Shown here piece after piece: positions 1 through 64,000 of a stretch of 64,000 bases of DNA. Position numbers and translations under genes: made by a program. The stretch is from positions 1-64,000 of the forward strand of contig NZ_LVWA01000002.1 of the NCBI RefSeq assembly GCF_001907195.1, in the 5' to 3' direction. Positions within the stretch are counted from its first letter, which is position 1. Each line of letters opens with the position of its first letter. The notes beneath the pieces were generated by a model. That model was not told where the DNA came from, ran no database searches, and saw only the letters and a program-made list of their open reading frames with translations. Source of the DNA: Pontibacter flavimaris. GTDB taxonomy: Bacteria; Bacteroidota; Bacteroidia; Cytophagales; Hymenobacteraceae.

Positions 1-222
1 GCTGATCCTCTAGTTCCCACAAGCCTACTGTTGCATTTCCTGCTTTGGTGCTCTCCAGCCCGAGAGGGCTCCCCGAAATCCTTCGGGGTAAACTCTCTCG
101 AGCATCGCGCTGGGAGCTTTTCCTACCCTCGTGCCTCGGGCTGCCTCGCCTCCGGCTCGTCACCGGAAAAACTCGCATAGGCGCTCAACCCAAGGACTGG
201 GTATCAGTTCGATAGCTACGAC
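1..222 (+). repeat. ~200-bp dispersed repeat, copy A
   Basis: This is the first of three related copies (others at 9743-9940 and 17548-17755). The copies share a start at GCTGATCCT, an internal stretch around GCATCGCGCTGGGAGC, a segment CACCGGAAAAACTCGCATAGG (copies A and C), and an end near CGCTCAACCCAAAGGCTGG followed by ATCAGTTCGATAGC. The outer ends are weakly inverted (CTGATCC versus GGATCAG in copy B). This copy may be cut by the window edge. No convincing gene lies in it. It could be a MITE-like element or a structured RNA repeat; I cannot name the family. Confidence 0.75.
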
Positions 223-316
223 CTTACTGTCATCTCGACCTTTGGGAGAGATCTCTTTTGAATTCCAGCTAGAACCCTCATTTTATTCGGGATGACAGGG
301 AAAGTGGTAAGTATCG

Positions 317-355
317 CCCCCTCCCCTGATTTTAGGGGAGGGTTGGGGAGGGGTG
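317..355. repeat. CCCTCCCC palindromic repeat
   Basis: A hairpin (CCCTCCCCTGATTTTAGGGGAGGG) followed by TTGGGGAGGGGTG. Near-identical copies are at 10172-10212 and 17770-17808. In each case the repeat lies a short distance downstream of a copy of the ~200-bp repeat. The intervening DNA here (223-316) also holds a GTCATCTCGACC / GGGATGACAG inverted pair. No gene is visible between 1 and 452. Confidence 0.7.
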
Positions 356-391
356 AAAGCAGGCGTGGTTCGACACGGCGCTGCTAAAAAC

Positions 392-421
392 AAAAAAGGA
401 AGCAACCGCAGCTGCTCCCTC
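392..421 (-). terminator. Terminator of the deoxynucleoside kinase gene
   Basis: Read on the minus strand, GGGAGCA pairs with TGCTTCC (one G-T wobble) across a short loop and is followed by a run of six T. It lies just past the kinase stop codon, after two AAGTATA words at 428-442. Confidence 0.6.
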
Positions 422-452
422 CTTCAGAAGTATAAAAGTATAAACCAAGCCT

Positions 453-1067
453 CTAAAATAGCCCGAACAGCTCGCGCTGTATCCGCTCGATGATGCTTCC
501 CAGGTCCTCTGGGTTTGCCACAAAATCAAGGTTATTGACGTCTACCACCAGTAGCTTGCCCAGATCATAGTTGCCCATCCAGCTGTTGTAATGCTCGTTC
601 AGGTTGCGCAGGTAGTTAATGCTGATGCTGCTTTCGTAGTCGCGGTTGCGCTTCTCTATCTGACCTATCAGCTTCGGCAGGTCGGCCTTCAGGTAGATCA
701 TCAGGTCGGGGGCCTTCACCATGCTGATCATGGACTGGAACAGCGCGTGGTAGTTCTCATAGTCGCGCGTGCTCATCAGGCCGGACTGGTGCAGGTTTTT
801 GGCGAAGATGTGGGCATCCTCGTAGATGGTGCGGTCCTGGATCACGTTCTTCTCGACGGCCTGTATCTGCTGCACCTGGTTAAAGCGGCTGTTGAGGAAG
901 TAAACCTGCAGGTGGAAGGCCCAGCGCTCCATGTCCTCGTAGAAATCCTTCAGGTAGGGGTTGTTGTCCACCGCCTCGAGGTATAAATCCCAGTTAAAGT
1001 GTTGGGCCAGCTTGGTAGCCAGCGTGGTTTTGCCGGCGCCAATGTTGCCAACTATCGCGATATGCAT
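453..1067 (-). CDS. Deoxynucleoside kinase
   Basis: A 204-aa P-loop kinase expected to transfer phosphate from ATP to deoxynucleosides (nucleotide salvage, cytoplasm). The Walker A loop is GNIGAGKTT at residues 7-15. The catalytic/base-binding Glu lies near residue 31, and the DRT motif at 78-80 followed by IYEDAHIF corresponds to the DRS motif of the dNK/dGK family. Arginine-rich residues KRNRDYE match the LID region. The length is normal for bacterial dAK/dGK-type enzymes. Exact substrate (dA, dG or dC) cannot be read from the sequence. The gene stands alone and has its own terminator. Confidence 0.9.
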   Translation of the reverse strand: MHIAIVGNIGAGKTTLATKLAQHFNWDLYLEAVDNNPYLKDFYEDMERWAFHLQVYFLNSRFNQVQQIQAVEKNVIQDRTIYEDAHIFAKNLHQSGLMSTRDYENYHALFQSMISMVKAPDLMIYLKADLPKLIGQIEKRNRDYESSISINYLRNLNEHYNSWMGNYDLGKLLVVDVNNLDFVANPEDLGSIIERIQRELFGLF

Positions 1068-1324
1068 GGTAAAGTGTTGATTAAAACTTAAGGGTTACAA
1101 AAGTAACAGAATTTAGCGCAGCATTATCTACAAATTGCCCACCGGGTTATCAACATTTGGCTGGTAAGTTCGGCATACTATCCGGTGGCATACACCTGCA
1201 TTTGTTCCCGATGCTTGTAGGATGCCGTGCCATACTTTTAATTTAACTTAGGAGAACCGACCATTCCCTCAACCCATAATTTTCCTGCTCGTAAACTCAA
1301 AGTATAACTAAATACTTGAAAGTC

Positions 1325-1498
1325 ATGACAAAAGGACAAGATCAAGACAAAAACAAGTCGCAGAAACCAGAGGCGAAGAAGCAGGGCCAGGAAGGTACCC
1401 GCAGCCAGAGCGACCAGCAGAAAGACAAGGGCTCTAGCCAGGGCCGAAGCGACCAGAAAGACCAGTCCGGAGGCAAGAAGGGTCCGAATGCTATGTAA
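1325..1498 (+). CDS. Small, highly charged disordered protein
   Basis: A predicted 57-aa protein made almost entirely of K, Q, G, S, D, E and R, with no hydrophobic core, so it should be intrinsically disordered. I place the start at the ATG at 1325 rather than an in-frame TTG at 1316. It is bracketed by a 250-bp upstream gap and a strong hairpin terminator immediately after the stop, which supports a real transcription unit. Similar KGQDQ-type proteins resemble stress-associated hydrophilic proteins, but I recognise no family and assign no function. Confidence 0.55.
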   Translation: MTKGQDQDKNKSQKPEAKKQGQEGTRSQSDQQKDKGSSQGRSDQKDQSGGKKGPNAM

Positions 1499-1517
1499 AT
1501 CAAACTAATCAGAAACA

Positions 1518-1561
1518 AACAGCCCCGACTTCTATACGGAAGCCGGGGCTGCTGTTTTTAT
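1518..1561. terminator. Bidirectional terminator
   Basis: CAGCCCCG-CTTC pairs with GAAG-CGGGGCTG (one internal mismatch), followed by CTGTTTTTA on the plus strand and TTTGTTTC on the minus strand. It separates the convergent genes ending at 1498 and 1574. Confidence 0.75.
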
Positions 1562-1573
1562 ACTTTCATACTT

Positions 1574-2203
1574 TTAGCGCCGCTCCTTTTTCCGCTCGTC
1601 GTACGCGTCTTTGGCCTGCCGGCTTTTCTGCAGCGTGGTAAACTCTACCTGCAGGGCCGCTATCTTTATCTTGTCGCCGGTGCTCAGCAGGTCCAGTACC
1701 TCAGCCTTGCGGCTGTTCAGCTCCCCCACCACAAACTCGGCGTAGGCCCAGTCCTGCACGCTCCAGTCCTGGCGGTAGCCGCGGGTATGCTCCAGGGCCC
1801 TGTTAAAGGCATCGCGCAGGTGCACGGGCTTGATTTTGCTGATGTTGGTGGTGCCGGTCATCTCGCGCTCCCACCGCTCCAGCTCGCGCCCGTCCAGGTT
1901 CACCAGTTCGCCCTCGTGCCGCTCCTCCCAGGCCTCATACTCCCGCTTGTACCCGTTATACTCGTTCCTGGACTTCTCAGAAAGCTTTTTGCTGTTGCTG
2001 TCCAGGCTGTAGGTCAGCTCCTTAAACTCTTTCTTTACGGTGGGCCATTCGGCGGCCAGGGTGCTGTCGGCCTGCGTGCTGCGCTGTTGCATCCAGGCGC
2101 GCAGATCGGTCAGGTCGCGCTCCAGTTGTGCCTGCGCCTGCGCCATTCCCACTGTCATGACGGCCAGAACAGCTGTCAGCATCCATTTCAAAGGTCTTTT
2201 CAT
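1574..2203 (-). CDS. Secreted helical protein of unknown function
   Basis: A predicted 209-aa exported protein. A longer open frame exists, but the ATG at 2203 gives a clean signal peptide (MKRPLKWMLTAVLAVM, cleavage after AQAQA), so I start there. The mature part is rich in E, K, R, W and L with heptad-like spacing, for example the YKREYEAWEERHEGEL region, and is probably mostly alpha-helical. No catalytic motif or named domain is recognisable. It is convergent with the small charged protein and divergent from the GAF gene. Role unknown; the periplasm is its likely site. Confidence 0.7.
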   Translation of the reverse strand: MKRPLKWMLTAVLAVMTVGMAQAQAQLERDLTDLRAWMQQRSTQADSTLAAEWPTVKKEFKELTYSLDSNSKKLSEKSRNEYNGYKREYEAWEERHEGELVNLDGRELERWEREMTGTTNISKIKPVHLRDAFNRALEHTRGYRQDWSVQDWAYAEFVVGELNSRKAEVLDLLSTGDKIKIAALQVEFTTLQKSRQAKDAYDERKKERR

Positions 2204-2436
2204 AGTAGTTAGGGTTTCCTTATAAACTTTAACAAGCCTCTGCCGTAAATATTGTGCCAGAATTATATTCCCGGGCGGATAAATTTTCCTGCCGCCTGTT
2301 GGGCATTGGCGATGGCCCGGTAACAAAAACATAACCTCTGACGCTCCCGGCTGTTTCATACTTATATCCTCAAACCACGTTTAAATCTTGTAGGTATCCA
2401 AAAGTATAGCCATACTTTTTGTCCCCAGCACATTAT

Positions 2437-4878
2437 ATGACTAAAAACCCAAAAGGCAACTTCCACGAGACGGTGGTCTCCGTAAGCAGCAACGACCATG
2501 TGAAGCTGAGCGTAAACGACTTCCCGTTTGAGACCACGCTCAGCCTGGCGCCGCTTCTCTCTTACTGGGAGGACAAGCTGGAGAACGACCCCAATTGCAA
2601 CGCCGGCCGCCTGCAGGAGCTGATAGCGCTGCTGCGCGGCACGCCTGCGCTCATGGGTTCCATCGAGGATGTCTCGTTGGTGGACAAGCATATGGATACG
2701 CTGGACGTGCTGATGGGCGACATTTTTCCGGGGGCGCTGTGGGAGAACGACATCAAGGCCGTGTCGGTGCCGTTCAGGTTTCAGAGCTTTTACGCCACGC
2801 CCCGGCTGGAGGAACTGGGCCTGCTGGAGGGCACCGACTCGGCGGAAAGGCTGGAACTGGACCGCAAGACGCTGCTTTCCAGGCTCACGCTGCGGGCCTA
2901 CACCATTATACTTGCCAAGTTCTACAAGGCTAACTTCATAGTGGATGAGCCCTTTGTGTTCACCACGCACGACAAGTTTACGGGCCTGCCGCGCCATTAC
3001 AAGGTGGATGTGGACCTGAAGTTTATGGAGGTGAAGGCCAAGGGCGAGGTGAAGCCGCTGAAGGCCCAGCAGATTAACTACCTCATCAACCGCTACAACA
3101 ACCTGGACAGGTGGATGGAGCTGCTGCCGCCCGATAATTTCGAGTTCAGCGGGTTCGCCATCTTCGACTTTACGGACGTAACCATGGAGCAAACCATCTC
3201 CTCGCTCCGCTACGACCTGCTCGACAAGGACTCCGTGAGCACCCGGGAAGGCTTCACGAGCCTGCAGCAAAAGCTGCGCGTGCTCTTTGGCCTGCCAGGC
3301 ATACGGCTGGGCTTTGCCTCCTGCCCCAACCTGCGCGAGTTCGACACCAGCTACGCCCGCCGCATCTGGAGCGGCCTCATACTTACCCAGGACTGTGAGC
3401 TGTCGCTCAGCGACCTGAAGGGCTCTATCTATGAGCCTGTGATGAAGCACGGCAACACCGTGGTGGTAGAGGACCTGAAGGTGCTGCACCACCCCACCCG
3501 CATGGAGCAGAAACTGCTGGAGATGGGTATCCGCAACCTCATCATCGCGCCGCTGGAGTATGAGGGCAGCACCATTGGCCTGATGGAGCTCGCCTCGCCC
3601 ATCCCCGGCGAGCTGAACACCCTCTCCACCATCAAGCTAAAGGAGATACTGCCCCTGTTTGCCCTGGCCATGAACCGGAGCCTGGAGGAACTGCGCAGCA
3701 GCATCCAGAGCATCATCAAGGAAAAGTATACCGCCATACACCCGATCGTGGAGTGGCGCTTTACGCAGGCGGCCATTAACCTGCTGGAGAAAATGGAGCG
3801 CAACAACAGCCCGGAGATCGAACCCATCATCTTCCGCGACATCTATCCGCTCTACGGCTCCTCCGACATCCGCAGCTCCGCCTCCGAGCGCAACAAGGCC
3901 ATCCAGGGCGACCTGCTGGAGCAACTGGTGCTGGCCAAAGAGGTTATACTTGCCGTGAAGGACAGGATGCCGCTGGCCATACTTGATGAGCTGATGTTTA
4001 AGATAGACAATCTCTCGCTCAGCATTCTGCACGAGCTAAGCTCTGGCGACGAGGTGCTTATACTTGATTTCCTGCGCTCGGAGATCGAGCCGCTGTTTGA
4101 CTATTTCCTGCGGAAGGAGCCGTCGGCGGAACCGACCGTGCAGGCCTACCGCTCGGCCATCAACAACCCCTACAAGGCTGTCTACAACAAGCGCCGTGCC
4201 TACGAGGAAAGCCTGTTCATGATCAACGAGACCATCTCCGGCTTCCTGGACCGGGAGGAGGAGAAGGCGCAGCAGATCTTCCCGCACTACTTCGAGAAGT
4301 ATAAAACCGATGGCGTGGAGTATAACATCTATATCGGGGCCTCGCTGCTGAACTCCGGCGACTTCCAGCCGATCTACCTAAAGAACATGCGCCTGTGGCA
4401 GCTCATGCTGACCTGCGAGATTGCCCGCCGCATACAGAAGCTGCGCGCCGGCCTGAAACTGCCGCTCGAGATAACGCAGCTGATCCTGGTGCACGCCGAC
4501 CCGATCTCCATCCGCTACAGGCTCGATGAGAAGAAATTTGACGTGGACGGCGCCAACAACATCAGCTACGAGATCATCAAGAAGCGTATCGACAAGGCCT
4601 ACATTCTCGGCACCGAGGAGCGCCTGACGCAGCCGGGCAAGATCGCCATTGTGTACACCCAGCAGAAGGCCATGCAGGAGTACCTGCGCTACCTGGACTT
4701 CCTGCGCTCAGAGGGGTATACCGAAGGGGAGGTGGAGCACCTGGAGGTGGAGGACCTGCAGGGCGTGCAGGGCCTGAAGGCGCTGCGCGTAACCGTGAAC
4801 CTGAAAGAGGAGCTCCGCCACAACATCGACGCCGGCGACGAGCTGCTGAACATTGCCCGCTCAGCCAGCCTTAACTGA
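2437..4878 (+). CDS. Large cytoplasmic GAF-domain protein
   Basis: An 813-aa soluble protein with no signal peptide or membrane segment. A region around residues 285-430 resembles a GAF domain: a helix, then GIRLGFASCPNL, a core with NTVVVEDLKVL, and GIRNLIIAPLEYEGSTIGLMEL, the usual ligand-pocket strands. The N-terminal ~280 and C-terminal ~380 residues match nothing I can name, and no kinase, GGDEF or output domain follows. I start at ATG 2437; an in-frame TTG at 2419 is less likely. The gene appears monocistronic. It is probably a conserved cytophagal sensor or scaffold. Five of its nine Ile-Leu pairs are written ATA-CTT (see findings). Confidence 0.75.
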   Translation: MTKNPKGNFHETVVSVSSNDHVKLSVNDFPFETTLSLAPLLSYWEDKLENDPNCNAGRLQELIALLRGTPALMGSIEDVSLVDKHMDTLDVLMGDIFPGALWENDIKAVSVPFRFQSFYATPRLEELGLLEGTDSAERLELDRKTLLSRLTLRAYTIILAKFYKANFIVDEPFVFTTHDKFTGLPRHYKVDVDLKFMEVKAKGEVKPLKAQQINYLINRYNNLDRWMELLPPDNFEFSGFAIFDFTDVTMEQTISSLRYDLLDKDSVSTREGFTSLQQKLRVLFGLPGIRLGFASCPNLREFDTSYARRIWSGLILTQDCELSLSDLKGSIYEPVMKHGNTVVVEDLKVLHHPTRMEQKLLEMGIRNLIIAPLEYEGSTIGLMELASPIPGELNTLSTIKLKEILPLFALAMNRSLEELRSSIQSIIKEKYTAIHPIVEWRFTQAAINLLEKMERNNSPEIEPIIFRDIYPLYGSSDIRSSASERNKAIQGDLLEQLVLAKEVILAVKDRMPLAILDELMFKIDNLSLSILHELSSGDEVLILDFLRSEIEPLFDYFLRKEPSAEPTVQAYRSAINNPYKAVYNKRRAYEESLFMINETISGFLDREEEKAQQIFPHYFEKYKTDGVEYNIYIGASLLNSGDFQPIYLKNMRLWQLMLTCEIARRIQKLRAGLKLPLEITQLILVHADPISIRYRLDEKKFDVDGANNISYEIIKKRIDKAYILGTEERLTQPGKIAIVYTQQKAMQEYLRYLDFLRSEGYTEGEVEHLEVEDLQGVQGLKALRVTVNLKEELRHNIDAGDELLNIARSASLN

Positions 4879-5143
4879 GAAAAGTATAAGTATAAAATAT
4901 TCTAAATATCATATTTATTAAATAATTTAAACTTTTTTCAGCTAACCGATTAGCCGCAAACCGGACTACAATAACACTGTTTTACAATAACTTACATCAC
5001 ATAAGCAGCACCCAACCAAACAGGCTATAGAATATTTCTTCAGGACAAGTGCAATTTTTTAAAAAAGGATTGCGTTCTCTGTGGGACTTGCGGAACGAAG
5101 GCTTCCGCCAAGTGTTGTTTCATCATAATCAACTTTTAGCCCA
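4879..5143. other. AT-rich intergenic leader
   Basis: A 265-bp spacer between the GAF gene and the lipoprotein gene. It begins with two overlapping AAGTATA words and is markedly AT-rich at 4900-4945. It probably holds the promoter of the lipoprotein gene, but I cannot define -33/-7 boxes with confidence. Confidence 0.4.
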
Positions 5144-5950
5144 ATGAACCTGAGAAACAAATTTATGCCTGCCCTGCTGATGCTAGGCGTGGTAGCGTTT
5201 AGCTCTTGCGAGAAGCAGGAAAACGACTCGATCCAGCCGGAGCTGGAGCAGGGAGTCATCTCCCACATCATGGCAGACTCTGCTGAGGTAACCTCTTACA
5301 ACTTTGCAGGCAAGCAGCTGAGCCAGGTAAACCACTACGACGTGGAGACAGGCAACCTGGAGAGCTTCGAGAAGTATGAGCGCGACGCTAAGGGGCGCGT
5401 TCTGAAAAGCAGCACGTACGCCGGCAGCAGCAAGACCCTTCTTTCGGAGCAGGGCTTTACCTACAACACCAGCGGCCAGCTCACCAAGAGCAGCATGGCC
5501 TACTACAGCGGAAGCAAGCTGGAGTACACCGCCTACGCCACCTACGAGTACAACACAGACAACAAGCTTGAGAAAAAATCGATCTTCGAAGGAAAGGACG
5601 GAGAAGGGGAAGGCAAGCTGAAGTCCTACACCAGGTTTGAGGTACTGCCAAACGGCAACTACATCCAGGAGAAGCAGTACGTGATCGACGACAAGAGCGA
5701 GGCGAAGCTGTTCTCTACCACCACTAACTCTTACGACTCCAGTGTGAACCCGTTCCATACTTTAGCGGAACCCGGCGCTGCCAGCAGCCCGAACAACCTG
5801 GTGGCCTCCTCTACCGTGGTGCACAACAGCAAGAAGACCTACAAGTACAGCTATACCTACACCTACGATGAGCGCGGCTACCCGCTGACGCAGACCGTGG
5901 AATCGCCGAACGGCAAGAGCGAAACATTCAAGTACCTGTACAGCAACTAG
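5144..5950 (+). CDS. Lipoprotein with YD-like beta repeats
   Basis: A 268-aa lipoprotein. The signal peptide ends in the lipobox AFSSC, with the acylated Cys at residue 23 or nearby. The mature chain has repeated strands with the flavour of RHS/YD repeats (VNHYDVETGNL, FTYNTSGQLTKS, YEYNTDNKLEK, YTYDERGYPLTQT), as in many Bacteroidota surface or periplasmic lipoproteins. There is no enzymatic motif. It is monocistronic, with its own terminator. Function unknown; the lipoprotein assignment is secure and the repeat assignment is inference from pattern. Confidence 0.75.
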   Translation: MNLRNKFMPALLMLGVVAFSSCEKQENDSIQPELEQGVISHIMADSAEVTSYNFAGKQLSQVNHYDVETGNLESFEKYERDAKGRVLKSSTYAGSSKTLLSEQGFTYNTSGQLTKSSMAYYSGSKLEYTAYATYEYNTDNKLEKKSIFEGKDGEGEGKLKSYTRFEVLPNGNYIQEKQYVIDDKSEAKLFSTTTNSYDSSVNPFHTLAEPGAASSPNNLVASSTVVHNSKKTYKYSYTYTYDERGYPLTQTVESPNGKSETFKYLYSN

Positions 5951-5973
5951 TACCGAAAGAAGCTACATTAACG

Positions 5974-6016
5974 GCAGCGGCTCCGGGCATTCGCCTGGGG
6001 CCGCTGTTGTTTTTAT
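5974..6016 (+). terminator. Terminator after lipoprotein gene
   Basis: GCAGCGGC pairs with GCCGCTG across a CG-rich loop and is followed by TTGTTTTTAT. Confidence 0.75.
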
Positions 6017-6096
6017 ACCAACCATGGCCGCCGCGGCGTTAATGCAGTAATATCCCCGGAAATAGAGTATATTGGGGTACGAAACAACCTAACACC

Positions 6097-6321
6097 ATGT
6101 CAAAAACGAGAATAACGGTAAACAGCAACGGATCGCTCCGTGTGGAGGGCGAGGATTTTGAGATTGTAGACAAAGACGGGAACACCTATGGCCTGGGCGG
6201 GCGCACGCTCGTTTCCATCTGCCGCTGCGGCCTGTCCAAGAACAAGCCCTTCTGCGACGGTTCCCACAAAGGGCACTTCGAGCACAACGCCGAGGCTTTC
6301 GACCTTCCCCCTAAAAAATAA
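6097..6321 (+). CDS. CDGSH iron-sulfur protein
   Basis: A 74-aa protein with one CDGSH zinc-finger-like motif, C-R-C-G-L-S-K-N-K-P-F-C-D-G-S-H, the three-Cys/one-His ligand set for a [2Fe-2S] cluster. The N-terminal half (RITVNSNGSLRVEGEDFEIVDKDGN) matches the usual small single-CDGSH proteins of bacteria, thought to act in redox or Fe-S handling. It is followed after 10 bp by the DUF2007 gene, so the two are probably co-transcribed. Cytoplasmic; the physiological partner is unknown. Confidence 0.93.
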   Translation: MSKTRITVNSNGSLRVEGEDFEIVDKDGNTYGLGGRTLVSICRCGLSKNKPFCDGSHKGHFEHNAEAFDLPPKK

Positions 6322-6331
6322 CCCATACTGT

Positions 6332-6733
6332 ATGGCTGAGCGCCTGGTAACCATCGCCACGTTTAACGAACTCACGGAGGCACACATCCTCAAGGGCCGC
6401 CTGGAGGCAGAGGGTATACTTTGCTTTCTGGGGGATGAGCACATCGTGGGCGTGCACCCTTTTTACTCTGTGGCCGTGGGGGGCGTGAAGCTGAAAGTGA
6501 CCGAGGGCGACGTGATGGAGGCCAAGGCCATACTTGCCCGCATACAGGAAGGCTCCAGCCAGTTCGACTACGACAGTATAGACATGGCTCCGCCTGTGCA
6601 GGAGCAGCCACGGTCCCTCGTCTGCCCCAACTGCGGCTCTGATAACGTAGGGGAGCTCGGCATCCCGATGCCGTTTATGAGCAGGCGCTATACTTGTTAT
6701 AACTGCAGCCACGCCTGGAAAGAGCGAAAATAG
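6332..6733 (+). CDS. DUF2007 protein with C-terminal zinc ribbon
   Basis: A 133-aa protein. Residues 1-70 (LVTIATFNELTEAHILKGRLEAEGI) match the DUF2007 fold, a small ferredoxin-like domain described as a putative signal-transducing domain. The C-terminus carries two Cys pairs (CPNCGSDN and CYNC), a zinc ribbon. A longer open frame begins upstream inside the CDGSH gene, but the ATG at 6332 gives the conserved N-terminus and follows the CDGSH stop by 10 bp. Ile-Leu is written ATA-CTT twice, at residues 28-29 and in AILAR. Function unknown. Confidence 0.85.
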   Translation: MAERLVTIATFNELTEAHILKGRLEAEGILCFLGDEHIVGVHPFYSVAVGGVKLKVTEGDVMEAKAILARIQEGSSQFDYDSIDMAPPVQEQPRSLVCPNCGSDNVGELGIPMPFMSRRYTCYNCSHAWKERK

Positions 6734-6735
6734 GA

Positions 6736-6765
6736 AAGGGAGCCCCAGAGGCTCCCTTTTTTGGT
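6736..6765 (+). terminator. Terminator of the CDGSH-DUF2007 unit
   Basis: AAAGGGAGCC pairs with GGCTCCCTTT across CCAG and runs into TTTTTTGG. Because the stem is symmetrical it may also serve the convergent acyl-CoA-binding protein gene. Confidence 0.8.
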
Positions 6766-6782
6766 TTTATACTTCCGTGCCC

Positions 6783-7037
6783 TTACCCCACCAACTCATG
6801 CACATACTGCACGTACTCCTGGCGGGCGGCGTCCTGGCTCTTGCCCTCCTGCTTCTTCCAGGCATCCCACTTGGCGATGTTCTTAAAATCGAAGCCGCCG
6901 GGGCGCTCGGTGTTCACGTCGCCCTCGGTGGCCTGCTTGTACAGGGCGTAAAGTTTCAGCAGCACGTCGTTGCTGGGGCGCTCGGTTAGGGTTTTTGATT
7001 TTGCTACAGCGTTCTCGAATTCTTGTTGTGTGGCCAT
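6783..7037 (-). CDS. Acyl-CoA-binding protein
   Basis: An 84-aa protein of the four-helix ACBP family. Conserved residues are seen throughout: FENAV, LYALYKQATEGD, RPGGFDF and AKWDAWKK, including the Lys and Tyr side chains that contact the acyl-CoA phosphate and adenine in this family. It binds long-chain acyl-CoA esters in the cytoplasm and buffers their pool. Family members are common in Cytophagales. It is a single gene, convergent with the DUF2007 unit and divergent from the S9 peptidase. Confidence 0.95.
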   Translation of the reverse strand: MATQQEFENAVAKSKTLTERPSNDVLLKLYALYKQATEGDVNTERPGGFDFKNIAKWDAWKKQEGKSQDAARQEYVQYVHELVG

Positions 7038-7204
7038 ATGCTATACTTTGTCTTAAGGTCTGTGGATGGCTCAAGGTACGAAGAAGAGCGCTGCATGCAT
7101 AACTTTTAACGTGTTTTGTTTGCCGGGGATTTTATATAAATTTAGACACCCGTAGCAGCACCTGCACGCCTGCTCCCGGACAAGTATAAAAAACGAACCA
7201 TCCT

Positions 7205-9409
7205 ATGAAATACCCCAAGTCCAAAGCGGCCGCCTCGGCATCGCTTCTTGTCGCCTGCCTAGTGGCGGGCTCTAGCTGCTCGTCCAGCAACACGGGCAAC
7301 GCCACCACTGCTGCCACTGCGCAGGCCTCTACCGAGGCCACAGCCGCTGAGCCCAGCGCGCCGCAGCCGCCGGTAGCCAAGAAAGAGCCCAAGGAGCTCA
7401 CCACGCACGGCCACACCCGCATCGACAACTACTACTGGCTCAACGACCGCGAGGACCAGGAGGTGATCGACTACCTGAACGCGGAGAACGCCTACACCCA
7501 GAAAATGCTGGGCCACACCGAGGAACTGCAGCAGCAGCTCTACGACGAGATCGTGGGCCGCATCAAGCAGACGGACGAGTCGGTGCCCTACAAGGACAAC
7601 GGCTACTGGTACTTTGTGCGCTACGAGGAAGGCAAGGAGTACCCGATTTATGCCCGCAAGCAGGGCAGCATGGAGGCAAAGGAGCAGGTGATGCTGAACG
7701 CCAACGAGCGCGCTGAGGATAAGAGTTACTACGCCGCCGCCGGCCTGAGCGTGAGCCCGAACAACCAGCTGCTGGCCTTCGGCGAGGACACCGTGAGCCG
7801 CCGACAGTACACCATCCGCTTTAAGAACCTGCAGACCGGCGAGCTGCTGCCAGACGCCATCCCGAACACCACCGGCGGCGCTGTGTGGGCCAACGATAAT
7901 AAGACCGTTTACTACTCAGTGAAGGATCCGGCGCTGCGGTCTTTCAAGATCTTCCGCCACACGCTGGGAACCCCGGCTGAAAAAGACCAGGAGATATTCC
8001 ACGAGGCCGACGAAACCTTCAGCACGTACGTGTTCAAGACCAAGTCCGATAAGTATATCATGATCGGCAGCCACAGCACCATGGCGCAGGAATACCGCTA
8101 CCTGGATGCTAACAACCCCAACGGCAAGTTTAAGGTGATACAGCCGCGGGAGCGTGGCCTGGAGTACAGCGTGGACCACTTCGGCGACAACTTCTACATC
8201 GTCACCAACAAGGATGGCGCCACCAACTTTAAGCTGATGCAGACGCCGGTAAGCAAGCCGGGCAAGGAGAACTGGAAAGAGCTGCTGCCGCACCGCGAGG
8301 ATGTGCTGCTGGAGGGCATCGAAATCTTTAAGGATTACCTGGCGCTGCAGGAGCGCAAAAACGGCCTTACCAACATCCGCATCAGAAGCTGGAAAGACCC
8401 CAAAACCGATTATTACATCGATTTTGAGGAAGAGGCCTACACCGCCTATATCGGCAACAACCCGGATTTCGACAGCAAGGAGCTGCGCTTCGGCTATACC
8501 TCGCTTACCACGCCCTACTCCACCTACGACTACAACATGCAGACAAAGGAGCGTGAGCTGCTGAAGCGCGATGAGGTGGTAGGCGATTTCGACCCGAACA
8601 ACTATGAGGCCAAGCGTATCTACGCCACCGCCGACGATGGCACCAAGATCCCGGTGTCGCTGGTGTACCGCAAAGGCCTTGACCTGAACGGCGACAACCC
8701 GACGCTGCTTTATGCTTACGGCTCTTATGGCAACAGCATGAACCCCAGCTTCAGCTCGGTGCGCCTGAGCCTGCTGGACCGCGGCTTTGTATACGCTATC
8801 GCTCACATCCGCGGGGGCCAGGAAATGGGCCGGAAATGGTACGAGGACGGCAAGCTGCTGAAGAAGAAGAACACTTTCACCGACTTTATCGACGCCTCTG
8901 AGTTCCTGATCGAGCAGCAGTACACCAATCCGGAGAAACTATTTGCCATGGGCGGCAGCGCCGGCGGCCTGCTGATGGGTGCCGTGGTGAACATGCGCCC
9001 CGAGCTCTACAAAGGGGTGATCGCAGCCGTGCCGTTTGTGGACGTGGTCACCACGATGCTCGACACCAGCATTCCGCTGACCACCGGCGAGTTTGACGAA
9101 TGGGGTAACCCGGCCGAGAAGCAGTACTATGACTACATGCTCTCTTACTCGCCTTACGACAACGTAGAGGCCAAGGCATACCCGAACATGCTCGTGACCA
9201 CCGGCCTGCACGACTCGCAGGTGCAGTACTGGGAGCCCGCCAAGTGGGTAGCCAAGCTGCGCGAGATGAAGACCGATGATAACATGCTGCTGCTGCACAC
9301 CAACATGGAAGCCGGCCACGGCGGTGCCTCCGGCCGTTTCCAGCGCTACAAGGAGACTGCCCTGCAGTATGCCTTCCTGCTGAACCTACTGGAGCAGGAG
9401 AACCAATAA
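7205..9409 (+). CDS. S9A serine peptidase, oligopeptidase B-like
   Basis: A 734-aa prolyl-oligopeptidase-family enzyme. It carries a lipoprotein-type signal (LVAGSSCSSS), then a low-complexity Ala/Thr linker, a seven-bladed beta-propeller domain starting near residue 60 (THGHTRIDNYYWLNDRED), and a C-terminal alpha/beta-hydrolase domain. The catalytic triad is Ser585 in GGSAGG, Asp670 in GLHDSQV and His705 in AGHGG. The match to oligopeptidase B (PtrB) is good along its length; that enzyme cleaves short peptides after basic residues. It is expected in the periplasm, membrane-anchored. It is a single gene with a strong terminator. Confidence 0.92.
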   Translation: MKYPKSKAAASASLLVACLVAGSSCSSSNTGNATTAATAQASTEATAAEPSAPQPPVAKKEPKELTTHGHTRIDNYYWLNDREDQEVIDYLNAENAYTQKMLGHTEELQQQLYDEIVGRIKQTDESVPYKDNGYWYFVRYEEGKEYPIYARKQGSMEAKEQVMLNANERAEDKSYYAAAGLSVSPNNQLLAFGEDTVSRRQYTIRFKNLQTGELLPDAIPNTTGGAVWANDNKTVYYSVKDPALRSFKIFRHTLGTPAEKDQEIFHEADETFSTYVFKTKSDKYIMIGSHSTMAQEYRYLDANNPNGKFKVIQPRERGLEYSVDHFGDNFYIVTNKDGATNFKLMQTPVSKPGKENWKELLPHREDVLLEGIEIFKDYLALQERKNGLTNIRIRSWKDPKTDYYIDFEEEAYTAYIGNNPDFDSKELRFGYTSLTTPYSTYDYNMQTKERELLKRDEVVGDFDPNNYEAKRIYATADDGTKIPVSLVYRKGLDLNGDNPTLLYAYGSYGNSMNPSFSSVRLSLLDRGFVYAIAHIRGGQEMGRKWYEDGKLLKKKNTFTDFIDASEFLIEQQYTNPEKLFAMGGSAGGLLMGAVVNMRPELYKGVIAAVPFVDVVTTMLDTSIPLTTGEFDEWGNPAEKQYYDYMLSYSPYDNVEAKAYPNMLVTTGLHDSQVQYWEPAKWVAKLREMKTDDNMLLLHTNMEAGHGGASGRFQRYKETALQYAFLLNLLEQENQ

Positions 9410-9428
9410 GCAGGAAGTATAATACGTA

Positions 9429-9471
9429 TAAAAAAGGGAGGCGGGCCGAATGGTCCGCCTCCCTTTTTTAT
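9429..9471 (+). terminator. Strong terminator after S9 peptidase
   Basis: GTATAAAAAAGGGAGGCGG pairs almost perfectly with CCGCCTCCCTTTTTTATAC. The stem is flanked by GTATA/TATAC, so the hairpin is extended by the genomic AAGTATA-like word. Confidence 0.85.
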
Positions 9472-9742
9472 ACGTGCCTCAGCAGTCATACTATAATCGC
9501 TGCCAGACTTATACTTTGGCCATACTTTATACTTCAATTATACTTTACTTACTGCTCTCTCCGATTTGCAATCCAAAAGCATGGCAAAGGCCTTGGCAAT
9601 TTTCGCTGTTCCGGACATTCTTATCCGGAACCAATTCTGCTGCGAATCTCCCGATCCGCGGAAGCTATACTTATACTTGTCAGTTTATACTTAGTGCTAT
9701 GCTTTTATACTTTGCTGGCGCAAGCGTCCGCTTGTGCCTCTA
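9472..9742. other. TATACTT-rich intergenic tract with a REP-like palindrome
   Basis: No gene is visible. The tract carries about eight TATACTT or CATACTT words, all in the same orientation, several in direct succession (9502-9550, 9666-9712). A REP-like hairpin GGCGCAAGCGTCCGCTTGTGCC lies at 9717-9738. The same hairpin recurs at 17422-17443, again in a TATACTT-rich tract upstream of a ~200-bp repeat copy. Confidence 0.6.
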
Positions 9743-9940
9743 CTAGCTGCCGCTGATCCTGTAGGCTTACAAGCCTATCATTGCATTTCTGACTTTGGTG
9801 CTCTCAAGCCCGAGAGGCCTCGCCTTCGGGCATCGCGCTGTGTTCCCTTCCTTTGCTCCTAACGTCGCAATGCCCTTACGGGCACCGGAATCTCACAAGG
9901 CGCTCAACCCAAAGGCTGGGATCAGTTCGATAGCCGCTGC
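9743..9940 (+). repeat. ~200-bp dispersed repeat, copy B
   Basis: Starts CTAGCTGCCGCTGATCCT and ends GGGATCAGTTCGATAGCCGC. It shares both ends and the GCATCGCGCTG and GCGCTCAACCCAAAGGCTGG segments with copies A and C. Its middle part (about 9842-9890) differs from the other two, so it is the most diverged copy. Confidence 0.75.
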
Positions 9941-9963
9941 CATTGCTATAGAACAAGTATAAG

Positions 9964-10040
9964 TCCTCCTTGGAAGGGGGCAGGGGGATGTAATCGCCTG
10001 CTGAAAATTCCCCTCCTCGGAGGGGCTAGGGGTAGGTTTA
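9964..10040. repeat. Composite CCCCTCC palindromic element
   Basis: Two GC-rich hairpins (TCCTTGGAAGGGGGCAGGGGG and TTCCCCTCCTCGGAGGGG) sit either side of a GCCTGCTGAAAA spacer. The same pair with an AGAGCAGG-type spacer occurs inside the repeat at 63315-63395, and single hairpins are at 51100-51131. Their palindromic form suggests a mobile REP-like family. Confidence 0.7.
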
Positions 10041-10043
10041 TAC

Positions 10044-10160
10044 TTGTAGGGACAGGTCGCGACCTGTCCGCGCAATACCAGCAGCTATAAAACTTAAACT
10101 TTAGCCAAAGTAGTTACGGGCTCCCCTCCTTAGCCAAGGAGGGGTAGGGGTGGTTGGCCC
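10044..10160. repeat. GGACAGGTCGCGACCTGTCC composite block, copy 1
   Basis: Begins with a perfect 20-bp palindrome at 10050-10069 and ends with GGCTCCCCTCCTTAGCCAAGGAGGGG. The whole ~115-bp block is homologous to 17812-17966, so palindrome, spacer and distal hairpin travel together as one unit. Confidence 0.75.
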
Positions 10161-10169
10161 ACATAACGA

Positions 10170-10262
10170 ACAGCTCCCTCCCCTGTTCTTAGGGGAGGGT
10201 TGGGGAGGGGTGATTCTGTGCTGGGGTGGTTGGACCCGCCATTACAAAAAGCAAACGCAGCC
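10170..10262. repeat. CCCTCCCC hairpin repeat near copy B
   Basis: CTCCCTCCCCTGTTCTTAGG continues into GGAGGGTTGGGGAGGGG, then a GGGTGGTTGGACCCG tail also seen at 17946-17961. It matches the repeats at 317-355 and 17770-17808. It ends directly before the downstream end of the amidase gene. Confidence 0.65.
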
Positions 10263-10272
10263 CCTCCCCAAC

Positions 10273-10965
10273 TCAAGACTTAGGAGAACCTTTCAGCCCC
10301 AAATCTTTTACCCTTTCCCGTATCTTTTGCATGAAATCTTCGCCTGGATCTACCTTTTTGGTTCTGTAACCGGCATCCACCTCCTTCCAGAGCGGGTGGC
10401 CCTCAAAGTCCTGGTACTCGTAGTGCCCGATCAGGTACTCGATGTCATACTTGCTTTTCAGGTAACGCACCAGGTCCTCGTTGGCTTTTAGCTGTGCTTT
10501 GGTCATGCCTTCCTTGCCGCCTCCTACGTTCTCTACGCCAATGGCACAGTGGTTCAGGCCGATGACGTGGCGGGCAAAGGCTGTGTCCGGAAGCTGGCGG
10601 TACACAGTGCCGTCGCGGTCTACCAGGAACTGGGCCGACACGTTCAGGCTACTGGCGGAGCCGATCTCGGTACGGGCACCAGGCAGCAGGGTCGGGTTCA
10701 TGGCCGCAAAGGACCTTTCGAGCGTGGGGATGGCCGTCCAGTGGAGCACGATCATTTTAGGTTGGATGTAAGGCGCGTCCTGCTTCATATTATACCGGGC
10801 CTCCAAGTACTCCAGCGAAAGCTGCTGGCGCTCCTCATCAAAAACAATCGGTTTTTCCAGGATCTGGAACGCTGGCCCGGCGCAGGCACTTAGGAAGTAT
10901 AAACCGACGGTGCCCGCCTTTATAGTTATACCCCTCCACAACGCTGTGTGTAGTTTCATCAACAT
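10273..10965 (-). CDS. N-acetylmuramoyl-L-alanine amidase (Amidase_2), lipoprotein
   Basis: A 230-aa zinc amidase of the AmpD/PGRP type. The signal sequence ends in a lipobox (YFLSAC), so it is probably anchored in a membrane facing the periplasm. The Amidase_2 domain begins at MIVLHWTA (first zinc His) and includes FLVDRDGTVYRQLPD, ARHVIGLNHCAIGVENVG and GHYEYQ, followed by DPGEDF where the last metal ligand lies. It should cleave the amide bond between MurNAc and the stem peptide. An internal ATG two codons in is equally possible as start. The next gene upstream is a second, unrelated amidase, so the two are probably a murein-recycling or cell-separation pair. Confidence 0.9.
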   Translation of the reverse strand: MLMKLHTALWRGITIKAGTVGLYFLSACAGPAFQILEKPIVFDEERQQLSLEYLEARYNMKQDAPYIQPKMIVLHWTAIPTLERSFAAMNPTLLPGARTEIGSASSLNVSAQFLVDRDGTVYRQLPDTAFARHVIGLNHCAIGVENVGGGKEGMTKAQLKANEDLVRYLKSKYDIEYLIGHYEYQDFEGHPLWKEVDAGYRTKKVDPGEDFMQKIRERVKDLGLKGSPKS

Positions 10966-11002
10966 TTGGTTTAAAGTATGATTCGTAAAGTATGATGCTG
11001 AA

Positions 11003-12004
11003 TTATTCTATGCTTGTCCGCACATAGTGCTCCCTTGCCCTGGTAGCTTCCACAAGTGCCTCATCAGGTTTACCCAGTTGCTCCAAAAGTATGGCCCTGT
11101 AGACATGGCATTGCGCGGCCACGTACGAATCCGGGAACGAGCGGGCCGAGCGCGTGAACAACTCATAGGCTTGCTGCCAGGAGGTTGTGTCCTGATGCTC
11201 CATCAGTTCCAGGCCTTTTACATAATCCTGGTGCCAGAGCCGGGCGGTTTTGCTCATACGCTCGGCCTCCTGGAAAGCCCGGAAGGACGGAAGATTTACC
11301 ACGGAGTTTTTAGGAAGTATAGCCGGAACAGGCTCGCCTAAAAACTCCTCCAGCGCCGCCACGTAAGCCTGCGCCTCCCGGCGGTTATACTTTTTCTTCT
11401 TCAGCCGCCTCTCCTCAGCTGCGTTGGTAAAGAACGATGCCTCCGCAATCACACCGGGAATCCCGTAGGTATCGCGCAGCACTTTGGTGCCCGCGGTGGC
11501 AAATATGGTGTGGTCCGATACCAGGCTTACCGGTGTGCTGCCCTGATACAGGTGCTGGCTGAGCGCTTGGGCCACATCCTTGCCTAAAGCCACGCTCGCT
11601 TCGTTCTCTGAGGCGTTCCCATGAAAGTAGATGATCGGGAAGTTTACATTTGGGTCTGCCGTGGCGTTGTGGTGCACCGAGAGAAACACGTCGGCCCGGT
11701 TCTCCATAGCCAGTTTGGCCCGTTCCGCCAGCGGAATGTCATCGTCGGCAGTACGTGTCATGAGTACTTTAGCCCCCTTCTTTTCGAGCATTTTCTGCAG
11801 CAGCAGCGCCACCCGCAGATTTATCCACTCTTCGCGCTCGCCAGCGGGCCCGGCGCGGTAACTGTCCGTCGCAGCTGTTCCGCCATGCCCGGCATCCAGG
11901 CAAATAATTTTACCGGCCAGCGGGCTTTGCTGCTTCTGGGCGAGTATGGGCTGGCAGTATACGGCACTAAGTATAAACAGCAGGAAAGTAAAGCGTTTCA
12001 TCAT
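11003..12004 (-). CDS. N-acetylmuramoyl-L-alanine amidase (Amidase_3)
   Basis: A 333-aa exported zinc amidase of the AmiC/CwlM fold. The signal peptide is followed by GKIICLDAGHGG (zinc His), EREEWINLRVA (zinc Glu region), TRTADDDIPLAERAKLAMENRADVFLSVHHNA (second His) and the catalytic Glu in GVIAEASFFTN. The C-terminal ~100 residues form extra helices with a TPR-like feel (AYELFTRSARSFPDSYVAAQ...) that may bind a partner. I start at the ATG at 12004; GTG 12007 and ATG 12001 are adjacent alternatives. It lies 38 bp upstream of the Amidase_2 gene and 45 bp from the next gene, so an operon is likely. Confidence 0.9.
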   Translation of the reverse strand: MMKRFTFLLFILSAVYCQPILAQKQQSPLAGKIICLDAGHGGTAATDSYRAGPAGEREEWINLRVALLLQKMLEKKGAKVLMTRTADDDIPLAERAKLAMENRADVFLSVHHNATADPNVNFPIIYFHGNASENEASVALGKDVAQALSQHLYQGSTPVSLVSDHTIFATAGTKVLRDTYGIPGVIAEASFFTNAAEERRLKKKKYNRREAQAYVAALEEFLGEPVPAILPKNSVVNLPSFRAFQEAERMSKTARLWHQDYVKGLELMEHQDTTSWQQAYELFTRSARSFPDSYVAAQCHVYRAILLEQLGKPDEALVEATRAREHYVRTSIE

Positions 12005-12048
12005 CACAACCCAAGTATAAAGTATGACTAAAGTATAAAGTCGGCCTC

Positions 12049-12963
12049 TTATTTAATCAGCTTCGGATCTACGTAGGTGCCGTAGCGGGTGGCGTTGCCC
12101 ATACGCCAGAAATACTGGTAAAGCACCTCTGACAGCTGTTCCACCGTTTCTTCCGCTTGCCCCTTCACTTTATAGCTTTCCATCACGGCCACGGCATAAG
12201 GCCGCTCAGGCAGCAGCACGATTGCCCACTCCGTCGATACGCCGTTCAGCACACCCGGCTTAAAGGCAATCGGCACCGCATCGGGGATGCCGGCGGCCAG
12301 CCTGCTCGTCTGGCGGTCCGTTCTCTTAAGTATAGAGATGATTTCCTTGGAAGTGGCTTTGCTGATGAATTCGCCCTTGTAGAGCAGCTGCAGTATCCTG
12401 GCCGCATCGGCCGGGGTAGACAAATTCTCCTCGCCCCTGCCGGAGGCGGCGGCGTTGATCATTTTCCGCTGCACCAGCGTCTGCTTCGCCCCTAGCCCGC
12501 GCAGCATGGCGTTAATCTCCTTCATGCTTACCAGGTCGATGAGGGAGTTGGTGGCGGTATTATCACTCAGCGTGATCATCAGCACGCCCAGGTCATAAAT
12601 ACTCGTAGACGGCATTGTTTTCAGGTCTTTCAGGACGCCGGTTCCTCCCACCACATCCGCAGGGGAAACTTTCCTTATATCAGTAAGCGAGAACCTTCCC
12701 TCGTGCGCCTGTTGGTACACGTTCATCAGGATGGGAATCTTGATGGCACTGGCCTGCGGGAACACCACATCCGGGTTAAAAGCGAACGTATCGCCTGAAG
12801 TAAGGTCTACCGCCACGAGCCCGGTAACGGCCGGCGAGCGGCTGATGATGTCGTGCAGCTGTTTCTCGGTTTGTTGCCGCAGCACCTTGTGGGCAGAAGT
12901 CTGTGCCATAGCATTTATACTTAGCAATAACAGCACAAGGCCGATGAGGGAGAATTTCTTCAT
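12049..12963 (-). CDS. Class A beta-lactamase-fold serine hydrolase
   Basis: A 304-aa exported protein with the beta-lactamase/transpeptidase fold. It has a signal peptide (cleavage after NAMAQ), Ser72-x-x-Lys75 (SAIK) and Ser133-Asp134-Asn135. The third motif is Lys235-Pro236-Gly237 in place of K-T/S-G, and the omega loop (GEENLSTPAD) lacks the standard E-x-x-L-N arrangement. These changes argue against an efficient beta-lactamase and for a penicillin-interacting or murein-related hydrolase. The gene order, directly upstream of two peptidoglycan amidases on the same strand, supports a cell-wall role. Substrate unknown. Confidence 0.82.
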   Translation of the reverse strand: MKKFSLIGLVLLLLSINAMAQTSAHKVLRQQTEKQLHDIISRSPAVTGLVAVDLTSGDTFAFNPDVVFPQASAIKIPILMNVYQQAHEGRFSLTDIRKVSPADVVGGTGVLKDLKTMPSTSIYDLGVLMITLSDNTATNSLIDLVSMKEINAMLRGLGAKQTLVQRKMINAAASGRGEENLSTPADAARILQLLYKGEFISKATSKEIISILKRTDRQTSRLAAGIPDAVPIAFKPGVLNGVSTEWAIVLLPERPYAVAVMESYKVKGQAEETVEQLSEVLYQYFWRMGNATRYGTYVDPKLIK

Positions 12964-12977
12964 ACTCTAAATATAGC

Positions 12978-13008
12978 AAAAAGAAAGTCCTCCCGAAAAG
13001 AAGGACTT
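12978..13008 (-). terminator. Terminator of the alcohol dehydrogenase-like gene
   Basis: On the minus strand AAGTCCT pairs with AGGACTT across a ~10-nt loop and is followed by TCTTTTT. Confidence 0.7.
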
Positions 13009-13039
13009 GGGGTATACTTTAAAAACAACCCATAGCCAT

Positions 13040-14038
13040 CTACCCCACCTGCAGCACGATCTTGCCGAACTGCTTGCCGGCCTCCATGTAGCGCATGGCC
13101 TCCTCGGCTTTCTCAAGCAGGTACACAATGTCCACCACCGGCCGGATCTCCTTCTCCTCTACCAGCTTCACCATGTCGGCGAAGTCCTGGGCGGTGCCCA
13201 TGGTGCTGCCGAAGATGGAGAGCTGCTTCCAGAAAATCTCTGCCGGGTTGATTTGCCCGATCAAGCCGGTGGTGCCGCCGTAGATACCGATGCGCCCGCC
13301 CGGCCTGGCCAGCTTCACCAGCTGCACAAAACCCTCCCCGGCTGCACTGTCGATCAGCACGTCAAAGCCGCCGGTTTGCTCCTTCAGCACCTTGCCCCAG
13401 TTCTCTGTTTTATAGTTTATACCTCCGGCTGCGCCTAAATCCATAGCCAGGCTGATTTTCTCCTCCGTCCCTGACGTGACCCATACTTCGGCGCCGGCGG
13501 CAAGTGCAAACTGTATGGCCAGCAGGGCCACGCCGCCTCCTGCCCCCGTTACCAGCACCCGCTCGCCGGGCTGCAGCTGGCATTTGGTGAACAGCGCGCG
13601 GTACGCTGTTACGCCGGCCAGCGGCAGGGCGGCAGCCTCCTCAAAGCTCAGGTGCAGCGGCTTCTGATACAGGTTGGCGGCGGGTACTTTCACATACTCG
13701 GCAAAGGCCCCTTGTTCCGGCATGCCCAGTATCCTGAACTTCTCTGAATGCGCCCGTGGGTTGTCGCCCCAATCGACGGAGGGATCCACGAATACTTCCT
13801 GGCCCTGCCACATCGCATCTACGCCCTCGCCCAGTTCTGCCACCACCCCGGCGCAATCGGAGCCAAGTATGGCGGGGTATTTCTTGATGAAGTAGCGTCC
13901 CTTCTGGATCCATACGTCGCGGCGGTTCAGGGAGGCCGCCTTTACCAGCACCACCACCTCGCCGGGACCAGCCGTGGGCTTCTCTGTATCTATTATCGTG
14001 AATGGCTTGTTGATATCCTCTAAGTACACTGCTTTCAT
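13040..14038 (-). CDS. Zinc-independent MDR dehydrogenase / quinone-reductase type
   Basis: A 332-aa medium-chain dehydrogenase/reductase. The GroES-like N-terminus (AGPGEVVVLVKAASLNRRDVWIQKG) and the Rossmann nucleotide site VLVTGAGGGVALLAIQFA are clear, as is the AGVTAYRAL motif. The catalytic zinc ligands of true alcohol dehydrogenases are not evident, which favours an NADPH quinone-oxidoreductase or enoyl-reductase type. The ATG at 14038 gives the family N-terminus; an upstream extension is open but starts outside the family domain. A GNAT gene diverges from its start 135 bp away. Substrate unknown. Confidence 0.85.
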   Translation of the reverse strand: MKAVYLEDINKPFTIIDTEKPTAGPGEVVVLVKAASLNRRDVWIQKGRYFIKKYPAILGSDCAGVVAELGEGVDAMWQGQEVFVDPSVDWGDNPRAHSEKFRILGMPEQGAFAEYVKVPAANLYQKPLHLSFEEAAALPLAGVTAYRALFTKCQLQPGERVLVTGAGGGVALLAIQFALAAGAEVWVTSGTEEKISLAMDLGAAGGINYKTENWGKVLKEQTGGFDVLIDSAAGEGFVQLVKLARPGGRIGIYGGTTGLIGQINPAEIFWKQLSIFGSTMGTAQDFADMVKLVEEKEIRPVVDIVYLLEKAEEAMRYMEAGKQFGKIVLQVG

Positions 14039-14172
14039 ACGTGCTGCATTTTTGAGTTGATACGCGCTTGTACTAACAAAGATAGGGTTTCCGGGAAGAG
14101 TTGAAAGCATGGCGCGCATTGCCATTTATACGTGCAGCGCCTATCTTGCAGGCAGCGATTAAATGCAGACGT

Positions 14173-14673
14173 ATGAGCACAAGCCACCTTATCCGCCAGG
14201 CCACCGCCTCCGACCTCCCCACCCTGATGCAACTGGCAGCGGCCACCTGGGAGCCCACCTACGGCAGCATCCTCTCCAAAGAGCAGATAGACTATATGTT
14301 TGGGGAAATCTATAGCAGGGAGGCACTGGAACGGCAGATGCAGGAGGGGCAGACGTTTCTGATCGTAGAGGAATCTGCGGAGCCTGTGGGCTTTGCGTCC
14401 TTCTCTGTGAAAGACGAGTCCGGGAAAGTATACAAGCTCAACAAGATTTACCTGCTGCCCCAGACGCAGGGCAAGGGCTTGGGCAAACTGCTGCTGCAGG
14501 CCGTGGAGCAGCAGGTGCAGCAACTGGGCGCCGCCATCCTGGACCTGAACGTGAACCGCCACAACCCGGCCCAAGGCTTTTATGAGCGCTGCGGTTACCA
14601 GGTGCACCACGAGGAGGACATCCCGATCGGCCCTTACTGGATGAATGATTACGTCATGCGCAAAAGGCTGTAA
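14173..14673 (+). CDS. GNAT family N-acetyltransferase
   Basis: A 166-aa acetyltransferase of the GNAT fold. Motif A, the acetyl-CoA pyrophosphate loop, is QTQGKGLGKLLL; the core strand before it is KLNKIYLLP, and motif B is AILDLNVNRHNPAQGFYERCGY. It should transfer acetyl from acetyl-CoA to an amine, acceptor unknown. The ATG at 14173 is preferred to one 72 bp upstream because the family domain begins immediately with LIRQATASDLPTL. It ends at a terminator shared with the convergent subtilase gene. Confidence 0.9.
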   Translation: MSTSHLIRQATASDLPTLMQLAAATWEPTYGSILSKEQIDYMFGEIYSREALERQMQEGQTFLIVEESAEPVGFASFSVKDESGKVYKLNKIYLLPQTQGKGLGKLLLQAVEQQVQQLGAAILDLNVNRHNPAQGFYERCGYQVHHEEDIPIGPYWMNDYVMRKRL

Positions 14674-14678
14674 ACAAG

Positions 14679-14706
14679 AAAAGGGCGGCCTGAGGCCGCC
14701 CTTTAA
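14679..14706. terminator. Bidirectional terminator
   Basis: AAAGGGCGGCC pairs with GGCCGCCCTTT across a TGA loop, lying between convergent genes (GNAT and subtilase). Confidence 0.8.
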
Positions 14707-14732
14707 ATAACTCACTTTAAACTTATACTTGC

Positions 14733-15956
14733 CTAGCGGTGTGCAATTGGATCTGCGGTACCGTCCGGGTCGCCGTTAACATAACCATCCGTGGCGATGT
14801 TGCCCAGCAATAGCAGGCCAGCCACGTGCGGAGACGCCATAGACGTGCCGCTGATAGTATTGTAGGCGCCACCTTTCCAGGTAGAGTTGATGCTCACACC
14901 TGGTGCGCAGAAGTCCACCGGCGGGTTGCCATAGTTAGAGAACGAGGCAAAGCGATCGTTGGCATCCATGGCAGACACCGTGTAGATGTTGGCATGGTTG
15001 GCACGGGCCGGGGATGAGTTGTTGGCGTTTGTGCTCTCGTTTCCGGCAGCCAGGGCAAACTTAATGCCTTTGGAGGCGGCAGCCACCACAGCGTCGTCCA
15101 GGGCCTGCGAAACAGGTCCGCCAAGGCTCATGTTCGCCGCGTCGCCGGACTTGCCGTTGGCAGCCACGTAATCCACACCGGCGATCACACCGGAGTAAGA
15201 ACCGCTACCGCGCGAGTCGAGCACCTTAACGGCTACCACCGTCGCGTCGTAGGCCACACCCAGCACACCTACCGTGTTGTTTTTAGCAGCGATCGTGCCG
15301 GCTACGTGCGTGCCGTGTCCGTTACCGTCGTCAGCTGAACCGGCATCTCTGCCAGAGGTGAACATCGTTACGCTTCGGGCCACGTCCACGTTCAAGTCTG
15401 GGTGGTCCAGGTCGATGCCTGTGTCGATTACCCAGGCCGTTTTACCGGCGCCGCTTCCGCTGCCCACACGCGTAATGCCGTAAGGCACCGTCTGGCCGGC
15501 AGAACCGCCACCGCCACCTGTGCCTGGCTTAGCCAGCATCACGATTCTGTCTGGCTCCACGTAATCCACGCGCGGGTCCTGGCGCAGCTTAGAGGCCTCC
15601 TCGGCAGACATTTCCACGGCAACACCTTTTATAGCCTGGCCGTAAGCCTGCTCCACTTTAAAGTTGCTGATGCCGTTCTCCGCCATGATGTTTTTGCTGA
15701 AGTCACGCACCATTTCTACACGCTGCTCGTAAGTGGCACCCTCGCTTGCGCGGAGGTTGGTACCATTCTTATATACAACAATGTACTTGCCAGCGATAAT
15801 TGCACCATTCTGGCTTTCGGCCTGAAACTCGGCCACTGGTTCTGCCCCCTCGCCGGACTCATTGTCGCAGGCGGTAAAGGTGCAGGAGAAAGTTACTGCT
15901 GCCGCTCCCAGCATAACGGAGCGCATTACACTTTTGAAATGTAATTTGTTTTTCAT
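14733..15956 (-). CDS. S8 subtilisin-like serine peptidase with I9 propeptide
   Basis: A 407-aa secreted subtilase. The signal peptide ends in a lipobox-like FTAC. An inhibitor-I9 propeptide follows (GKYIVVYKNG ... DPRVDYVEPDRI). The catalytic domain shows Asp178 in VIDTGID, His214 in GHGTHVAG and Ser372 in GTSMASPHVAG, with the oxyanion-hole Asn in AGNES. The start is taken at the ATG at 15956, 50 bp downstream of a candidate promoter; a longer frame (to 16064) is AT-rich and not coding-like. It is probably an extracellular or surface endopeptidase that matures by autocleavage. Confidence 0.92.
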   Translation of the reverse strand: MKNKLHFKSVMRSVMLGAAAVTFSCTFTACDNESGEGAEPVAEFQAESQNGAIIAGKYIVVYKNGTNLRASEGATYEQRVEMVRDFSKNIMAENGISNFKVEQAYGQAIKGVAVEMSAEEASKLRQDPRVDYVEPDRIVMLAKPGTGGGGGSAGQTVPYGITRVGSGSGAGKTAWVIDTGIDLDHPDLNVDVARSVTMFTSGRDAGSADDGNGHGTHVAGTIAAKNNTVGVLGVAYDATVVAVKVLDSRGSGSYSGVIAGVDYVAANGKSGDAANMSLGGPVSQALDDAVVAAASKGIKFALAAGNESTNANNSSPARANHANIYTVSAMDANDRFASFSNYGNPPVDFCAPGVSINSTWKGGAYNTISGTSMASPHVAGLLLLGNIATDGYVNGDPDGTADPIAHR

Positions 15957-16005
15957 GTGAGAAAAAATTAAGGTGAGATAAAAATTATTTAATAGAACAT
16001 GGTTT

Positions 16006-16040
16006 CTAAAGTATTGATATTGGATATTATGCGCAAATAA
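16006..16040 (-). promoter_or_regulatory. Candidate Bacteroidota-type promoter of the subtilase gene
   Basis: On the minus strand TTATTTG is followed after 20 bp by TACTTTAG, close to the Bacteroidota consensus TTTG-N17-23-TAnnTTTG (one mismatch in the -7 box). It lies about 50 bp before the start codon in AT-rich DNA. The rest of the 383-bp gap (15957-16339) holds no gene. Confidence 0.45.
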
Positions 16041-16339
16041 TTTTATAAAAATATTTTTCCACACTATATAGAATTTGCGTTATAAGGCTGTCAGCGCATT
16101 TTCCTGCCAGCCCTTATTTGCATTATTTTCCCGAGACATTTTACCTGCTGCTGCACAACCTATACCCTCTGTTATTGCCTGTGCAACCACCTCTATACGG
16201 GTTTGTATTTAAGCGGGACAACATCAATTCTAACTTATTAGAAAATTACAAAAAATCGAATTGAATCTCCCCGAGAAAACATCGCTCCCTGTAACACTAT
16301 ATAGCTAAAAACGATTACCTTTAAGTAAACCAGAAAAGT

Positions 16340-17116
16340 ATGAGCACTATGAGAAAGAAGTTCTTATCCTGCCTTGGCCGCCCACTGCTGCTGGCCGCCT
16401 GCCTGCTGCCCCTGTTCAGTTGCAACAAAACTGCTGACGAAACCAACGGCGAGGCCACGGAAGCCACAACCGAAGCGGAGCAGACCCTGGAGCCGCTAAC
16501 CTCCGAGAACGTAGTGGCCAAGCTGGAGGAGTTTGGCCGCAGCAACCCCGACAGCCTGGCCGTGATCACCACCCGCCACGGAAGTATAAAGGTGCGCCTC
16601 TACAAGGACACACCGCTGCACCGCGCCAACTTCGTGCGCCTCACCAAAGCCGGCTTCTACGACCAGGGCGAGTTTTACCGCGTGGTGAAGGGCTTTGCCG
16701 TGCAGGGCGGCGATTCTGATGAGCGCGAGATGAAGCAGGGTGCCTACAAGATTCCGCAGGAGTTTAACCCCAAACACATCCACAAGCGCGGCGCCCTGGC
16801 CATGGCCCGCTACGGCGACGAGCGCAATCCCGACAAGGAATCCTCCTCCCACAACTTCTACATCGTAACCGGGGCGCCGGTGTCGAAGGAGGAACTGCTG
16901 GCCTTTGAGCAAAAACACGGCATTGACTATACTCCGGAGCAGGAGAAAGTCTACCTGTCCATCGGCGGCGAGCCGGGGCTGGACACTGAGTACACTGTTT
17001 TCGGCGAGGTAGTGGAAGGCATGGATGTGGTGGAGAAGATTGAGCAGGAGCCGGTGGATGCTTCCGACTGGCCCCGCCAGATTGTGCCGCACACTATAAA
17101 GATCGTGAACGAGTAA
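16340..17116 (+). CDS. Peptidyl-prolyl cis-trans isomerase, cyclophilin type, lipoprotein
   Basis: A 258-aa exported cyclophilin. The signal ends in a lipobox (LFSC), followed by a Glu/Thr-rich linker. The cyclophilin core begins at AVITTRHGSIKVRLYKDTPLHRANF and contains FYRVVKGFAVQGGD (catalytic-loop Arg and the FxxQGGD motif), ALAMARYGDERNPDKESSSHNFYI and YTVFGEVVEGMDVV. An insertion around residues 190-215 (ELLAFEQKHGIDYTPEQEKVYL) is typical of Bacteroidota members. It assists folding of exported proteins at the periplasmic side of the membrane. ATG 16349 is an alternative start. Monocistronic with a terminator. Confidence 0.92.
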   Translation: MSTMRKKFLSCLGRPLLLAACLLPLFSCNKTADETNGEATEATTEAEQTLEPLTSENVVAKLEEFGRSNPDSLAVITTRHGSIKVRLYKDTPLHRANFVRLTKAGFYDQGEFYRVVKGFAVQGGDSDEREMKQGAYKIPQEFNPKHIHKRGALAMARYGDERNPDKESSSHNFYIVTGAPVSKEELLAFEQKHGIDYTPEQEKVYLSIGGEPGLDTEYTVFGEVVEGMDVVEKIEQEPVDASDWPRQIVPHTIKIVNE

Positions 17117-17140
17117 GTTTTATACTTTTGTTGATAGAGG

Positions 17141-17175
17141 AAACAGCGCTGCAGTTTTGCAGCGCTGTTTTATTT
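17141..17175 (+). terminator. Terminator after cyclophilin
   Basis: AACAGCGCTGCA pairs perfectly with TGCAGCGCTGTT across GTTT and is followed by TTATTTA. Confidence 0.85.
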
Positions 17176-17186
17176 ATACCTGGTGG

Positions 17187-17547
17187 TGCAGGGCGAAACT
17201 TATACTTGTCTGCATCAGGATTTTCAGGGTGGAAGGATGGACAGGATTTTGAACTTAGGTTATACTTTTCCTCCCGATTTATACTTCATCTAAACTTTTA
17301 TGCCTGCTTTTTTCCATGGTGCAAGTCTTCAGACTTGTATCCTACTATGGCGTCGGGTTTGCAACCCGACTGGCTTGAAAAGCCATACTTTATACTTGAG
17401 CTATACTTTCATACTTGCGCTGGCGCAAGCGTCCGCTTGTGCCTTTTAATCCTTGAGTCATACTTCATACTTCGGCTATACTTTGGCTATACTTGATTTA
17501 TACTTTCTTAGCCGCTGCTTCCTGCTTTTTGACACCAGCTATACTTG
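17187..17547. other. TATACTT-rich intergenic tract with REP-like palindromes
   Basis: No gene is visible. It contains nine TATACTT words, all reading on the plus strand, plus several CATACTT variants. Three short palindromes are present: CAAGTCTTCAGACTTG (17332-17347), GTCGGGTTTGCAACCCGAC (17352-17370) and GGCGCAAGCGTCCGCTTGTGCC (17422-17443); the last is shared with 9717-9738. Confidence 0.6.
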
Positions 17548-17755
17548 CTAGCTGCCGCTGATCCTCAGTCTTACAAACGTATCGTATCATTTCGAGCTTT
17601 GGCTCCCTCAAGGCCGGGAGGCCTCGCCTTTGGGCATCGCGCTGGGAGCTTTTCCTGCCCTCGTGCCTCGGGCTGCCTCGCTATCGCTCGTCACCGGAAA
17701 AACTCGCATAGGCGCTCAACCCAAAGGCTGGAATCAGGTCGATAGCTCCCGCTGA
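17548..17755 (+). repeat. ~200-bp dispersed repeat, copy C
   Basis: Begins CTAGCTGCCGCTGATCCT like copy B. It shares a long central segment with copy A: the CGCGCTGGGAGC-TTTTCCT stretch, CTCGTGCCTCGGGCTGCCTC and CACCGGAAAAACTCGCATAGG. It ends GGAATCAGGTCGATAGC. An open frame runs through it, but its translation has no protein-like features and the frame is not kept in the other copies. Confidence 0.78.
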
Positions 17756-17767
17756 CTAAGCTTGAAC

Positions 17768-17966
17768 AGAGCTCCCTCCCCTGTTTTTAGGGGAGGGCTG
17801 GGGTGGGGTTCGTGTAGGGACAGGTCGCGACCTGTCCGTGCGATAGCTGTGGAAATGAAACTCATACTTTGGCAACAGTAATTACAGGGCTCCCCTCCTT
17901 GGTTAAGTCTAGGATCCCGGACTTGTTCCGGGGGAAGGGCAAGGGGTGGTTGGACCCGGTACTACG
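17768..17966. repeat. CCCTCCCC hairpin plus GGACAGGTCGCGACCTGTCC block, copy 2
   Basis: The hairpin at 17770-17808 is followed directly by the 20-bp palindrome at 17818-17837 and a tail homologous to 10044-10160. This copy has an extra ~35 bp inside its distal hairpin (GGATCCCGGACTTGTTCCGG region). The two modules are adjacent here but separate and in the other order near 10.1 kb. Confidence 0.72.
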
Positions 17967-18155
17967 TAGCCGGATAAACAGCATACAAACGCGGAAAAGC
18001 CAGCCCTATACTTCATACTTCAATCATACTTACTGATTTGAGCTGTATTTATACTTGCCTTGCCACTTTATACTTTATACCTGCTCTTATACTTGAGCCA
18101 TACTTCCTACTTGCTTCCGCCATACTTTCATAGGCACTTTATGGCTTATGGCATA
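17967..18155. other. TATACTT/CATACTT-rich intergenic tract
   Basis: No gene is visible. TATACTT occurs at least four times and CATACTT about five times between 18007 and 18135, again all in one orientation. Confidence 0.5.
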
Positions 18156-18196
18156 AACAAAAACGCCCCGGCTATAAAGTATAACCGGGGCGTTTG
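18156..18196 (-). terminator. Terminator of the second S9 peptidase gene
   Basis: On the minus strand AAACGCCCCGG pairs with CCGGGGCGTTT and is followed by TTGTTT. The loop contains TATACTT. Confidence 0.85.
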
Positions 18197-18216
18197 TATA
18201 AGAATAAACCAGCTGC

Positions 18217-20676
18217 TTACTGCACCTGGCGGTTTTTCACGTACTTCTCCAGCCACTGGTCCATCTCCCAGAGCATGTGCAGCACCGACTCCTTGGCGCG
18301 GTAGCCGTGGCTCTCGGCGGGCAGGAACACGAGGCGGGCGGTGGCGCCGTGGCCTTTCAGGGCGTTGTAGAAGCGCTCGCTCTGCACCGGGAAGGTACCC
18401 GAGTTATTATCGGCCTCGCCATGAATGAGCAGGATCGGCTCGTTTACCTTGTTGGCAAAGGAGAACGGCGACATCTGGAAGTATACTTCGGGGGCATCCC
18501 AGTACGTGCGTTCCTCGGCCTGGAACCCGAACGGCGTCAGGGTGCGGTTGTAGGCCCCGCTGCGCGCGATACCCGCGGCAAACAGGTCGGAGTGCGCCAG
18601 CAGGTTACCGGTCATAAACGCGCCGTACGAGTGGCCACCCACGGCCACTCGCTTCGGGTCGGCCACGCCCATCTTCACCACTTCATCAATAGCGGCCTTG
18701 GCGCTGGACACCAGCTGCTGCACGTAGGTGTCGTTTGGCTGGGCGTCGCCCTCGCCCACAATCGGAATATCCGTGCGGTCGAGGATGGCGTAGCCCTGCG
18801 TTACCCAGAACAGCGGCGAACCCCAGCTGATGCGCGTGAACTCATAAGGCGAGCTTTTCACCTGACCGGCGGCAGAGGCATCCTTGAACTCGCGCGGGTA
18901 GGCCCACAGCAGCATCGGCAGCGGTGCATCGCCTTTTTTGTAGTCTTTCGGCAAGTATAAAATGGCCGTCAGGTTCACACCGTCCTCTCGCTTATACTGC
19001 AGCATTTGCTTCTGCACGCCCTCCAGTTGCGGCGTAGGGTGCGGGAAGTTGGTTACCTGCGTCAGCTTCTTGCCGTCGATGTCGCGCACAAAGTAGTTAG
19101 GCGGGTCGTTTTCAGACTCCCTTCTGGTGATGATCTTCTTGTCCTTCAGGTCGATGATATCCACCGGGCGCTCATAGTATGGCGCTTCCGATCTCCAGAG
19201 AATATCCGCCTTCTTCGACTTCAAATTAAACTCGCTCACAAACGGACGATTCCCCTCCGGCGAGCCGCCCTCGGAGATCATGTAGATGTTTTGCTTTTTC
19301 TTATCCGTCAGCAGCACGCTGCGGCCATACTTGTTCTTGGTGAACACCGGCGAGCCCGGGTCGTTGTAGTTGTCCTCGTAAGAGCGCTCGATCAGCACAG
19401 TGGCTTTGGCCGCCGGTTTGGAAGGATTCACCAGCGTGCTGCGCTCCTGGCGAGTTTTCCACCAGCGCTCGCTCACAAGGGCCATATCCTCACCCCACAT
19501 CACGCCACGGTACCGGTATTTGGTAGCGGCCAGCTGCGTTGGCTTTCCGCTGAAAGGAGCATCCAGCATGTACACATGGTCGCGCACGGCAGCCTCTTTG
19601 TTCGCATCGCCGCCGTCCTGCGCCTCGGCCCAATACAACGTGGCCGGTTTATCTGGTCGCCAGTTATAGTTGCGCGGGCCTTTGGCCACGGCGTCAAAGG
19701 CAATCGGAATATCCTCGGCCAGTGGCAGCTGCGCCAGCTCCTTCACTTTCTGTCCGTTGCGGCTCCATACTTCCACCTTGTAAGGAAAATAGTAATGCGG
19801 CACCAGGTATGAGTAAGGTTTCTGGATGGTCTGCACCAGCAGGTACTGCCCGTCCGGCGAGGTATCTATACTTTTGATGATGCCTGCCTCCCCTATCGGC
19901 TCCTGCTTTCCGTCCACAGAAACCAGCTTGAGCTGCGTCTGCATGTAGTAATCAAATAATTGCTCGTCGTTGCGGTTCTTCAGCAAATCCTGGTAGGTGC
20001 GGGATGGTTTGGCCTTGCCGATGTTTTGCTGGATGGTGGGTCCGGCTGGCACATGCGAGGCCTTCGGCATTTCGCCGCGCTGCGCATCCACAAACTTCAC
20101 CACCAGCGTTCTACTGTCCGACAGCCACTCGAACGGACTGCCGCTGTAGGCATCGTTTATCACAGCCTCTGTTAGCTTCTTCGCCTCTCTAGCTCCCAGG
20201 TCGGCAATCCAGAGCTCTATGCCATTGGCTTTGGTGTTGGTGAAGGCCACATATTTCTCGTCCGGCGACCAGGTAACGTTGGCGAGCTGCGCGTTCTGCG
20301 GCAAGCCTTTAATCGCAAACTCGTCGGCGTTGCTCACCTTCTTTAGCTTCAGGCCATTGTAGTAGTAGCCGCGGCTCGGGCCGTTGGTGGCGGGGTTAAT
20401 GCGTATGCCGGCCAGGCGGCTCTCCGGTGCCGACACCTCCTCTATACTGGGGTAGCCCGGGCTCTCGAGCAGCAGCATCCAATCGCCTTTGGCACTTATA
20501 CTTACGGCCGGGGTATTCGGTGCCTCAATGATGGCTGCGATGGTTTCGGGTGGGCGCTGGTAGCCGGTGTTAGGATCCTGCGCCAGTGCAGCAGGGGCAG
20601 CCCCGCCGCCTAACAGCAGCAGGCACAGCAGGTGTGCAGCCAGGCGCCGGGCGGCTTTGGTTTTTGTAAGGTTCAT
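18217..20676 (-). CDS. S9 family serine peptidase, glutamyl-endopeptidase-like
   Basis: An 819-aa exported prolyl-oligopeptidase-family enzyme. It has a signal peptide (cleavage after ALAQ), an N-terminal beta-propeller of roughly 530 residues and a C-terminal alpha/beta-hydrolase. The catalytic Ser lies in VAVGGHSYGAFM; the Asp lies in IHGEADNNSG and the His in PAESHGYRAKES. This arrangement matches the large S9 peptidases related to plant chloroplast glutamyl endopeptidase, common in Bacteroidota. It is expected to degrade peptides in the periplasm. Single gene with its own terminator and a 287-bp upstream gap (20677-20963) that holds no gene. Confidence 0.9.
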   Translation of the reverse strand: MNLTKTKAARRLAAHLLCLLLLGGGAAPAALAQDPNTGYQRPPETIAAIIEAPNTPAVSISAKGDWMLLLESPGYPSIEEVSAPESRLAGIRINPATNGPSRGYYYNGLKLKKVSNADEFAIKGLPQNAQLANVTWSPDEKYVAFTNTKANGIELWIADLGAREAKKLTEAVINDAYSGSPFEWLSDSRTLVVKFVDAQRGEMPKASHVPAGPTIQQNIGKAKPSRTYQDLLKNRNDEQLFDYYMQTQLKLVSVDGKQEPIGEAGIIKSIDTSPDGQYLLVQTIQKPYSYLVPHYYFPYKVEVWSRNGQKVKELAQLPLAEDIPIAFDAVAKGPRNYNWRPDKPATLYWAEAQDGGDANKEAAVRDHVYMLDAPFSGKPTQLAATKYRYRGVMWGEDMALVSERWWKTRQERSTLVNPSKPAAKATVLIERSYEDNYNDPGSPVFTKNKYGRSVLLTDKKKQNIYMISEGGSPEGNRPFVSEFNLKSKKADILWRSEAPYYERPVDIIDLKDKKIITRRESENDPPNYFVRDIDGKKLTQVTNFPHPTPQLEGVQKQMLQYKREDGVNLTAILYLPKDYKKGDAPLPMLLWAYPREFKDASAAGQVKSSPYEFTRISWGSPLFWVTQGYAILDRTDIPIVGEGDAQPNDTYVQQLVSSAKAAIDEVVKMGVADPKRVAVGGHSYGAFMTGNLLAHSDLFAAGIARSGAYNRTLTPFGFQAEERTYWDAPEVYFQMSPFSFANKVNEPILLIHGEADNNSGTFPVQSERFYNALKGHGATARLVFLPAESHGYRAKESVLHMLWEMDQWLEKYVKNRQVQ

Positions 20677-20963
20677 GTCAGATTTAATAAGGTTAGTGAA
20701 GTATGAATAAATAGACTAACAGCATAGCCTATAGTTTAATCGGCAGGTTGACGTTTGCACATATAACAGAAAATCTCTATATTCAGTAAATTTAGCAATT
20801 TTGGCCACTTTAGCACCCCTACCGCTATGAAACATTTGCGAACCCCTGCCTTGGGCCGTTCACAACAGACGCTGCCGGGTAGAGTTGGCCAATCAGCCTA
20901 AAAATCTTAGCTTTACCACACGCCGCGCCCTGCGTATAGTTACACAGGCGAAAGTGCAGACAG

Positions 20964-21389
20964 ATGACAAAAATCGCAGAACTAACATCCGCCACAGGCA
21001 AGACCTTCCTGACCATTGCGTATGATGCAGCCAACAACTGGATCTACAACAACTGGATAGGGTACGTGAGTCCCGAGAACGTGAAGCTGGGTTCTATAGC
21101 GGTGCTGGAGGCCTTCCAAACCCACCAAACCCCTTACGGCCTGAACGACAACCAGGAACTGGTGGGGCGCTGGGACGAGGCCGTGGACTGGATCGAGCAG
21201 GTATGGATGCCCCAGGCGGCTGCGGCCGGCCTGCGCTGCTATGCCCATGTAACCAACCAGGAGTCTTTTGCGGCCGCCTCTGCCGCCGAGATGGAAAGCC
21301 GCACCAACGGCCTCTTCCAGATGCGCATCTTCGGGGACATGGACAGCGCCAAAACCTGGCTGAAGGAATGTCAGAAGTCAGAGAGTTAG
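20964..21389 (+). CDS. SpoIIAA/STAS-like protein
   Basis: A 141-aa soluble protein that resembles the SpoIIAA-like/STAS-SEC14 fold found in many Cytophagales proteins (TFLTIAYDAANNWIYNNWIGYVSPENVKLGSIAVLEAFQ ... WIEQVWMPQAAAAGLRCYAHV). No catalytic motif is seen. Role unknown, possibly regulatory or stress-related. The last codons, GAG-AGT-TAG, lie inside a GTTAGA-type repeat (21380-21412), so the C-terminal Glu-Ser and stop may derive from that repeat (see findings). Confidence 0.7.
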   Translation: MTKIAELTSATGKTFLTIAYDAANNWIYNNWIGYVSPENVKLGSIAVLEAFQTHQTPYGLNDNQELVGRWDEAVDWIEQVWMPQAAAAGLRCYAHVTNQESFAAASAAEMESRTNGLFQMRIFGDMDSAKTWLKECQKSES

Positions 21390-21516
21390 AGAGTTGGGGA
21401 ATTAGAAAGTCACACTCGCACAACGGTTCAACCGAAAACAGAGCCGGACCTTACACTCTCCCGAAACTTATCTGCCCGAATCAGGCTTTTACAGGTAATA
21501 ACACCGTAGAAAGTAC

Positions 21517-21795
21517 ATGAGCAAGAGTTTTGAGACACCCGATAAAGTGATTTATGTGTGCACGGGCAGCAAGTGCAAAAAGAAAGGCGGCAAGGAACTG
21601 AGCAAGCTTTTCAGGGAGATGATAAAGGAGATGGGCCTGAAAGGGCAGGTGGAAGTGGTAAAAACCGACTGCACCGACCGCTGCGACTACGCCCCCGTTA
21701 CCTGCATGCAACCCGCCAACGCCTGGACGCCCTACACCGACGAGCGCAAGGCAAAAGAGGCTTTTGAGCAACACATCCTTAAACCGTCCTCGTAA
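21517..21795 (+). CDS. 2Fe-2S thioredoxin-like ferredoxin
   Basis: A 92-aa protein of the thioredoxin-like [2Fe-2S] ferredoxin family. The cluster Cys residues are in CTGSKCKKKGG and KTDCTDRCDYAPV, matching the C-x4-C...C-x3-C spacing. It has the expected small alpha/beta fold and a cytoplasmic location. The redox partner cannot be inferred from the neighbours. A strong hairpin follows, shared with the convergent ferritin gene. Confidence 0.9.
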   Translation: MSKSFETPDKVIYVCTGSKCKKKGGKELSKLFREMIKEMGLKGQVEVVKTDCTDRCDYAPVTCMQPANAWTPYTDERKAKEAFEQHILKPSS

Positions 21796-21809
21796 CAGAA
21801 GAGCACCAT

Positions 21810-21856
21810 AAAAGCAGCGCGGCCCCGGAGTATTTCCGGGGCCGCGCTGCTTTTAC
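21810..21856. terminator. Strong bidirectional terminator
   Basis: A 20-bp perfect stem (AAAAGCAGCGCGGCCCCGGA and its complement) with a five-base loop and A/T tracts on both sides, between the ferredoxin-like and ferritin genes. Confidence 0.9.
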
Positions 21857-21881
21857 TTCAGTTATACTTTCAAGACAGTGG

Positions 21882-22418
21882 TTATCCCTCGTAGGTATCT
21901 TCATACGTGATCTTGGGCACGCGCTTGTCGATCTCGTACTGGCCGGTTCCGTCCTCGCCAATTACTTCGAACAGCTCCAGCGCACGGCGGGCCACATACT
22001 CCTCCTCGATCTGCTCTTTGAGGAACCACTGCAGGAACGTGAACGTCACGTAGTCCTTCTCTTTCTGGCACTTGTCGGCCATGCGGTTAAACGACTGCGT
22101 TACGGCGATCTCCTGCTGCAGCGCCTGCTCAAACACGTTTCTGAAGGACTCGAACTCCACCTGGGGGACAGAGATGCTCGGAGACACGGCGCGCCCGCCC
22201 ATGTCGGATACAAATTTAAACAGGCGCAGCATGTGCTCGCGCTCCTCATCCGACTGCTTCTTAAAATAACCGGCGCTGAAATCAAAGCCGTTACGGTCGC
22301 ACCAACTGCTCATGGCCAGGTACATGGCCGAGGCCTCCGCCTCCATCTTTATCTGGTCGTTCAGTATTTGCTCTATCGTCTCGCTCAGCGAGGTTCTCAG
22401 TCTTAGTAGGTCTTTCAT
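21882..22418 (-). CDS. Ferritin (non-heme)
   Basis: A 178-aa four-helix ferritin. Ferroxidase ligands are seen in helix A (IKMEAEASAMYLAMSSWC, Glu and Tyr), helix B (SDEEREHM, the E-x-x-H motif) and the later Glu residues of the FEQALQQE and LKEQIEEEYVARRAL helices. It stores iron as a 24-mer in the cytoplasm. I use the ATG at 22418; an open extension upstream lacks ferritin sequence. The C-terminal tail (YEIDKRVPKITYEDTYEG) is longer than in E. coli FtnA. The gene upstream on the same strand has its own terminator. Confidence 0.95.
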   Translation of the reverse strand: MKDLLRLRTSLSETIEQILNDQIKMEAEASAMYLAMSSWCDRNGFDFSAGYFKKQSDEEREHMLRLFKFVSDMGGRAVSPSISVPQVEFESFRNVFEQALQQEIAVTQSFNRMADKCQKEKDYVTFTFLQWFLKEQIEEEYVARRALELFEVIGEDGTGQYEIDKRVPKITYEDTYEG

Positions 22419-22544
22419 AATTTCCGGGTGTTTGGGTAGTGATTGGACAATGCGGTGTAATGCACACCTCCTCCTTAATACCTCAAGGTAAGCGCTTTTG
22501 TTTTGCCTGCGCAACAAACCCCTGAAATTCGGAAGGAGTCTAAA

Positions 22545-22575
22545 TAAAAAGAGCACGACCCTGGGGCCGTGCGCT
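22545..22575 (-). terminator. Terminator of the small conserved protein gene
   Basis: On the minus strand GCACGGCC pairs with GGTCGTGC (one wobble) and is followed by TCTTTTTATTT. Confidence 0.7.
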
Positions 22576-22604
22576 ATGTTTCAAACTATAAAGGCTCTAA
22601 TATT

Positions 22605-22958
22605 TTATACAGTGGTTAGTGCCAGGCACTCGTGCAGCATCCGGTTCAGCTCCAGCACAAATTTGGCTCCGGCCAGCAGCTCCTTCAGGGCGTGCAGCTC
22701 GGGCAGTGTCAGCACGAAGCAGCGGTCGCAGCCGCAGAGGGTGATGATGCTGAAGTCGAAGGAGCGGTCCGGATTGCTCGCCATCGCCTCCAGGTCGATA
22801 CGATCCACCGCGTGCTTCAGACGCAGGAAAGCATCCAGTTTGAGCACGGTAAGCTTGCCTGCAAAACTCAGCATTAAACGGTTGTGGCGGTCGCACTGGT
22901 AAACGGCTCCTGCCTCAGAAGTATAAATCTCGGGTAATTGCGTGGCTGTATGCATCAT
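22605..22958 (-). CDS. Small conserved Bacteroidota protein (DUF6686-like)
   Basis: A 117-aa protein starting at ATG 22958 (or 22955); an open extension to 23009 is less likely. The opening YQCDRHNRLMLSFAGKLTVL followed by CGCDRCFVLTLPEL recalls a small Bacteroidota family I know as DUF6686, but I cannot check this. Four Cys residues in two clusters could bind a metal. No catalytic motif is visible. It lies upstream of ferritin on the same strand but ends in a terminator, so they need not be co-transcribed. Confidence 0.6.
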   Translation of the reverse strand: MMHTATQLPEIYTSEAGAVYQCDRHNRLMLSFAGKLTVLKLDAFLRLKHAVDRIDLEAMASNPDRSFDFSIITLCGCDRCFVLTLPELHALKELLAGAKFVLELNRMLHECLALTTV

Positions 22959-23075
22959 GTGGTGTATCTTAGCTAAGCGGCTCTGCGATAGTAGTGCAAA
23001 TCTAAACACTATTTAGAACCAGTCCAAATAAAAACACATCGTTATTTAGAATTAGTTCGGATAAAGTATAGAAGC

Positions 23076-23450
23076 ATGGAAAAGGACGTAACGAAAGTAA
23101 ACCTGGCCGACAAGTTCAGCCAGTTCTCCGACCACTGGAACCCGCGCGTGGTGGGCGAGCTGAACGGGCAGCAGGTGAAACTGGCCAGGTTCCTGGGGCC
23201 GTTCGAGTGGCACCACCACGCGCACGAGGATGAGTTTTTTCTGGTGGTAAAAGGCGCCTTTGAGATGCACCTGCGGGATAAGGTGGTGACGCTGGAACCG
23301 GGGGAGTTCATGATCGTGCCGCGCGGCGTGGAGCATAAGCCTGTGGCGAACCAAGAGGCCGAGGTACTGCTGTTCGAACCGGCCAGCACCCTGAACACCG
23401 GTAACCTGGAGGATAGCGACCGGACGCGGAAGGACCTGGAACGGCTGTAG
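23076..23450 (+). CDS. Cupin-domain protein
   Basis: A 124-aa single-domain cupin. Motif 1 is HHHAHEDEFFLVVKGAFEMHL (the G-x5-H-x-H-x3,4-E-x6-G pattern) and motif 2 is PGEFMIVPRGVEHKP (G-x5-P-x-G-x2-H-x3-N-like). These provide the three-His/one-Glu metal site of the family. Members range from dioxygenases and isomerases to sugar-binding proteins, so the reaction is unknown. Cytoplasmic, monocistronic, 66 bp upstream of a repeat-filled 620-bp gap. Confidence 0.85.
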   Translation: MEKDVTKVNLADKFSQFSDHWNPRVVGELNGQQVKLARFLGPFEWHHHAHEDEFFLVVKGAFEMHLRDKVVTLEPGEFMIVPRGVEHKPVANQEAEVLLFEPASTLNTGNLEDSDRTRKDLERL

Positions 23451-23555
23451 TTTGGTTGATTGTTGATCGTTAATCGGTTGTTGATTTATACTTTGCCGGC
23501 ACCAACTACCGCTCCCCTTCCTTTACGCAGAGGGCAAATTGCAGCAAACGATTAT

Positions 23556-23694
23556 CATCCCCCAGCCCCCTTCGAAGGGGGACTTTTCTGTCATCTTAGT
23601 TTGATAGTTTATACTTCGTTGTGGCTATCTTACAAGTATGGATTGTTTTTTTGTACATGTACGGATGTCCCCCTTTGAAGGGGGTAGGGGGATG
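23556..23694. repeat. Paired CCCCCTTCGAAGGGGG elements in inverted order
   Basis: ATCATCCCCCAGCCCCC-TTCGAAGGGGG at the left and CCCCCTTTGAAGGGGG-TAGGGGGATGA at the right form mirror-image hairpins around ~85 bp of AT-rich DNA. This is the layout of a paired REP (BIME-like) or short inverted-repeat element. No gene is visible from 23451 to 24070. Confidence 0.7.
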
Positions 23695-23784
23695 ACCTGG
23701 TTGGATTAGGCTGAAACAAGTCTTACTTCGAAGCCAAGTTCACTCAACTATTAACTAACAACTTAAACTCCGCTCTTTCGGATC

Positions 23785-23912
23785 TGCAATCTGCAAGTAC
23801 GTTATTGTAAGGATTTGCAATCCGATTTTATACTTTGCCTGCTGTTGCGCTGCGGCTAAAAGCCGGATTGCAAATCCTCGCATTAAATGCTTCGGGATTA
23901 CAAATCCCGAAG
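23785..23912. repeat. GGATTTGCAATCC palindromic elements
   Basis: GGATTTGCAATCCG (about 23812-23825) and CGGATTGCAAATCC (about 23864-23877) occur in opposite orientation, with a related hairpin CTTCGGGATTACAAATCCCGAAG at 23889-23911. A partial relative, CGATTTGCAATCC, is at 9561-9573. They look like REP elements. Confidence 0.6.
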
Positions 23913-23991
23913 AGCAAAGGCAAAATCGTTTTATACTTGTGGCCTTACAGTAACTACCCCAAGCAGGGGCGATTGGATCCGGCAAAGGATA

Positions 23992-24047
23992 AAACTCAAG
24001 TTGCGATTTACACCTGCACTGCATGAGTAAATCGCAACTTAGGTTTT
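23992..24047. repeat. AAGTTGCGATTTAC stem-loop element, solo form
   Basis: Arms AAGTTGCGATTTAC (23998-24011) and GTAAATCGCAACTT (24027-24040) flank ACACCTGCACTGCATGA. The hairpin is followed by a T-run and could terminate plus-strand transcription. An interrupted copy of the same element is at 63297-63432. Confidence 0.75.
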
Positions 24048-24070
24048 TTTAAAGTATAAATCACCAATAA

Positions 24071-25111
24071 CTAAAACCCCACCACCTTATGCGCCCTGGT
24101 AAGTATAAATTTCAGGTTGAGCCGCACGAGGTCGCCCATGCACTGGCACTTTAGAAACTCTTTGGAGTTGTGGTGCTGCGCCAGTTCCTGCCGTAGCTGC
24201 TCTATTTTATCGGGCGTAGAGATGGTGTCCTGGCGCATGCAGTCGATGAGGTCTTTGAGGCGGTAGCGAGCTGACTTGAGGCGACGGAACATGAGCGTGC
24301 GCTCCTCGTTCTGGTACTGCCGCACCACATCCGGCTTCAGCAGCTTGAGCACCAGGTCCACGATCACGTTGTTGTCTTTGAAGAACTGGGGCAGGTACAT
24401 CGTCTTCTTCCCCTCGTACGATTGCTGGTCGAAGTCGATGGGGCGCACGCGGTACTGCTCGTCCTCGAAATCCGGGGTGACATCCACCACATAGTTGTAG
24501 GAGCGCATATCGCCCAGCAGGCGCACAAAGCACCGCTCGTTAAACTTCACGAACTCCTTGGCAATGCGCACTTTGTTGGTGTTGGGCCGCTTCACGTACT
24601 CCTTGATGAACACATCGCCGGGGATGCCTGCAATGTGCTCCTCAATCAGGGTGTCGCCATCCACCAGGTAGTTAATGCGGCTCGGCGAGAGGATGTGCTC
24701 CAGCTCCAGCCCGTAAACGCGCGAGGCGTCGGCGCGCTTCACGTAAAAGTAGTCGTAGTTGTCGTTGAGCTGGTTCATGATCTGCACCCGGAACGGGTTG
24801 GAGTTGCCGAACGTGCAGTAATCGATCCGCGACACGTACAGGTGCTCCATCACCGACATGTCGCCATCGGTTTTCAGCAGCGCGTAGATCATCGTCAGGC
24901 CCTTGTTGAGTTCCTGCTGCGTCTGCTGGTCATACATCACCGACTCCCACAGCGTGTCGTGGCCCTGTTTATCAAAGTATGGGAAGGAATCGGAGTAGTG
25001 CAGCAGGCCCTCGTAGAGCACCGGCAGCTTCGTTTCGCGGTCATAGATCCGCAGGTACTTCCGCAGGCCCTTGCTGATCGGGTAAAACAGCTTCTTTTTG
25101 GAGATATACAC
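24071..25111 (-). CDS. Unrecognised 346-aa protein with a kinase-like motif
   Basis: I do not recognise this family. It is soluble, mixed alpha/beta, and ends in a basic helical region (LMFRRLKSARYRLKDLIDCMRQ). A central stretch, GDMRSYNYVVDVTPDFEDEQYRVRPIDFDQQSYEGKK, resembles the catalytic-loop plus D-F-D/DFG-type metal-binding motif of HipA/CotH/aminoglycoside-kinase-like folds, with the glycine-rich loop unclear. The only start I find is GTG at 25111, at the edge of an inverted-repeat element, so the native N-terminus may have been altered. Gene order gives no clear partner. Confidence 0.6.
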   Translation of the reverse strand: MYISKKKLFYPISKGLRKYLRIYDRETKLPVLYEGLLHYSDSFPYFDKQGHDTLWESVMYDQQTQQELNKGLTMIYALLKTDGDMSVMEHLYVSRIDYCTFGNSNPFRVQIMNQLNDNYDYFYVKRADASRVYGLELEHILSPSRINYLVDGDTLIEEHIAGIPGDVFIKEYVKRPNTNKVRIAKEFVKFNERCFVRLLGDMRSYNYVVDVTPDFEDEQYRVRPIDFDQQSYEGKKTMYLPQFFKDNNVIVDLVLKLLKPDVVRQYQNEERTLMFRRLKSARYRLKDLIDCMRQDTISTPDKIEQLRQELAQHHNSKEFLKCQCMGDLVRLNLKFILTRAHKVVGF

Positions 25112-25326
25112 TGGAGAGTTAGAAAGTTTAGAAGTTAGAAGGTTAGAAAGTTAAAGGTTTAAAAAGGTAAAGAGTAATGAGTAGCATAAATCCTCTGCCA
25201 TTTACCTATCATCTCATCCGTATGCAGATAAACAACGATTTACCCCAGCAAATTGCTATACTTTCCGCATAGGCATCACTTTCTAACCTTCTAACCTCTA
25301 AACTTTCTAACTTAAGCTAACTCTCC
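25112..25326. repeat. GTTAGAA-rich inverted-repeat element
   Basis: A left arm (TGGAGAGTTAGAAAGTTTAG then AAGTTAGAAGGTTAGAAAGTT, 25112-25153) and a near-complementary right arm (25279-25326) surround ~125 bp. The right arm has ~10 extra bases near its outer end. The outer termini TGGAGAGTTAG / CTAACTCTCCA are inverted. The right terminus overlaps the last codons and stop of the LytTR regulator, and the left terminus abuts the GTG start of the upstream-facing gene at 25111. It is MITE-like in form. Confidence 0.75.
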
Positions 25327-26063
25327 AACAGGTTGTTCTGATTGAGCACCTGCAGCACTTCGTTTTTATAGAAGCGGCCGATTGGGATTTCGGTCTGGCC
25401 AATGTCTACGGCGGAGGCGGAGAAGGCTTGTATCTTGTCGAGGGCCACGATAAAGGAGCGGTGGATGCGCAGGAACTTGTCGGTGGGCAGCTTCTCCTCC
25501 AGAAAGGATATCTTCTGATACGAGATGATCTCCTTCGTCTCCGTTTTCACCCGGATGTAGTCTTTCAGGCTCTCGATGAAGAGGATGTCGGAGAGCATCA
25601 CCTTCACCATTTTCTTGTCGGCTTTCAGGTAAATAAAAGCCTCTTGGTAGCCTTGCACCGTAGGGGCGATTTGCACAGGAGCGGGTGCTGCCTGTATTGC
25701 CTGCGGCTCCGGGGCAGTCACTTTGGAAACGGCCTTCAGGAAACGATCGAAGGCGATGGGCTTGAGCAGGTAATCCACGGCATTCAGTTCAAATCCCTCC
25801 ACGGCGTAATCGCGGTAGGCGGTGGTAAAGATCACCTTTGGCGGGCTTGCCAGCGACTTCAGGAAATCAATACCCGTGAGCTTGGGCATCTGGATATCAA
25901 GGAACAGCAGGTCGATGTGCTCGGTCTGCAGGCAATTGTACGCCTCCACGGCGTTGTTGCAGCGGCACACCAGTTCCAGGTTATCCAGCCGCTGAATAAA
26001 GGTCTCCAGCACATCCAGCGCCAGCGGCTCATCATCCACGATCATGCAGCGTAGTTTATTCAT
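25317..26063 (-). CDS. LytTR-family response regulator
   Basis: A 248-aa regulator. The receiver domain (residues 1-120) has the acidic pair Asp10/Asp11, phospho-acceptor Asp56 in LLFLDIQMPK, the switch Thr in FTTAYRDYAVEGF and the conserved Lys in LLKPIAF. A short linker leads to a C-terminal LytTR DNA-binding domain (DKFLRIHRSFIVALDKI). It should bind DNA as a dimer and act with the histidine kinase gene 233 bp upstream on the same strand. The final Glu-Ser-stop lies in the flanking inverted-repeat element. Target genes are not visible. Confidence 0.95.
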   Translation of the reverse strand: MNKLRCMIVDDEPLALDVLETFIQRLDNLELVCRCNNAVEAYNCLQTEHIDLLFLDIQMPKLTGIDFLKSLASPPKVIFTTAYRDYAVEGFELNAVDYLLKPIAFDRFLKAVSKVTAPEPQAIQAAPAPVQIAPTVQGYQEAFIYLKADKKMVKVMLSDILFIESLKDYIRVKTETKEIISYQKISFLEEKLPTDKFLRIHRSFIVALDKIQAFSASAVDIGQTEIPIGRFYKNEVLQVLNQNNLLES

Positions 26064-26156
26064 AGTTTAGATATCTTCACAAAGGAACGTTTGGTACATA
26101 AACTCTCTCATTGAGGGCTATAGTAAGCAGACAAACTCCAGGACCAGTAGCCTACC

Positions 26157-26282
26157 GCGAGTTTTCAACTCGTGGTTTCCCATGACAGCAAGCTTTCAGC
26201 TTGCACTGGCCGTCAGAAAGAACGTTTATACTCACGCAAACTGAAAGCTTGCCCCATCAAAAGCTACAAGATGAAATCTTGC
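26157..26282. repeat. Cluster of REP-like palindromes between kinase and regulator
   Basis: CGCGAGTTTTCAACTCG (26157-26173), GCAAGCTTTCAGCTTGC (26188-26204), CAAACTGAAAGCTTG (about 26237-26251) and CAAGATGAAATCTTGC (26268-26283). The hairpins share the (C)AAG-N-TTTCA-N-CTTG pattern in alternating orientation and separate two genes that should be co-expressed. Confidence 0.65.
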
Positions 26283-26296
26283 GGCAGGTTTCAATT

Positions 26297-27403
26297 TTAC
26301 TCAAACGAAATCTCCAGCCGGGCCGAGTAGCTGTCTTCCTCCTCCTCCACCTCCAGCTCGTAGCGGCCTTCGTAGAGTAGCTCCAGGCGGCGCTGCAGGT
26401 TCTTCAGGCCGATGCCCGAGGCCATGTCGCGGGAGCTGCTGCTGGCTTTGTCGGTGCACTTGCAGTTTTCCACCAACAGCACCAGTTGCTCGTCCGTCAC
26501 CTTCACGTCAATCCTGATCCAGGCATCTTTGGTTTCGGTGCTAACGCCATGCTTGAAGGCGTTCTCCACAAAGGGCAAAAGCAGCATGGGCGCAATCTGC
26601 TTGCCGGCTATACTTCCGGTGGCCGAGAACTGCACCTCCACCCGCTCCCCGTAGCGCACCTGCTCCAGGGCAATGTAGTTTTTGATGTACTCCAGCTCCT
26701 TCTCCAGCGGCATGGTGGCCGCGTTGGCATCGTGCAGCATGTAGTCCATCAGGCCCGACAGTTTGAGCACTACCTCCGGCGCGTTGTCTGATTTCTTGAG
26801 CGTGAGCGCGTACAGGCTGTTGAGCGTGTTGAACAGAAAGTGCGGGTGTATCTGCCCTTTCAGGAATTTGAGCTCCGCCTCCAGCTTGTCCTGCGTCAGG
26901 TCGCGGGCCGCCCGCTGGTGGCTGTACCAGTTCTTGAGCAGCGCGATCACGGCCGTAATGGCCACCACGTAGTTGATGTTGACGATGTTCTTGACGAAGC
27001 GGTAGAAGGTCAGGTTATCCTCGGTGCAGGTGGTGGGGCAGAAGATCGGGTGGATAAGGAAAGGCAGCAGCACGAACTGCATGAGCGCGCCAATGGCCCC
27101 CATGAGCAGCAGCAGGTACACAAAAAACTCCAGGTAGCGCTTCTGCAGCAGGTAGCGCGGCAGCAGGTAGTACATGTTAAAGTATACCAGCCCCATCTTG
27201 AAGGGCAGTTCCACCAGCTCTATCATGAAGGCGTTGTAATAATCATCGATGTAACTGCCGTACAGCAGCCCGAAGAAAACCACATACACCGTCCAGAAGG
27301 CCAGGTGCAGCAGCAGGCGGTTCTGCGTGACGTTGCGTACCTCGGGCAGGCTCCAGGTGGCGCCGGTCTCCAGGGCATTGGCCGTGCTCAACTTTATCTC
27401 CAT
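26297..27403 (-). CDS. LytS-type sensor histidine kinase
   Basis: A 368-aa inner-membrane kinase with four predicted membrane helices in residues 30-165 (LLLHLAFWTVYVVFFGLL, KMGLVYFNMYYLLP, YLEFFVYLLLLMGAIGAL, INYVVAITAVIALL). The cytoplasmic His_kinase domain has the phospho-accepting His in GQIHPHFLFNTLNSLYAL, the N box in PFVENAFKHGV and a G box in GIGLKNLQRRL. It has no periplasmic sensor domain, so it probably senses within or near the membrane. It pairs with the LytTR regulator downstream. Confidence 0.95.
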   Translation of the reverse strand: MEIKLSTANALETGATWSLPEVRNVTQNRLLLHLAFWTVYVVFFGLLYGSYIDDYYNAFMIELVELPFKMGLVYFNMYYLLPRYLLQKRYLEFFVYLLLLMGAIGALMQFVLLPFLIHPIFCPTTCTEDNLTFYRFVKNIVNINYVVAITAVIALLKNWYSHQRAARDLTQDKLEAELKFLKGQIHPHFLFNTLNSLYALTLKKSDNAPEVVLKLSGLMDYMLHDANAATMPLEKELEYIKNYIALEQVRYGERVEVQFSATGSIAGKQIAPMLLLPFVENAFKHGVSTETKDAWIRIDVKVTDEQLVLLVENCKCTDKASSSSRDMASGIGLKNLQRRLELLYEGRYELEVEEEEDSYSARLEISFE

Positions 27404-27618
27404 ACTACAAAGTTATACTTTCTGGTGCAAGCCACTACCGTGGGCCGCATAGTTTTAGACCGATAGCCAGCCCTGTGCCTTTAGTGGCGGCTTCCGCCTG
27501 CCTAACAGCGTTTGGGGCGGGAATGGTTTATTTTTCCGGATTCCGTGGCCATACCTTGCCCTGGCTTTATACTTTATCAGAAGGATTTTATACTTTTAGC
27601 CGGAGTTCACCCGCACGT

Positions 27619-28164
27619 ATGTCCAACCAACCCGAAAAGCTCCGGCAATACGAGGACCTGTTCCGGCGCCACTACGGGCGCCTGTGCCGGCGGGTGCAGT
27701 GCATCACGGCTGATGCCGCCGTAGCCGAGGATCTGGTGCAGGAGGTCTTCATCAGCTTCTGGAACAGCGGGCAGTGGCAGACAGTGGAGAACCTGGAAGC
27801 CTACTTACATCGCGCCTGCCTCAATAAAGCATTGAACCACGCCACCACCCACAAACGCCGCTCGGAGCTGGCGCAGCTCTACCAGCAGGAGCAGAACCAG
27901 GCGGTTGCAGCAGACCAGGACCTGGCCCTGCAGGAACTGCAGCGGCAGGTGCAGCAGGCCATCGAGGCGCTGCCGCCCATGTGCCGCAAGGTTTTCCTGC
28001 TAAGCCGCCATGAGGAAATGACGCATAAAGAGATCGCCGATTTCCTCGATATCTCCCCCAACACCGTGGACAACCACATCAAAAAAGCCCTGGCCATACT
28101 TCGGAAGGCGCTCCTGGGGCTGCTTTTGGGCTGCCTCGAAATTATTTTTAGATTTTTTTCCTGA
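27619..28164 (+). CDS. ECF RNA polymerase sigma factor
   Basis: A 181-aa sigma-70 factor of the Bacteroidota expansion group. Region 2 (YEDLFRRHYGRLCRRVQCITADAAVAEDLVQEVFISFW) and region 4 (LPPMCRKVFLLSRHEEMTHKEIADFLDISPNTVDNHIKKAL) are both clear. The ATG at 27619 begins the family domain; an open frame upstream does not add sigma sequence. It is followed by FecR, a TonB receptor and DUF4249, so it is expected to be released by FecR when the receptor signals, and to drive this locus. Confidence 0.95.
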   Translation: MSNQPEKLRQYEDLFRRHYGRLCRRVQCITADAAVAEDLVQEVFISFWNSGQWQTVENLEAYLHRACLNKALNHATTHKRRSELAQLYQQEQNQAVAADQDLALQELQRQVQQAIEALPPMCRKVFLLSRHEEMTHKEIADFLDISPNTVDNHIKKALAILRKALLGLLLGCLEIIFRFFS

Positions 28165-28267
28165 TGGGATAGCGGTACCCGCCCTTTCAACTGTCATACT
28201 TCTGAACACGGATAAAAACGCCGCCAGACTATGCACAACCTTATAACCGTCACCTACACCCGAAAAC

Positions 28268-29248
28268 ATGGATAGCCACTACTGGGACATAGCCGCCAAA
28301 GTCTTTGGAGATAAGGCCACGCCTGCCGAGGAGGAGGCGCTACGCCAGTGGCTGGCGCAAAACCCGGAGCACCAGCAGCAGTTCGAAGCGCAACAACAGC
28401 TGTGGCTAGCTACTGCCCCTGCTCCTGCCGCAGCCGTAGACACCGATGCCGCCTGGGCCAAGGTAAATGCGCAACTGAAGCCGCAGCAGGCAAAGGTAGT
28501 TCCGCTGTACCGGCAGCTTTGGCGTGTGGCCGCTGCCGTGGTTCTACTTGTTGGCATCGCCTGGCTGGCCAGGTTATACTTTATGCCATACTATGGGCTG
28601 CAGGTGGTGGAGTCGGGCGACACGAGGATGACGGTTACATTACCTGATAGCAGCCAGGTGTGGTTGAACAAAGGAAGTATACTGGCCTATGACCCGGATT
28701 TTGATGGTACGCAGCGGGAGGTGCACCTGGAGGGGGAGGCTTTCTTTGAGGTAACGCACAACCCGCAGCAGCCCTTCGTCATCAAGGCCGGCGATAGCAG
28801 AACCCAGGTAGTGGGAACCTCCTTTAACCTCCGGGCCTATCCGCGGGAGCAAACGGTAGAGCTGGCGGTAGCCACAGGCAGGGTAGCCTTTACCTCAACT
28901 AAAACCACAACACAGGCGATCGTTACGCCAGGCTTTGAGGCCATACTTGACAGGCAGAGCCAGCGCATCACAAAGTATGAATCTGAAGATGAGAACACCT
29001 GGGCCTGGAAAAGCGGTAGCCTGAAATTTGACGGGGAATCGCTGAAGGAGCTGCTGCCAGCGCTGGAGCGTTACTACGGGGTAACCCTGCGACTGCAAGG
29101 GCCGGATCTGGGCAACTGCCGCTTCACGGGCACCTTCCGGGAGGCAGAGCTGCAGGAGGTGCTGCAGGTACTGGAGGCATCGCTGCAAGTAGAGATTACC
29201 AGGCAAAACGACCATACTTATACTTTGGCGGGCAACGGCTGCCGCTGA
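28268..29248 (+). CDS. FecR-family anti-sigma protein
   Basis: A 326-aa inner-membrane protein. An N-terminal cytoplasmic anti-sigma segment includes the EEEALRQWLAQNPEHQQQFE motif, followed by a membrane helix (VAAAVVLLVGIAWLARL) and a periplasmic FecR domain (VTLPDSSQVWLNKGSILAYD, REVHLEGEAFFEVTHNPQQPF) with a C-terminal STN-like DUF4974 region. It relays the state of the TonB receptor to the sigma factor encoded 103 bp upstream. The next gene starts 19 bp after it. Confidence 0.95.
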   Translation: MDSHYWDIAAKVFGDKATPAEEEALRQWLAQNPEHQQQFEAQQQLWLATAPAPAAAVDTDAAWAKVNAQLKPQQAKVVPLYRQLWRVAAAVVLLVGIAWLARLYFMPYYGLQVVESGDTRMTVTLPDSSQVWLNKGSILAYDPDFDGTQREVHLEGEAFFEVTHNPQQPFVIKAGDSRTQVVGTSFNLRAYPREQTVELAVATGRVAFTSTKTTTQAIVTPGFEAILDRQSQRITKYESEDENTWAWKSGSLKFDGESLKELLPALERYYGVTLRLQGPDLGNCRFTGTFREAELQEVLQVLEASLQVEITRQNDHTYTLAGNGCR

Positions 29249-29267
29249 TACTTTAACCACCTCCCCT

Positions 29268-31628
29268 ATGAACAAACGTGTACTATGTCTGGGCATCGCC
29301 TGCCTGACCCTGGCCCTCGCTGCGCTGGCGCAGGCAGGTTTGCTGGAGCAGAAAGTCTCCCTCCACCGGCGCAACGTCCTCCTCCAGCAGGTGCTCGGGG
29401 AGCTGTCCGAAAAGTATCACCTCGCCTTCTCCTACTCCACCGACCTGGTGCCGCTGCAGCAGCAGGTGCGTTACCTGGGGTATGCGCCGCTGCATGTCTC
29501 TCTTCCCGCTGTTTCTGCGGATACCAGTATACAGCTGCAGCTCCAGCCTCTTGCCAACCAAATCTCAGAAGTAAGTATAACCGCCGAAAAAGCCACCGAC
29601 CTGCAGCAGGCCAACCGCATTACCATGCGCAGTGCCGAGTTAAAGCAGCTACCGCGCCTGATGGGAGAGGCCGATGCGGTAAAAGCCTTGCAGCTGATGC
29701 CCGGTATACTTGGCGGCCGCGAAGGCTCCTCCGACCTGATCGTGCGCGGCGGCAGCCCCGACCAGAACCTGATCCTGCAGGATGGGGTGCCGGTATACAA
29801 TGTAGCGCACCTGCTGGGCATGTTCTCGGTGTTTAACCCGGATGCGGTCAGGTCGGTGGAAGTGATAAAGGGCGGCTTCCCGGCTCCTTATGGCGGCAGG
29901 TTATCATCGGTGGTGGATGTGCAGCTGAAGGAGGGCAATAACCAGCAGTTTGCCGGCGAGGGCGCTGTGGGGTTGATTTCCTCCAAGCTGATGCTGGAAG
30001 GACCTATCAAAAATGAGAAAACCTCTTTCCTGCTGGCGGCACGACGCACGTACCTGGATGCATTGGCAGCCGCTGCCGCAACCATGAGTGGGGAGGACAT
30101 CAGCCACTATAGCTTCTACGATCTCAACGCCAAAATCAACCATACTTTCTCGCCCTCCAACAGGCTGTACCTGAGCGTGTACAGCGGGCAGGACAGCTTT
30201 TCGGATAAGCAGGAGTTCCGTAGTTCCCCTGATTCCGAGGAGCAAAAGTATACCATGCGCTGGGGAAACATCACCAGTGCCCTCCGCTGGAACCACCTCT
30301 TCGGCCCAAAGCTCTTCAGCAACACCACGCTTACGTACAGCAGGTATCGTTTTGCGCAGCAGTCGGAGGTGGAGAGCCGGAGACTGAGCCGGTCGGTGGA
30401 TTACAGCTCCGGCATCAGCGACTGGGGAGGCCGCGTGGATTTTGACTACCTGCCCCACGCCCGGCACAGCGTCAGGTTTGGTGGCAGCTATACCTTCCAT
30501 ACTTTCCGGCCAGAGGTAACCACGCTCCACACGGATACCATCACCCTCACCACCGACTCCTTCTCCACGATCCGGGCGCACGAGTTTTATACTTATGCCG
30601 ATGACCGCATACAGCTGAGCGAACGCCTGCAGGCCACCCTGGGCCTGCATTTCTCAGGCTTTGCCGTGAACGGGAAAATCTATACTTCGCTGCAGCCGCG
30701 CATGGCACTGGGGTATACTTCGGCCAGCGGTGTAAGTATACGCGCATCTTTTGCCACTATGGCGCAGTACCTGCACTTGCTCAGCAACACCTCCACCGGC
30801 ACGCCCACCGATATCTGGGTGCCTGCCACCGAGAAGGTAAAACCGCAGCGCTCCTGGCAGGCAACGCTTGGTGCAGCCACCGTGCTCGGGCAACAGTGGG
30901 AACTGACATCGGATGTATACTATAAAGCCATGCAGGATGTGGCTGAGTTTAAGGATGGGGCTGACTTTATAGGCGAGTTCTTCCGCAGCGGCCCGGAAAC
31001 CAACTTCGCGAACTTCGTATCGTCCCCTTACGAAACGCGCGTAGTAAGTGGCAAAGGCTGGAGTTATGGCTCGGAATGGCTGCTACGCAAGCGACAGGGC
31101 AAAACCACCGGATGGCTCGGTTATACGTTAGCGTGGTCGTGGCGGCAGATGGACAGCCTTAACTTTAACCAGAAGTACCCTTACACCTACGACAGCCGCC
31201 ACAGCATCTCGCTGGTAGCCAACCATCAGCTTACCGAAAAACTAAGCATAGGCGGGAGCTGGACATACCGCACCGGCTACGTTACCACGTTGCCGGCAGC
31301 CAGCTACAAAGCCTACAATGAGCCTGTGTACGACCCCTCCGGCTGGAGCCCCTCGGTGGAGACAGTCGATTACATGGGAGAGCGCAACAACTACCGCATG
31401 CCTGCCTACCATCGCCTGGACCTGAGCCTGACGCACACCAGGAAGAAAAAGTGGGGAGAGCGCAGCTGGAACATATCCGTGTACAACGCCTACAACCGTA
31501 AAAACCCATACTTCATGCACCTCAGTCAGCCCGGTGCCAGCAGTTCCGAGGGCAGTGGCTCCCGGCACCTGTACCAGGTATCGCTGTTTCCGGTGCTGCC
31601 CTCCGTCAGCTATGGTTTCAAATTTTAA
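29268..31628 (+). CDS. TonB-dependent receptor with STN domain
   Basis: A 786-aa outer-membrane receptor. After the signal peptide, an STN signalling domain (KVSLHRRNVLLQQVLGELSEKYHLAFSYS) comes first, with no carboxypeptidase-like domain before the plug. The plug follows (IRGG-type: SSDLIVRGGSPDQNLILQDGVPVYN, VEVIKGGFPAPYGGRLSSVVDV) and then a ~600-residue beta-barrel ending in aromatic Phe. The STN domain contacts FecR. No SusD gene follows; instead a DUF4249 lipoprotein starts 3 bp later, which is a recognised alternative partner. Substrate unknown. Confidence 0.95.
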   Translation: MNKRVLCLGIACLTLALAALAQAGLLEQKVSLHRRNVLLQQVLGELSEKYHLAFSYSTDLVPLQQQVRYLGYAPLHVSLPAVSADTSIQLQLQPLANQISEVSITAEKATDLQQANRITMRSAELKQLPRLMGEADAVKALQLMPGILGGREGSSDLIVRGGSPDQNLILQDGVPVYNVAHLLGMFSVFNPDAVRSVEVIKGGFPAPYGGRLSSVVDVQLKEGNNQQFAGEGAVGLISSKLMLEGPIKNEKTSFLLAARRTYLDALAAAAATMSGEDISHYSFYDLNAKINHTFSPSNRLYLSVYSGQDSFSDKQEFRSSPDSEEQKYTMRWGNITSALRWNHLFGPKLFSNTTLTYSRYRFAQQSEVESRRLSRSVDYSSGISDWGGRVDFDYLPHARHSVRFGGSYTFHTFRPEVTTLHTDTITLTTDSFSTIRAHEFYTYADDRIQLSERLQATLGLHFSGFAVNGKIYTSLQPRMALGYTSASGVSIRASFATMAQYLHLLSNTSTGTPTDIWVPATEKVKPQRSWQATLGAATVLGQQWELTSDVYYKAMQDVAEFKDGADFIGEFFRSGPETNFANFVSSPYETRVVSGKGWSYGSEWLLRKRQGKTTGWLGYTLAWSWRQMDSLNFNQKYPYTYDSRHSISLVANHQLTEKLSIGGSWTYRTGYVTTLPAASYKAYNEPVYDPSGWSPSVETVDYMGERNNYRMPAYHRLDLSLTHTRKKKWGERSWNISVYNAYNRKNPYFMHLSQPGASSSEGSGSRHLYQVSLFPVLPSVSYGFKF

Positions 31629-31631
31629 ATT

Positions 31632-32492
31632 ATGATCCTGATGAAGAAGCTAACCTATCCTTTATCACTTCTGTGCCTGCTCTTTATACTTCCCGGTTGT
31701 GAAACGGTAGTCGAGGCAGAACTTCCGGCACCTGAGTCGGCACTGGTGGTAAACGCCGTCATCAATCCCGATAGTCTGTTTACAGTGGATGTAAGCGCCA
31801 GCCAAAGCGCCTTCTCGGGCGGGTCGCACGGACCGGTTGCAACTGCCACCATACAAGTATACCAGGCCAACCAGCTCCTGTACACGTTAGAGCACCAGGG
31901 GAATGGGATTTATAGCACAACCCAGGCGCCGCAGATGCTGCAGCACTACCAGCTACAGGTACAAGCGCCGGGCTTCCCGGCTGCCACCGCGGCCACCTAC
32001 ATCCCTGCCAAGCCTGTTATCGGCCGACTAACGGCCGCAACCGAGGCTGCCACCGAATGGCAGGGCCCTTCCGTCAGCGCCTCCTTTGTCTTAACCGATC
32101 CCCCCGCGCAGGACAACTACTACTTCGTCCAGGCCTACACACCCGATTCCAGTTACGTGGATGGCCACGCCTACAACAGATCAGTTGGGTTAAAGATCGC
32201 CGCCCCCTTTGAAGCCGAGTTTACGATGGGAGACCGCTACTTTTTCAGCGACAAGCTCTTTGAAGGGAAAGAGGTGCCCTTGCGCCTGCGCCTGGACAAT
32301 AGCCCCGAAGCCACTACCTTCGTCCGTGTCGCACACATCACCCGTACGTACTACGACTATGTGCGCACGCTCGACAAGCAATCCTACCGGGATAACTTTG
32401 CCACCCTCCCCGGACCCGTTGCCAACAACATCAAGGACGGAATGGGGCTCTTCGGTGGCTACAGCGCTGTAACACTTGCTGTGAAGCCATAA
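31632..32492 (+). CDS. DUF4249 lipoprotein
   Basis: A 286-aa lipoprotein (lipobox LPGC) of the DUF4249 family, recognised by ALVVNAVINPDSLFTVDVSASQ near its start and a beta-rich, Ig-like body. It begins 3 bp after the TonB receptor, so the two are translationally linked. Family members are usually paired with STN-type receptors in Bacteroidota and probably act as surface-exposed or periplasmic substrate-binding partners; this is inference. ATG 31641 is an alternative start. Confidence 0.88.
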   Translation: MILMKKLTYPLSLLCLLFILPGCETVVEAELPAPESALVVNAVINPDSLFTVDVSASQSAFSGGSHGPVATATIQVYQANQLLYTLEHQGNGIYSTTQAPQMLQHYQLQVQAPGFPAATAATYIPAKPVIGRLTAATEAATEWQGPSVSASFVLTDPPAQDNYYFVQAYTPDSSYVDGHAYNRSVGLKIAAPFEAEFTMGDRYFFSDKLFEGKEVPLRLRLDNSPEATTFVRVAHITRTYYDYVRTLDKQSYRDNFATLPGPVANNIKDGMGLFGGYSAVTLAVKP

Positions 32493-32733
32493 ACGTTGTC
32501 TTCCGCCTTCCGGCAGGCACGCCCACTACCCTATTTTCAACCCGGTTCATCGGTACTTTCACCCACGCCCGACCTACTGACACAAAGAATTCCGGCCTAA
32601 GTATAGGCTATTCAGCTCTTTGTCTAAAACCCAGGCAACTATCCTGCCTTCTGGCTTATCTTTATACTGTTGTTCAGCCACTTACCGGAGGCGGAGCAAC
32701 CGCGCAACCCGACACCAATATAAAGATAAAGCT

Positions 32734-33309
32734 ATGAAAAAAGTAATGCTTACCCTGCTGGCGGCGGTGCTGCTGGCAGCGGCCGCCCCCGCAACTCGGG
32801 CACAGGAACAGACAAGCGCATCATTAACTTCCGAGGAGGCGCACAAGCTGCTCGGCCGTTTATCCGGCAACTGGCTGGTGAGCCACTACGCCTGGCAGCC
32901 CGACCGCAACGCCTACTACCAGTCGTCAGGTAAGGCAACCGTTAGCCCGGCCCACCAGGGCAGTTTCCTGCACGAGCAAACCTACGTCAGGCAGCCGGAC
33001 GGCAGCCAAAAACGGCAGGAGTGCTTTCTGGGATACTCTGCCGCCAAGGAGCGGTTTGAGTTGATACAGGCAGACAAGCGGAATGGGAACACGGTGTTGC
33101 TGGTGGGCCAGTGGCACCCGGAATTTCACTCCATCACCCTAACCCACCCTGACGGCCTGAAGAGGGGCGGCCCGAACAACGTGGAGTATGTTTACGTGTT
33201 CCTGCCTGAGGGCATGCTGCTGAAATTGGTGCGCACCCTCGATGAAGAGGGCAATTACCGGATCCAGTCCCAGGACTATTACGCCCCGCAGCATACCGCC
33301 AGCTTCTGA
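32734..33309 (+). CDS. Secreted DUF1579-like protein
   Basis: A 191-aa exported protein with a clean signal peptide (cleavage after TRAQ). The mature part, from LSGNWLVSHYAWQPDRNAYYQSSGKATVSP to ECFLGYSAAKERFELIQADKRNGN, has the strand pattern of the lipocalin-like DUF1579 family. I start at ATG 32734; the upstream open frame lacks coding character. The role is unknown. It lies 241 bp after the TonB/DUF4249 unit, too far to assume co-transcription. Confidence 0.7.
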   Translation: MKKVMLTLLAAVLLAAAAPATRAQEQTSASLTSEEAHKLLGRLSGNWLVSHYAWQPDRNAYYQSSGKATVSPAHQGSFLHEQTYVRQPDGSQKRQECFLGYSAAKERFELIQADKRNGNTVLLVGQWHPEFHSITLTHPDGLKRGGPNNVEYVYVFLPEGMLLKLVRTLDEEGNYRIQSQDYYAPQHTASF

Positions 33310-33469
33310 AAGACTCAAGGCCAGCCACATCCACCCTCACCTCCTCCCCAAAGGTATAGGATAGACGTGGCTGGCCTTACCTTTGCTACCTGCCAGCAAG
33401 CTCTCGGAGTGCCTGACACCTCTCCGAGTGCGTTTCCGGCCCGCTTTATACTTGCTCGGCAGTATAGCC

Positions 33470-34192
33470 TTACCCCCTGTACTTGCGCTTCAGCCTCACC
33501 ACTTTATACTTGACGCTATCATACACCAGGCCGGCTATCAGGAGGGCAGCCGCCAGTAACAGGGCTTTCATGGCATAAACAGAAAAAGCAAAGCCACCCA
33601 CAATACAACCCATAAAAAAGAAGCTGATGATGGTAAGGCGCAGCTTGATAGAGGCCGTCAGCTTCTGCCACTGCTCTTGCCTGCGGTAAAAGTATAACTG
33701 CGCGATCTCGATGCCCAGATCGGTGAAAAGACCCGTGAGGTGGGTAGTGCGCACCACGGAGTTGGAGATGCGGGTTACCAGCGCGTTCTGCAGGCCCATG
33801 GCAAACAAAAGGCAGCAGGCAATGGTGATAGGATACTGCAGTATAAGCTCCGGGTGCAGCAGCGCCACACCTACCAGCACCAGCAGCTCCAGGCCAATCG
33901 GGGGCAGGTACACCAGCTGCTTGTCGCGCCGCAGCATGAGCTCCAGCATCCCCGCCGACACCATCGCTCCAAATAAAAAGGCAAGTATAAACAGCAGGTA
34001 GCCCCCGGCCGAAGCAAAGTTGCGTCGGCCCACCTCATCGGCAAAAAAGGCAAAGTGGCCGGTTACGTTGGTAGTGAGCTGGTGCAGGGCAAACACCCCG
34101 GATACGTTCACAATACCCGCTACCCCGGAGAGTAGCGAGGCCAGCTTCAGGTTGTGTTTCAGGGTACGGCTTTTCCCTCGGTGTCGGAACAT
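33470..34192 (-). CDS. YoaK/DUF1275 membrane protein
   Basis: A 240-aa inner-membrane protein with about six helices (FASLLSGVAGIVNVSGVFAL, GYLLFILAFLFGAMVSAGML, GLELLVLVGVALLHP, ITIACCLLFAMGLQNAL, LTIISFFFMGCIVGGFAF, LLLAAALLIAGLV). The motif ALHQLTTNVTGHF plus MGLQNALVTRISNSVVRTTHLTGLFTDLG is diagnostic of YoaK/DUF1275 proteins. Transport or stress roles have been suggested for the family but no substrate is known. Monocistronic. Confidence 0.88.
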   Translation of the reverse strand: MFRHRGKSRTLKHNLKLASLLSGVAGIVNVSGVFALHQLTTNVTGHFAFFADEVGRRNFASAGGYLLFILAFLFGAMVSAGMLELMLRRDKQLVYLPPIGLELLVLVGVALLHPELILQYPITIACCLLFAMGLQNALVTRISNSVVRTTHLTGLFTDLGIEIAQLYFYRRQEQWQKLTASIKLRLTIISFFFMGCIVGGFAFSVYAMKALLLAAALLIAGLVYDSVKYKVVRLKRKYRG

Positions 34193-34249
34193 GCGGGGCT
34201 ATGGAATTTGAGTGAGCAAAGTATAAAATCCTCGGATACGGGAGGTCGG

Positions 34250-34591
34250 TCAGAGCAATTCTTTGGAGGGATCCCAAAACAATTTTTCAAAGTTCACCAC
34301 CTGGTCGTTCTCCACGCGCACCCCCTCCTGCTCCAGCCGCTCCTGCATGGTGTGGGGCGTGTCAAAGTGCTGGCTGCCGGTAAGCAGGCCGATGCGGTTC
34401 ACCACCCGGTGCGCCGGAATCCTGGTCATGGGCTGGGAGGCGATCAGGGCCCATCCCACCATTCTGGCCGAGCCTTTTGCCCCCAAATAGCTGGCTATGG
34501 CCCCGTAGGAGGTTACCCGCCCGCGCGGGATGAGCTGCACCACCTCGTATACATTCTGGAAAAAATTCTCCTTGCTATCTTTTTTTGTCAT
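34250..34591 (-). CDS. Alkyltransferase-like protein lacking the active-site cysteine
   Basis: A 113-aa protein homologous to the C-terminal (DNA-binding/active-site) domain of O6-alkylguanine-DNA alkyltransferases. The helix-turn-helix and arginine finger (IPRGRVTSYGAIASYLGAKGSARMVGWAL) are kept, but the acceptor motif P-C-H-R-V reads P-A60-H-R-V, so alkyl transfer cannot occur. Such alkyltransferase-like (ATL) proteins bind O6-alkylguanine and hand the lesion to nucleotide-excision repair. It is a single gene next to the YoaK gene, with no ada gene in the window. Confidence 0.9.
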   Translation of the reverse strand: MTKKDSKENFFQNVYEVVQLIPRGRVTSYGAIASYLGAKGSARMVGWALIASQPMTRIPAHRVVNRIGLLTGSQHFDTPHTMQERLEQEGVRVENDQVVNFEKLFWDPSKELL

Positions 34592-34674
34592 TTTCAGTCG
34601 CTGCTGTTTAAACCTTGGGTGTCGTTTTGTGTCTTTAAAATGTGCCGGTTTGTAGCGTTTAAGTTACGTCAACT

Positions 34675-34705
34675 TTTATTGTAGGCAATGTAAGCTGTAT
34701 ATTTA
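34675..34705 (+). promoter_or_regulatory. Weak candidate promoter of the RND efflux operon
   Basis: TTTATTG, 16 bp, TATATTTA approximates the Bacteroidota -33/-7 pattern with a short spacer and one mismatch, about 90 bp before the adaptor gene in AT-rich DNA. Confidence 0.3.
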
Positions 34706-34791
34706 GGCTGAATTATACCCTAAGACCGGAAAACCCTGCTTTATTCATGTATTACGGGCACTCCCCTAACTAAACCTGTGTTAAGACACAA

Positions 34792-35916
34792 ATGAACAAA
34801 ACACTAAAAACTATCCTGATTCTCGTTGCCGTTACAGCGGTTGGTTATTTTGCTTACAGGCAGCTTTCAGCCGAGCCGGAAATGCAGGCAGCGGCAGGCG
34901 GCGGCGCTGGCGGCCCCATGGCCCGTAAGGTAACCGTGGATGTATACGTTGTTTCGCCGGGAGCTTTTCAGAACAGGATCTCCACCACGGGCACGGTGCT
35001 GCCCAACGAGGAGGTAGAACTGCGCAGCGAGATTTCCGGGCGAGTAACTGGAATCAACTTTAAGGAGGGCACCCATGTCAAGAAAGGCCAGCTGCTGCTA
35101 ACGGTGAACGACGCCGAGATGCGCGCGCAGCTGCAGAAGCTGGAGTCTAACCAGAAGCTGTACCGCGATATGGAAGAACGCCAGCGCACCCTGCTGGAGA
35201 AAGAATACATCAGTGCGCAGGAGTACGACCAGGTAAGCAACCAGCTGGCCACGGCCACCGCCGACATCCAGGCGCTGAAAGCCACCCTGGCCAAAGCCTA
35301 CATGCGCGCCCCTTTCGATGGGGTGATCGGTTTGCGCCAGGTGAGCGAGGGTAGCTATGTGTCGGCCACCACGCCCATTGCCCGCATCGTCGACATTAGC
35401 CCCGTAAAGATAGACTTTGCCATACCAGGCCGCTACAGCCAGCAGGTAGAGGCCGGCGACAGGATCACCTTCACAGTGGAGGGAATGCCGCAAGTATACG
35501 AGGCATCCGTTTACGCCGTGCAGCCAGGCATTGACCCCGCCACACGCACCCTGCAGGTGCGCGCCCTTTATGATAACAAGAAGGAGGAAGTAAAGCCGGG
35601 TGCCTTTGTGAGCGTGAGCCTGTCTTTGCAGGACTCGGATGACGCCATCCTGATCCCTACGGAGGCCATTATACCGGAAGCCACCGGACACAAAGTTTAC
35701 CTGTCCAAAAACGGAAAGGCTATTTCGAAGATGGTGAAGATCGGGCAGCGCTCCGAAACGATGATCCAGATCACGGAAGGCGTGGCCCCCGGCGACACGA
35801 TCATCCGCTCCGGTATCCTGCAGCTCCGAGACGGCTCCAACCTGAACGTACGCAAGGTGCTGACAGCTGATGAAGCGATGGAGGCTCCCGCGCCGGATAC
35901 AGCTGTGGCTGAATAA
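34792..35916 (+). CDS. RND efflux periplasmic adaptor (MFP)
   Basis: A 374-aa membrane-fusion protein. The N-terminal signal anchor (TILILVAVTAVGYFAY) is followed by a split barrel-sandwich (VELRSEISGRVTGINFKEGTHVKKGQLLLTVND ... AKAYMRAPFDGVIGLRQVSEGSYV), a short coiled-coil hairpin (LQKLESNQKLYRDMEERQRTLLEKEYIS) and a beta-barrel domain (PVKIDFAIPGRYSQQVEAGDRI) with a C-terminal membrane-proximal part (AIIPEATGHKVYLSKNGKA). It links the inner-membrane pump and TolC-like channel encoded downstream. Confidence 0.95.
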   Translation: MNKTLKTILILVAVTAVGYFAYRQLSAEPEMQAAAGGGAGGPMARKVTVDVYVVSPGAFQNRISTTGTVLPNEEVELRSEISGRVTGINFKEGTHVKKGQLLLTVNDAEMRAQLQKLESNQKLYRDMEERQRTLLEKEYISAQEYDQVSNQLATATADIQALKATLAKAYMRAPFDGVIGLRQVSEGSYVSATTPIARIVDISPVKIDFAIPGRYSQQVEAGDRITFTVEGMPQVYEASVYAVQPGIDPATRTLQVRALYDNKKEEVKPGAFVSVSLSLQDSDDAILIPTEAIIPEATGHKVYLSKNGKAISKMVKIGQRSETMIQITEGVAPGDTIIRSGILQLRDGSNLNVRKVLTADEAMEAPAPDTAVAE

Positions 35917-36196
35917 TCTGCCGTGCAGGAACGCCAATAGTATAACTAGAACCGTTTAAGGTTAGGGCTATAGGCCAAATCCGGGCCCGGCAACTGCAGT
36001 AGAAGATAAGTATAGACTGACACCCCTGTAGCTGTTCACCCCTGCCTTTGGCGGGAAACGGCCGAAAAAGAGACAAGAAGTCAGGAAAACGAACTTAAGT
36101 ACGCATCATTAACAGGAGAGGAAAGGCAGACCGGGAGTGCTTTGCTGAGCAGCTAACCCACCTGACCGTCAGCTCCAATTCCCACCACAGATCTAT

Positions 36197-39100
36197 ATGG
36201 CAAGTTTATCCAATATAAGTATAAAACGCCCCGTGCTGGCCATCGTGATGAGCATCGCGATCATGGTGTTCGGGTTTATAGGCATCACCTACCTGGGGGT
36301 GCGGGAGTATCCCAGCGTAGACCCGCCCATTGTGAACGTACGGACGAGTTACGTAGGCGCCAACGCCGAGACCATCGAGTCTGAGATAACCGAGCCACTG
36401 GAGGAGTCCATCAACGGTATCGCCGGTATCCGAACGCTTACCTCCACCAGCAGCGAGGGCAGCAGCAACATTACCGTAGAGTTTAACCTGGACGTGGACC
36501 TGGAAACGGCTGCCAACGACGTGCGCGACCGCGTGGCCAGGGCGCAGCGACGGTTGCCCGAGGACGCCGAGCCTCCAACCGTAGCCAAGGCCGACGCCGA
36601 CGCCAACCCCATCATCTTCCTGGGTATCCGAAGCGAGAACCGCACCCTGCTGGAACTCTCCGATATAGGCATGAACGTGTTCAAGGAGCAGCTGCAGACC
36701 ATCCCGGGCGTGAGTGAGATCATGATCTGGGGGGATAAACGTTACTCGATGCGCCTGTGGATGGACCCCGATAAGCTTGCCGCCCTGCGCGTAACCCCGC
36801 TGGAAGTACAAAATGCCCTGGCGCGCCAAAACGTGGAGCTGCCATCGGGAAGTATAGAGGGCGCCACCACCGAGCTTTCGGTACGCACCATGGGCCGCAT
36901 TTCCACCCCTGAAGAGTTTAATAACCTGATCGTGCGCCAGGATGCCGACCGCCTGATCCGCTTCCGCGACATCGGCTATGCCCAACTTGCCCCTGAAAAC
37001 GAAAAAACGGTGCTCCGCTACAACGGCATCCCAATGATCGGGGTAGTGCTGGTGCCGCAGCCGGGCTCGAACCAGATCGAGATCGCCGACGAGTTTTACA
37101 GACGCCTGGAGCACATCAAAAAAGACATCCCGGAAGACCTCCAGCTCACCATCGGCTTCGACAACTCGCAGTACGTCCGGGCCTCCATTGCCGAGGTGCA
37201 GGAGACCATTATCGTGGCCTTTGGCCTGGTAGTGATCGTTATCTTCCTGTTCCTGCGCGACTGGCGCTCCACCCTAATCCCGGTCGTCGCCATACCGGTC
37301 TCCCTTATCGGCACCTTCTTCATCATGTATGTGATGGACTTCTCCATCAACGTGCTCACCCTGCTGGGCATCGTGCTGGCTATTGGTCTGGTAGTGGACG
37401 ACGCCATCGTGATGCTGGAGAACATCTATACCCGCATTGAGAAAGGCGAGAAGCCCATGCAGGCCGCCAAGAACGGCGCCAAGGAAATTTACTTTGCCAT
37501 TATCTCTACCACTGTTGCCCTGGCGGCCGTGTTCATGCCGGTAGCTTTCCTGGAGGATACCACCGGCCGCCTGTTCCGTGAATTCGGTATTGTGGTGGCC
37601 GGCTCGGTGATCATCTCCTCCTTCGTCTCACTGACGCTCACGCCGATGATGTCCTCGCGCATCCTCAAGCACAGGGAAAGACCCAACTGGTTTTACCGTA
37701 AAACCGAACCCTTCTTCGAGTCCCTCACCGGTGGCTACCGCCGCAGCCTGGAAAGCTTTATGCGCGTGCGCTGGGTAGCCTTTATACTTATCGTGGCCTC
37801 TGCCGGTGCAATCTGGTGGCAAATGTCTACCCTGCAGTCTGAATTATCGCCGGATGAAGACCGCGCCGGCCTTCGTATCAACGCCACTGGCCCGGAGGGT
37901 GCTTCCTTCGAGTTTATGGACGAGTACATGAACGAGCTGACCGCCCTGGTAAACGACTCGGTGCAAGGCATCTCCAGTATCACCTCCATGACGCGTAACG
38001 CAAACTCTGGCTTTATCCGCCTCCGCCTGGTTCCTGCAGACGAACGTAGCCAGACACAGCAGGAGATTGTAGAAAGCATGCCTTCCCTGATCAACCAGAT
38101 ACCGGGCGCCAGGGCCTTTGCCTCCGGCGACAAGGGCCTGGGTGGCGGGCGCGGTGCCGGGCAGCCGGTACAGTTCGTGGTGCAATCGCAGAACATGGAC
38201 AAGCTGCGCGAGATCATCCCGCCGTTCCTGGAGAAGGCCCAGCAGGACCCCACTTTCAGTTTTGTGGACGTGAACCTGAAGTTCAACAAACCGGAGCTGC
38301 GCGTGGAGATTGACCGCGAGAAAGCCCAGAGCCTGGGCGTAACTGTGCGTGATATCGCCCAGACCATCCAGCTTGGCCTGAGTGGCTCCCGCTTCGGCTA
38401 CTTTGTGAAAGGCGGAAAACAGTACCAGATCCTGGGGCAGGTAGCCCGCGAGAACCGCAGCGAACCGCTGGACCTGCGCAGCCTCTACGTTAAGAGCAGC
38501 ACCGGCGAGCTGATTCAGCTTGACAACCTGATCGAGTTGAAGGAAGAGAGCGCCTCGCCGCAGGTATACCGCTTTAACCGCTTTGCGGCTGCTACCTTTA
38601 GCGCCACCCTGACCAAAGGAAAGACCATTGGCGACGGTTTGGAGGTGATGGATGCCATTGCCGACGAAGTGCTCGATGAGACGTTCCAGACAACACTTAC
38701 CGGCCAGTCCAGGGATTTCTCCGAAAGCTCCGGCAGTTTACTATTTGCCTTCTCGCTGGCACTGGGCCTGATTTACCTGGCGCTTGCCGCGCAGTTCGAG
38801 AGCTTCCGCGACCCGGTCATCATCATGTTTACCGTGCCGCTCGCCCTTTCCGGCGCCTTACTCAGCCTCTGGTACTTCGACCAGACCCTGAACATCTTCA
38901 GCCAGATCGGTATGATCATGCTGGTGGGTTTGGTGACCAAGAACGGTATCCTACTGGTGGAGTTTGCCAACCAGCGCAAGGAAGAGGGCCTCACGAAGAT
39001 GGAGGCTGCCACGGATGCCGCCGTATCCCGCTTCCGCCCGATCCTGATGACCTCGCTCTCCACGATTCTGGGCACCCTGCCTATTGCCTTGGCACTCGGC

Positions 39101-39280
39101 ACCGGTGCGGAGAGCCGCGTACCCATGGGTATTGCCGTGGTGGGGGGCCTGATTCTGGCCACCGGACTTACGCTCTACGTGATTCCTGCGGTGTACTCCT
39201 ATTTCTCTTCTGCCGAGGCCAATGTGATCGAGGAACTGGAGGAGGAAAAAGCACAGGCCAAGAAGCCAGAGTATGTGTAA
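36197..39280 (+). CDS. RND efflux permease, HAE1/MexB type
   Basis: A 1027-aa inner-membrane proton/drug antiporter with 12 predicted helices and two large periplasmic loops. Proton-relay acids are in helix 4 (GIVLAIGLVVDDAIVMLENIYTRIEKGE) and the Lys of helix 10 in LVTKNGILLVEFANQ. The N-terminus (SIKRPVLAIVMSIAIMVFGFIGITYLGVREYP) and the SRxPMGIAVVGGL motif near the C-terminus are typical. Length matches the family. The substrate is unknown but a drug/detergent-type pump is likelier than a metal pump. It starts 280 bp after the adaptor stop, a long but gene-free gap. Confidence 0.95.
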   Translation: MASLSNISIKRPVLAIVMSIAIMVFGFIGITYLGVREYPSVDPPIVNVRTSYVGANAETIESEITEPLEESINGIAGIRTLTSTSSEGSSNITVEFNLDVDLETAANDVRDRVARAQRRLPEDAEPPTVAKADADANPIIFLGIRSENRTLLELSDIGMNVFKEQLQTIPGVSEIMIWGDKRYSMRLWMDPDKLAALRVTPLEVQNALARQNVELPSGSIEGATTELSVRTMGRISTPEEFNNLIVRQDADRLIRFRDIGYAQLAPENEKTVLRYNGIPMIGVVLVPQPGSNQIEIADEFYRRLEHIKKDIPEDLQLTIGFDNSQYVRASIAEVQETIIVAFGLVVIVIFLFLRDWRSTLIPVVAIPVSLIGTFFIMYVMDFSINVLTLLGIVLAIGLVVDDAIVMLENIYTRIEKGEKPMQAAKNGAKEIYFAIISTTVALAAVFMPVAFLEDTTGRLFREFGIVVAGSVIISSFVSLTLTPMMSSRILKHRERPNWFYRKTEPFFESLTGGYRRSLESFMRVRWVAFILIVASAGAIWWQMSTLQSELSPDEDRAGLRINATGPEGASFEFMDEYMNELTALVNDSVQGISSITSMTRNANSGFIRLRLVPADERSQTQQEIVESMPSLINQIPGARAFASGDKGLGGGRGAGQPVQFVVQSQNMDKLREIIPPFLEKAQQDPTFSFVDVNLKFNKPELRVEIDREKAQSLGVTVRDIAQTIQLGLSGSRFGYFVKGGKQYQILGQVARENRSEPLDLRSLYVKSSTGELIQLDNLIELKEESASPQVYRFNRFAAATFSATLTKGKTIGDGLEVMDAIADEVLDETFQTTLTGQSRDFSESSGSLLFAFSLALGLIYLALAAQFESFRDPVIIMFTVPLALSGALLSLWYFDQTLNIFSQIGMIMLVGLVTKNGILLVEFANQRKEEGLTKMEAATDAAVSRFRPILMTSLSTILGTLPIALALGTGAESRVPMGIAVVGGLILATGLTLYVIPAVYSYFSSAEANVIEELEEEKAQAKKPEYV

Positions 39281-39343
39281 GTATGCCAACCCATTATTTA
39301 AGTATTTTAGCCAAAGGATTTTAACGCGATAGACCAAGTATAA

Positions 39344-40681
39344 ATGTTTTCATACAGAGCCGCGGCGCTTTTCCTGGTCGGATTAGCACTACTACTACCA
39401 AGCCTGGCCCAGAGCCAGGAGCAGCTTTCGCTGGAGCAGGCCATCCGCATCGGACTACAAAACAACTATGATATCCGGATTGCCGGCAGGCAGGAAGCCA
39501 TCTCGGAGAACAACGCAACGCTGGGCAACGCCGGCTTCCTGCCCAATGTGGATGGCAGGGCCTCCCGCACCTTCAGCGAGAACAACTCGCGGCAGGAGTT
39601 CCAGACCGGCCCGGACCGCGTACGGGACGGAGCCAGCTCCAACAACATGAGTTATGGAATCAACCTGAACTGGGTGATTTTTGACGGGCTGGGCATGTTT
39701 ATCAACCTGGAGCGGCTCAAGGCCATCGAAAAGTCCGGGGAGCTGTTTACCAAGCAGACGATAGAGAATACCCTTGCCGTTATCACGGCCAGTTACTTTG
39801 AGGTAGCCCGCCAGGCGTCCAAGATCAAAGCGATACAGGATGCCATTGCCATTTCGGAGGCGCGCGTGGAGATTGCGCAGGCCCAGTTTGATGTGGGCGT
39901 GAGTGCCAAGGTGGAGATTCTGCGCGCCCAGGTGGACTACAACGCCGACCGCTCGGAGCTGCTGCTGCAGGAGGAGGTGCTGCAAAACGCCAAGATCAAC
40001 CTGAACCAGCTGCTGGGCCGCAACCCCGACATCGATTTTGTGGTGACGGACAGCATTCTGGTGGACCCAACGGTGAACTACAGCGTGGCAGCCAACAGCC
40101 TGAACGCTGCCAACCCGCTGCTGCAGCGCCTGCAACTGGAGCGTCAGCTGGCAAACCTGGACATCCGGTCGGTGCGTGCCAGCCGCTTCCCGACGGTGAG
40201 CGTGCTGAGCGCCTATAACTTCAGCCGCTCCGAGGCAGAGCCACTCAACGAGTTCCAGGCCAGGTTTAACCAGAACCGTGGCTACAACTATGGCCTAAGC
40301 CTGAGCGTGCCGATCTTTAACGGCTTCAACATCAACCGCCAGGCACAGAACGCGCGCATCAACCTGGAGACGGCCAACCTGGAGCTGCAGCGCGAGGAGA
40401 ACCGCCTGCAATCTGACCTGGCCCGGGCCTACAGCCAGTACACCAACCGCCTGCAACTGCTGGAGCTGGAGGAAAGCAACCTGAAACTGGCCCAGGAGAA
40501 CGCCGAGATTGCCCTGGAGCGCTACAGGCTGGGTATCCTGACAGCGATTGAGCTACGCGAGGCACAGCGCAACGAGCTGGTGGCCTCTAACCGCCTCATC
40601 GACATACAGTACCAGGCCAAGGCGGCAGAGATTGAGCTAAAACGCCTGAGCAGCACCCTGCTGCAGGAAAGCCAACTGTAA
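39344..40681 (+). CDS. TolC-family outer-membrane efflux protein
   Basis: A 445-aa outer-membrane factor. It has a signal peptide (cleavage after LAQSQ) and two repeats of long helices with the LSLEQAIRIGLQNNYDIRIAGRQ and LDIRSVRASRFPTVSVLSAYNFSRSE patterns, the duplicated OEP domain that forms the channel-tunnel trimer. It closes the tripartite pump with the adaptor and permease upstream (63 bp gap). A perfect inverted repeat made of AAGTATA words follows its stop codon. Confidence 0.94.
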   Translation: MFSYRAAALFLVGLALLLPSLAQSQEQLSLEQAIRIGLQNNYDIRIAGRQEAISENNATLGNAGFLPNVDGRASRTFSENNSRQEFQTGPDRVRDGASSNNMSYGINLNWVIFDGLGMFINLERLKAIEKSGELFTKQTIENTLAVITASYFEVARQASKIKAIQDAIAISEARVEIAQAQFDVGVSAKVEILRAQVDYNADRSELLLQEEVLQNAKINLNQLLGRNPDIDFVVTDSILVDPTVNYSVAANSLNAANPLLQRLQLERQLANLDIRSVRASRFPTVSVLSAYNFSRSEAEPLNEFQARFNQNRGYNYGLSLSVPIFNGFNINRQAQNARINLETANLELQREENRLQSDLARAYSQYTNRLQLLELEESNLKLAQENAEIALERYRLGILTAIELREAQRNELVASNRLIDIQYQAKAAEIELKRLSSTLLQESQL

Positions 40682-40696
40682 CTAACTATACCGGTT

Positions 40697-40742
40697 CTTA
40701 AAGTATAAAAGTATAGCCACGGCTATACTTTTATACTTTAAG
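40697..40742. terminator. Perfect 22-bp inverted repeat made of AAGTATA/TATACTT
   Basis: Arms at 40697-40718 and 40721-40742 are exactly complementary with only two bases between them. Each arm contains two copies of the word AAGTATA (or TATACTT). It sits between the efflux operon and the MgtC-like gene and may act as a terminator, although no clean T-tract follows. It resembles the paired-uptake-sequence terminators of Pasteurellaceae and Neisseria in form. Confidence 0.7.
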
Positions 40743-40772
40743 GCTGTACCTTCCTCCTTCATATCAACAGAA

Positions 40773-42041
40773 ATGGAGCTAGAGATATTCGAGACACTTG
40801 CCATATCGCTGGGTCTGGGGCTGCTGGTGGGGCTGCAGCGGCAGCACGATCAGTCGCAACTGGCAGGCATCCGCACCTTTCCGCTTATCACGCTGTTTGG
40901 CACCATTTCCGGTTTCCTGGCGCAGGACTTTGGAGGCTGGATTATAGCAGCCGGGATTCTGGGCCTGGCCGCTCTTATGGCCGTCGCCAACATCATGCGC
41001 AGCAAAACCCCCGATTTTGACATCGGCCTGACGACGGAGGCAGCCGCCCTGCTCATGTTCGTGGTAGGCGCCTACCTGGTGCTGGGGCAAACCACCGTGG
41101 CCGTGGCCATCGGGGCCACCGTGGCGGTGCTGCTCCACCTCAAGGAGACACTCCATGGCATTGTAGCTAAAATCGGGCAGAGCGACCTGCAAGCGATCAT
41201 GCAATTCGTGGTGATCTCGCTGGTCGTGCTCCCCGTCCTCCCCGACCGTACCTACGGCCCCTACAACGTACTCAACCCCTACAATATCTGGCTCATGGTC
41301 GTGCTTATCGTGGGGCTGGGACTGTTGGGCTACTTTGCCTACAAGGTATTCGGACAGAAATCGGGCACGGTGCTGGGTGGTATACTCGGAGGCCTGATTT
41401 CCAGCACGGCTACCACCGTGAGCTACGCCCGCCGCACCAAAGGCAACGACACCAGCAGTATGCTTGCCGCCCTGGTTATTTTCATTGCCTCTGCCGTCTC
41501 TCTCCTACGCGTTATAACTGAGGTGGCCGTTGTGGCGCCAGATACCTTGCCTACCGTGGCCCCACCCCTTGCAGCTGTTTTCCTGCTGATGCTGGTGCTC
41601 GGCGTGGTGATGTACCTGTTCAAGGGCGGCGACCACGACACGATGCCGGAGCAGGGCAACCCGGCCCAGCTGAAGACGGCCCTCGTGTTTGGGGCGATCT
41701 ACGCTGCCGTTATGCTGGCAACGGCCTTTGCCAAGGACCAGTTAGGCAGTGGCGGTCTATACTTTGTGGCCATTATTTCCGGCCTCACCGACGTGGACGC
41801 CATTACCCTGTCCACCTCGCGCCTGATGCAGGTGGGCGACCTGGAGCCGGCCGACGGATGGAAGCTTATACTAGTGGCAGCCCTCTCGAACCTGGCTTTT
41901 AAGGCTGGGTTGGTCGGAGTACTGGGGAACCGCACGGTTTTTGGAAAGGTAGCCATGCTTTTCGGTGTTGTATTAGCAGGGGGCCTGCTGGTGCTGTGGC
42001 TCTGGCCTGAAGATTTCCAATTTCCCCTGCTAGGCGCGTAA
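40773..42041 (+). CDS. MgtC/SapB-DUF4010 membrane protein
   Basis: A 422-aa polytopic membrane protein. The N-terminal ~140 residues match MgtC/SapB (LAISLGLGLLVGLQRQHDQSQLAGIRTFPLITLFGT, TTEAAALLMFVVGAYLV) and the rest matches DUF4010 (GQKSGTVLGGILGGLISSTATTVSYARRTKGND, VAIISGLTDVDAITLSTSRL). About 12 helices are predicted. The domain pair is a known fusion; an ion or osmotic-stress role has been suggested for MgtC, but no activity is established here. It follows the efflux genes after a hairpin and is probably a separate unit. Confidence 0.9.
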   Translation: MELEIFETLAISLGLGLLVGLQRQHDQSQLAGIRTFPLITLFGTISGFLAQDFGGWIIAAGILGLAALMAVANIMRSKTPDFDIGLTTEAAALLMFVVGAYLVLGQTTVAVAIGATVAVLLHLKETLHGIVAKIGQSDLQAIMQFVVISLVVLPVLPDRTYGPYNVLNPYNIWLMVVLIVGLGLLGYFAYKVFGQKSGTVLGGILGGLISSTATTVSYARRTKGNDTSSMLAALVIFIASAVSLLRVITEVAVVAPDTLPTVAPPLAAVFLLMLVLGVVMYLFKGGDHDTMPEQGNPAQLKTALVFGAIYAAVMLATAFAKDQLGSGGLYFVAIISGLTDVDAITLSTSRLMQVGDLEPADGWKLILVAALSNLAFKAGLVGVLGNRTVFGKVAMLFGVVLAGGLLVLWLWPEDFQFPLLGA

Positions 42042-42342
42042 TGGCCTTGGAAAAGAGGGATAATTTCCTTTACAGGCCGCCTCCCTACCCTCCTGAACAA
42101 TATTTTTTTCACGGCTGCGGCAAACTGCGCCTGATTAGGCAGGATAGTTTCAGAAATAAAAGTATCTTGCTAATCAGAAAGGCTTGTGTGAACGGGAGGG
42201 GCAGTCTGGTTGAAGTATAACTACATGCCTCCGAACATGGGGCACAGGCATACTTCTGACCGGTTCAGGCCAAACGATTCAGAACTTTAATCACTACGAT
42301 AAACAATCTAATACCTTACATCCAACCAGAGTAAAAGACACT
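42042..42342. other. Intergenic, no gene seen
   Basis: A 301-bp gap upstream of the sugar permease gene. It contains one AAGTATA, one AAGTATC-like and one CATACTT word and an AT-rich tract (42085-42106). No gene or clear promoter box is visible, although the permease promoter should lie here. Confidence 0.35.
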
Positions 42343-43641
42343 ATGGCTAACACGTCCACCAAACACCAGCAGCCCACGCCGGAGCTGGGCCAGCAAGGCA
42401 GTAGCAGTGCCATGATCATCATCGGCGCGCTGTTCTTCATCTTCGGCTTCGTCACCTGGCTCAACTCCCTCCTGATCCCTTACCTGGAGATCGCCTGCGA
42501 GCTCACCAAGTTCCAGTCCTTCTTCGTTACCTTCGCCTTCTACATCGCCTACCTGGTGATGACCCCGATCTCCCCGCGTGTGCTGAGCGCATTCGGTTTC
42601 AAGAAAGGCATGTCAGTGGCTTTGGTAGTGATGGCCGTGGGAGCGCTGCTCTTCATCCCGGCCGCCATGACGCGCATTTACCTGCTGTTCCTGATAGGCC
42701 TGTTCCTGCTTGGCTGCGGTCTGGCGATTCTGCAGACAGCCTCTAACCCTTACATCACTATTGTTGGCCCTGCTGAGAGTGCTGCCAAGCGTATCAGCAT
42801 CATGGGTATCTGTAACAAGGTGGCCGGCGCCGTGGCTCCGATCATACTTGGCCTTTTCCTGAGCCTGGAGGGGGCAGATGCGCTTCGCGCAGAAGTGGCA
42901 GGTATGGCAGCCGGCGCACGCAATGCCGCCCTGGACGAGATGGCACTGGAGGTGATCCCGCCTTATATCGGCATCATCGTCGTGCTGCTGGCCCTGAGCA
43001 TCTGGATCTACCGCTCGTCCCTACCGGAGATCGACACGGACGAGGAGGACGAGGCAGTGGCCGCCGCCACAACCGGCAAAAAGAGCGTGTTTGAGTTCCC
43101 GCACGTGATGCTGGGTGTGCTGACGCTTTTCCTGTACGTGGGCGTAGAGGTGATGGCCGGCGACTCGATCATCAGCTACGGCTCCACGCAGGGTATTCCG
43201 CTTACCACGGCTAAGTTCTTTACCAGCGGCACGATGGCTGCCATGGTGATAGGTTACCTCATCGGCATCGTAACCATTCCCAAGTACATCAAGCAGGAAG
43301 ATGCGCTCAAGATCTGCGCTATCCTGGGCGTGGTCTTCACCATTGGCGCCATCATGACATCTGGCTACGTATCCGTGGCCTTCATCGCACTGCTTGGCCT
43401 GGCGAACTCCCTGATGTGGCCGGCCATCTGGCCGCTGGCACTGTCGGGCATCGGCCGTTTCACGAAGGCTGCTTCTTCCCTGCTGGTGATGGGTATTGCA
43501 GGTGGTGCCATTGTGCCACTAGCCTACGGCGCCCTGGCCGACTCCTGGAACGCACAGGACGCTTACTGGGTGATGGTGCCTTGCTACCTGTTCATCCTCT
43601 TTTATGCCACTAAAGGCCACAAAATCGGCAAAAAGGCGTAG
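42343..43641 (+). CDS. Sugar MFS transporter, FucP/GluP type
   Basis: A 432-aa 12-helix permease of the FucP-like branch of the major facilitator superfamily. Diagnostic segments are FFIFGFVTWLNSLLIPYLE, IAYLVMTPISPRVLSAFGFKKGM and ILQTASNPYITIVGPAESAAKRISIMGICNKVAGAVAPIILGLF. The predicted role is proton-coupled uptake of a hexose or deoxyhexose across the inner membrane. It is transcribed away from the minus-strand 3-keto-sugar locus and ends at a strong terminator, so functional linkage is plausible but not shown. Confidence 0.9.
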   Translation: MANTSTKHQQPTPELGQQGSSSAMIIIGALFFIFGFVTWLNSLLIPYLEIACELTKFQSFFVTFAFYIAYLVMTPISPRVLSAFGFKKGMSVALVVMAVGALLFIPAAMTRIYLLFLIGLFLLGCGLAILQTASNPYITIVGPAESAAKRISIMGICNKVAGAVAPIILGLFLSLEGADALRAEVAGMAAGARNAALDEMALEVIPPYIGIIVVLLALSIWIYRSSLPEIDTDEEDEAVAAATTGKKSVFEFPHVMLGVLTLFLYVGVEVMAGDSIISYGSTQGIPLTTAKFFTSGTMAAMVIGYLIGIVTIPKYIKQEDALKICAILGVVFTIGAIMTSGYVSVAFIALLGLANSLMWPAIWPLALSGIGRFTKAASSLLVMGIAGGAIVPLAYGALADSWNAQDAYWVMVPCYLFILFYATKGHKIGKKA

Positions 43642-43685
43642 CCTGCCTTATATTTATACTTCTGCAGCAGAAGGTTAAAACGTTG

Positions 43686-43727
43686 AGCGCGGCCCGGGAT
43701 GATTATCCCGGGCCGCGCTTTTTTATA
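43686..43727 (+). terminator. Terminator after sugar permease
   Basis: AGCGCGGCCCGGGAT pairs perfectly with ATCCCGGGCCGCGCT across GATT and runs into TTTTTTATA. The remainder of the gap to 44034 holds no gene. Confidence 0.9.
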
Positions 43728-44034
43728 CTTATACCAGCACGGAGTGGCTCTTGCGCATCTGAAAAACATTAACCTACCACTCCAGAGAAGGGAATTGGCT
43801 GTACTTGGCATGCTATCTGATGCGCACAAATGAACTCCCATTGGTATTATCCCTTCCAATGTACACTGCAGCATGGTTTGCAGGGCTTGCACCCGCCGCT
43901 GCTTATACTTCGTGCCTGGCCGGAAAGGGAATTTGGTAAGGAAGGCTATGCGTCCAAAGCCTTTCGTAGAGATTTTAGCAGGGCGGTAGGGCCATGCCGG
44001 ATGGCGTGCTGCAGGTGATCGGGACCTTTCCGGT

Positions 44035-44069
44035 ACTTATACTTATACTTATACTTATACTTATACTTA
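44035..44069 (+). repeat. ACTTAT hexamer microsatellite
   Basis: ACTTAT repeated 5.8 times without error, i.e. overlapping TATACTT words in register. It directly abuts a terminator hairpin. Confidence 0.9.
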
Positions 44070-44106
44070 AAAGCCAGGCCATACACGAAGTATAGCCTGG
44101 CTTTAT
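44070..44106 (-). terminator. Terminator of the ten-gene minus-strand locus
   Basis: On the minus strand AAAGCCAGGC pairs with GCCTGGCTTT; the loop holds TATACTTCG. It follows the last gene of the locus (stop at 44127). Confidence 0.75.
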
Positions 44107-44126
44107 CTTTTGCTATGAAGTATGAA

Positions 44127-44999
44127 CTAGATGAGGTTCTCCTTTACGTATGTATAACTTTGGGCTATACTTTGGAAAGGATCCATGGCAAAGTTCTCCT
44201 GCTCCACGATGATATGCTTAACGCCGGCCACCTTGGCACTTTCGAAGATCTGCTTGTAGTTGATGGAACCGGAGCCTATCTCGGTATTGAGTTTCGGATC
44301 GGCCTTGTCCATGTCCTTTACATGCCACAGCTCGTAGCGGCCGGGGTTCTTCTTGAACAGCTCCACCGGGTCCAGGCCGGCACGCACCACCCAGTACAGG
44401 TCCACCTCAAACTTCACCAGTTCCGGGTCGGTCTCGCTCAGCAGGATCTCATAGCCGGTCTTGTCGCCAAACTTCTGGAACTCAAAGTCGTGGTTGTGGT
44501 AGGCAAACTGCAGACCGGCAGCCTTGCAGGCTTCCCCAGCCTGGGAAAGGCGCTCGGCCACGCGCTGGTAATCGGAGGCGCTCTGGCGTAGCTGCTGGCC
44601 CAAGTATGGTGCGATGATGTACTTCATGTCTACCTCCTTGGCCCCATCGATATAAGACTTCAGCTCTTCCTCGTTACCCTCTCCAATGTATGAATCCAGG
44701 CCAAAGTGTCCGCTCGGCGCAGTCAGGTTATGCTGCTTGAGCAGGGCGGCAAACTCTTTTGGCTGCATCCCGAAAAAGCCGCGCTCCTTGGAGTACCCGA
44801 AGGTCTCTACCTCACTATACCCAGCCTGGGCCACTTTCCCGATCACGCCTTTGGCATCTTTAGGCAACTCCTCGCGCAGCGTGTAGAGCTGTATCCCGAT
44901 GTTTTTTGTGTCTGCCTTGGCTACCATGCAGCTTGGGGCAATGAGAATACCTGCTGTCAGCAAGCCAGCCTGCTGAAGAAAACTTCGTCTTGTTGTCAT
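44127..44999 (-). CDS. Sugar phosphate isomerase/epimerase-family protein, exported
   Basis: A 290-aa AP-endonuclease-2-type TIM barrel. A Tat-like signal (TTRRSFLQQAGLLTAGILIAPSC) directs export and may be lipidated at SC. Barrel strands KNIGIQLYTLREELP, LQFAYHNHDFEFQ, VKFEVDLYWVVRAGLDPVELF, YELWHVKDMD and HIIVEQE carry the His/Glu/Asp metal ligands of the isomerase family. Being exported, it more likely acts on free or 3-keto sugars in the periplasm than on sugar phosphates. Last gene of the locus. Exact reaction unknown. Confidence 0.88.
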   Translation of the reverse strand: MTTRRSFLQQAGLLTAGILIAPSCMVAKADTKNIGIQLYTLREELPKDAKGVIGKVAQAGYSEVETFGYSKERGFFGMQPKEFAALLKQHNLTAPSGHFGLDSYIGEGNEEELKSYIDGAKEVDMKYIIAPYLGQQLRQSASDYQRVAERLSQAGEACKAAGLQFAYHNHDFEFQKFGDKTGYEILLSETDPELVKFEVDLYWVVRAGLDPVELFKKNPGRYELWHVKDMDKADPKLNTEIGSGSINYKQIFESAKVAGVKHIIVEQENFAMDPFQSIAQSYTYVKENLI

Positions 45000-45076
45000 G
45001 TATAATTTTCTCGTTAGGAGTGGATCGTTCAGTTAGTGGAAATTTATACTTATAAATTTATACTTGTGAGTGTAGC

Positions 45077-45976
45077 TTAAACATCGCAGATCTCAATGGA
45101 CTGACGAAGCGAGGCGAGCTTATCATCGCGCTTGGGCACAAACTCCTGCGCCACAAAGCCCTTGAAGCCGGTCTCCACAATAGCCTTCATGATGGCCGGG
45201 TAGTAGAGCTCCTGCGTCTCGTCTATCTCGTTGCGGCCCGGCACGCCGGCCGTGTGGTAGTGGGCAATATAGGGATGGCTGTTACGGATGGTGCGGATCA
45301 CGTCGCCCTCGTCTATCTGCATGTGGTAGATGTCGTAGAGCAGCTTGAAGTTCTCCGAGCCGAGCCTTTTGGCCAGCTCCACGCCCCAGGCGGTTTTAGA
45401 GCACTGGTAATCTTTGTGGTCTACTTTGCTGTTGAGCAGCTCCATCACCAGCGTGACGTTGTGCTTCTCGGCCAGCGGCATCAACTGTCTGAGGCCCTCC
45501 ACGCAGTTGTTCCAGCCTTCCTCATCGGTTTTGCCACGGCGGTTGCCGCTAAAACAGATGAGGTTCTTGAACCCGGCCTTCGCCACCCGCGGAATCATAT
45601 CGGAGTAGCTCTTGATGAGTTTCGCGTGGAACTGCCTGTCGTTAAAGCCGTCTACCAGGTTAATTTCAGCACCGTTGCACATCGAGGACTCCAGGCCATA
45701 CTTCTGCAGCATGGGCCAATCCTCCGGACCTACCAAATCGATGCCTTTGATGCCCATCGCCTTGGCCTCTTTACAAAGCTCCTCCACCGAGAGGTGACCG
45801 AAACACCAGCGGCTGACGGCGTGGTTAATGTTTCCTTTCAATTTTTTCGTGGTTTCAGCGGCCTTCTGCTCCTGCGCACAGGCGGTAAGTGCGGGCAAAA
45901 CGCTGGCCGCGGTGATAGTGGCTGTCCCAGCCATGATTTTCTTAATAGAGCTTCTGCGGCTCGTATTTTGTGACAT
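45077..45976 (-). CDS. Hydroxypyruvate-isomerase-like TIM-barrel protein, exported
   Basis: A 299-aa protein with a twin-arginine-like signal (TSRRSSIKKIMAGTATITAASVLPALTAC) followed by a barrel related to hydroxypyruvate isomerase (INHAVSRWCFGHLSVEELCKEAKAMGIKGIDLVGPEDW, LICFSGNRRGKTDEEG, VTLVMELLNSKVDHKDYQ, KLLYDIYHMQIDEGDV, YIAHYHTAGVPGRNEID). Metal ligands Glu, Asp, His and Glu are in place. It is exported like its neighbours, so the natural substrate is probably a keto-sugar in the periplasm rather than hydroxypyruvate. Same operon, 78 bp from the next gene. Confidence 0.87.
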   Translation of the reverse strand: MSQNTSRRSSIKKIMAGTATITAASVLPALTACAQEQKAAETTKKLKGNINHAVSRWCFGHLSVEELCKEAKAMGIKGIDLVGPEDWPMLQKYGLESSMCNGAEINLVDGFNDRQFHAKLIKSYSDMIPRVAKAGFKNLICFSGNRRGKTDEEGWNNCVEGLRQLMPLAEKHNVTLVMELLNSKVDHKDYQCSKTAWGVELAKRLGSENFKLLYDIYHMQIDEGDVIRTIRNSHPYIAHYHTAGVPGRNEIDETQELYYPAIMKAIVETGFKGFVAQEFVPKRDDKLASLRQSIEICDV

Positions 45977-45991
45977 CGTAATATATTCTGG

Positions 45992-47275
45992 TTATGGTAA
46001 ACTTGTCAATTCCTGTCTCTCGGTTTCGGTACCGTAGGGCTTGGCAGTGGTGTTGGCGGGCTCTTTATCATCGCGGAAGAAGATGATGAACAGCAAAGCT
46101 ACCACGGCCGCGATGCCAGCCGGCACCAGCCAAACGCTTTGCCAGAAGTTCTCCACGTCTGCGGCCCGGTAGTACTCGCTGATAAAGCCAGCCACCCAGA
46201 AACCGATCAGCATGCCCACCCCGTAGGTCGCCAGCGTCACCAGCCCCTGAGCCGAGCTTTTATACTTCTCCCCGGCCCTGGCATCGGTGTAGATCTGCCC
46301 CGCCACAAAGAAGTAGTCGTAGCAGATGCCGTGTAGCGCGATGCCCAGGATCAGCATAAACGAAAGCTCCCCGGCGTTGCCATAAGCAAATAGCACGTAG
46401 CGCAGCGTCCAGGCCAGCATCCCGATCAGAATGGTTTTCTTAAAGCCAAACTTAGTGAAGAAAACGGGCAGCAGCAACAGGAACAGCGCCTCCGAGATCT
46501 GCCCGATCGTCATCTTGCCCGTCGGGTTTTCCAGGCCGATGTCGGTCAGGAAGGGGTTGGCGTTCTGGTAATAGAAGGCCAGCGGGATACAGATGAGGAT
46601 AGAGGCGATAAAAAAGATGAGGAAGTTTCTGTTCTGCAATAGCCTGATCGCATCCAGCCCCAGGATCTCAGAGATAGAACTGCTCTTTTCCTGGCTCTTC
46701 ACCGGCGGTGTTTTAGGCAGCATGAAGCTGTACACGCCAAGTATGAGCGAGGCGATACCTGCCATCATAAACGTGTTGCGCAGCGAGCCCTCGCCGATTC
46801 CTTCGGCAGAGTCCCAGTGGAAAAGGTAGCTGATCGAAAGACCCGCCGCAATCCAGCCGATGGTGCCCCACACGCGGATCACCGAGAACTCCTTTTCCGG
46901 GTTCCTCATCTGCCGGAACGACACCGAGTTTACCAGTGCCAGCGTGGGCATGTAGGCGATCATGTAGGCCAGCACGTAAGGGTAGAAATCGGCTACATTG
47001 TCCGCGTTGTACATCTGGTACATCAGGAAAGCACCTACCAGATGCAGCACGCCAAGTATGCGCTCGGCGTTAAAGTACTTATCGGCGATCAGGCCAATGA
47101 TGAACGGAGCGATAATAGCCCCGAAGGACTGCGTAGAGAAAACACTCGCCGTCTCCAGCTCCGTCGCGTTCAAGTTGTTGAACAGGAAGGTGCCAAGTGT
47201 TACGAACCATGCGCCCCAGATAAAGAACTCCAGGAACATCATGAAAGATAATTTAAAGCGGGTCACCGAATTCAT
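45992..47275 (-). CDS. MFS transporter, nucleoside:H+ symporter (NupG) type
   Basis: A 427-aa 12-helix permease. The N-terminus (RFKLSFMMFLEFFIWGAWFVTLGTFLF) and the FSVIRVWGTIGWIAAGL motif place it in the nucleoside:H+ symporter-like branch, whose Bacteroidota members are often encoded with TIM-barrel isomerases and Gfo/Idh oxidoreductases rather than nucleoside genes. It lies inside the 3-keto-sugar locus, so a sugar-derived substrate is possible. Its start is 36 bp from the DUF1080 gene's stop. Both readings remain open. Confidence 0.85.
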   Translation of the reverse strand: MNSVTRFKLSFMMFLEFFIWGAWFVTLGTFLFNNLNATELETASVFSTQSFGAIIAPFIIGLIADKYFNAERILGVLHLVGAFLMYQMYNADNVADFYPYVLAYMIAYMPTLALVNSVSFRQMRNPEKEFSVIRVWGTIGWIAAGLSISYLFHWDSAEGIGEGSLRNTFMMAGIASLILGVYSFMLPKTPPVKSQEKSSSISEILGLDAIRLLQNRNFLIFFIASILICIPLAFYYQNANPFLTDIGLENPTGKMTIGQISEALFLLLLPVFFTKFGFKKTILIGMLAWTLRYVLFAYGNAGELSFMLILGIALHGICYDYFFVAGQIYTDARAGEKYKSSAQGLVTLATYGVGMLIGFWVAGFISEYYRAADVENFWQSVWLVPAGIAAVVALLFIIFFRDDKEPANTTAKPYGTETERQELTSLP

Positions 47276-47311
47276 GGTAGCTGCTGTTTAAGGGTGTAGG
47301 AAGGGTGCGTA

Positions 47312-48067
47312 TTAGAGTCGTTTGATGCGGATGTTGCGGTACCACACGTTGTCGCCGTGGTCCTGCAGGGCAATTTTGCCTGACTTGAACGTGCCCCAGT
47401 CAGGCATATCGGCAAACTTGCTCTTGGCCACCAGCTGGCGCCAGTTATCATCCCACAGGGTGGTTTCCAGCACTTTTTCGCCGTTCTGGAAGAACTGCAG
47501 CTGGCCGTTGTCGCTGATGATCTCCACCTGGTTCCACTCCCCGGCCGGCTTCACGGTCTCCGGGCTGCTGGCGATCAGGTCGTAGAGGTCGCCGGCGCGG
47601 TGCGTCTTGATCTTGGCGTCGGGGTGGCCGTTGTTGTCGAGCACCTGCATTTCCAGGCCGGTGTTCCAGGTATACTTATACTTGGAGGTGTCCTCCTTCA
47701 CGTAAAAGATAATGCCGCTGTTGCCGTTCTCGGCTACTTTCCACTCCAGCTGCAGGTGGAAGTTGTCAAACTCCTCCTCCGTTACAATGTCGCCGCCGTC
47801 GCTGGTCTGCCAGTCTTTTTTGTTAGAGGCATCCAGGTGCAGGGCACTGTCGTCAATTATCCAGGCCTTGCCCACAGCGTCTTTACCGTAGGTGTGCCAG
47901 CCGGTGGTGGTTTCCCCGTCAAAAAGCGAGATCCACTCCCCCTCCGTATTGGCGGCAGTTTCCTGGTTCTGTGGGTTATCGGCCATGGCGTTTGTCGTTT
48001 CCTGTTCTGTTGACTGGCAGCCCATCAGGGTGAGCAGGGCCAGCCCGGCTATGTATTTCTTCTGCAT
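47312..48067 (-). CDS. DUF1080 lipoprotein, 3-keto-glycoside hydrolase family
   Basis: A 251-aa lipoprotein (lipobox LTLMGC) with a concanavalin-like jelly-roll DUF1080 domain: GEWISLFDGETTTGWHTYGKD, DIVTEEEFDNFHLQLEWKVAENGNSGIIFYVKED and MQVLDNNGHPDAKIKTHRAGDLYDLI. DUF1080 proteins have been tied to hydrolysis of 3-keto-glycosides made by oxidising a sugar at C3. Here it is preceded by a cytochrome c and followed by an MFS permease in one operon, which fits that role. Periplasmic or outer-membrane facing. Confidence 0.88.
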   Translation of the reverse strand: MQKKYIAGLALLTLMGCQSTEQETTNAMADNPQNQETAANTEGEWISLFDGETTTGWHTYGKDAVGKAWIIDDSALHLDASNKKDWQTSDGGDIVTEEEFDNFHLQLEWKVAENGNSGIIFYVKEDTSKYKYTWNTGLEMQVLDNNGHPDAKIKTHRAGDLYDLIASSPETVKPAGEWNQVEIISDNGQLQFFQNGEKVLETTLWDDNWRQLVAKSKFADMPDWGTFKSGKIALQDHGDNVWYRNIRIKRL

Positions 48068-48073
48068 GTGCGG

Positions 48074-48583
48074 TTATTTTTTTAGCGATAAGATGTAGCG
48101 GGCCATTTCCTGGGCGTCTTCCTTGGGGATGTTCGGGTGCGGTGTCATCGGTACCTGCCCCCATACGCCGGAGCCGCCCTCTATGATCTTACCGGCCAGG
48201 TAGTCCACGTTCTTGTCGTTGGATTCATACTTCTCGGCCACCTCTGCGTAAGCCGGGCCTACCAGTTTCTTCTGTTCCTGGTGGCAGGCAAGGCAGTCGG
48301 AACCTGCAATCAGCTTAGCGCCTTTCTCGAAGTTTCCCGCCGTGGCAGCCTCCCCGCCGCCTCCGGCGCTGCGGTTGGTACCGATGTTCATGCGGTTCGT
48401 GTCTACTTCTGATTGCCTGGCAGAGGCACTGACGGCCGCTCCGGCCGCAGAGTCCATTTCGCCGCCGACGTCGTAGCTGGTGGTGCTGCCGCCTTCCTCG
48501 TTGTTGTTATTGTTATTGTTGGAGGCATCGCCGCAGGCGAAGGCAAAGGCCAGGCAGCCAAGTATAAGCAGGTTCTTTTTCAT
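48074..48583 (-). CDS. c-type cytochrome lipoprotein
   Basis: A 169-aa lipoprotein with one heme c site, C-L-A-C-H, and a Met ligand in VPMTPHPN. The signal ends in AFAC, followed by a run of seven Asn encoded by repeated AAT/AAC codons and a flexible Gly/Ser linker that tethers the domain. It is the likely electron acceptor for the GMC flavoprotein complex in this operon. It starts 7 bp before the DUF1080 gene's start region, so translational coupling is likely. Confidence 0.92.
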   Translation of the reverse strand: MKKNLLILGCLAFAFACGDASNNNNNNNEEGGSTTSYDVGGEMDSAAGAAVSASARQSEVDTNRMNIGTNRSAGGGGEAATAGNFEKGAKLIAGSDCLACHQEQKKLVGPAYAEVAEKYESNDKNVDYLAGKIIEGGSGVWGQVPMTPHPNIPKEDAQEMARYILSLKK

Positions 48584-48615
48584 GGTTTAGAAGTATGGTT
48601 AGTGTTTCGTCTGGT

Positions 48616-49671
48616 TCAGGAAAGGCCAAGTATGCTTTTGTTCATGCCCTGGTCGATGCCGGAAGCGGCAAAGTCATCGAAAGCCCGCTCGGTTACCCGG
48701 ATGATGTGGTCTTTGATAAAGGTAGCTCCTTCACGGGCCCCGTCCTCCGGATGCTTCAGGGCACACTCCCACTCCAGCACGGCCCAGCCCTTGTAATCAT
48801 ACTGCGTGAGGCGGCTGAACACGCCATTGAAGTCCACCTGCCCATCGCCCAGCGAGCGGAAACGGCCGGCACGGTTTACCCAGCCCTGGTAGCCGCCATA
48901 CACGCCCTGCCTTCCCGAAGGATTGAACTCAGCGTCTTTCACATGGAACATCCGGATACGCTCGTGGTAAATGTCGATGAACTCGAGGTAATCCAGGGCC
49001 TGAAGTATAAAGTGCGACGGATCATAGAGCAGGCAGGCGCTTTGGTGGTTGTTCACCGCCTCCAGGAACATCTCGTAGGTGATGCCGTCGTGGATGTCCT
49101 CGCCGGCATGGGTTTCGTAGCACAGGTCCACCCCGCACTCCTGGAACACGTTCAGGATTGGTGTCCAGCGTTTGCCCAGTTCCTCAAAGCCAGTCTCTAC
49201 CAGGCCGGCGGCGCGCTGCGGCCAGGGGTATACATAGGGCCACAAGAGGGCACCGCTAAAGGTGGCGCAGGCGTTAAGGCCCAGGTTCTGGGAGGCTTTG
49301 GCGGCATACTTGAGCTGCTGCACGGCCCACTCCTGCCTGGCTTTCGGGTTGTTGCGGTATGCTTCCGGCGCGAAGCCGTCGAACAGGGTATCATAGGCCG
49401 GGTGCACCGCCACCAGCTGCCCCTGCAGGTGCGTCGACAGCTCCGTGATCTGGATACCCGCCTCCTGCACAATGCCATTTATCTCGTCGGCGTAGGTCTT
49501 GCTTTCGGCGGCTTTCTGCAGGTCAATAAAACGGGGGTCGTGCGTGGGAATCTGGATGCCCTTGTACCCCAGGTCTGCCGCCCACTTTGCGATGTCCTTC
49601 AGGTTGTTAAATGGCGCCGTGTCCTGCACAAACTGGGCAATAAAAACTGCCGGTCCTTTTATCGTGTTCAT
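48616..49671 (-). CDS. Sugar phosphate isomerase/epimerase-family protein, cytoplasmic
   Basis: A 351-aa TIM barrel without a signal peptide, unlike the two exported relatives in this locus. Ligand regions include GYKGIQIPTHDP, VDLCYETHAGEDIHDG, CLLYDPSHFILQ, IRMFHVKDAEFN and GWAVLEWECAL, with the metal-binding Glu, Asp, His and Glu of the family. The longer length matches the dehydratase/epimerase subgroup found beside Gfo/Idh enzymes. Reaction unknown; it probably processes the keto-sugar inside the cell. Confidence 0.88.
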   Translation of the reverse strand: MNTIKGPAVFIAQFVQDTAPFNNLKDIAKWAADLGYKGIQIPTHDPRFIDLQKAAESKTYADEINGIVQEAGIQITELSTHLQGQLVAVHPAYDTLFDGFAPEAYRNNPKARQEWAVQQLKYAAKASQNLGLNACATFSGALLWPYVYPWPQRAAGLVETGFEELGKRWTPILNVFQECGVDLCYETHAGEDIHDGITYEMFLEAVNNHQSACLLYDPSHFILQALDYLEFIDIYHERIRMFHVKDAEFNPSGRQGVYGGYQGWVNRAGRFRSLGDGQVDFNGVFSRLTQYDYKGWAVLEWECALKHPEDGAREGATFIKDHIIRVTERAFDDFAASGIDQGMNKSILGLS

Positions 49672-49704
49672 CGTTTATGATTTCGTTTTTAAGTATGGGA
49701 AAGA

Positions 49705-49741
49705 GGCTCGTTTAAAGTATAAAGTATACTTTAAACGAGCC
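49705..49741. terminator. Perfect 17-bp inverted repeat containing AAGTATA words
   Basis: Arms 49705-49721 and 49725-49741 are fully complementary with a 3-base spacer; each ends in AAGTATA/TATACTT. It lies between the Gfo/Idh gene (stop at 49745) and the isomerase gene (start 49671). It could attenuate transcription inside the operon. Confidence 0.65.
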
Positions 49742-49744
49742 CGC

Positions 49745-50908
49745 TTATACTTCTGTACTAAAGTCCATCCACTTCTGGTCTGATTTACCGGAGGCGATCA
49801 CGCCCTCGATAAAGGCCATGCCGCGCACGCCTTCCTCAATGCCCGGAAAATCCAGCCACTCGGGTTTGGGTTGCTCGCCCGCCATATCGGCCTTGATGCA
49901 GAGGGCAAAGTTACGGTACAAATTCGCAAAAGCTTCTAAATAGCCCTCGGGGTGTCCGGCAGGCGTGCGGGTGTTGTGCTGGGCGTAGGAGCTGGTGTAG
50001 CCACCGCCGGTGCGCCATACTTCAGCCGGTTTGTCGAGCCACCTCAGCATCATGGTGTTCTGATCGCTTTGCTGCCACTCCACGCCGCCATGCTCGCCAA
50101 ACACACGCACTTTCACGTTGTTTTCCTCCCCGGCCGCTACCTGCGAGGCAATCAGCACTCCGCTGGCACCGTTATTAAATTTCAGCAGTACCGCCCCGTC
50201 ATCGTCGAGCTGCCGGCCTTCAACCACGGTGTTGATGTCGGCACAGATTTTAGTTACGGAAAGGCCGCTCACGTATTCGGCCAGGTTAAAGGCGTGGGTG
50301 CCGATGTCGCCCATGGCGCCGGCCACGCCGCTCTGGCTGGGGTCGGTGCGCCAGGAGGCCTGCTTGTTTCCTTCGCCTTCCTCAAAGCGGCTGAGCCAGC
50401 CCTGCGGATACTCTACGTATACTTTGCGGATCTTACCCAGTTTGCCCGAAGCCACTACCTGGCGCGCCTCTTTCACCATCGGGTAGCCGGTGTAAGTATG
50501 AGTGAGGCAGAAGCGTTTGCCGGAGGATTTGGCCACCTCGCGCAGCTCCAACGCCTCCTGCAGGCTAAAGGTCATGGGTTTGTCCAGCACCACATGGAAA
50601 CCGTTTTGGAGCGCCAGCTTGGCCGGCTCGAAATGCACGTGGTTGGGAGTCACGATGCTGATCACCTGCACCCGCTGGTCTTCCGGCAGCTGCAGTTCCC
50701 GCTCAAAAAGCTCGTGGTAGGAAGTATAAACACGCTCCGGCTGCAGGCCCAGCTCCCGGCCACTGGCCTTCGATTTCTCGGGGTTACTGCTGAAGGCGCC
50801 GCAGACCAGCTCATATTCTCCATCCATTTGCAGGGCAATCCGGTGCACAGCGCCTATAAAGGCTCCCTGCCCGCCGCCTATCATCCCTAAGCGTAGTTTC
50901 TTCGACAT
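49745..50908 (-). CDS. Gfo/Idh/MocA-family oxidoreductase, cytoplasmic
   Basis: A 387-aa NAD(P)-dependent oxidoreductase. The Rossmann loop is LGMIGGGQGAFIGAVHR at the N-terminus, and the catalytic motif is VVLDKPMTFS (the D/E-K-P signature) followed by the GDIGTHAFNLAEYV His/Asp motif. ATG 50908 is the family start; an upstream extension is open but non-homologous. It has no signal peptide. Close homologues oxidise or reduce sugars at C3 or isomerise keto-sugars. It sits between the cytochrome/isomerase part and the flavoprotein part of the locus. Confidence 0.92.
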   Translation of the reverse strand: MSKKLRLGMIGGGQGAFIGAVHRIALQMDGEYELVCGAFSSNPEKSKASGRELGLQPERVYTSYHELFERELQLPEDQRVQVISIVTPNHVHFEPAKLALQNGFHVVLDKPMTFSLQEALELREVAKSSGKRFCLTHTYTGYPMVKEARQVVASGKLGKIRKVYVEYPQGWLSRFEEGEGNKQASWRTDPSQSGVAGAMGDIGTHAFNLAEYVSGLSVTKICADINTVVEGRQLDDDGAVLLKFNNGASGVLIASQVAAGEENNVKVRVFGEHGGVEWQQSDQNTMMLRWLDKPAEVWRTGGGYTSSYAQHNTRTPAGHPEGYLEAFANLYRNFALCIKADMAGEQPKPEWLDFPGIEEGVRGMAFIEGVIASGKSDQKWMDFSTEV

Positions 50909-51099
50909 AGTTTTACTCAAGTTCAGCTCCCGTTGCAAGGAGCGGATTAAACACATAAACAAAGTATAAATACAGCCTTATACGGCCGCATTTATACTTT
51001 GTCATACTTTGGCTGCTGTTCCCGGGCTCAGCCTTTTCAGCACGTGCTCCGGGGCAGCGGTTTATACTTTGGATCTGGCAGATTTACCTCGAAAACTAA

Positions 51100-51131
51100 A
51101 TCCACCCCTGCCCCCTCCGAGGAGGGGAATA
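51100..51131. repeat. CCCCTCC hairpin repeat
   Basis: ATCCACCCCTGCCCCCTCCG continues AGGAGGGGAAT; same family as 9964-10040 and 63315-63395. It lies in the gap upstream of the Gfo/Idh gene, 16 bp past the small-subunit gene's stop, and may help terminate that gene's transcript. Confidence 0.6.
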
Positions 51132-51146
51132 CAAGACCGGACCGGC

Positions 51147-51710
51147 TTAGGTGGCCCAGGCTCTGTCGCCTTTTTTGTAAGGAGCGCAGCCGTCGTAGCG
51201 GCCGGGCGTTTCGATGTAGCGCAGCGCCTTGGTAGCGCCTGCCTCCGAGGTGAAGAAACCAAACAGGGTCAGCTCCCGCATCATACGGAAGTAGTGGTTC
51301 GGGTCCTCCGGCTTCTTCTCCGACTGGTACTTTCTGGCCTCGGCGTCGATGGCGGTCAGCAGTTCGGTGCGCTGCTTAGGGGTCAGCTTCATGAACTTGT
51401 CGCCAAACTTATCCTCGCTGGCCTCGTCCAGTTTCTTGATGCCGTCCAGGAATACCTGCTGGTCTTCCTTGGTGTAGCAGTCCTGCACCATCACGGCCAT
51501 CAGCCCGCCCACATCGGCGGCCTTGGCGCCGGGCGTGCTGGTTTCAGGAAGTATGGTTTCGCCTACCTCGTTCAGGAAAGCCACCTGGTTCTCGTCGAAC
51601 AGGTCGTTATACTTAACCGGTTTAGCGGTGCAGGACACCAACAGGTCGGCGCTTATCAGGGCGCCCCCCAGTATCCAGCCGACGGCTCCTAATGCTTCTC
51701 TTCTGTTCAT
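51147..51710 (-). CDS. Gluconate 2-dehydrogenase subunit 3-family protein
   Basis: A 187-aa Tat-exported small subunit (signal MNRREALGAVGWILGGALISADLLVSC). This family is the escort/electron-transfer partner of GMC flavoprotein dehydrogenases such as gluconate or glucoside 3-dehydrogenase; the partner GMC enzyme lacks its own signal peptide and is thought to be exported by hitch-hiking on this subunit. The GMC gene is in the same operon two genes upstream. The conserved ETILPETSTPGAKAADVG helix region and the CxxYxKGD tail are present. Confidence 0.92.
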   Translation of the reverse strand: MNRREALGAVGWILGGALISADLLVSCTAKPVKYNDLFDENQVAFLNEVGETILPETSTPGAKAADVGGLMAVMVQDCYTKEDQQVFLDGIKKLDEASEDKFGDKFMKLTPKQRTELLTAIDAEARKYQSEKKPEDPNHYFRMMRELTLFGFFTSEAGATKALRYIETPGRYDGCAPYKKGDRAWAT

Positions 51711-51765
51711 TGTGTTGTCGTTACAGCGATTTGGTTCTTTTATTTATACTTGCAGAGCTGCGGGT

Positions 51766-53232
51766 TTATACACTCAGCGTCCAGCCCGGGCGGTACTGCC
51801 GCTTCACGTACTGGTTTACCTCGTCAAAGTTAGTGACGCGCATCTGGTTGTTGTCCCAGAGCAGCTTCAGGTCGCGGCCCGGGTAGTCGAAGCCCTTGCC
51901 ATCTGCCCGCGGCGTGCGGATGTCGATGCCGCGGATGGCCAGGTTAGCCATGAGCAGCGCCTCGGTGAGCGGCCCGGCAACCTCGAAAGGCGAGCTCACC
52001 TCCTTATTGCCATAGCCTGCGATGCAGGCCTCTACCCACTGGTTGTAATGGCCGCCTGCGCTACCCGGCACGCGGGTTATTTTATGCTTGTCTTTTACCT
52101 TGAAGTCGGCGGTGCGGCTAGTTGGCAGCAGTTGTGGGTTCTCGCCATAGGTGCCAGCCATCATTTTGCCTTTTGTGCCGACAAACAGCACCCCATTCCC
52201 GCCATCCCCGAACACCTCCTCCGGGCCCAGTTCCTCCGGACGCGCCGGCTGTATGCCGCCGTCCATCCAGTAGACGGTCACATCGCCTTTGGTCTTGTCC
52301 GTTTCAGGGAAAGTGAGGGTGACGTGGCTTGACGGCGGGCAGCTTTCCGGGAAGTAGCCGCGCTTAAACTCGTCCACATACACGCTGCCCACGCTGGCCT
52401 GCACATCCTTGGCATACTGCAGGTTCAGCACGTTAAAGGCCGGCTCCATGATATGGCAACCCATGTCGCCCAGGGCACCGGTGCCGTACTCCCACCAGCC
52501 GCGCCAGTTAAAGGGCACCAGCTTGTCTACATAATCGGTGTACGGGGCGGTACCGAGCCACAGGTCCCAGTCCAGTTCCTTCGGCACTTCTGTTTTGGTG
52601 GTTGGCCAGGGTATGCCCTGCGGCCATACAGGGCGGTTGGTCCAGCAGTACACGGTGTGCACATTGCCAATGGCTTTTGAATCGTACCACTCGCGCAGCT
52701 GCCGCACCCCATCGCCGGAGGAGCCCTGGTTGCCCATCTGCGTGACCACCTTGTAGCGCTTGGCAGCATCGGTCAGTACGCGGGCCTCATAAATGTCGTG
52801 GGTCAGCGGTTTCTGCACGTACACGTGCTTGCCCATCTGCATGGCAGCCAAAGCCACCACGGCATGGTTGTGGTCCGGGGTGGATACGGTGACGGCATCA
52901 AAGTTCTTCCCTTCTTTTTCAAAAAGCTCGCGCCAGTCTTTGTAGTACTTGGCTTGGGCGAACTTCTCCCTCGATTTCTGCGCCCGGCGGTCGTCCACGT
53001 CACAGAGGAAGCCGATATCAGCCTTGCCACTGTTAAACACGCCGTTGATGTCGTTGCCGCCCATCCCTCCTGCGCCTATACCTGCCACGATCAGCCTGTC
53101 GCTCGGGGCGATGTAGCCCTTGCCCAGCACGTGGCGCGGCACAATAAAGAAACCCGCCGCGGCCAGCGCACCGACTTTCATGAAATTCCTTCTGGAGCTG
53201 TTCGGAGAAGACTTGCTCTCTTTCTCAGACAT
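51766..53232 (-). CDS. Gfo/Idh/MocA-family oxidoreductase, Tat-exported
   Basis: A 488-aa oxidoreductase with a twin-arginine signal (SSRRNFMKVGALAAAGFFIV) and C-terminal extension typical of Bacteroidota periplasmic Gfo/Idh proteins. The Rossmann loop is IVAGIGAGGMGGNDING; the catalytic motif is VYVQKPLTHDIYEAR, and GALGDMGCHIMEPAFNVL supplies the catalytic His. ATG 53232 is used; upstream extension is non-homologous. Exported members of this family carry tightly bound cofactor and have been linked to C3 oxidation of glycosides. It sits between the GMC and small-subunit genes. Confidence 0.93.
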   Translation of the reverse strand: MSEKESKSSPNSSRRNFMKVGALAAAGFFIVPRHVLGKGYIAPSDRLIVAGIGAGGMGGNDINGVFNSGKADIGFLCDVDDRRAQKSREKFAQAKYYKDWRELFEKEGKNFDAVTVSTPDHNHAVVALAAMQMGKHVYVQKPLTHDIYEARVLTDAAKRYKVVTQMGNQGSSGDGVRQLREWYDSKAIGNVHTVYCWTNRPVWPQGIPWPTTKTEVPKELDWDLWLGTAPYTDYVDKLVPFNWRGWWEYGTGALGDMGCHIMEPAFNVLNLQYAKDVQASVGSVYVDEFKRGYFPESCPPSSHVTLTFPETDKTKGDVTVYWMDGGIQPARPEELGPEEVFGDGGNGVLFVGTKGKMMAGTYGENPQLLPTSRTADFKVKDKHKITRVPGSAGGHYNQWVEACIAGYGNKEVSSPFEVAGPLTEALLMANLAIRGIDIRTPRADGKGFDYPGRDLKLLWDNNQMRVTNFDEVNQYVKRQYRPGWTLSV

Positions 53233-53357
53233 AGTTTTCTGGGGTAAGGTGGAACAAAGAAAAGTATGGCAAAAGGCAAGGCCAAAGTATAAAAGGGACG
53301 CCTCCTGATCCATTTACTTTATCAGAAGCAGCCTTTTATACTTCGGCTTATACTTAT

Positions 53358-55037
53358 TTAGATGTTCTGTCGCTTCAGCTCGCCTACCGCGTGGTCTACC
53401 GCTCTGGCCGTGAGGGCCATGTACGTGAGCGATGGGTTCTGGCAGCCGCCGGAGGTCATGGCCGCCCCGTCGGTTACGTACACGTTCGGCGCATCCCACA
53501 CCTGGTTGTGTGCGTTCAGCACGGAGGATTTAGGGTCGCGGCCCATACGCGCCGTGCCCATCTCGTGGATACCCTGCCCCATGGCGTAGCCGGCATCGTA
53601 GGAGTTCACGTTCTTCAGGCCAGCTGCTTCCAGCATTTCCTTGGCATCTGCCATCATGTCCTTGCGCATCTTCATCTCGTTCTCTTTCAACTCTGAGTCG
53701 ATGGCGAGCACGGGCAGGCCCCACTTGTCTTTTTTGTTCTTGTCGAGGGTCACCTTGTTCTCGTGGTAAGGCAGTATCTCGCCGAAGGCGGTGATGCCCA
53801 TGGTCCACTTCCCAGGCTCGGTCAGGGCGTCCTTAAAGTCGCCACCGATCGTCAGCTCGGCAATCTCGCGTCCCCAGCCCTCGCGACCGGCGCCGCCCTG
53901 GTACCCAAAGCCGCGGATGTAGTCACGCTTCTCGCCGTTGAGGTTGCGGAAGCGCGGGATGTAAATACCGTTCGGGCGACGGCCGTACACATACTTGTCC
54001 TCGTAGCCTTCTGCCACCCCGGAAGCTCCGAGGCGGAAGTGGTGGTCCATCAGGTTATGGCCCAGCACGCCGCTGCTGCTGCCCAGGCCGCCATCCCATA
54101 CATCGGTGGCGGAGTTCATCAGCACCCAGGTAGTGTTAAGCGTAGAGGCATTCAGGAAGATAACCTTGGCAAAGTACTCATAGGTCTGGTTTGTTTCGGC
54201 ATCCAGCACCTCCACCCCTTTCGCGCGTTTGGTGTCTTTGTCGTAGATCACCTTGGTCACGATAGAGAAAGGCCGCAGGGTTAGGTTGCCTGTGGCCATG
54301 GCCGCCGGCAGCGTAGCCGACTGCGTGCTGAAGTAGCCACCGAACGGGCAGCCCAGCCAGCATTTGTTGCGGTACTGGCAATTGGTGCGATCGTGGTGGG
54401 GCTGCGTGATGTTGGCCACACGGCCAATGATCATGTGGCGGTTGCCTTTATAGTGGTCTTTCAGGCGCCTGGCCACGTCTTTCTCCACGCAGTTCATCTC
54501 CATCGGAGGCATAAAATCACCATCGGGGAGGTGCGGAATACCGTCTTTGGCACCACTGATGCCGGCAAAGCGTTCCACGTAGCTGTACCACGGTGCCAGG
54601 TCTTTGTAGCGGATCGGCCAGTCCACGGCGATGCCATCTTTGGCGTTGGCCTCGAAGTCGATATCGCCGAGACGGTAGCTCTGGCGACCCCACATCAGCG
54701 AACGACCGCCAACCTGGTAGCCACGGTACCAGTCAAAGCGCTTCACTTCAGAATAAGGGCTCTCCTTCTCATTTACCCAGTACTCCAGGTTGGTTTCGTT
54801 GAGGGGATAATCACGGCTCAGCACGGGGTAATCCGCGATCATCTGCTGTGTTCTGCGCCCGCGGTGCGGGAAGTCCCAGGGATCCTTTGTTGCGTTCTTG
54901 TAGTCCTTGATGTGCTCGACGTTTCGGCCACGCTCCAGCATTATCGTTTTCAATCCTTTTTGCGTAAGCTCCTTGGCAGCCCAGCCACCAGATATTCCTG
55001 AGCCTACTACGATTGCGTCATATACATTTTCCGCCAT
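53358..55037 (-). CDS. GMC-family flavoprotein dehydrogenase (glucoside 3-dehydrogenase-like)
   Basis: A 559-aa FAD enzyme. The FAD loop is IVVGSGISGGWAAKELT, and the C-terminal catalytic/FAD motif is GQGIHEMGTARMGRDPKSSVL plus DGAAMTSGGCQNPSLTYMAL. There is no signal peptide, matching enzymes exported together with a subunit-3 partner. A Cys-containing segment (CQYRNKCWLGCPFGG) may bind an iron-sulfur cluster as in glucoside 3-dehydrogenase; this is inference. Electrons should pass to the cytochrome c of the operon. First gene of the locus, after a 373-bp gap. Confidence 0.92.
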   Translation of the reverse strand: MAENVYDAIVVGSGISGGWAAKELTQKGLKTIMLERGRNVEHIKDYKNATKDPWDFPHRGRRTQQMIADYPVLSRDYPLNETNLEYWVNEKESPYSEVKRFDWYRGYQVGGRSLMWGRQSYRLGDIDFEANAKDGIAVDWPIRYKDLAPWYSYVERFAGISGAKDGIPHLPDGDFMPPMEMNCVEKDVARRLKDHYKGNRHMIIGRVANITQPHHDRTNCQYRNKCWLGCPFGGYFSTQSATLPAAMATGNLTLRPFSIVTKVIYDKDTKRAKGVEVLDAETNQTYEYFAKVIFLNASTLNTTWVLMNSATDVWDGGLGSSSGVLGHNLMDHHFRLGASGVAEGYEDKYVYGRRPNGIYIPRFRNLNGEKRDYIRGFGYQGGAGREGWGREIAELTIGGDFKDALTEPGKWTMGITAFGEILPYHENKVTLDKNKKDKWGLPVLAIDSELKENEMKMRKDMMADAKEMLEAAGLKNVNSYDAGYAMGQGIHEMGTARMGRDPKSSVLNAHNQVWDAPNVYVTDGAAMTSGGCQNPSLTYMALTARAVDHAVGELKRQNI

Positions 55038-55410
55038 AAGAAAGGGTGAGGTCTTAAACCCGAGTGTTTAGTTGATGTAAGAATGAGACTAAAACGTATT
55101 CCTGGGAGAGAATCACCCTCAGAGCCAAACGGCAAAAAGAGAATCAGGCCCAACCACAGGTATGCATTTTAAGGAATCAATATATTTGAAAGTATGCAGA
55201 AAACCAAGTGAGTAATCAGTAATTAAAATATTTCTTGGTAAAGTTTTGCAGGAAACACTTAAAATTAATGTTTGGCCATCCTTATAAACCACCACACCCC
55301 GCCTGGCGACCAAGGTATATTCACTACAATGCCACCCTTGGGTAGCGAAAGGATGGCATTGTGGAAATGTAGGCGCAAAACTTCTTGTGGTTAAACCTGG
55401 CTGTCCCCTA
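55038..55410. other. Putative promoter region of the 3-keto-sugar locus
   Basis: A 373-bp gap containing AT-rich stretches at 55185-55275 upstream of the first gene of the minus-strand locus. No gene is visible. I could not define -33/-7 boxes with confidence. A CCACCCTTGGGTAGCGAAAGG hairpin-like stretch lies at 55331-55350 near the end of the Tsx-like gene. Confidence 0.4.
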
Positions 55411-56166
55411 CTACATCTGAAACAGCACATTCAGCTGCAAAACAGACTCGTTCAGATCTTCCAGGCCAGCCACGTTGTGCCAGTAGCGCCACTCGGAGCC
55501 GGCGTATACTTTTCCAGGCTTGCCACGGAGGTTGCCCAGGTCCAGCAGCAACTGCGGCTGCGCCAGGTACTGCGTAGTGCCCGGGCCACGGTCGCCGATG
55601 AAGTCCATGAAGCCACGGAAGCGCAGGTGCACCTTCTCGGAGGCGGGCAGAGGGATGTCCCAGCTTGGGGTAAGCTGGTAGGTGCCCTTGTACGCTGAAC
55701 CGTTTTGTTTGTAGTAGAAAGCCTCCAGCTGCAGCAACCCCTGCCCCGGCAGGCGAAACTTAAAGGCCGGCCCCAGCAAGTACACAAAGAAGTCCTCATC
55801 GCCGCCGAACAGCACGTTCACGCCGCCTCCCAGCAACACATCACTGATTGGCCCCAGTGCCACCTCCCGTTTCGTGGCACGGCTTAAGCTTAGTTTTGGG
55901 TACCACTCCGCATACAGCGACGGCCCAGCCAGGCTCACATCGTTAGAAAGGTCAGCAAACCCAAAATGCTCAAAGGCGCCCACCATGCCGAAGTGTTCGT
56001 ACGTGATGGTGGCCAGATCGCCGGATTGGTTCAGGTGCCTGCCGTAAAGCAACTGCACGTTAGAGCCACCCTCGTACATGACTTGGGCTGCAGCGCGTTT
56101 TACCGGTAGCAGCAGCAGGAGGAGCAGGAGGAGTGGTAGCAGCAGGTGTTTTTTCAAAGCATTCAT
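55411..56166 (-). CDS. Tsx/DUF5020-like outer-membrane beta-barrel
   Basis: A 251-aa exported protein (signal MNALKKHLLLPLLLLLLLLLPV, with a strikingly long Leu run) of the nucleoside-specific-channel/DUF5020 type. The strand pattern YEGGSNVQLLYGRHLNQ, GDLATITYEHFGMVGAFEHFGF, GPSLYAEWYPKLSLSR and VYAGSEWRYWHNV, with a final aromatic (NVLFQM), fits an outer-membrane barrel of about 12 strands. ATG 56166 is used. Possible substrates are nucleosides or sugars. Its position between a keto-sugar locus and an arsenosugar locus does not settle the substrate. Confidence 0.8.
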   Translation of the reverse strand: MNALKKHLLLPLLLLLLLLLPVKRAAAQVMYEGGSNVQLLYGRHLNQSGDLATITYEHFGMVGAFEHFGFADLSNDVSLAGPSLYAEWYPKLSLSRATKREVALGPISDVLLGGGVNVLFGGDEDFFVYLLGPAFKFRLPGQGLLQLEAFYYKQNGSAYKGTYQLTPSWDIPLPASEKVHLRFRGFMDFIGDRGPGTTQYLAQPQLLLDLGNLRGKPGKVYAGSEWRYWHNVAGLEDLNESVLQLNVLFQM

Positions 56167-56425
56167 ACTTAACGCAGTCAAAGGTGCAGACATGATAACG
56201 GGGTAACGGTGAAGGTTCTTGTTGGGGCACTAAATTAGAAGCTTACCCTGAAAGTACCTTAGCCGACCATAAGTTTATTCCCGCAAACGTGTAAAGTATG
56301 ACAATTAACGGCCGCCAGATTTTACATACCAAGCTAAAGCAGAACGACAAAGGTGCCGGTGTGGCAGCACAGACGTATGTGGAAGTTACGGCCGGCTCCC
56401 TTCAGACTGAAAGTATAAAAGCTAC

Positions 56426-57493
56426 TTATTTGACGGTCTCGCCGCCGCAACTGGAGCCCGCCCCGGCCGTGCAGCCGTAGCAGTGCTGGTTCAGTATGAT
56501 GCTCCGCTTGTCCAGGGATGCTCTGTCAAAGTTGCGGATATGCTGCGGCGCACCCTGCTCCACCTTTAATTCCAGCATCTGGTTAAAGTCGCAGTCATAG
56601 AGGTAGCCATCCCACCCCACCGAGATCGTGTTGCGGCACATCACGCCCGCCGCGGCAGCCGGGTTAAAGGCCTCCACAAGCTTCTGCATGTAGCTGCTGT
56701 AGTTCCCGCTTTGCACCAGGTAATCCAGGTAGCGGCTTACCGGCAGGTTGGTGATGCAGAGCAGGTTGTTGAAGTCGATGTTGTAGCCACCCTTCAGACG
56801 CCGCTTAAACTCCGCCTCCAGCGATTTTTGCCCGCCGGGCAGAAAGGCACCCGATGGATTGTACACCAGATCGAGCTGCAGGCCTGTGCCCTCCTGGCCA
56901 TAGCCTACCCCGTTCAGCAGCTGCAGGGCCTTTACGGATTTATCGAACACGCCTTCTCCCCGCTGCGCATCGGTGCGGGAGGCCTGGAAGTATGGTAGAG
57001 ACGACACCACATGCACCTTGTATTTTTTGAAGAAATCCGGCAGGTCGTGGTATTTCCTGTTGGCCAGAATTATCGTCAGGTTGCAGCGCACGATCACCTG
57101 CCGCCCCAGTTGGGAGAGTTCCTCCACAAACCAGCGGAAGTCCGGGTTCATCTCCGGGGCGCCGCCTGTCAGGTCTACCGTCGTTATCTGCGGGGAGTGC
57201 TGCAGGGCATCTATACAGAGCTGCATGGTCTCGCGCGTCATGATCTCCTTGCGGTCCGGGCCGGCGTCCACGTGGCAGTGCCTGCAGGTCTGGTTGCACA
57301 TTTTGCCTACGTTCACCTGCAGAACGGTGGTGCCTGTTGGCCTGAGAGGATACAGCCCGTGCTCCTGCAGCCTGCCGGCAAAGGCAGGAAATTGATCCCC
57401 ATTCTGAGAAGGTGCCTGCAGGACGGTTAGCTGAAAAGAGGGATCGGCCAGTTCGTGGTGCTGGCCCTTTAATGATTTTACTGAAAACCCCAT
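56426..57493 (-). CDS. arsS: Arsenosugar biosynthesis radical SAM enzyme ArsS
   Basis: A 355-aa radical SAM protein. The 4Fe-4S cluster binds to CNQTCRHCHV, and the C-terminal Cys cluster HCYGCTAGAGSSCGGE is the diagnostic ArsS tail. ArsS is thought to transfer the 5'-deoxyadenosyl group to dimethylarsinous acid, making the precursor of oxo-arsenosugars. Some homologues are selenoproteins; here all key positions are Cys and no in-frame UGA is present. It is co-transcribed with the peroxidase-like gene upstream (3-bp gap). No arsM (methyltransferase) gene is in the window. Confidence 0.93.
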   Translation of the reverse strand: MGFSVKSLKGQHHELADPSFQLTVLQAPSQNGDQFPAFAGRLQEHGLYPLRPTGTTVLQVNVGKMCNQTCRHCHVDAGPDRKEIMTRETMQLCIDALQHSPQITTVDLTGGAPEMNPDFRWFVEELSQLGRQVIVRCNLTIILANRKYHDLPDFFKKYKVHVVSSLPYFQASRTDAQRGEGVFDKSVKALQLLNGVGYGQEGTGLQLDLVYNPSGAFLPGGQKSLEAEFKRRLKGGYNIDFNNLLCITNLPVSRYLDYLVQSGNYSSYMQKLVEAFNPAAAAGVMCRNTISVGWDGYLYDCDFNQMLELKVEQGAPQHIRNFDRASLDKRSIILNQHCYGCTAGAGSSCGGETVK

Positions 57494-57496
57494 AGG

Positions 57497-57832
57497 CTAC
57501 ATTGTCAGCTCTTTGATCTTGTTCATCATCTGCACCCCGTGCACCAGCGCCGCGCCGCCTTTAATGGCCGCCGCCACGTGTACGGCCTCCATCATCTGGT
57601 TTTCGTCGGCCCCCTTTTGCAGGCAGTCCGACGTATAAGCATCGATGCAATAGGGGCACTGCACCGCATGCGACACAGCCAGGGCGATCAGGGCTTTCTC
57701 ACGCTCGGTCAGGGCCCCTTCTTTAAACACCTCACCGTAGTAATCGAAGAACTTGCGCCCCATTTCTGGCTGTAGCTCGGTGATGCTGCCAAACTTGGGT
57801 AAATCGGCGGGGTTATAATACGTTTTATCCAT
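57497..57832 (-). CDS. Arsenosugar-associated peroxidase-like protein
   Basis: A 111-aa protein of the carboxymuconolactone-decarboxylase/AhpD fold with a redox C-P-Y-C motif in AVQCPYCIDAYTSDC. A subfamily of these proteins is encoded beside ArsS (sometimes as selenoproteins with U-x-x-C) and is described as arsenosugar biosynthesis-associated, peroxidase-like. The 3-bp spacing to arsS supports that assignment. Its exact step is unknown; it may handle redox of arsenic intermediates. Confidence 0.9.
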   Translation of the reverse strand: MDKTYYNPADLPKFGSITELQPEMGRKFFDYYGEVFKEGALTEREKALIALAVSHAVQCPYCIDAYTSDCLQKGADENQMMEAVHVAAAIKGGAALVHGVQMMNKIKELTM

Positions 57833-57995
57833 ACAAGCTGTGCGTTATTTTCCGGATGTTATACTTTATACGTTGGCAAAGCTACCAATCCTATACTTCA
57901 AACCGAAAGATACGGACAGTGTTTCGGGCTGGGGCAAATGCTGCGCACCAGGGGGGCTTAATATCGGCAGCACAGGTCAGCAGCGGTTATGACGT

Positions 57996-58691
57996 TCATT
58001 TTCTGATCAGCCTGTTGTAAATACCGGCCAGTTTGTGCTGCGGAAGCCCGAGGAAGTATAAAAGCCAGATAAACGAGAAGATGAACTGCAGCCGGTATAC
58101 GCCATTTTCCTGATATTTTCGCGCTGATGTGGTGACTGCCGCCGGCAGGACTTTAAAGCCGGTCACTTTTCTGATTCTGCGGATGATCTCCTGGTCCTCC
58201 AGCAGCAGCAGTTCACTCCGAAAACCGTTGATTTGCCTGAAGCAACGCCGAAGCATATAGAGGCTCTGGTCGCCGAAGCGGAGGCTGTCCACATCAAACC
58301 GGGTGAACCACGCGTTTAACTGCAGGAACCAATGGGCAGCATCAAACTGCAGCCTGAAGCAACCGGCACCGCACGCAGAAGTGCAGTTGGCCACAATCTG
58401 CTCTTTATAATCGGCAGGCGGAAACGTGTCGGCATGCAGAAAGTATAAGACCTCTCCTGTGGCCACGGTGGCACCGGCGTTCATTTGGGCCGCTCTTCCC
58501 TTTGCGGGGGACGAGACAACCTTAGCCCCGGCCACTCGGGCAATCTCAGGGGTGCGATCGGTGCTGCCTCCATCCGAGACGATTATTTCCGGCGCGGGCC
58601 CGGTTCCGGTATGCAGCAGGTATCGGATGAGCTGCCCGATATTTTCGGCCTCGTTGTAGGTGGGGATCACGATGCTGATACTTGTTATCAT
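57996..58691 (-). CDS. Arsenosugar-type family 2 glycosyltransferase
   Basis: A 231-aa GT-A glycosyltransferase matching the TIGR04283 arsenosugar-associated family: SIVIPTYNEAENIGQLIRYLL, IVSDGGSTDRTPEIARVAGAKVV, GRAAQMNAGATVATGEVLYFLHADTFP (the HAD metal-binding triad) and LLLLEDQEIIRRIRKVTGFKVLP. A hydrophobic C-terminal segment (FIFSFIWLLYFLGLPQ) may anchor it to the membrane. Expected to attach a sugar to the arsenoribose product. Lies 163 bp upstream of the peroxidase-like gene on the same strand. Confidence 0.9.
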   Translation of the reverse strand: MITSISIVIPTYNEAENIGQLIRYLLHTGTGPAPEIIVSDGGSTDRTPEIARVAGAKVVSSPAKGRAAQMNAGATVATGEVLYFLHADTFPPADYKEQIVANCTSACGAGCFRLQFDAAHWFLQLNAWFTRFDVDSLRFGDQSLYMLRRCFRQINGFRSELLLLEDQEIIRRIRKVTGFKVLPAAVTTSARKYQENGVYRLQFIFSFIWLLYFLGLPQHKLAGIYNRLIRK

Positions 58692-58966
58692 GGTGGTTTG
58701 TCCACAGCGGAATGTAGCTGATCTTTAGCAAAGGCGCCTAGCAGCATCAAGGCTGCTGCCCCTTACGGGTCATCACGTGAGCTGAAGTATAGCCGCTTGC
58801 CTACAGGGTTGTTCCGGTTTTAAGTATAAACTTTACTTACGGGCAATTTGCGGGAACGAAGGTTTCCGGCCTGCCAAAGTTCCCGGATCCGAGCCTGTCT
58901 ATACTTGTCTGGCAGGCCACCTGTAGGCAGCCAGAGTACTTACGGCACATGGCATGAAATAGCTGC

Positions 58967-61654
58967 TTACCTGATCTTCCGAACCTGAATACCATTCAAT
59001 ATAGCCTCTCCTTTCAGCGGCTTAAAACCAATGGTAATCCCTTCGTTGTGCTTTACACTAACGTTGATCTTTGAAGAAACCGCGCGTTCCGGGTACAGGT
59101 ACCCGGTATTGCTCAGCCCGGAAAGCATACGTTTTTTGTTGACGCTCACATCAAACACCCGTTCTTCAAAGTCCTCTGCCGTCTGCTTTCCATCTCCTAA
59201 GTTATAGGCCAACTCTTCCTTTTTTATACCTGAAACCAGCTCTGCAAAATGTAGGGTCACTTCATAATCGCCAGCGGGCACATCCAGTTTAAATTGCTCA
59301 ATACCTGTTCGCTGGGTGGCATAAACAGGGTCTAGCGCGGTGCCAAGTATGTTTTTATCCGATCCGTAACTATGGCGGGTGGTGTTTTCCATGGTATAAA
59401 CCTTCCCACCAACATAGCCCCAGCTTCCCGGCTGATACGCCTGCTCCGGAAGCCATACTTGCCCGGCTGCTTCATCATAAAACATACGTTGATCACCCAA
59501 GCTAACATGCAGCGTTTTGAAGGGCAACGCGTTGCTTCTCAGATTTTGAGAGAGTAAATCAAACTGAATATCCGTTTGGTCTGTGATTTCAGCACCATCT
59601 AACGAGGCGTAAGCCTGAATTCGGTTAAGTCCGTTGATGAACGGAACATGAAAACGGACCACACCTTGCTCCGTGGAAGCAGTTCCAACTAACTTCCCAT
59701 TCAGCTTCAGGCTTACGGCTGGCTGGTTGCTGAAAACCACCACTGCCTGCGTGCAGGTCAGGTTCGTTTCGGAGGCGGCAAAGCCGGTGCGCAGCTGCCA
59801 TTCTTTCGAGCCGATCTGGATATAGGGATCCTTCAGTAAATTGGCCTGGTAGAAACGATAACCATCTTTCGGCTTGCGATCGCCTGTTAGAATTCCTTTA
59901 GAATTAATGTGCGGGGTGGATTCCACCCGGTGTTCCGAACTGAACTCAGCCAGGTTCCAGATCAAACCGGCGGCAACAAAAGGGCGCTCTAAAATGGCTT
60001 TTAAGTAGGCCTGATGAAAGGCGTTGGTATATTCCACCGTCTTATCAAACCGAACCGGCGCGAAGCTGTGCAGGCGGCTGTCAGCATCGGCGCCGTACTC
60101 TGTTACCAGCACAGGCTTATCAGGCAGTTCCTGGTGATGCCGGTCCAGGTAGGCGCCAAAATCTTCAAAGGTATCCGTGTACCAGCCTAAGTATAAATTC
60201 CAGCCCACCAGCATGGGTATTCTGGTCAGGCCGGTTCTATTGTAGAGATCGAAATTACCGTTGTTCGAGATCAAAGTATAGCGATGCGGGTCCTCCTTGC
60301 GCGTCAGGTCTTCGAGTTGCTGGGCCAGTTTGGCTACATTTTTAAAGTATAATTCCTGCCGCTCGGAGCCTTTTTCATGCTGTGGCCGCAGCAGCACTTC
60401 GTTCATGTAAGACCACACGATCAAGCTCGGGTGGTTATAGTTCTGCCGCACCATTTCCCGCTGTATATTGGCGGCGTTTACAGCAAAAGCCTCTGTTTCG
60501 GTGATGTGGTTGCCCATCGGGGTCTCGATAATGGCCAGAATACCCAAACGGTCGCAGGCCTGCAGGATGGCCGGGTCCTGCGGGTAGTGGGCGATCCGGA
60601 GGAAGTTTCCACCCATGGCTTTCAGTAACCCTACATCGCGCACGTGCATGGCATCACTTAAGGCATTGCCCATTTCCTTGAAATCCTGGTGGCGGCTGGC
60701 ACCGATTAATTTCAGCGGCTCACCGTTCAGGAAAAACCCTTTTGCGGCATCAAAAGAGAACCACCGGAAGCCCAGCGGATTGGTCACTTCATCTAATACA
60801 GTACTACTCCCAGCCTCCGAAATAGTAGAAACCACGCGGTATAAATAAGGATCATCAACCGACCATAAACGTGCTTTTTTGATGTGCTTTAGCTCCTGAT
60901 CAAAGCTCACTTTCTGGCCGGGGCTGGCGCTAAAGTTCTTCTTCAGTTCCTGAAACACGTTGCCATCAGCGTCTAATAGCTGATGACGCACGAGCAGCTT
61001 TTTCTTTTGATTGCTTTTATTCACGAAGGCCCCCTTTATACGTAGCTCGGCGTTATCACCGGTCACTTTTGGGGTAGCGATAAAAATACCGTTCGTCGCG
61101 TGGTTGTCTGCGTCGAAGTGTACTTTATCCAGCGCCTGCAGGTATACATCGCGGTAAATGCCCCCAAAGAAAGTATAATCTCCCGTTAAGGGCGGAATGT
61201 CTTTGTTGTGGCTGTTATCAACTTTTACTACAAGTTGGTTAGGCGTATTTCCGGCAGCGTTATACTTTAGAAACCGGCTGATCGGGAAGGAGAAAAAGGT
61301 ATAGCTGCCGATGTGCTTGCCCACTGGTTTGCCGTTGATGAATACTTCTGCTACCTGCGCCGCTCCTTCAAAGTATAGGTATACTTCTTTCTCTTTCCAG
61401 TCGGCAGGGATGTACAGCGTTTTCTTGTACCAGCCGGTGCCCCGGTAATAGCCCGGTTCATCGTCCAGCACATCCTGGGCGTTCCAGGTATGCGGCACCG
61501 ACACCGGTTGCCATTTTGCAGCAGCGCCAGCCTGCGTAGTATCTCCTTTCAGGAAAAGCCAGTTGCTGTTGATCGTGCTGGAGAGGCGCTCCTGCGCGTG
61601 TGAGGTGAATGTAAAGTATAAACTAAAAAAGGCTAAAAGTATAATCGATCTCAT
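58967..61654 (-). CDS. GH2-family glycosidase with malectin domain
   Basis: An 895-aa exported glycoside hydrolase family 2 enzyme (beta-galactosidase/glucuronidase/mannosidase clan). It has a signal peptide (cleavage after TSHAQ), a jelly-roll sugar-binding domain (YYRGTGWYKKTLYIPADWKE), an Ig-like domain and a TIM barrel with acid/base Glu419 in WSYMNEVLLRP and nucleophile Glu519 in VTEYGADADSR. The C-terminus has DUF4982-like and malectin-like parts (LDVPAGDYEVTLHFAEL). Use of ATG 61654 is supported by the signal peptide; an upstream extension is open but unlike the family. Substrate uncertain. Co-oriented with the beta-helix gene upstream. Confidence 0.9.
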   Translation of the reverse strand: MRSIILLAFFSLYFTFTSHAQERLSSTINSNWLFLKGDTTQAGAAAKWQPVSVPHTWNAQDVLDDEPGYYRGTGWYKKTLYIPADWKEKEVYLYFEGAAQVAEVFINGKPVGKHIGSYTFFSFPISRFLKYNAAGNTPNQLVVKVDNSHNKDIPPLTGDYTFFGGIYRDVYLQALDKVHFDADNHATNGIFIATPKVTGDNAELRIKGAFVNKSNQKKKLLVRHQLLDADGNVFQELKKNFSASPGQKVSFDQELKHIKKARLWSVDDPYLYRVVSTISEAGSSTVLDEVTNPLGFRWFSFDAAKGFFLNGEPLKLIGASRHQDFKEMGNALSDAMHVRDVGLLKAMGGNFLRIAHYPQDPAILQACDRLGILAIIETPMGNHITETEAFAVNAANIQREMVRQNYNHPSLIVWSYMNEVLLRPQHEKGSERQELYFKNVAKLAQQLEDLTRKEDPHRYTLISNNGNFDLYNRTGLTRIPMLVGWNLYLGWYTDTFEDFGAYLDRHHQELPDKPVLVTEYGADADSRLHSFAPVRFDKTVEYTNAFHQAYLKAILERPFVAAGLIWNLAEFSSEHRVESTPHINSKGILTGDRKPKDGYRFYQANLLKDPYIQIGSKEWQLRTGFAASETNLTCTQAVVVFSNQPAVSLKLNGKLVGTASTEQGVVRFHVPFINGLNRIQAYASLDGAEITDQTDIQFDLLSQNLRSNALPFKTLHVSLGDQRMFYDEAAGQVWLPEQAYQPGSWGYVGGKVYTMENTTRHSYGSDKNILGTALDPVYATQRTGIEQFKLDVPAGDYEVTLHFAELVSGIKKEELAYNLGDGKQTAEDFEERVFDVSVNKKRMLSGLSNTGYLYPERAVSSKINVSVKHNEGITIGFKPLKGEAILNGIQVRKIR

Positions 61655-61719
61655 GTACAGCTGGAAACTAGGTGAATGCTTTTTTGTAAGTATGGCTGGA
61701 AGTATACAATCGGAACAGG

Positions 61720-63264
61720 CTATTTCTTCAGGCTCCTGCGGGCCTTGAGCTGCGCCAGGTAGAGCGATGGCAGGTTCAACTCTGGTTGGTTCTGCCCTTC
61801 CCACTCCCCGTCCGGCCTGTCCGGAAAGCGTCCTAAAGTTTTTTCTCCCTGCAAGCCGATACAATAATTTTTACCCGATGCCCAGGGGCTTTGCACCGTT
61901 GTGCTTTTAGCCGTGCAGTTCCAGAGCACCTGCGTTACGCCCGACCAGCCATGCCCGGAACCCCAGTTACCGCGGTCCTGCACATTGATCTCACCGTCGG
62001 TGGTGACGTTGTCGTAGAGGGTGCCCACTGCCCAGCGGTGGTGCGGGCCAATGTCGGCGTGCGTATTTTGGGCAGTGCAGTTGTAGAATACATTCGGGCC
62101 CAGCGTTTTGGCACCCGTAATATAGTCGTGGCGACCTTCGGTGGCTTTCAGGTTCATGAACAGGTTTAGTTGCCCGTTGTTGTCGAATGCGTAGCGCCTG
62201 CCGCCATGAATAAGCGATTTAGGTTCGAAGTTCCTGGAATCCCTGACGGTGATCTGTTTGGCCAAACTCCCCAGGCTGACAGCCGCGTAACCAAAGTAGC
62301 GGGAGGTTGTATTTCGTACCCAGGCATTTTCCACCTTGTCCATACTTACTGCCATCCAGCCGTGGTCTTCGTCGGTGTCGCTGGCGTACGCCGACTCAAA
62401 GCGTATGTGCTCCACGCCAACCTCCGAAATCCTGTCCTCAAAAGTATACTTGTATACTTCGCCCCCGCCGTACTTGCTTTCCATGGTCATCACGATAGGG
62501 TTGTCGAGGTATACTTTGTCTCCATCTATTTTTGTGATGGTGCGCTCAAACGCCAAACTATACTCCTGGGCCTGCCATTGCTTGGTATTGTGCCGCGCCT
62601 CGATCTGGTCCATCTTAATATCCCGGATCCAGTTGTCGGTTCCGGGACGGTAAACGATGATGTTATCTCCTGTTCTCAGTCCGTCAGCTGATTCAAGTAT
62701 AAAAGACATGGCTCCGGTTGGCACCAATTCATCTGTAATCTTTCTTCTTGTGCCCGGTATCTCCTTTCTGTCTCCCTGGCCTGTTATTTCCAGCAACGTA
62801 CGCTTGCCTGCACCGGAAGCGACAAGGACAGTACCCTTCTCGCCATTCTCGCCATCCCCTTCTCCCCGCAGCACAATGCCGCTCTGCCTGATGTGGAGTG
62901 TGCCGGGAATAGAGTAAGTGCCTTTTTTGAGCAGGATGGCTCCCCGGAAGCCATACTTGTCGGGCTTGCGGATAGCCACTTCATCAATGGCCTGCTGGAT
63001 GATTTCCTGGCTGCTGCCCGATCTGGCCGGTCTGACGGTTTTTCGTACCCGAATATCCGGAATTTCCCGATCACCCTGCTGGTAGCCGACCCGGCTGAAG
63101 TCCGGAATTACGTTGCCCTGCGCATCGGGTGTGTAGTGCAGCGTACCATCCTTCGCTATACTTACATACTTCGACTGCCACACTGCTTTCTCCCGAATCT
63201 GAAAGGCCAGCGTACTTGCGGCCAGAAGGCCAAGCAGGGCGAGATGCTTTATCTTTGAAATCAT
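61720..63264 (-). CDS. Secreted right-handed beta-helix protein (pectate-lyase-like fold)
   Basis: A 514-aa exported protein. Signal peptide MISKIKHLALLGLLAASTLAF. A pectate-lyase-3-type opening (QEIIQQAIDEVAIRKPDKYGFRGAILLKKGTYSIPGTLHIRQSGIVLRGEGDGENG) is followed by repeated short strands (HIRFESAYASDTDEDHGW, VENAWVRNTTSRYFGYAAVSLGSLAKQITVRDSRNF, NVFYNCTAQNTHADIGPHHRWAVG). The fold is typical of polysaccharide lyases and GH28-like enzymes, but no complete catalytic triad can be named. It starts 66 bp upstream of the GH2 gene's start, so a shared polysaccharide target is likely. Confidence 0.82.
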   Translation of the reverse strand: MISKIKHLALLGLLAASTLAFQIREKAVWQSKYVSIAKDGTLHYTPDAQGNVIPDFSRVGYQQGDREIPDIRVRKTVRPARSGSSQEIIQQAIDEVAIRKPDKYGFRGAILLKKGTYSIPGTLHIRQSGIVLRGEGDGENGEKGTVLVASGAGKRTLLEITGQGDRKEIPGTRRKITDELVPTGAMSFILESADGLRTGDNIIVYRPGTDNWIRDIKMDQIEARHNTKQWQAQEYSLAFERTITKIDGDKVYLDNPIVMTMESKYGGGEVYKYTFEDRISEVGVEHIRFESAYASDTDEDHGWMAVSMDKVENAWVRNTTSRYFGYAAVSLGSLAKQITVRDSRNFEPKSLIHGGRRYAFDNNGQLNLFMNLKATEGRHDYITGAKTLGPNVFYNCTAQNTHADIGPHHRWAVGTLYDNVTTDGEINVQDRGNWGSGHGWSGVTQVLWNCTAKSTTVQSPWASGKNYCIGLQGEKTLGRFPDRPDGEWEGQNQPELNLPSLYLAQLKARRSLKK

Positions 63265-63296
63265 GTAGGCCATACTTTAAGCTGATGTGCTTTTAT

Positions 63297-63432
63297 AAAA
63301 CTCAAGTTGCGATTAACCCACCCCTGCCCCTCCCAAGAGGGGAATTTTGCAGAAGAGCAGGTGATTCCCCTCCTCGGAGGGGTTAGGGGTGGGTTTATAC
63401 CTGCACTGCATCAGTAAATCGCAACTTGGGTT
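63297..63432. repeat. AAGTTGCGATT stem-loop element interrupted by a CCCCTCC element
   Basis: The outer arms AACTCAAGTTGCGATT and TAAATCGCAACTT, with the spacer ACCTGCACTGCATCAG, match the solo element at 23992-24047. The two halves are split by ~80 bp (about 63315-63397) bounded by AACCCACCCCT and AGGGGTGGGTT, which is the same composite GC-rich element seen at 9964-10040. This is a nested insertion. Confidence 0.8.
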
Positions 63433-63440
63433 ATAAAGTA

Positions 63441-63487
63441 TAAACTTCTGGTCCGCTACCGCATAAGTATAGCGAACCAGAAGTTTA
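63441..63487. terminator. Hairpin with AAGTATA words downstream of the T9SS cargo gene
   Basis: TAAACTTCTGGT-CGCT pairs with AGCG-ACCAGAAGTTTA; AAGTATA occurs in the flank and in the loop. It lies just past the stop codon at 63502 on the minus strand. Confidence 0.65.
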
Positions 63488-63501
63488 CAGGAATCCAGCT
63501 A

Positions 63502-64000
63502 TTACCTTTTCAGGATCCTTCTTACCCATACTTCGGTGCCATCCGACACGTGCAGGTAATAGTAGCCATCCAGGTTTTGCTGTAAATTAAAATCGATCTC
63601 GAACATCTTGTGGCTCTTGGCTAAAACAGAAGAGGTGACCAGGTTGCCATTGCTGTCGTAGATTGCGAAGGTATATTCCTTGTCCTTGCGGTTATCCAGC
63701 TTCACTTTAAACCGGCCCTGGGTAGGGTTCGGGTAAGCGACAAGCAACAGTCCGTCTTTCTTTGCATCCTCCACGAACACCAGTATGGTTTGCTGCACCG
63801 GGGCCGCGGCTTCGTAGTTATCATCTCCAGCCTGATCGGCTTGCACCAGCACCTGGCCATCGCCGGAGAAGGTGAGGGTATTCCCCGCTACACTTCCCGG
63901 ACCAGACACCACGCTATAAGAAACCGGCAGACCGGCAGAAGAAACAGCGGACAAGGTGATACTTTCTCCTGCATTTTTGGGCGTGATAGCTTCAAAAGTG
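63502..64000 (-). CDS. C-terminal part of a large secreted protein with T9SS type A sorting domain
   Basis: The open frame continues beyond the window edge at 64000, so only the C-terminal ~165 residues are seen. The upstream part ([28 protein letters not shown], then [22 protein letters not shown]) is a bacterial Ig/MBG-like repeat. The last ~80 residues, [37 protein letters not shown] ... [22 protein letters not shown], form a T9SS type A sorting domain (PNP...G..Y, basic tail). The protein is therefore exported through the type IX system and anchored or released at the surface. Confidence 0.9.

Follow-up and report, generated by a model that had tools for sequence, protein, structure and literature searches.

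The closest described parallels to the repeated DNA word of Pontibacter are three. The DNA uptake sequences (DUS) of the Neisseriaceae, like the Pontibacter word, are short, asymmetric and present in thousands of copies, including copies within genes, and they form lineage dialects that lie one or a few bases apart around a fixed core, with two dialects occurring in a single genome (PMC3630211). Occupancy is also comparable, at about 1-2.5% of the DNA for both, that of kingDUS being reported as 2.5% (PMC3630211). Unlike DUS, the Pontibacter word is 8 bp rather than 10-12 bp long, is present as ~12,000 copies of its 7-mer (an extrapolated figure) and belongs to the phylum Bacteroidota; moreover, the genus yielded no type IV pilus ATPase, and uptake has not been shown. 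The USS of the Pasteurellaceae are likewise short and genome-wide (PMC7811141), but have another sequence and rely on a pilus-type machine that we did not find in Pontibacter. USS bias the uptake of kin DNA. HIP1 (GCGATCGC) of the cyanobacteria resembles the Pontibacter word in its very high density and in its replacement by alternates in some lineages (PMC4390886); however, HIP1 forms a palindrome and has methyltransferases to match, whereas the Pontibacter word lacks symmetry and none of three methyltransferase families qualifies as its shared factor (see below).

We analyzed a window of 64,000 nucleotides from a Pontibacter genome, whose top 6- to 9-mers come from an asymmetric 8-bp word, AAGTATRR (R = A or G). 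The 6-bp core, read as AAGTAT or ATACTT, occurs 245 times in the window vs. 17.5 in dinucleotide shuffles (largest shuffle, 27), with a spacing of about one per 265 bp on both strands and in coding as well as noncoding DNA. In a 464-kb sample, comprising the window and 20 further 20-kb stretches (together ~10% of the genome; a simple custom caller gave 338 ORFs with 122,433 codons, some of the ORFs being spurious, e.g., 17128-17496, judged by look), the 7-mer is present 1,175 times, from which its genomic number is extrapolated, and the word occupies between 1.8% (7-mer) and 2.3% (8-mer) of the DNA. The genome count of AAGTATAA is 6,609 vs. 88 for its reversed control. The word is not palindromic, and AAGTATRR is repeated genome-wide in this lineage; the overlapping palindrome AAGTATACTT is a minority form (27 pairs among 1,744 cores), apart from which inverted word pairs are rare. 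Word density in the 464 kb is 8.31 per kb outside ORFs vs. 2.58 inside them, with a peak in the first 20 bp after stop codons (17.8 words per kb) and in short convergent gaps. Within genes, all six coding phases are occupied (AAGTAT, 235/109/174; ATACTT, 187/116/128), sense and antisense words are near balance (518 vs. 431), and words lack the even spacing that a simple uptake optimum could be expected to produce (dispersion index 1.73; 28 of 255 genes have none, vs. 20.2 expected). Same-strand noncoding words show spacing peaks at 7, 11 and 18 bp, and the spacer at 11 bp is RRYYN genome-wide (in 47 cases, R at both of the first two positions in 100%, then Y in 92% and 96%). This spacing grammar is clear only in the genome's own set and in the chinhatensis/mucosus set, being seen neither in 11 other AAG loci nor in the AGG set.

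Other Pontibacter lineages display dialects one base away from AAGTATA, namely AGGTATA or AACTATA. Among 37 genomes of the genus for which all three words were counted (threshold 2,000), 16 are of the AAG type, nine AGG, two AAC, two mixed AAG+AAC and one of a weak NGG type, with seven carrying none strongly. The dialects share the core TATA and, excepting the two mixed genomes, are mutually exclusive. We rejected the idea that AAGTATA is merely gained or lost among species, as most of the "low" genomes carry another dialect.

The word skews codon choice, such that Ile-Leu is written ATA-CTT in the AAG lineage. In the 464 kb, ATA-CTT is observed 187 times vs. 12.3 expected from single-codon usage, a 15-fold excess whose z of 50 is unmatched by any other pair. 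The corresponding counts are 145 vs. 8.6 for AGT-ATA (17-fold, the top ratio of 25 listed pairs), 235 vs. 64.4 for AAG-TAT and 107 vs. 12.0 for TAT-ACT; these expectations are conservative, because the words themselves inflate the single-codon counts. The pair in excess changes with the dialect: ATA-CCT in the AGG set (88 vs. 10.5), ATA-GTT in the AAC set (43 vs. 7.3, with ATA-CTT also at 12 vs. 5.8) and no excess of ATA-CTT in genomes without a strong word (4 vs. 4.1). At the five ATA CTT sites of the gene for the GAF-domain protein (Table 1), the pair fills 29 of 65 cells among AAG species, none of 60 among AGG species, one of 25 among AAC species and one of 20 among the others. Effects on the proteome are less clear. 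The dipeptide Lys-Tyr is in excess in the AAG sets (345 vs. 276 and 352 vs. 284) and not in the AGG set (189 vs. 219), which possibly reflects the AAG word, but Ile-Pro is also in excess in the AAG sets (342 vs. 303 and 328 vs. 267), as is Asn-Tyr in the AGG set (227 vs. 177), leaving the matter unsettled.

These counts bear on an initial annotation of the window, which had claimed that five of nine Ile-Leu pairs in the GAF gene are written ATA CTT, that the same happens twice in a DUF2007 gene and that the opposite orientation appears as Ser-Ile (AGT-ATA) and Lys-Tyr (AAG-TAT). The first claim holds at exactly the five listed sites, the second holds for an ORF presumed to be the same gene (its name is untested), and both codon pairs of the third are in excess. 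Its remark that ATA and CTT look rare holds in part, since they account for 18.6% of Ile and 9.4% of Leu codons in the 464 kb, and are thus uncommon rather than very rare. It had proposed the comparison of codon pairs with single-codon usage given above, to be refuted by common ATA and CTT codons or by ATA-CTT pairs at the expected frequency; neither is the case. Its inference that a DNA word is selected for, or favored by bias, through the coding layer is supported, because all six phases are occupied, noncoding DNA is denser in words and the excess pair tracks the word of each lineage. The dialects, conservation in place, 8-bp footprint and low enrichment on two second replicons go beyond what it had claimed.

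Table 1. Word-bearing features of the 64,000-nucleotide window
Feature	Position	Strand	Remarks
Gene for GAF-domain protein, 813 aa	2437..4878	+	Seven 6-bp cores; Pfam GAF PF01590, E 9.3e-5, residues 333-390
Word AAGTAT, gene reads ATA CTT (Ile-Leu)	2908..2913	-	ATA CTT in 5/13 AAG, 0/12 AGG species
Word AAGTAT, gene reads ATA CTT (Ile-Leu)	3379..3384	-	ATA CTT in 3/13 AAG, 0/12 AGG species
Word in other orientation, AAG TAT (Lys-Tyr) in frame	3724..3729	+	Frame by arithmetic
Word AAGTAT, gene reads ATA CTT (Ile-Leu)	3946..3951	-	ATA CTT in 10/13 AAG, 0/12 AGG species
Word AAGTAT, gene reads ATA CTT (Ile-Leu)	3979..3984	-	ATA CTT in 4/13 AAG, 0/12 AGG species
Word AAGTAT, gene reads ATA CTT (Ile-Leu)	4060..4065	-	ATA CTT in 7/13 AAG, 0/12 AGG species
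Word in other orientation, AAG TAT (Lys-Tyr) in frame	4297..4302	+	Frame by arithmetic
Head-to-tail word pair directly past GAF stop codon	4882..4893	+	
ORF with two in-frame ATA CTT	6188..6733	+	ATA CTT at 6416 and 6530 (by arithmetic); presumed DUF2007 gene
Word-dense intergenic stretch	17122..18127	.	Many words at 7- and 11-bp same-strand spacing
Inverted repeat, two words each way, past ORF ending at 40681	40701..40738	.	Hairpin by eye, unfolded
Five 6-bp cores, head to tail	44039..44068	-	
Intergenic inverted repeat of words including AAGTATACTT	49691..49731	.	Hairpin by eye, unfolded

Conservation was measured in two species pairs, an AAG pair and an AGG pair, with one region each and local same-phase windows as controls. 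AAGTATA is intact in the AAG pair at 205 of 247 coding sites (0.83 vs. 0.57 in the control) and 112 of 161 noncoding sites (0.70 vs. 0.47), while AGGTATA is intact in the AGG pair at 108 of 130 coding (0.83 vs. 0.38) and 41 of 52 noncoding sites (0.79 vs. 0.40), i.e., conservation of the own word exceeds the local controls 1.4- to 2.2-fold. The footprint comprises positions 1-8, which change at roughly half the flanking rate, the flanks being at background. In the AAG pair, the foreign word AGGTATA is at the control level (21/35, 0.60 vs. 0.63). Leftover copies of AAGTATA in the AGG pair are mildly conserved, both in coding (15/23 and 13/21; control 0.43-0.44) and noncoding DNA (7/11 and 9/14; control 0.46-0.50); these could be remnants, yet they blur the own-dialect rule. 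Between dialects, AGGTATA stands opposite AAGTATA at 14 of 71 sites (0.20) vs. 0.021 when this change is counted across all remaining 7-mers of the alignment, and AAGTATA constitutes 14 of the 23 one-mismatch partners of AGGTATA, vs. 0.069 in other 7-mers. The reverse direction of the switch gives 14 of 67 sites (vs. 0.027) and 14 of 17 one-mismatch partners (vs. 0.091), and a second pair gives 15/76 (vs. 0.020) and 15/73 (vs. 0.025). Hence, in the two pairs tested the own word is kept in place, and many orthologous sites have swapped dialect between lineages.

One rival explanation is pure mutation bias or slippage without recognition by any protein. The head-to-tail run of five cores (Table 1) speaks for it, as do noncoding copies, which often differ by gaps (21/161). 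Against it, coding copies differ mostly by single substitutions, the partners of lost or gained sites vary at all seven positions, conservation exceeds that of the local controls, and two of the three second replicons show little enrichment (see below); we consider it very unlikely. One-step conversion from a single neighbor word is also unsupported, given that variation of the partners at all positions.

Searches for a factor that reads the word, directed at a pilus ATPase and three methyltransferase families, identified none. The type IV pilus/type II secretion ATPase (PF00437) has no full match in 50 genomes, its partial matches spanning ~38-66 residues, most at model positions 116-176, and rising barely above the cut-off in three of the 50; on the evidence of this ATPase, the known DUS/USS machine, which for DUS is a type IV pilus with the minor-pilin receptor ComP, is therefore absent. 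ComEC is present in 50 of 50 genomes, word-bearing or not, and is thus uninformative about the word. A second rival explanation, modeled on HIP1, holds that the word is made by, or is a target for, an orphan DNA methyltransferase with a link to mismatch repair, each dialect having its own methylase. In its favor, HIP1 and its alternates swap between lineages and track methyltransferases (PMC4390886). However, the Pontibacter word is not palindromic, the differences at lost or gained sites fall on every one of the seven positions, and no family tested is shared: PF01555 lacks a match in 19 of the 50 genomes, this one included, PF02384 matches in 50 of 50 but with E no better than 7e-5 in G153 and in G006 (an AAG genome), and PF07669 has no match in G021 (an AAG genome), G036 and G002. 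As each is missing or weak in some genomes, we rejected all three as a factor common to the word-bearing genomes, with C5 and D12 methylases remaining outside the test, and regard this explanation as unlikely. A search of the open-access literature (excluding subscription papers and preprints) recovered no such word in Pontibacter or Hymenobacteraceae, the Bacteroidetes study PMC8565304 being concerned with LexA; Pontibacter is likewise not known from that literature to be naturally competent.

A third rival explanation is an oriented recombination or segregation signal of the Chi or KOPS type. With the leading strand approximated by the GC skew of 20-kb blocks, the word leans to the G-rich strand at 702:455 (61%), which exceeds the 2085:1701 (55%) of same-letter permutations with the words masked (chi-square p 9e-4, with the caveat that clustered words are not independent). 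This lean is weak, and falls to 730:582 (56%) for the core when clusters within 60 bp are collapsed, which is like the masked control; sense and antisense words in genes are also near balance. Strong strand polarity is therefore not seen in this range of 56-61%, a weak lean beyond composition remains possible, and we hold a Chi- or KOPS-type signal to be highly improbable.

On extrachromosomal and mobile DNA the picture is uneven. Enrichment is slight on two of the three second replicons (5 vs. 3.9 and 17 vs. 8.9 expected), whereas the chromosomes of the same genomes have 28 vs. 2.3 and 382 vs. 30 expected; the third (G019) shows a 5-fold enrichment (24 vs. 4.8), with 16 vs. 1.8 on its chromosome (all in 40-kb samples). 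An HK97 capsid gene was found in only two of 50 genomes, at loci of 3.8 kb, which is too little prophage DNA to judge word content. Viral contigs with a doubled word comprise at least 120 stretches, and the top 15 by ratio, AT-rich for the most part, hold 2 to 16 words each; their ratios (2.6 to 6.9) come from stretches chosen for containing the word and are not used as evidence.

The remaining rival explanation posits a Pontibacter-specific nucleoid-associated or chromosome-organizing protein, for which selection on weak binding keeps thousands of sites, its specificity having drifted by lineage. The sharp 8-bp footprint, conservation in place and lack of strong polarity are consistent with this, as are the preferred spacings (7, 11 and 18 bp), of which the 11-bp one, with its RRYY spacer, approximates one helical turn. 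Against it, that grammar is clear in only two sets, the protein would be expected to act on resident second replicons too and yet two of the three show little enrichment, and one-by-one selection on ~12,000 weak sites would be demanding. We retain it as a possibility.

We favor instead the inference that Pontibacter has a sequence-specific DNA-binding factor that recognizes the word throughout the chromosome, and whose specificity would have shifted at the first three positions (AAG, AGG, AAC) while TATR was kept, with the sites following the factor. By analogy with the DUS of Neisseriaceae, and only as a guess, this factor may act through a self-mark that biases DNA uptake and recombination; words would then be spread and repaired through recombination with kin DNA, and coding words would be passengers. 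This reading draws on the enrichment of the word, the mutually exclusive dialects, the conservation and switching of sites in place, the slight enrichment on two second replicons, an occupancy near that of kingDUS and the high density past stop codons and in short convergent gaps. Weighing against it are the lack of an identified factor, of a pilus ATPase and of known competence, the uneven spacing of words in genes, the rarity of inverted word pairs, the 5-fold enrichment on the third second replicon and the mild conservation of leftover AAGTATA in the AGG pair. Recognition by an evolving factor, taken alone, is likely and is better supported than the uptake step. The two combined, with uptake resting on analogy, we judge rather more apt to fail than to hold. 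A bolder reading, which as a whole is slightly more likely to prove wrong than right, is that of an independently arisen self-word system of Bacteroidota, a genus-wide chromosomal identity word. In that joint reading, the reader would be an unknown protein unrelated to pilus receptors, its specificity would have changed at least twice within the genus (three times if the weak NGG type is counted), thousands of sites and the codon choice would have been dragged along in place, and the mixed AAG+AAC genomes would be caught mid-switch.

The best-known genome-wide words with lineage dialects are those of pilus-driven uptake in Neisseriaceae. The dense word of Pontibacter, for which the pilus machine was not found, offers a way into how a factor and ~10,000 sites change together, with switched, mixed and nearly wordless relatives all present in the genus. 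A natural experiment for finding the factor, through gene content and residue covariation, is provided by the two mixed genomes together with the seven that lack a strong word. More generally, a DNA word, and not translation, can be the source of codon-pair bias and perhaps of some dipeptide bias.

The initial annotation had claimed that five of the nine Ile-Leu pairs in the gene for a GAF-domain protein are written ATA CTT, and had read this as selection or bias for a DNA word acting through the coding layer. The count held at all five sites, and so did the broader claim when codon pairs were compared with single-codon usage across 464 kb (the window and 20 further 20-kb stretches; 338 ORFs from a simple caller): ATA-CTT (187 observed versus 12.3 expected), with the highest z among all codon pairs, AGT-ATA (145 versus 8.6, a slightly higher ratio) and AAG-TAT (235 versus 64.4) all exceed expectation, and TAT-ACT stands at 107 versus 12.0. 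Neither of the findings that would have refuted it, common codons or pairs at the expected frequency, was obtained. These own-genome statistics cover 10% of the genome, and the gene calls are mechanical.

The word is AAGTATRR (R = A or G), whose core, AAGTAT/ATACTT, has 245 copies in the 64-kb window versus 17.5 in dinucleotide shuffles (largest shuffle, 27). This string also tops the ranking at every length from 6- to 9-mers, with AAGTATAA at 106 and AAGTATAAA at 65 versus 0.9 and 0.2 expected under a dinucleotide model. The core is found in all six coding phases and both orientations, its density rising from 2.58 per kb within ORFs to 8.31 per kb outside them; the next base is R in about 95% of copies and the one after that is mostly R as well, and the 8-bp word occupies about 2.3% of the sampled DNA. 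Density is about flat along genes; between them it peaks in the first 20 bp past stop codons (17.8 per kb versus 7.6 per kb upstream of starts) and in convergent gaps shorter than 100 bp (19.0 per kb). One locus, L106, combines lower GC with a word density of 1.85 per kb, half the norm; likely urease accessory genes, identified by eye from the sequence, are among its ORFs. Also by eye only, a noncoding sequence of ~200 bp is seen three times in the window in diverged form, adjoining short inverted repeats of REP-like type and stretches rich in words.

Coordinates of the features discussed (window positions unless a genome and contig are given)
Feature	Location	Strand
GAF-domain protein ORF	2437-4878	+
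ATA CTT sites in the GAF gene	2908, 3379, 3946, 3979, 4060	
~200-bp noncoding sequence, first copy	1-220	
~200-bp noncoding sequence, second copy	about 9,700-9,930	
~200-bp noncoding sequence, third copy	17,540-17,760	
L106, locus of low word density	G000:C12:1-20000	
L189, chromosomal locus rich in AGGTATA	G020:C1:3200001-3220000	

Counts of AAGTATAA split 37 genomes of the genus, Pontibacter, into high and low groups. Most low genomes do have a word: de novo 7-mer analysis of 22-kb loci recovers AGGTATA for the roseus/indicus group and AACTATA for the populi/fetidus one. Whole-genome counts above 4,000 are reached for AGGTATAR in 12 of the 50 genus genomes and for AACTATAR in 7, with no overlap between the two; among 100 genomes representing five other family genera, AGGTATAR passes that line in none and departs from the reversed control by no more than about 2.3-fold. 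Classing at a line of 2,000 was restricted to the 37 genomes that have counts for each of the three words (the other 13 of 50 lack a AAGTATAA count under the same handle) and yielded 16 AAG, 9 AGG, 2 AAC, 2 mixed AAG+AAC (G026, 3,911 and 6,494; G032, 4,476 and 4,582), one weak GGGTATA/NGGTATR type (E15-1, present as G036/G067 with identical counts) and 7 below the line for all three words (G002, G007, G023, G024, G025, G027 and G033). No other strong word of this kind was found in 20-62 kb from each of six of these seven (G025 left out), and some retain a AAGTATAA residue above control, 4.8-fold in G007. Outside the genus, no AAGTATAA excess appeared in 22 genomes of the order (top ratio, 1.1). 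On a tree of the GAF protein alone (35 family members and two outgroups), the high/low AAG state has to change six times, four of these changes being forced by starred branches. Separately, palindromic 6-mers are in excess in 20 kb from each of two other family genera, with sites counted on both strands: TCCGGA (52 versus 12.2; L123, g24) and CCTAGG (56 versus 8.0; L125, g25); Botryobacter, too, is high in TCCGGA (72 versus 27.2).

In the coding layer, the codon pair in excess tracks the dialect of the lineage. ATA-CTT is at 195 versus 13.7 and 141 versus 11.8 in two AAG sets, and at 14 versus 8.2 in the AGG set, 12 versus 5.8 in the AAC set and 4 versus 4.1 in genomes with no strong word; ATA-CCT reaches 88 versus 10.5 in the AGG set and ATA-GTT 43 versus 7.3 in the AAC set. 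Scored species by species over the five GAF sites, ATA CTT fills 29/65 cells in 13 AAG species, 0/60 in 12 AGG species, 1/25 in 5 AAC species (counting among them L037, which carries both words) and 1/20 in four others. Lys-Tyr dipeptides are slightly in excess in the AAG sets only (345 versus 276, 352 versus 284; AGG, 189 versus 219; AAC, 66 versus 67; no word, 48 versus 59). Other word dipeptides track dialect less cleanly, Ile-Pro being at 288 versus 237 in AGG but also at 342 versus 303 and 328 versus 267 in the AAG sets, and whether there is any protein-level effect is therefore not settled.

The words are also conserved in place, on the evidence of two species pairs, one region each, with local same-phase windows as control. 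Between chinhatensis and mucosus (the AAG pair, 92% identity), AAGTATA is kept at 205/247 coding (control 0.57) and 112/161 noncoding (0.47) sites, and in reverse at 210/257 (0.58) and 109/143 (0.49); the foreign AGGTATA is at control (coding 21/35 versus 0.63, noncoding 2/6 versus 0.45). Among general control words in this pair, the reversed word and AAGCATA do not exceed control in most comparisons and TCCGGA is at control; CTGCAG is a little above it in coding DNA (0.72 versus 0.62), and AAGTTTA is above it on small counts (14/19 and 7/7; other way, 14/20 and 7/12). Between BT731 and HSC-36F09 (the AGG pair, 87.5% identity), AGGTATA is kept at 108/130 coding (0.38) and 41/52 noncoding (0.40) sites, in reverse at 107/146 (0.40) and 42/66 (0.39), and leftover AAGTATA is mildly above control (coding 15/23 versus 0.43 and 13/21 versus 0.44; noncoding 7/11 versus 0.46 and 9/14 versus 0.50). 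Substitution rates dip at word positions 1-8, to 0.02-0.07 versus 0.08-0.12 in flanks for the AAG pair, and for the AGG pair to 0.04-0.10 versus 0.09-0.17 in one direction and 0.04-0.15 versus 0.10-0.18 in the other, the dip being slight at positions 1 and 4 in this second direction.

Across clades (74% identity), AGGTATA lies opposite AAGTATA at 14/71 sites (14/23 one-mismatch partners) and, in reverse, at 14/67 (14/17); a second pair gives 15/76 (15/23) and 15/73 (15/21). In these alignments, all other 7-mers with the same base at position 2 show this change in 2.0-2.7% of windows, or 6.6-9.1% of one-mismatch partners, so that the excess is about seven- to tenfold; at orthologous sites, then, both lineages hold words, differing in dialect. 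The locus L189 (GC 0.45) has just 14 AAGTATR and 15 AGGTATA, and could be an island gained from an AGG-dialect relative.

AAGTATA lies on the G-rich strand of 20-kb blocks in a ratio of 702:455 (61%), versus 2085:1701 (55%) for permutations of the same letters with words masked; after clusters are collapsed the core gives 730:582 (56%), and strand polarity is therefore weak at most. Same-strand noncoding spacings in the own genome favor 6-8, 11-12 and 18-19 bp, the 11-bp spacer being RRYYN (47 cases). The 7/11/18 peaks recur in the chinhatensis/mucosus set and are absent from 11 other AAG loci; the AGG set favors 6 bp (27) and, more weakly, 12 bp (11). Inverted pairs overlapping at a 4-bp offset are in excess in the AAG, AGG and AAC sets alike (AAGTATACTT, 27 in the own set; AACTATAGTT, 31; AGGTATACCT, 12). 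In 40 kb of the small contig from each of three two-contig AAG genomes (plasmid nature not shown), AAGTATA numbers 5, 17 and 24 (3.9, 8.9 and 4.8 expected from trinucleotides), two being little enriched and one enriched, versus 28, 382 and 16 (2.3, 30.0 and 1.8) in matching chromosome samples of 20, 240 and 20 kb. A small word cluster on an AT-rich viral contig (51.7 kb; L255/L275), next to an ORF judged ParA-like by eye, looks like a local array with no relation to the word of Pontibacter.

The pattern suggests that the word is recognized, with a specificity that has changed at its first three bases; recognition by some factor, taken alone, is likely, and the factor itself was not identified. 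Three methyltransferase families were rejected as the common factor, each being absent or weakly matched in some word-bearing genome. ComEC is present in 50/50 genus genomes searched, and a search of them for the ATPase of type IV pili or type II secretion found none. In form, the best match is the DUS dialects of Neisseriaceae, with a fixed core, dialects and two dialects in one genome (PMC3630211); kingDUS occupancy is 2.5% (PMC3630211). HIP1 resembles the Pontibacter word in density and in having alternates but, unlike it, is palindromic and methylase-linked (PMC4390886). Natural competence occurs in Riemerella, also of Bacteroidota, and involves ComEC, DprA, ComF and RecA along with unknown proteins (PMC8459023); uptake without the Neisseria machine is thus possible within the phylum. 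A chromosome-organizing protein binding the word ranks next among the readings and remains a possibility. Given the DUS likeness, the HIP1 mismatch and Riemerella competence, we tentatively favor, as the most probable driver, a recognized self-word with a bias in uptake or recombination, a reading that may well prove wrong.
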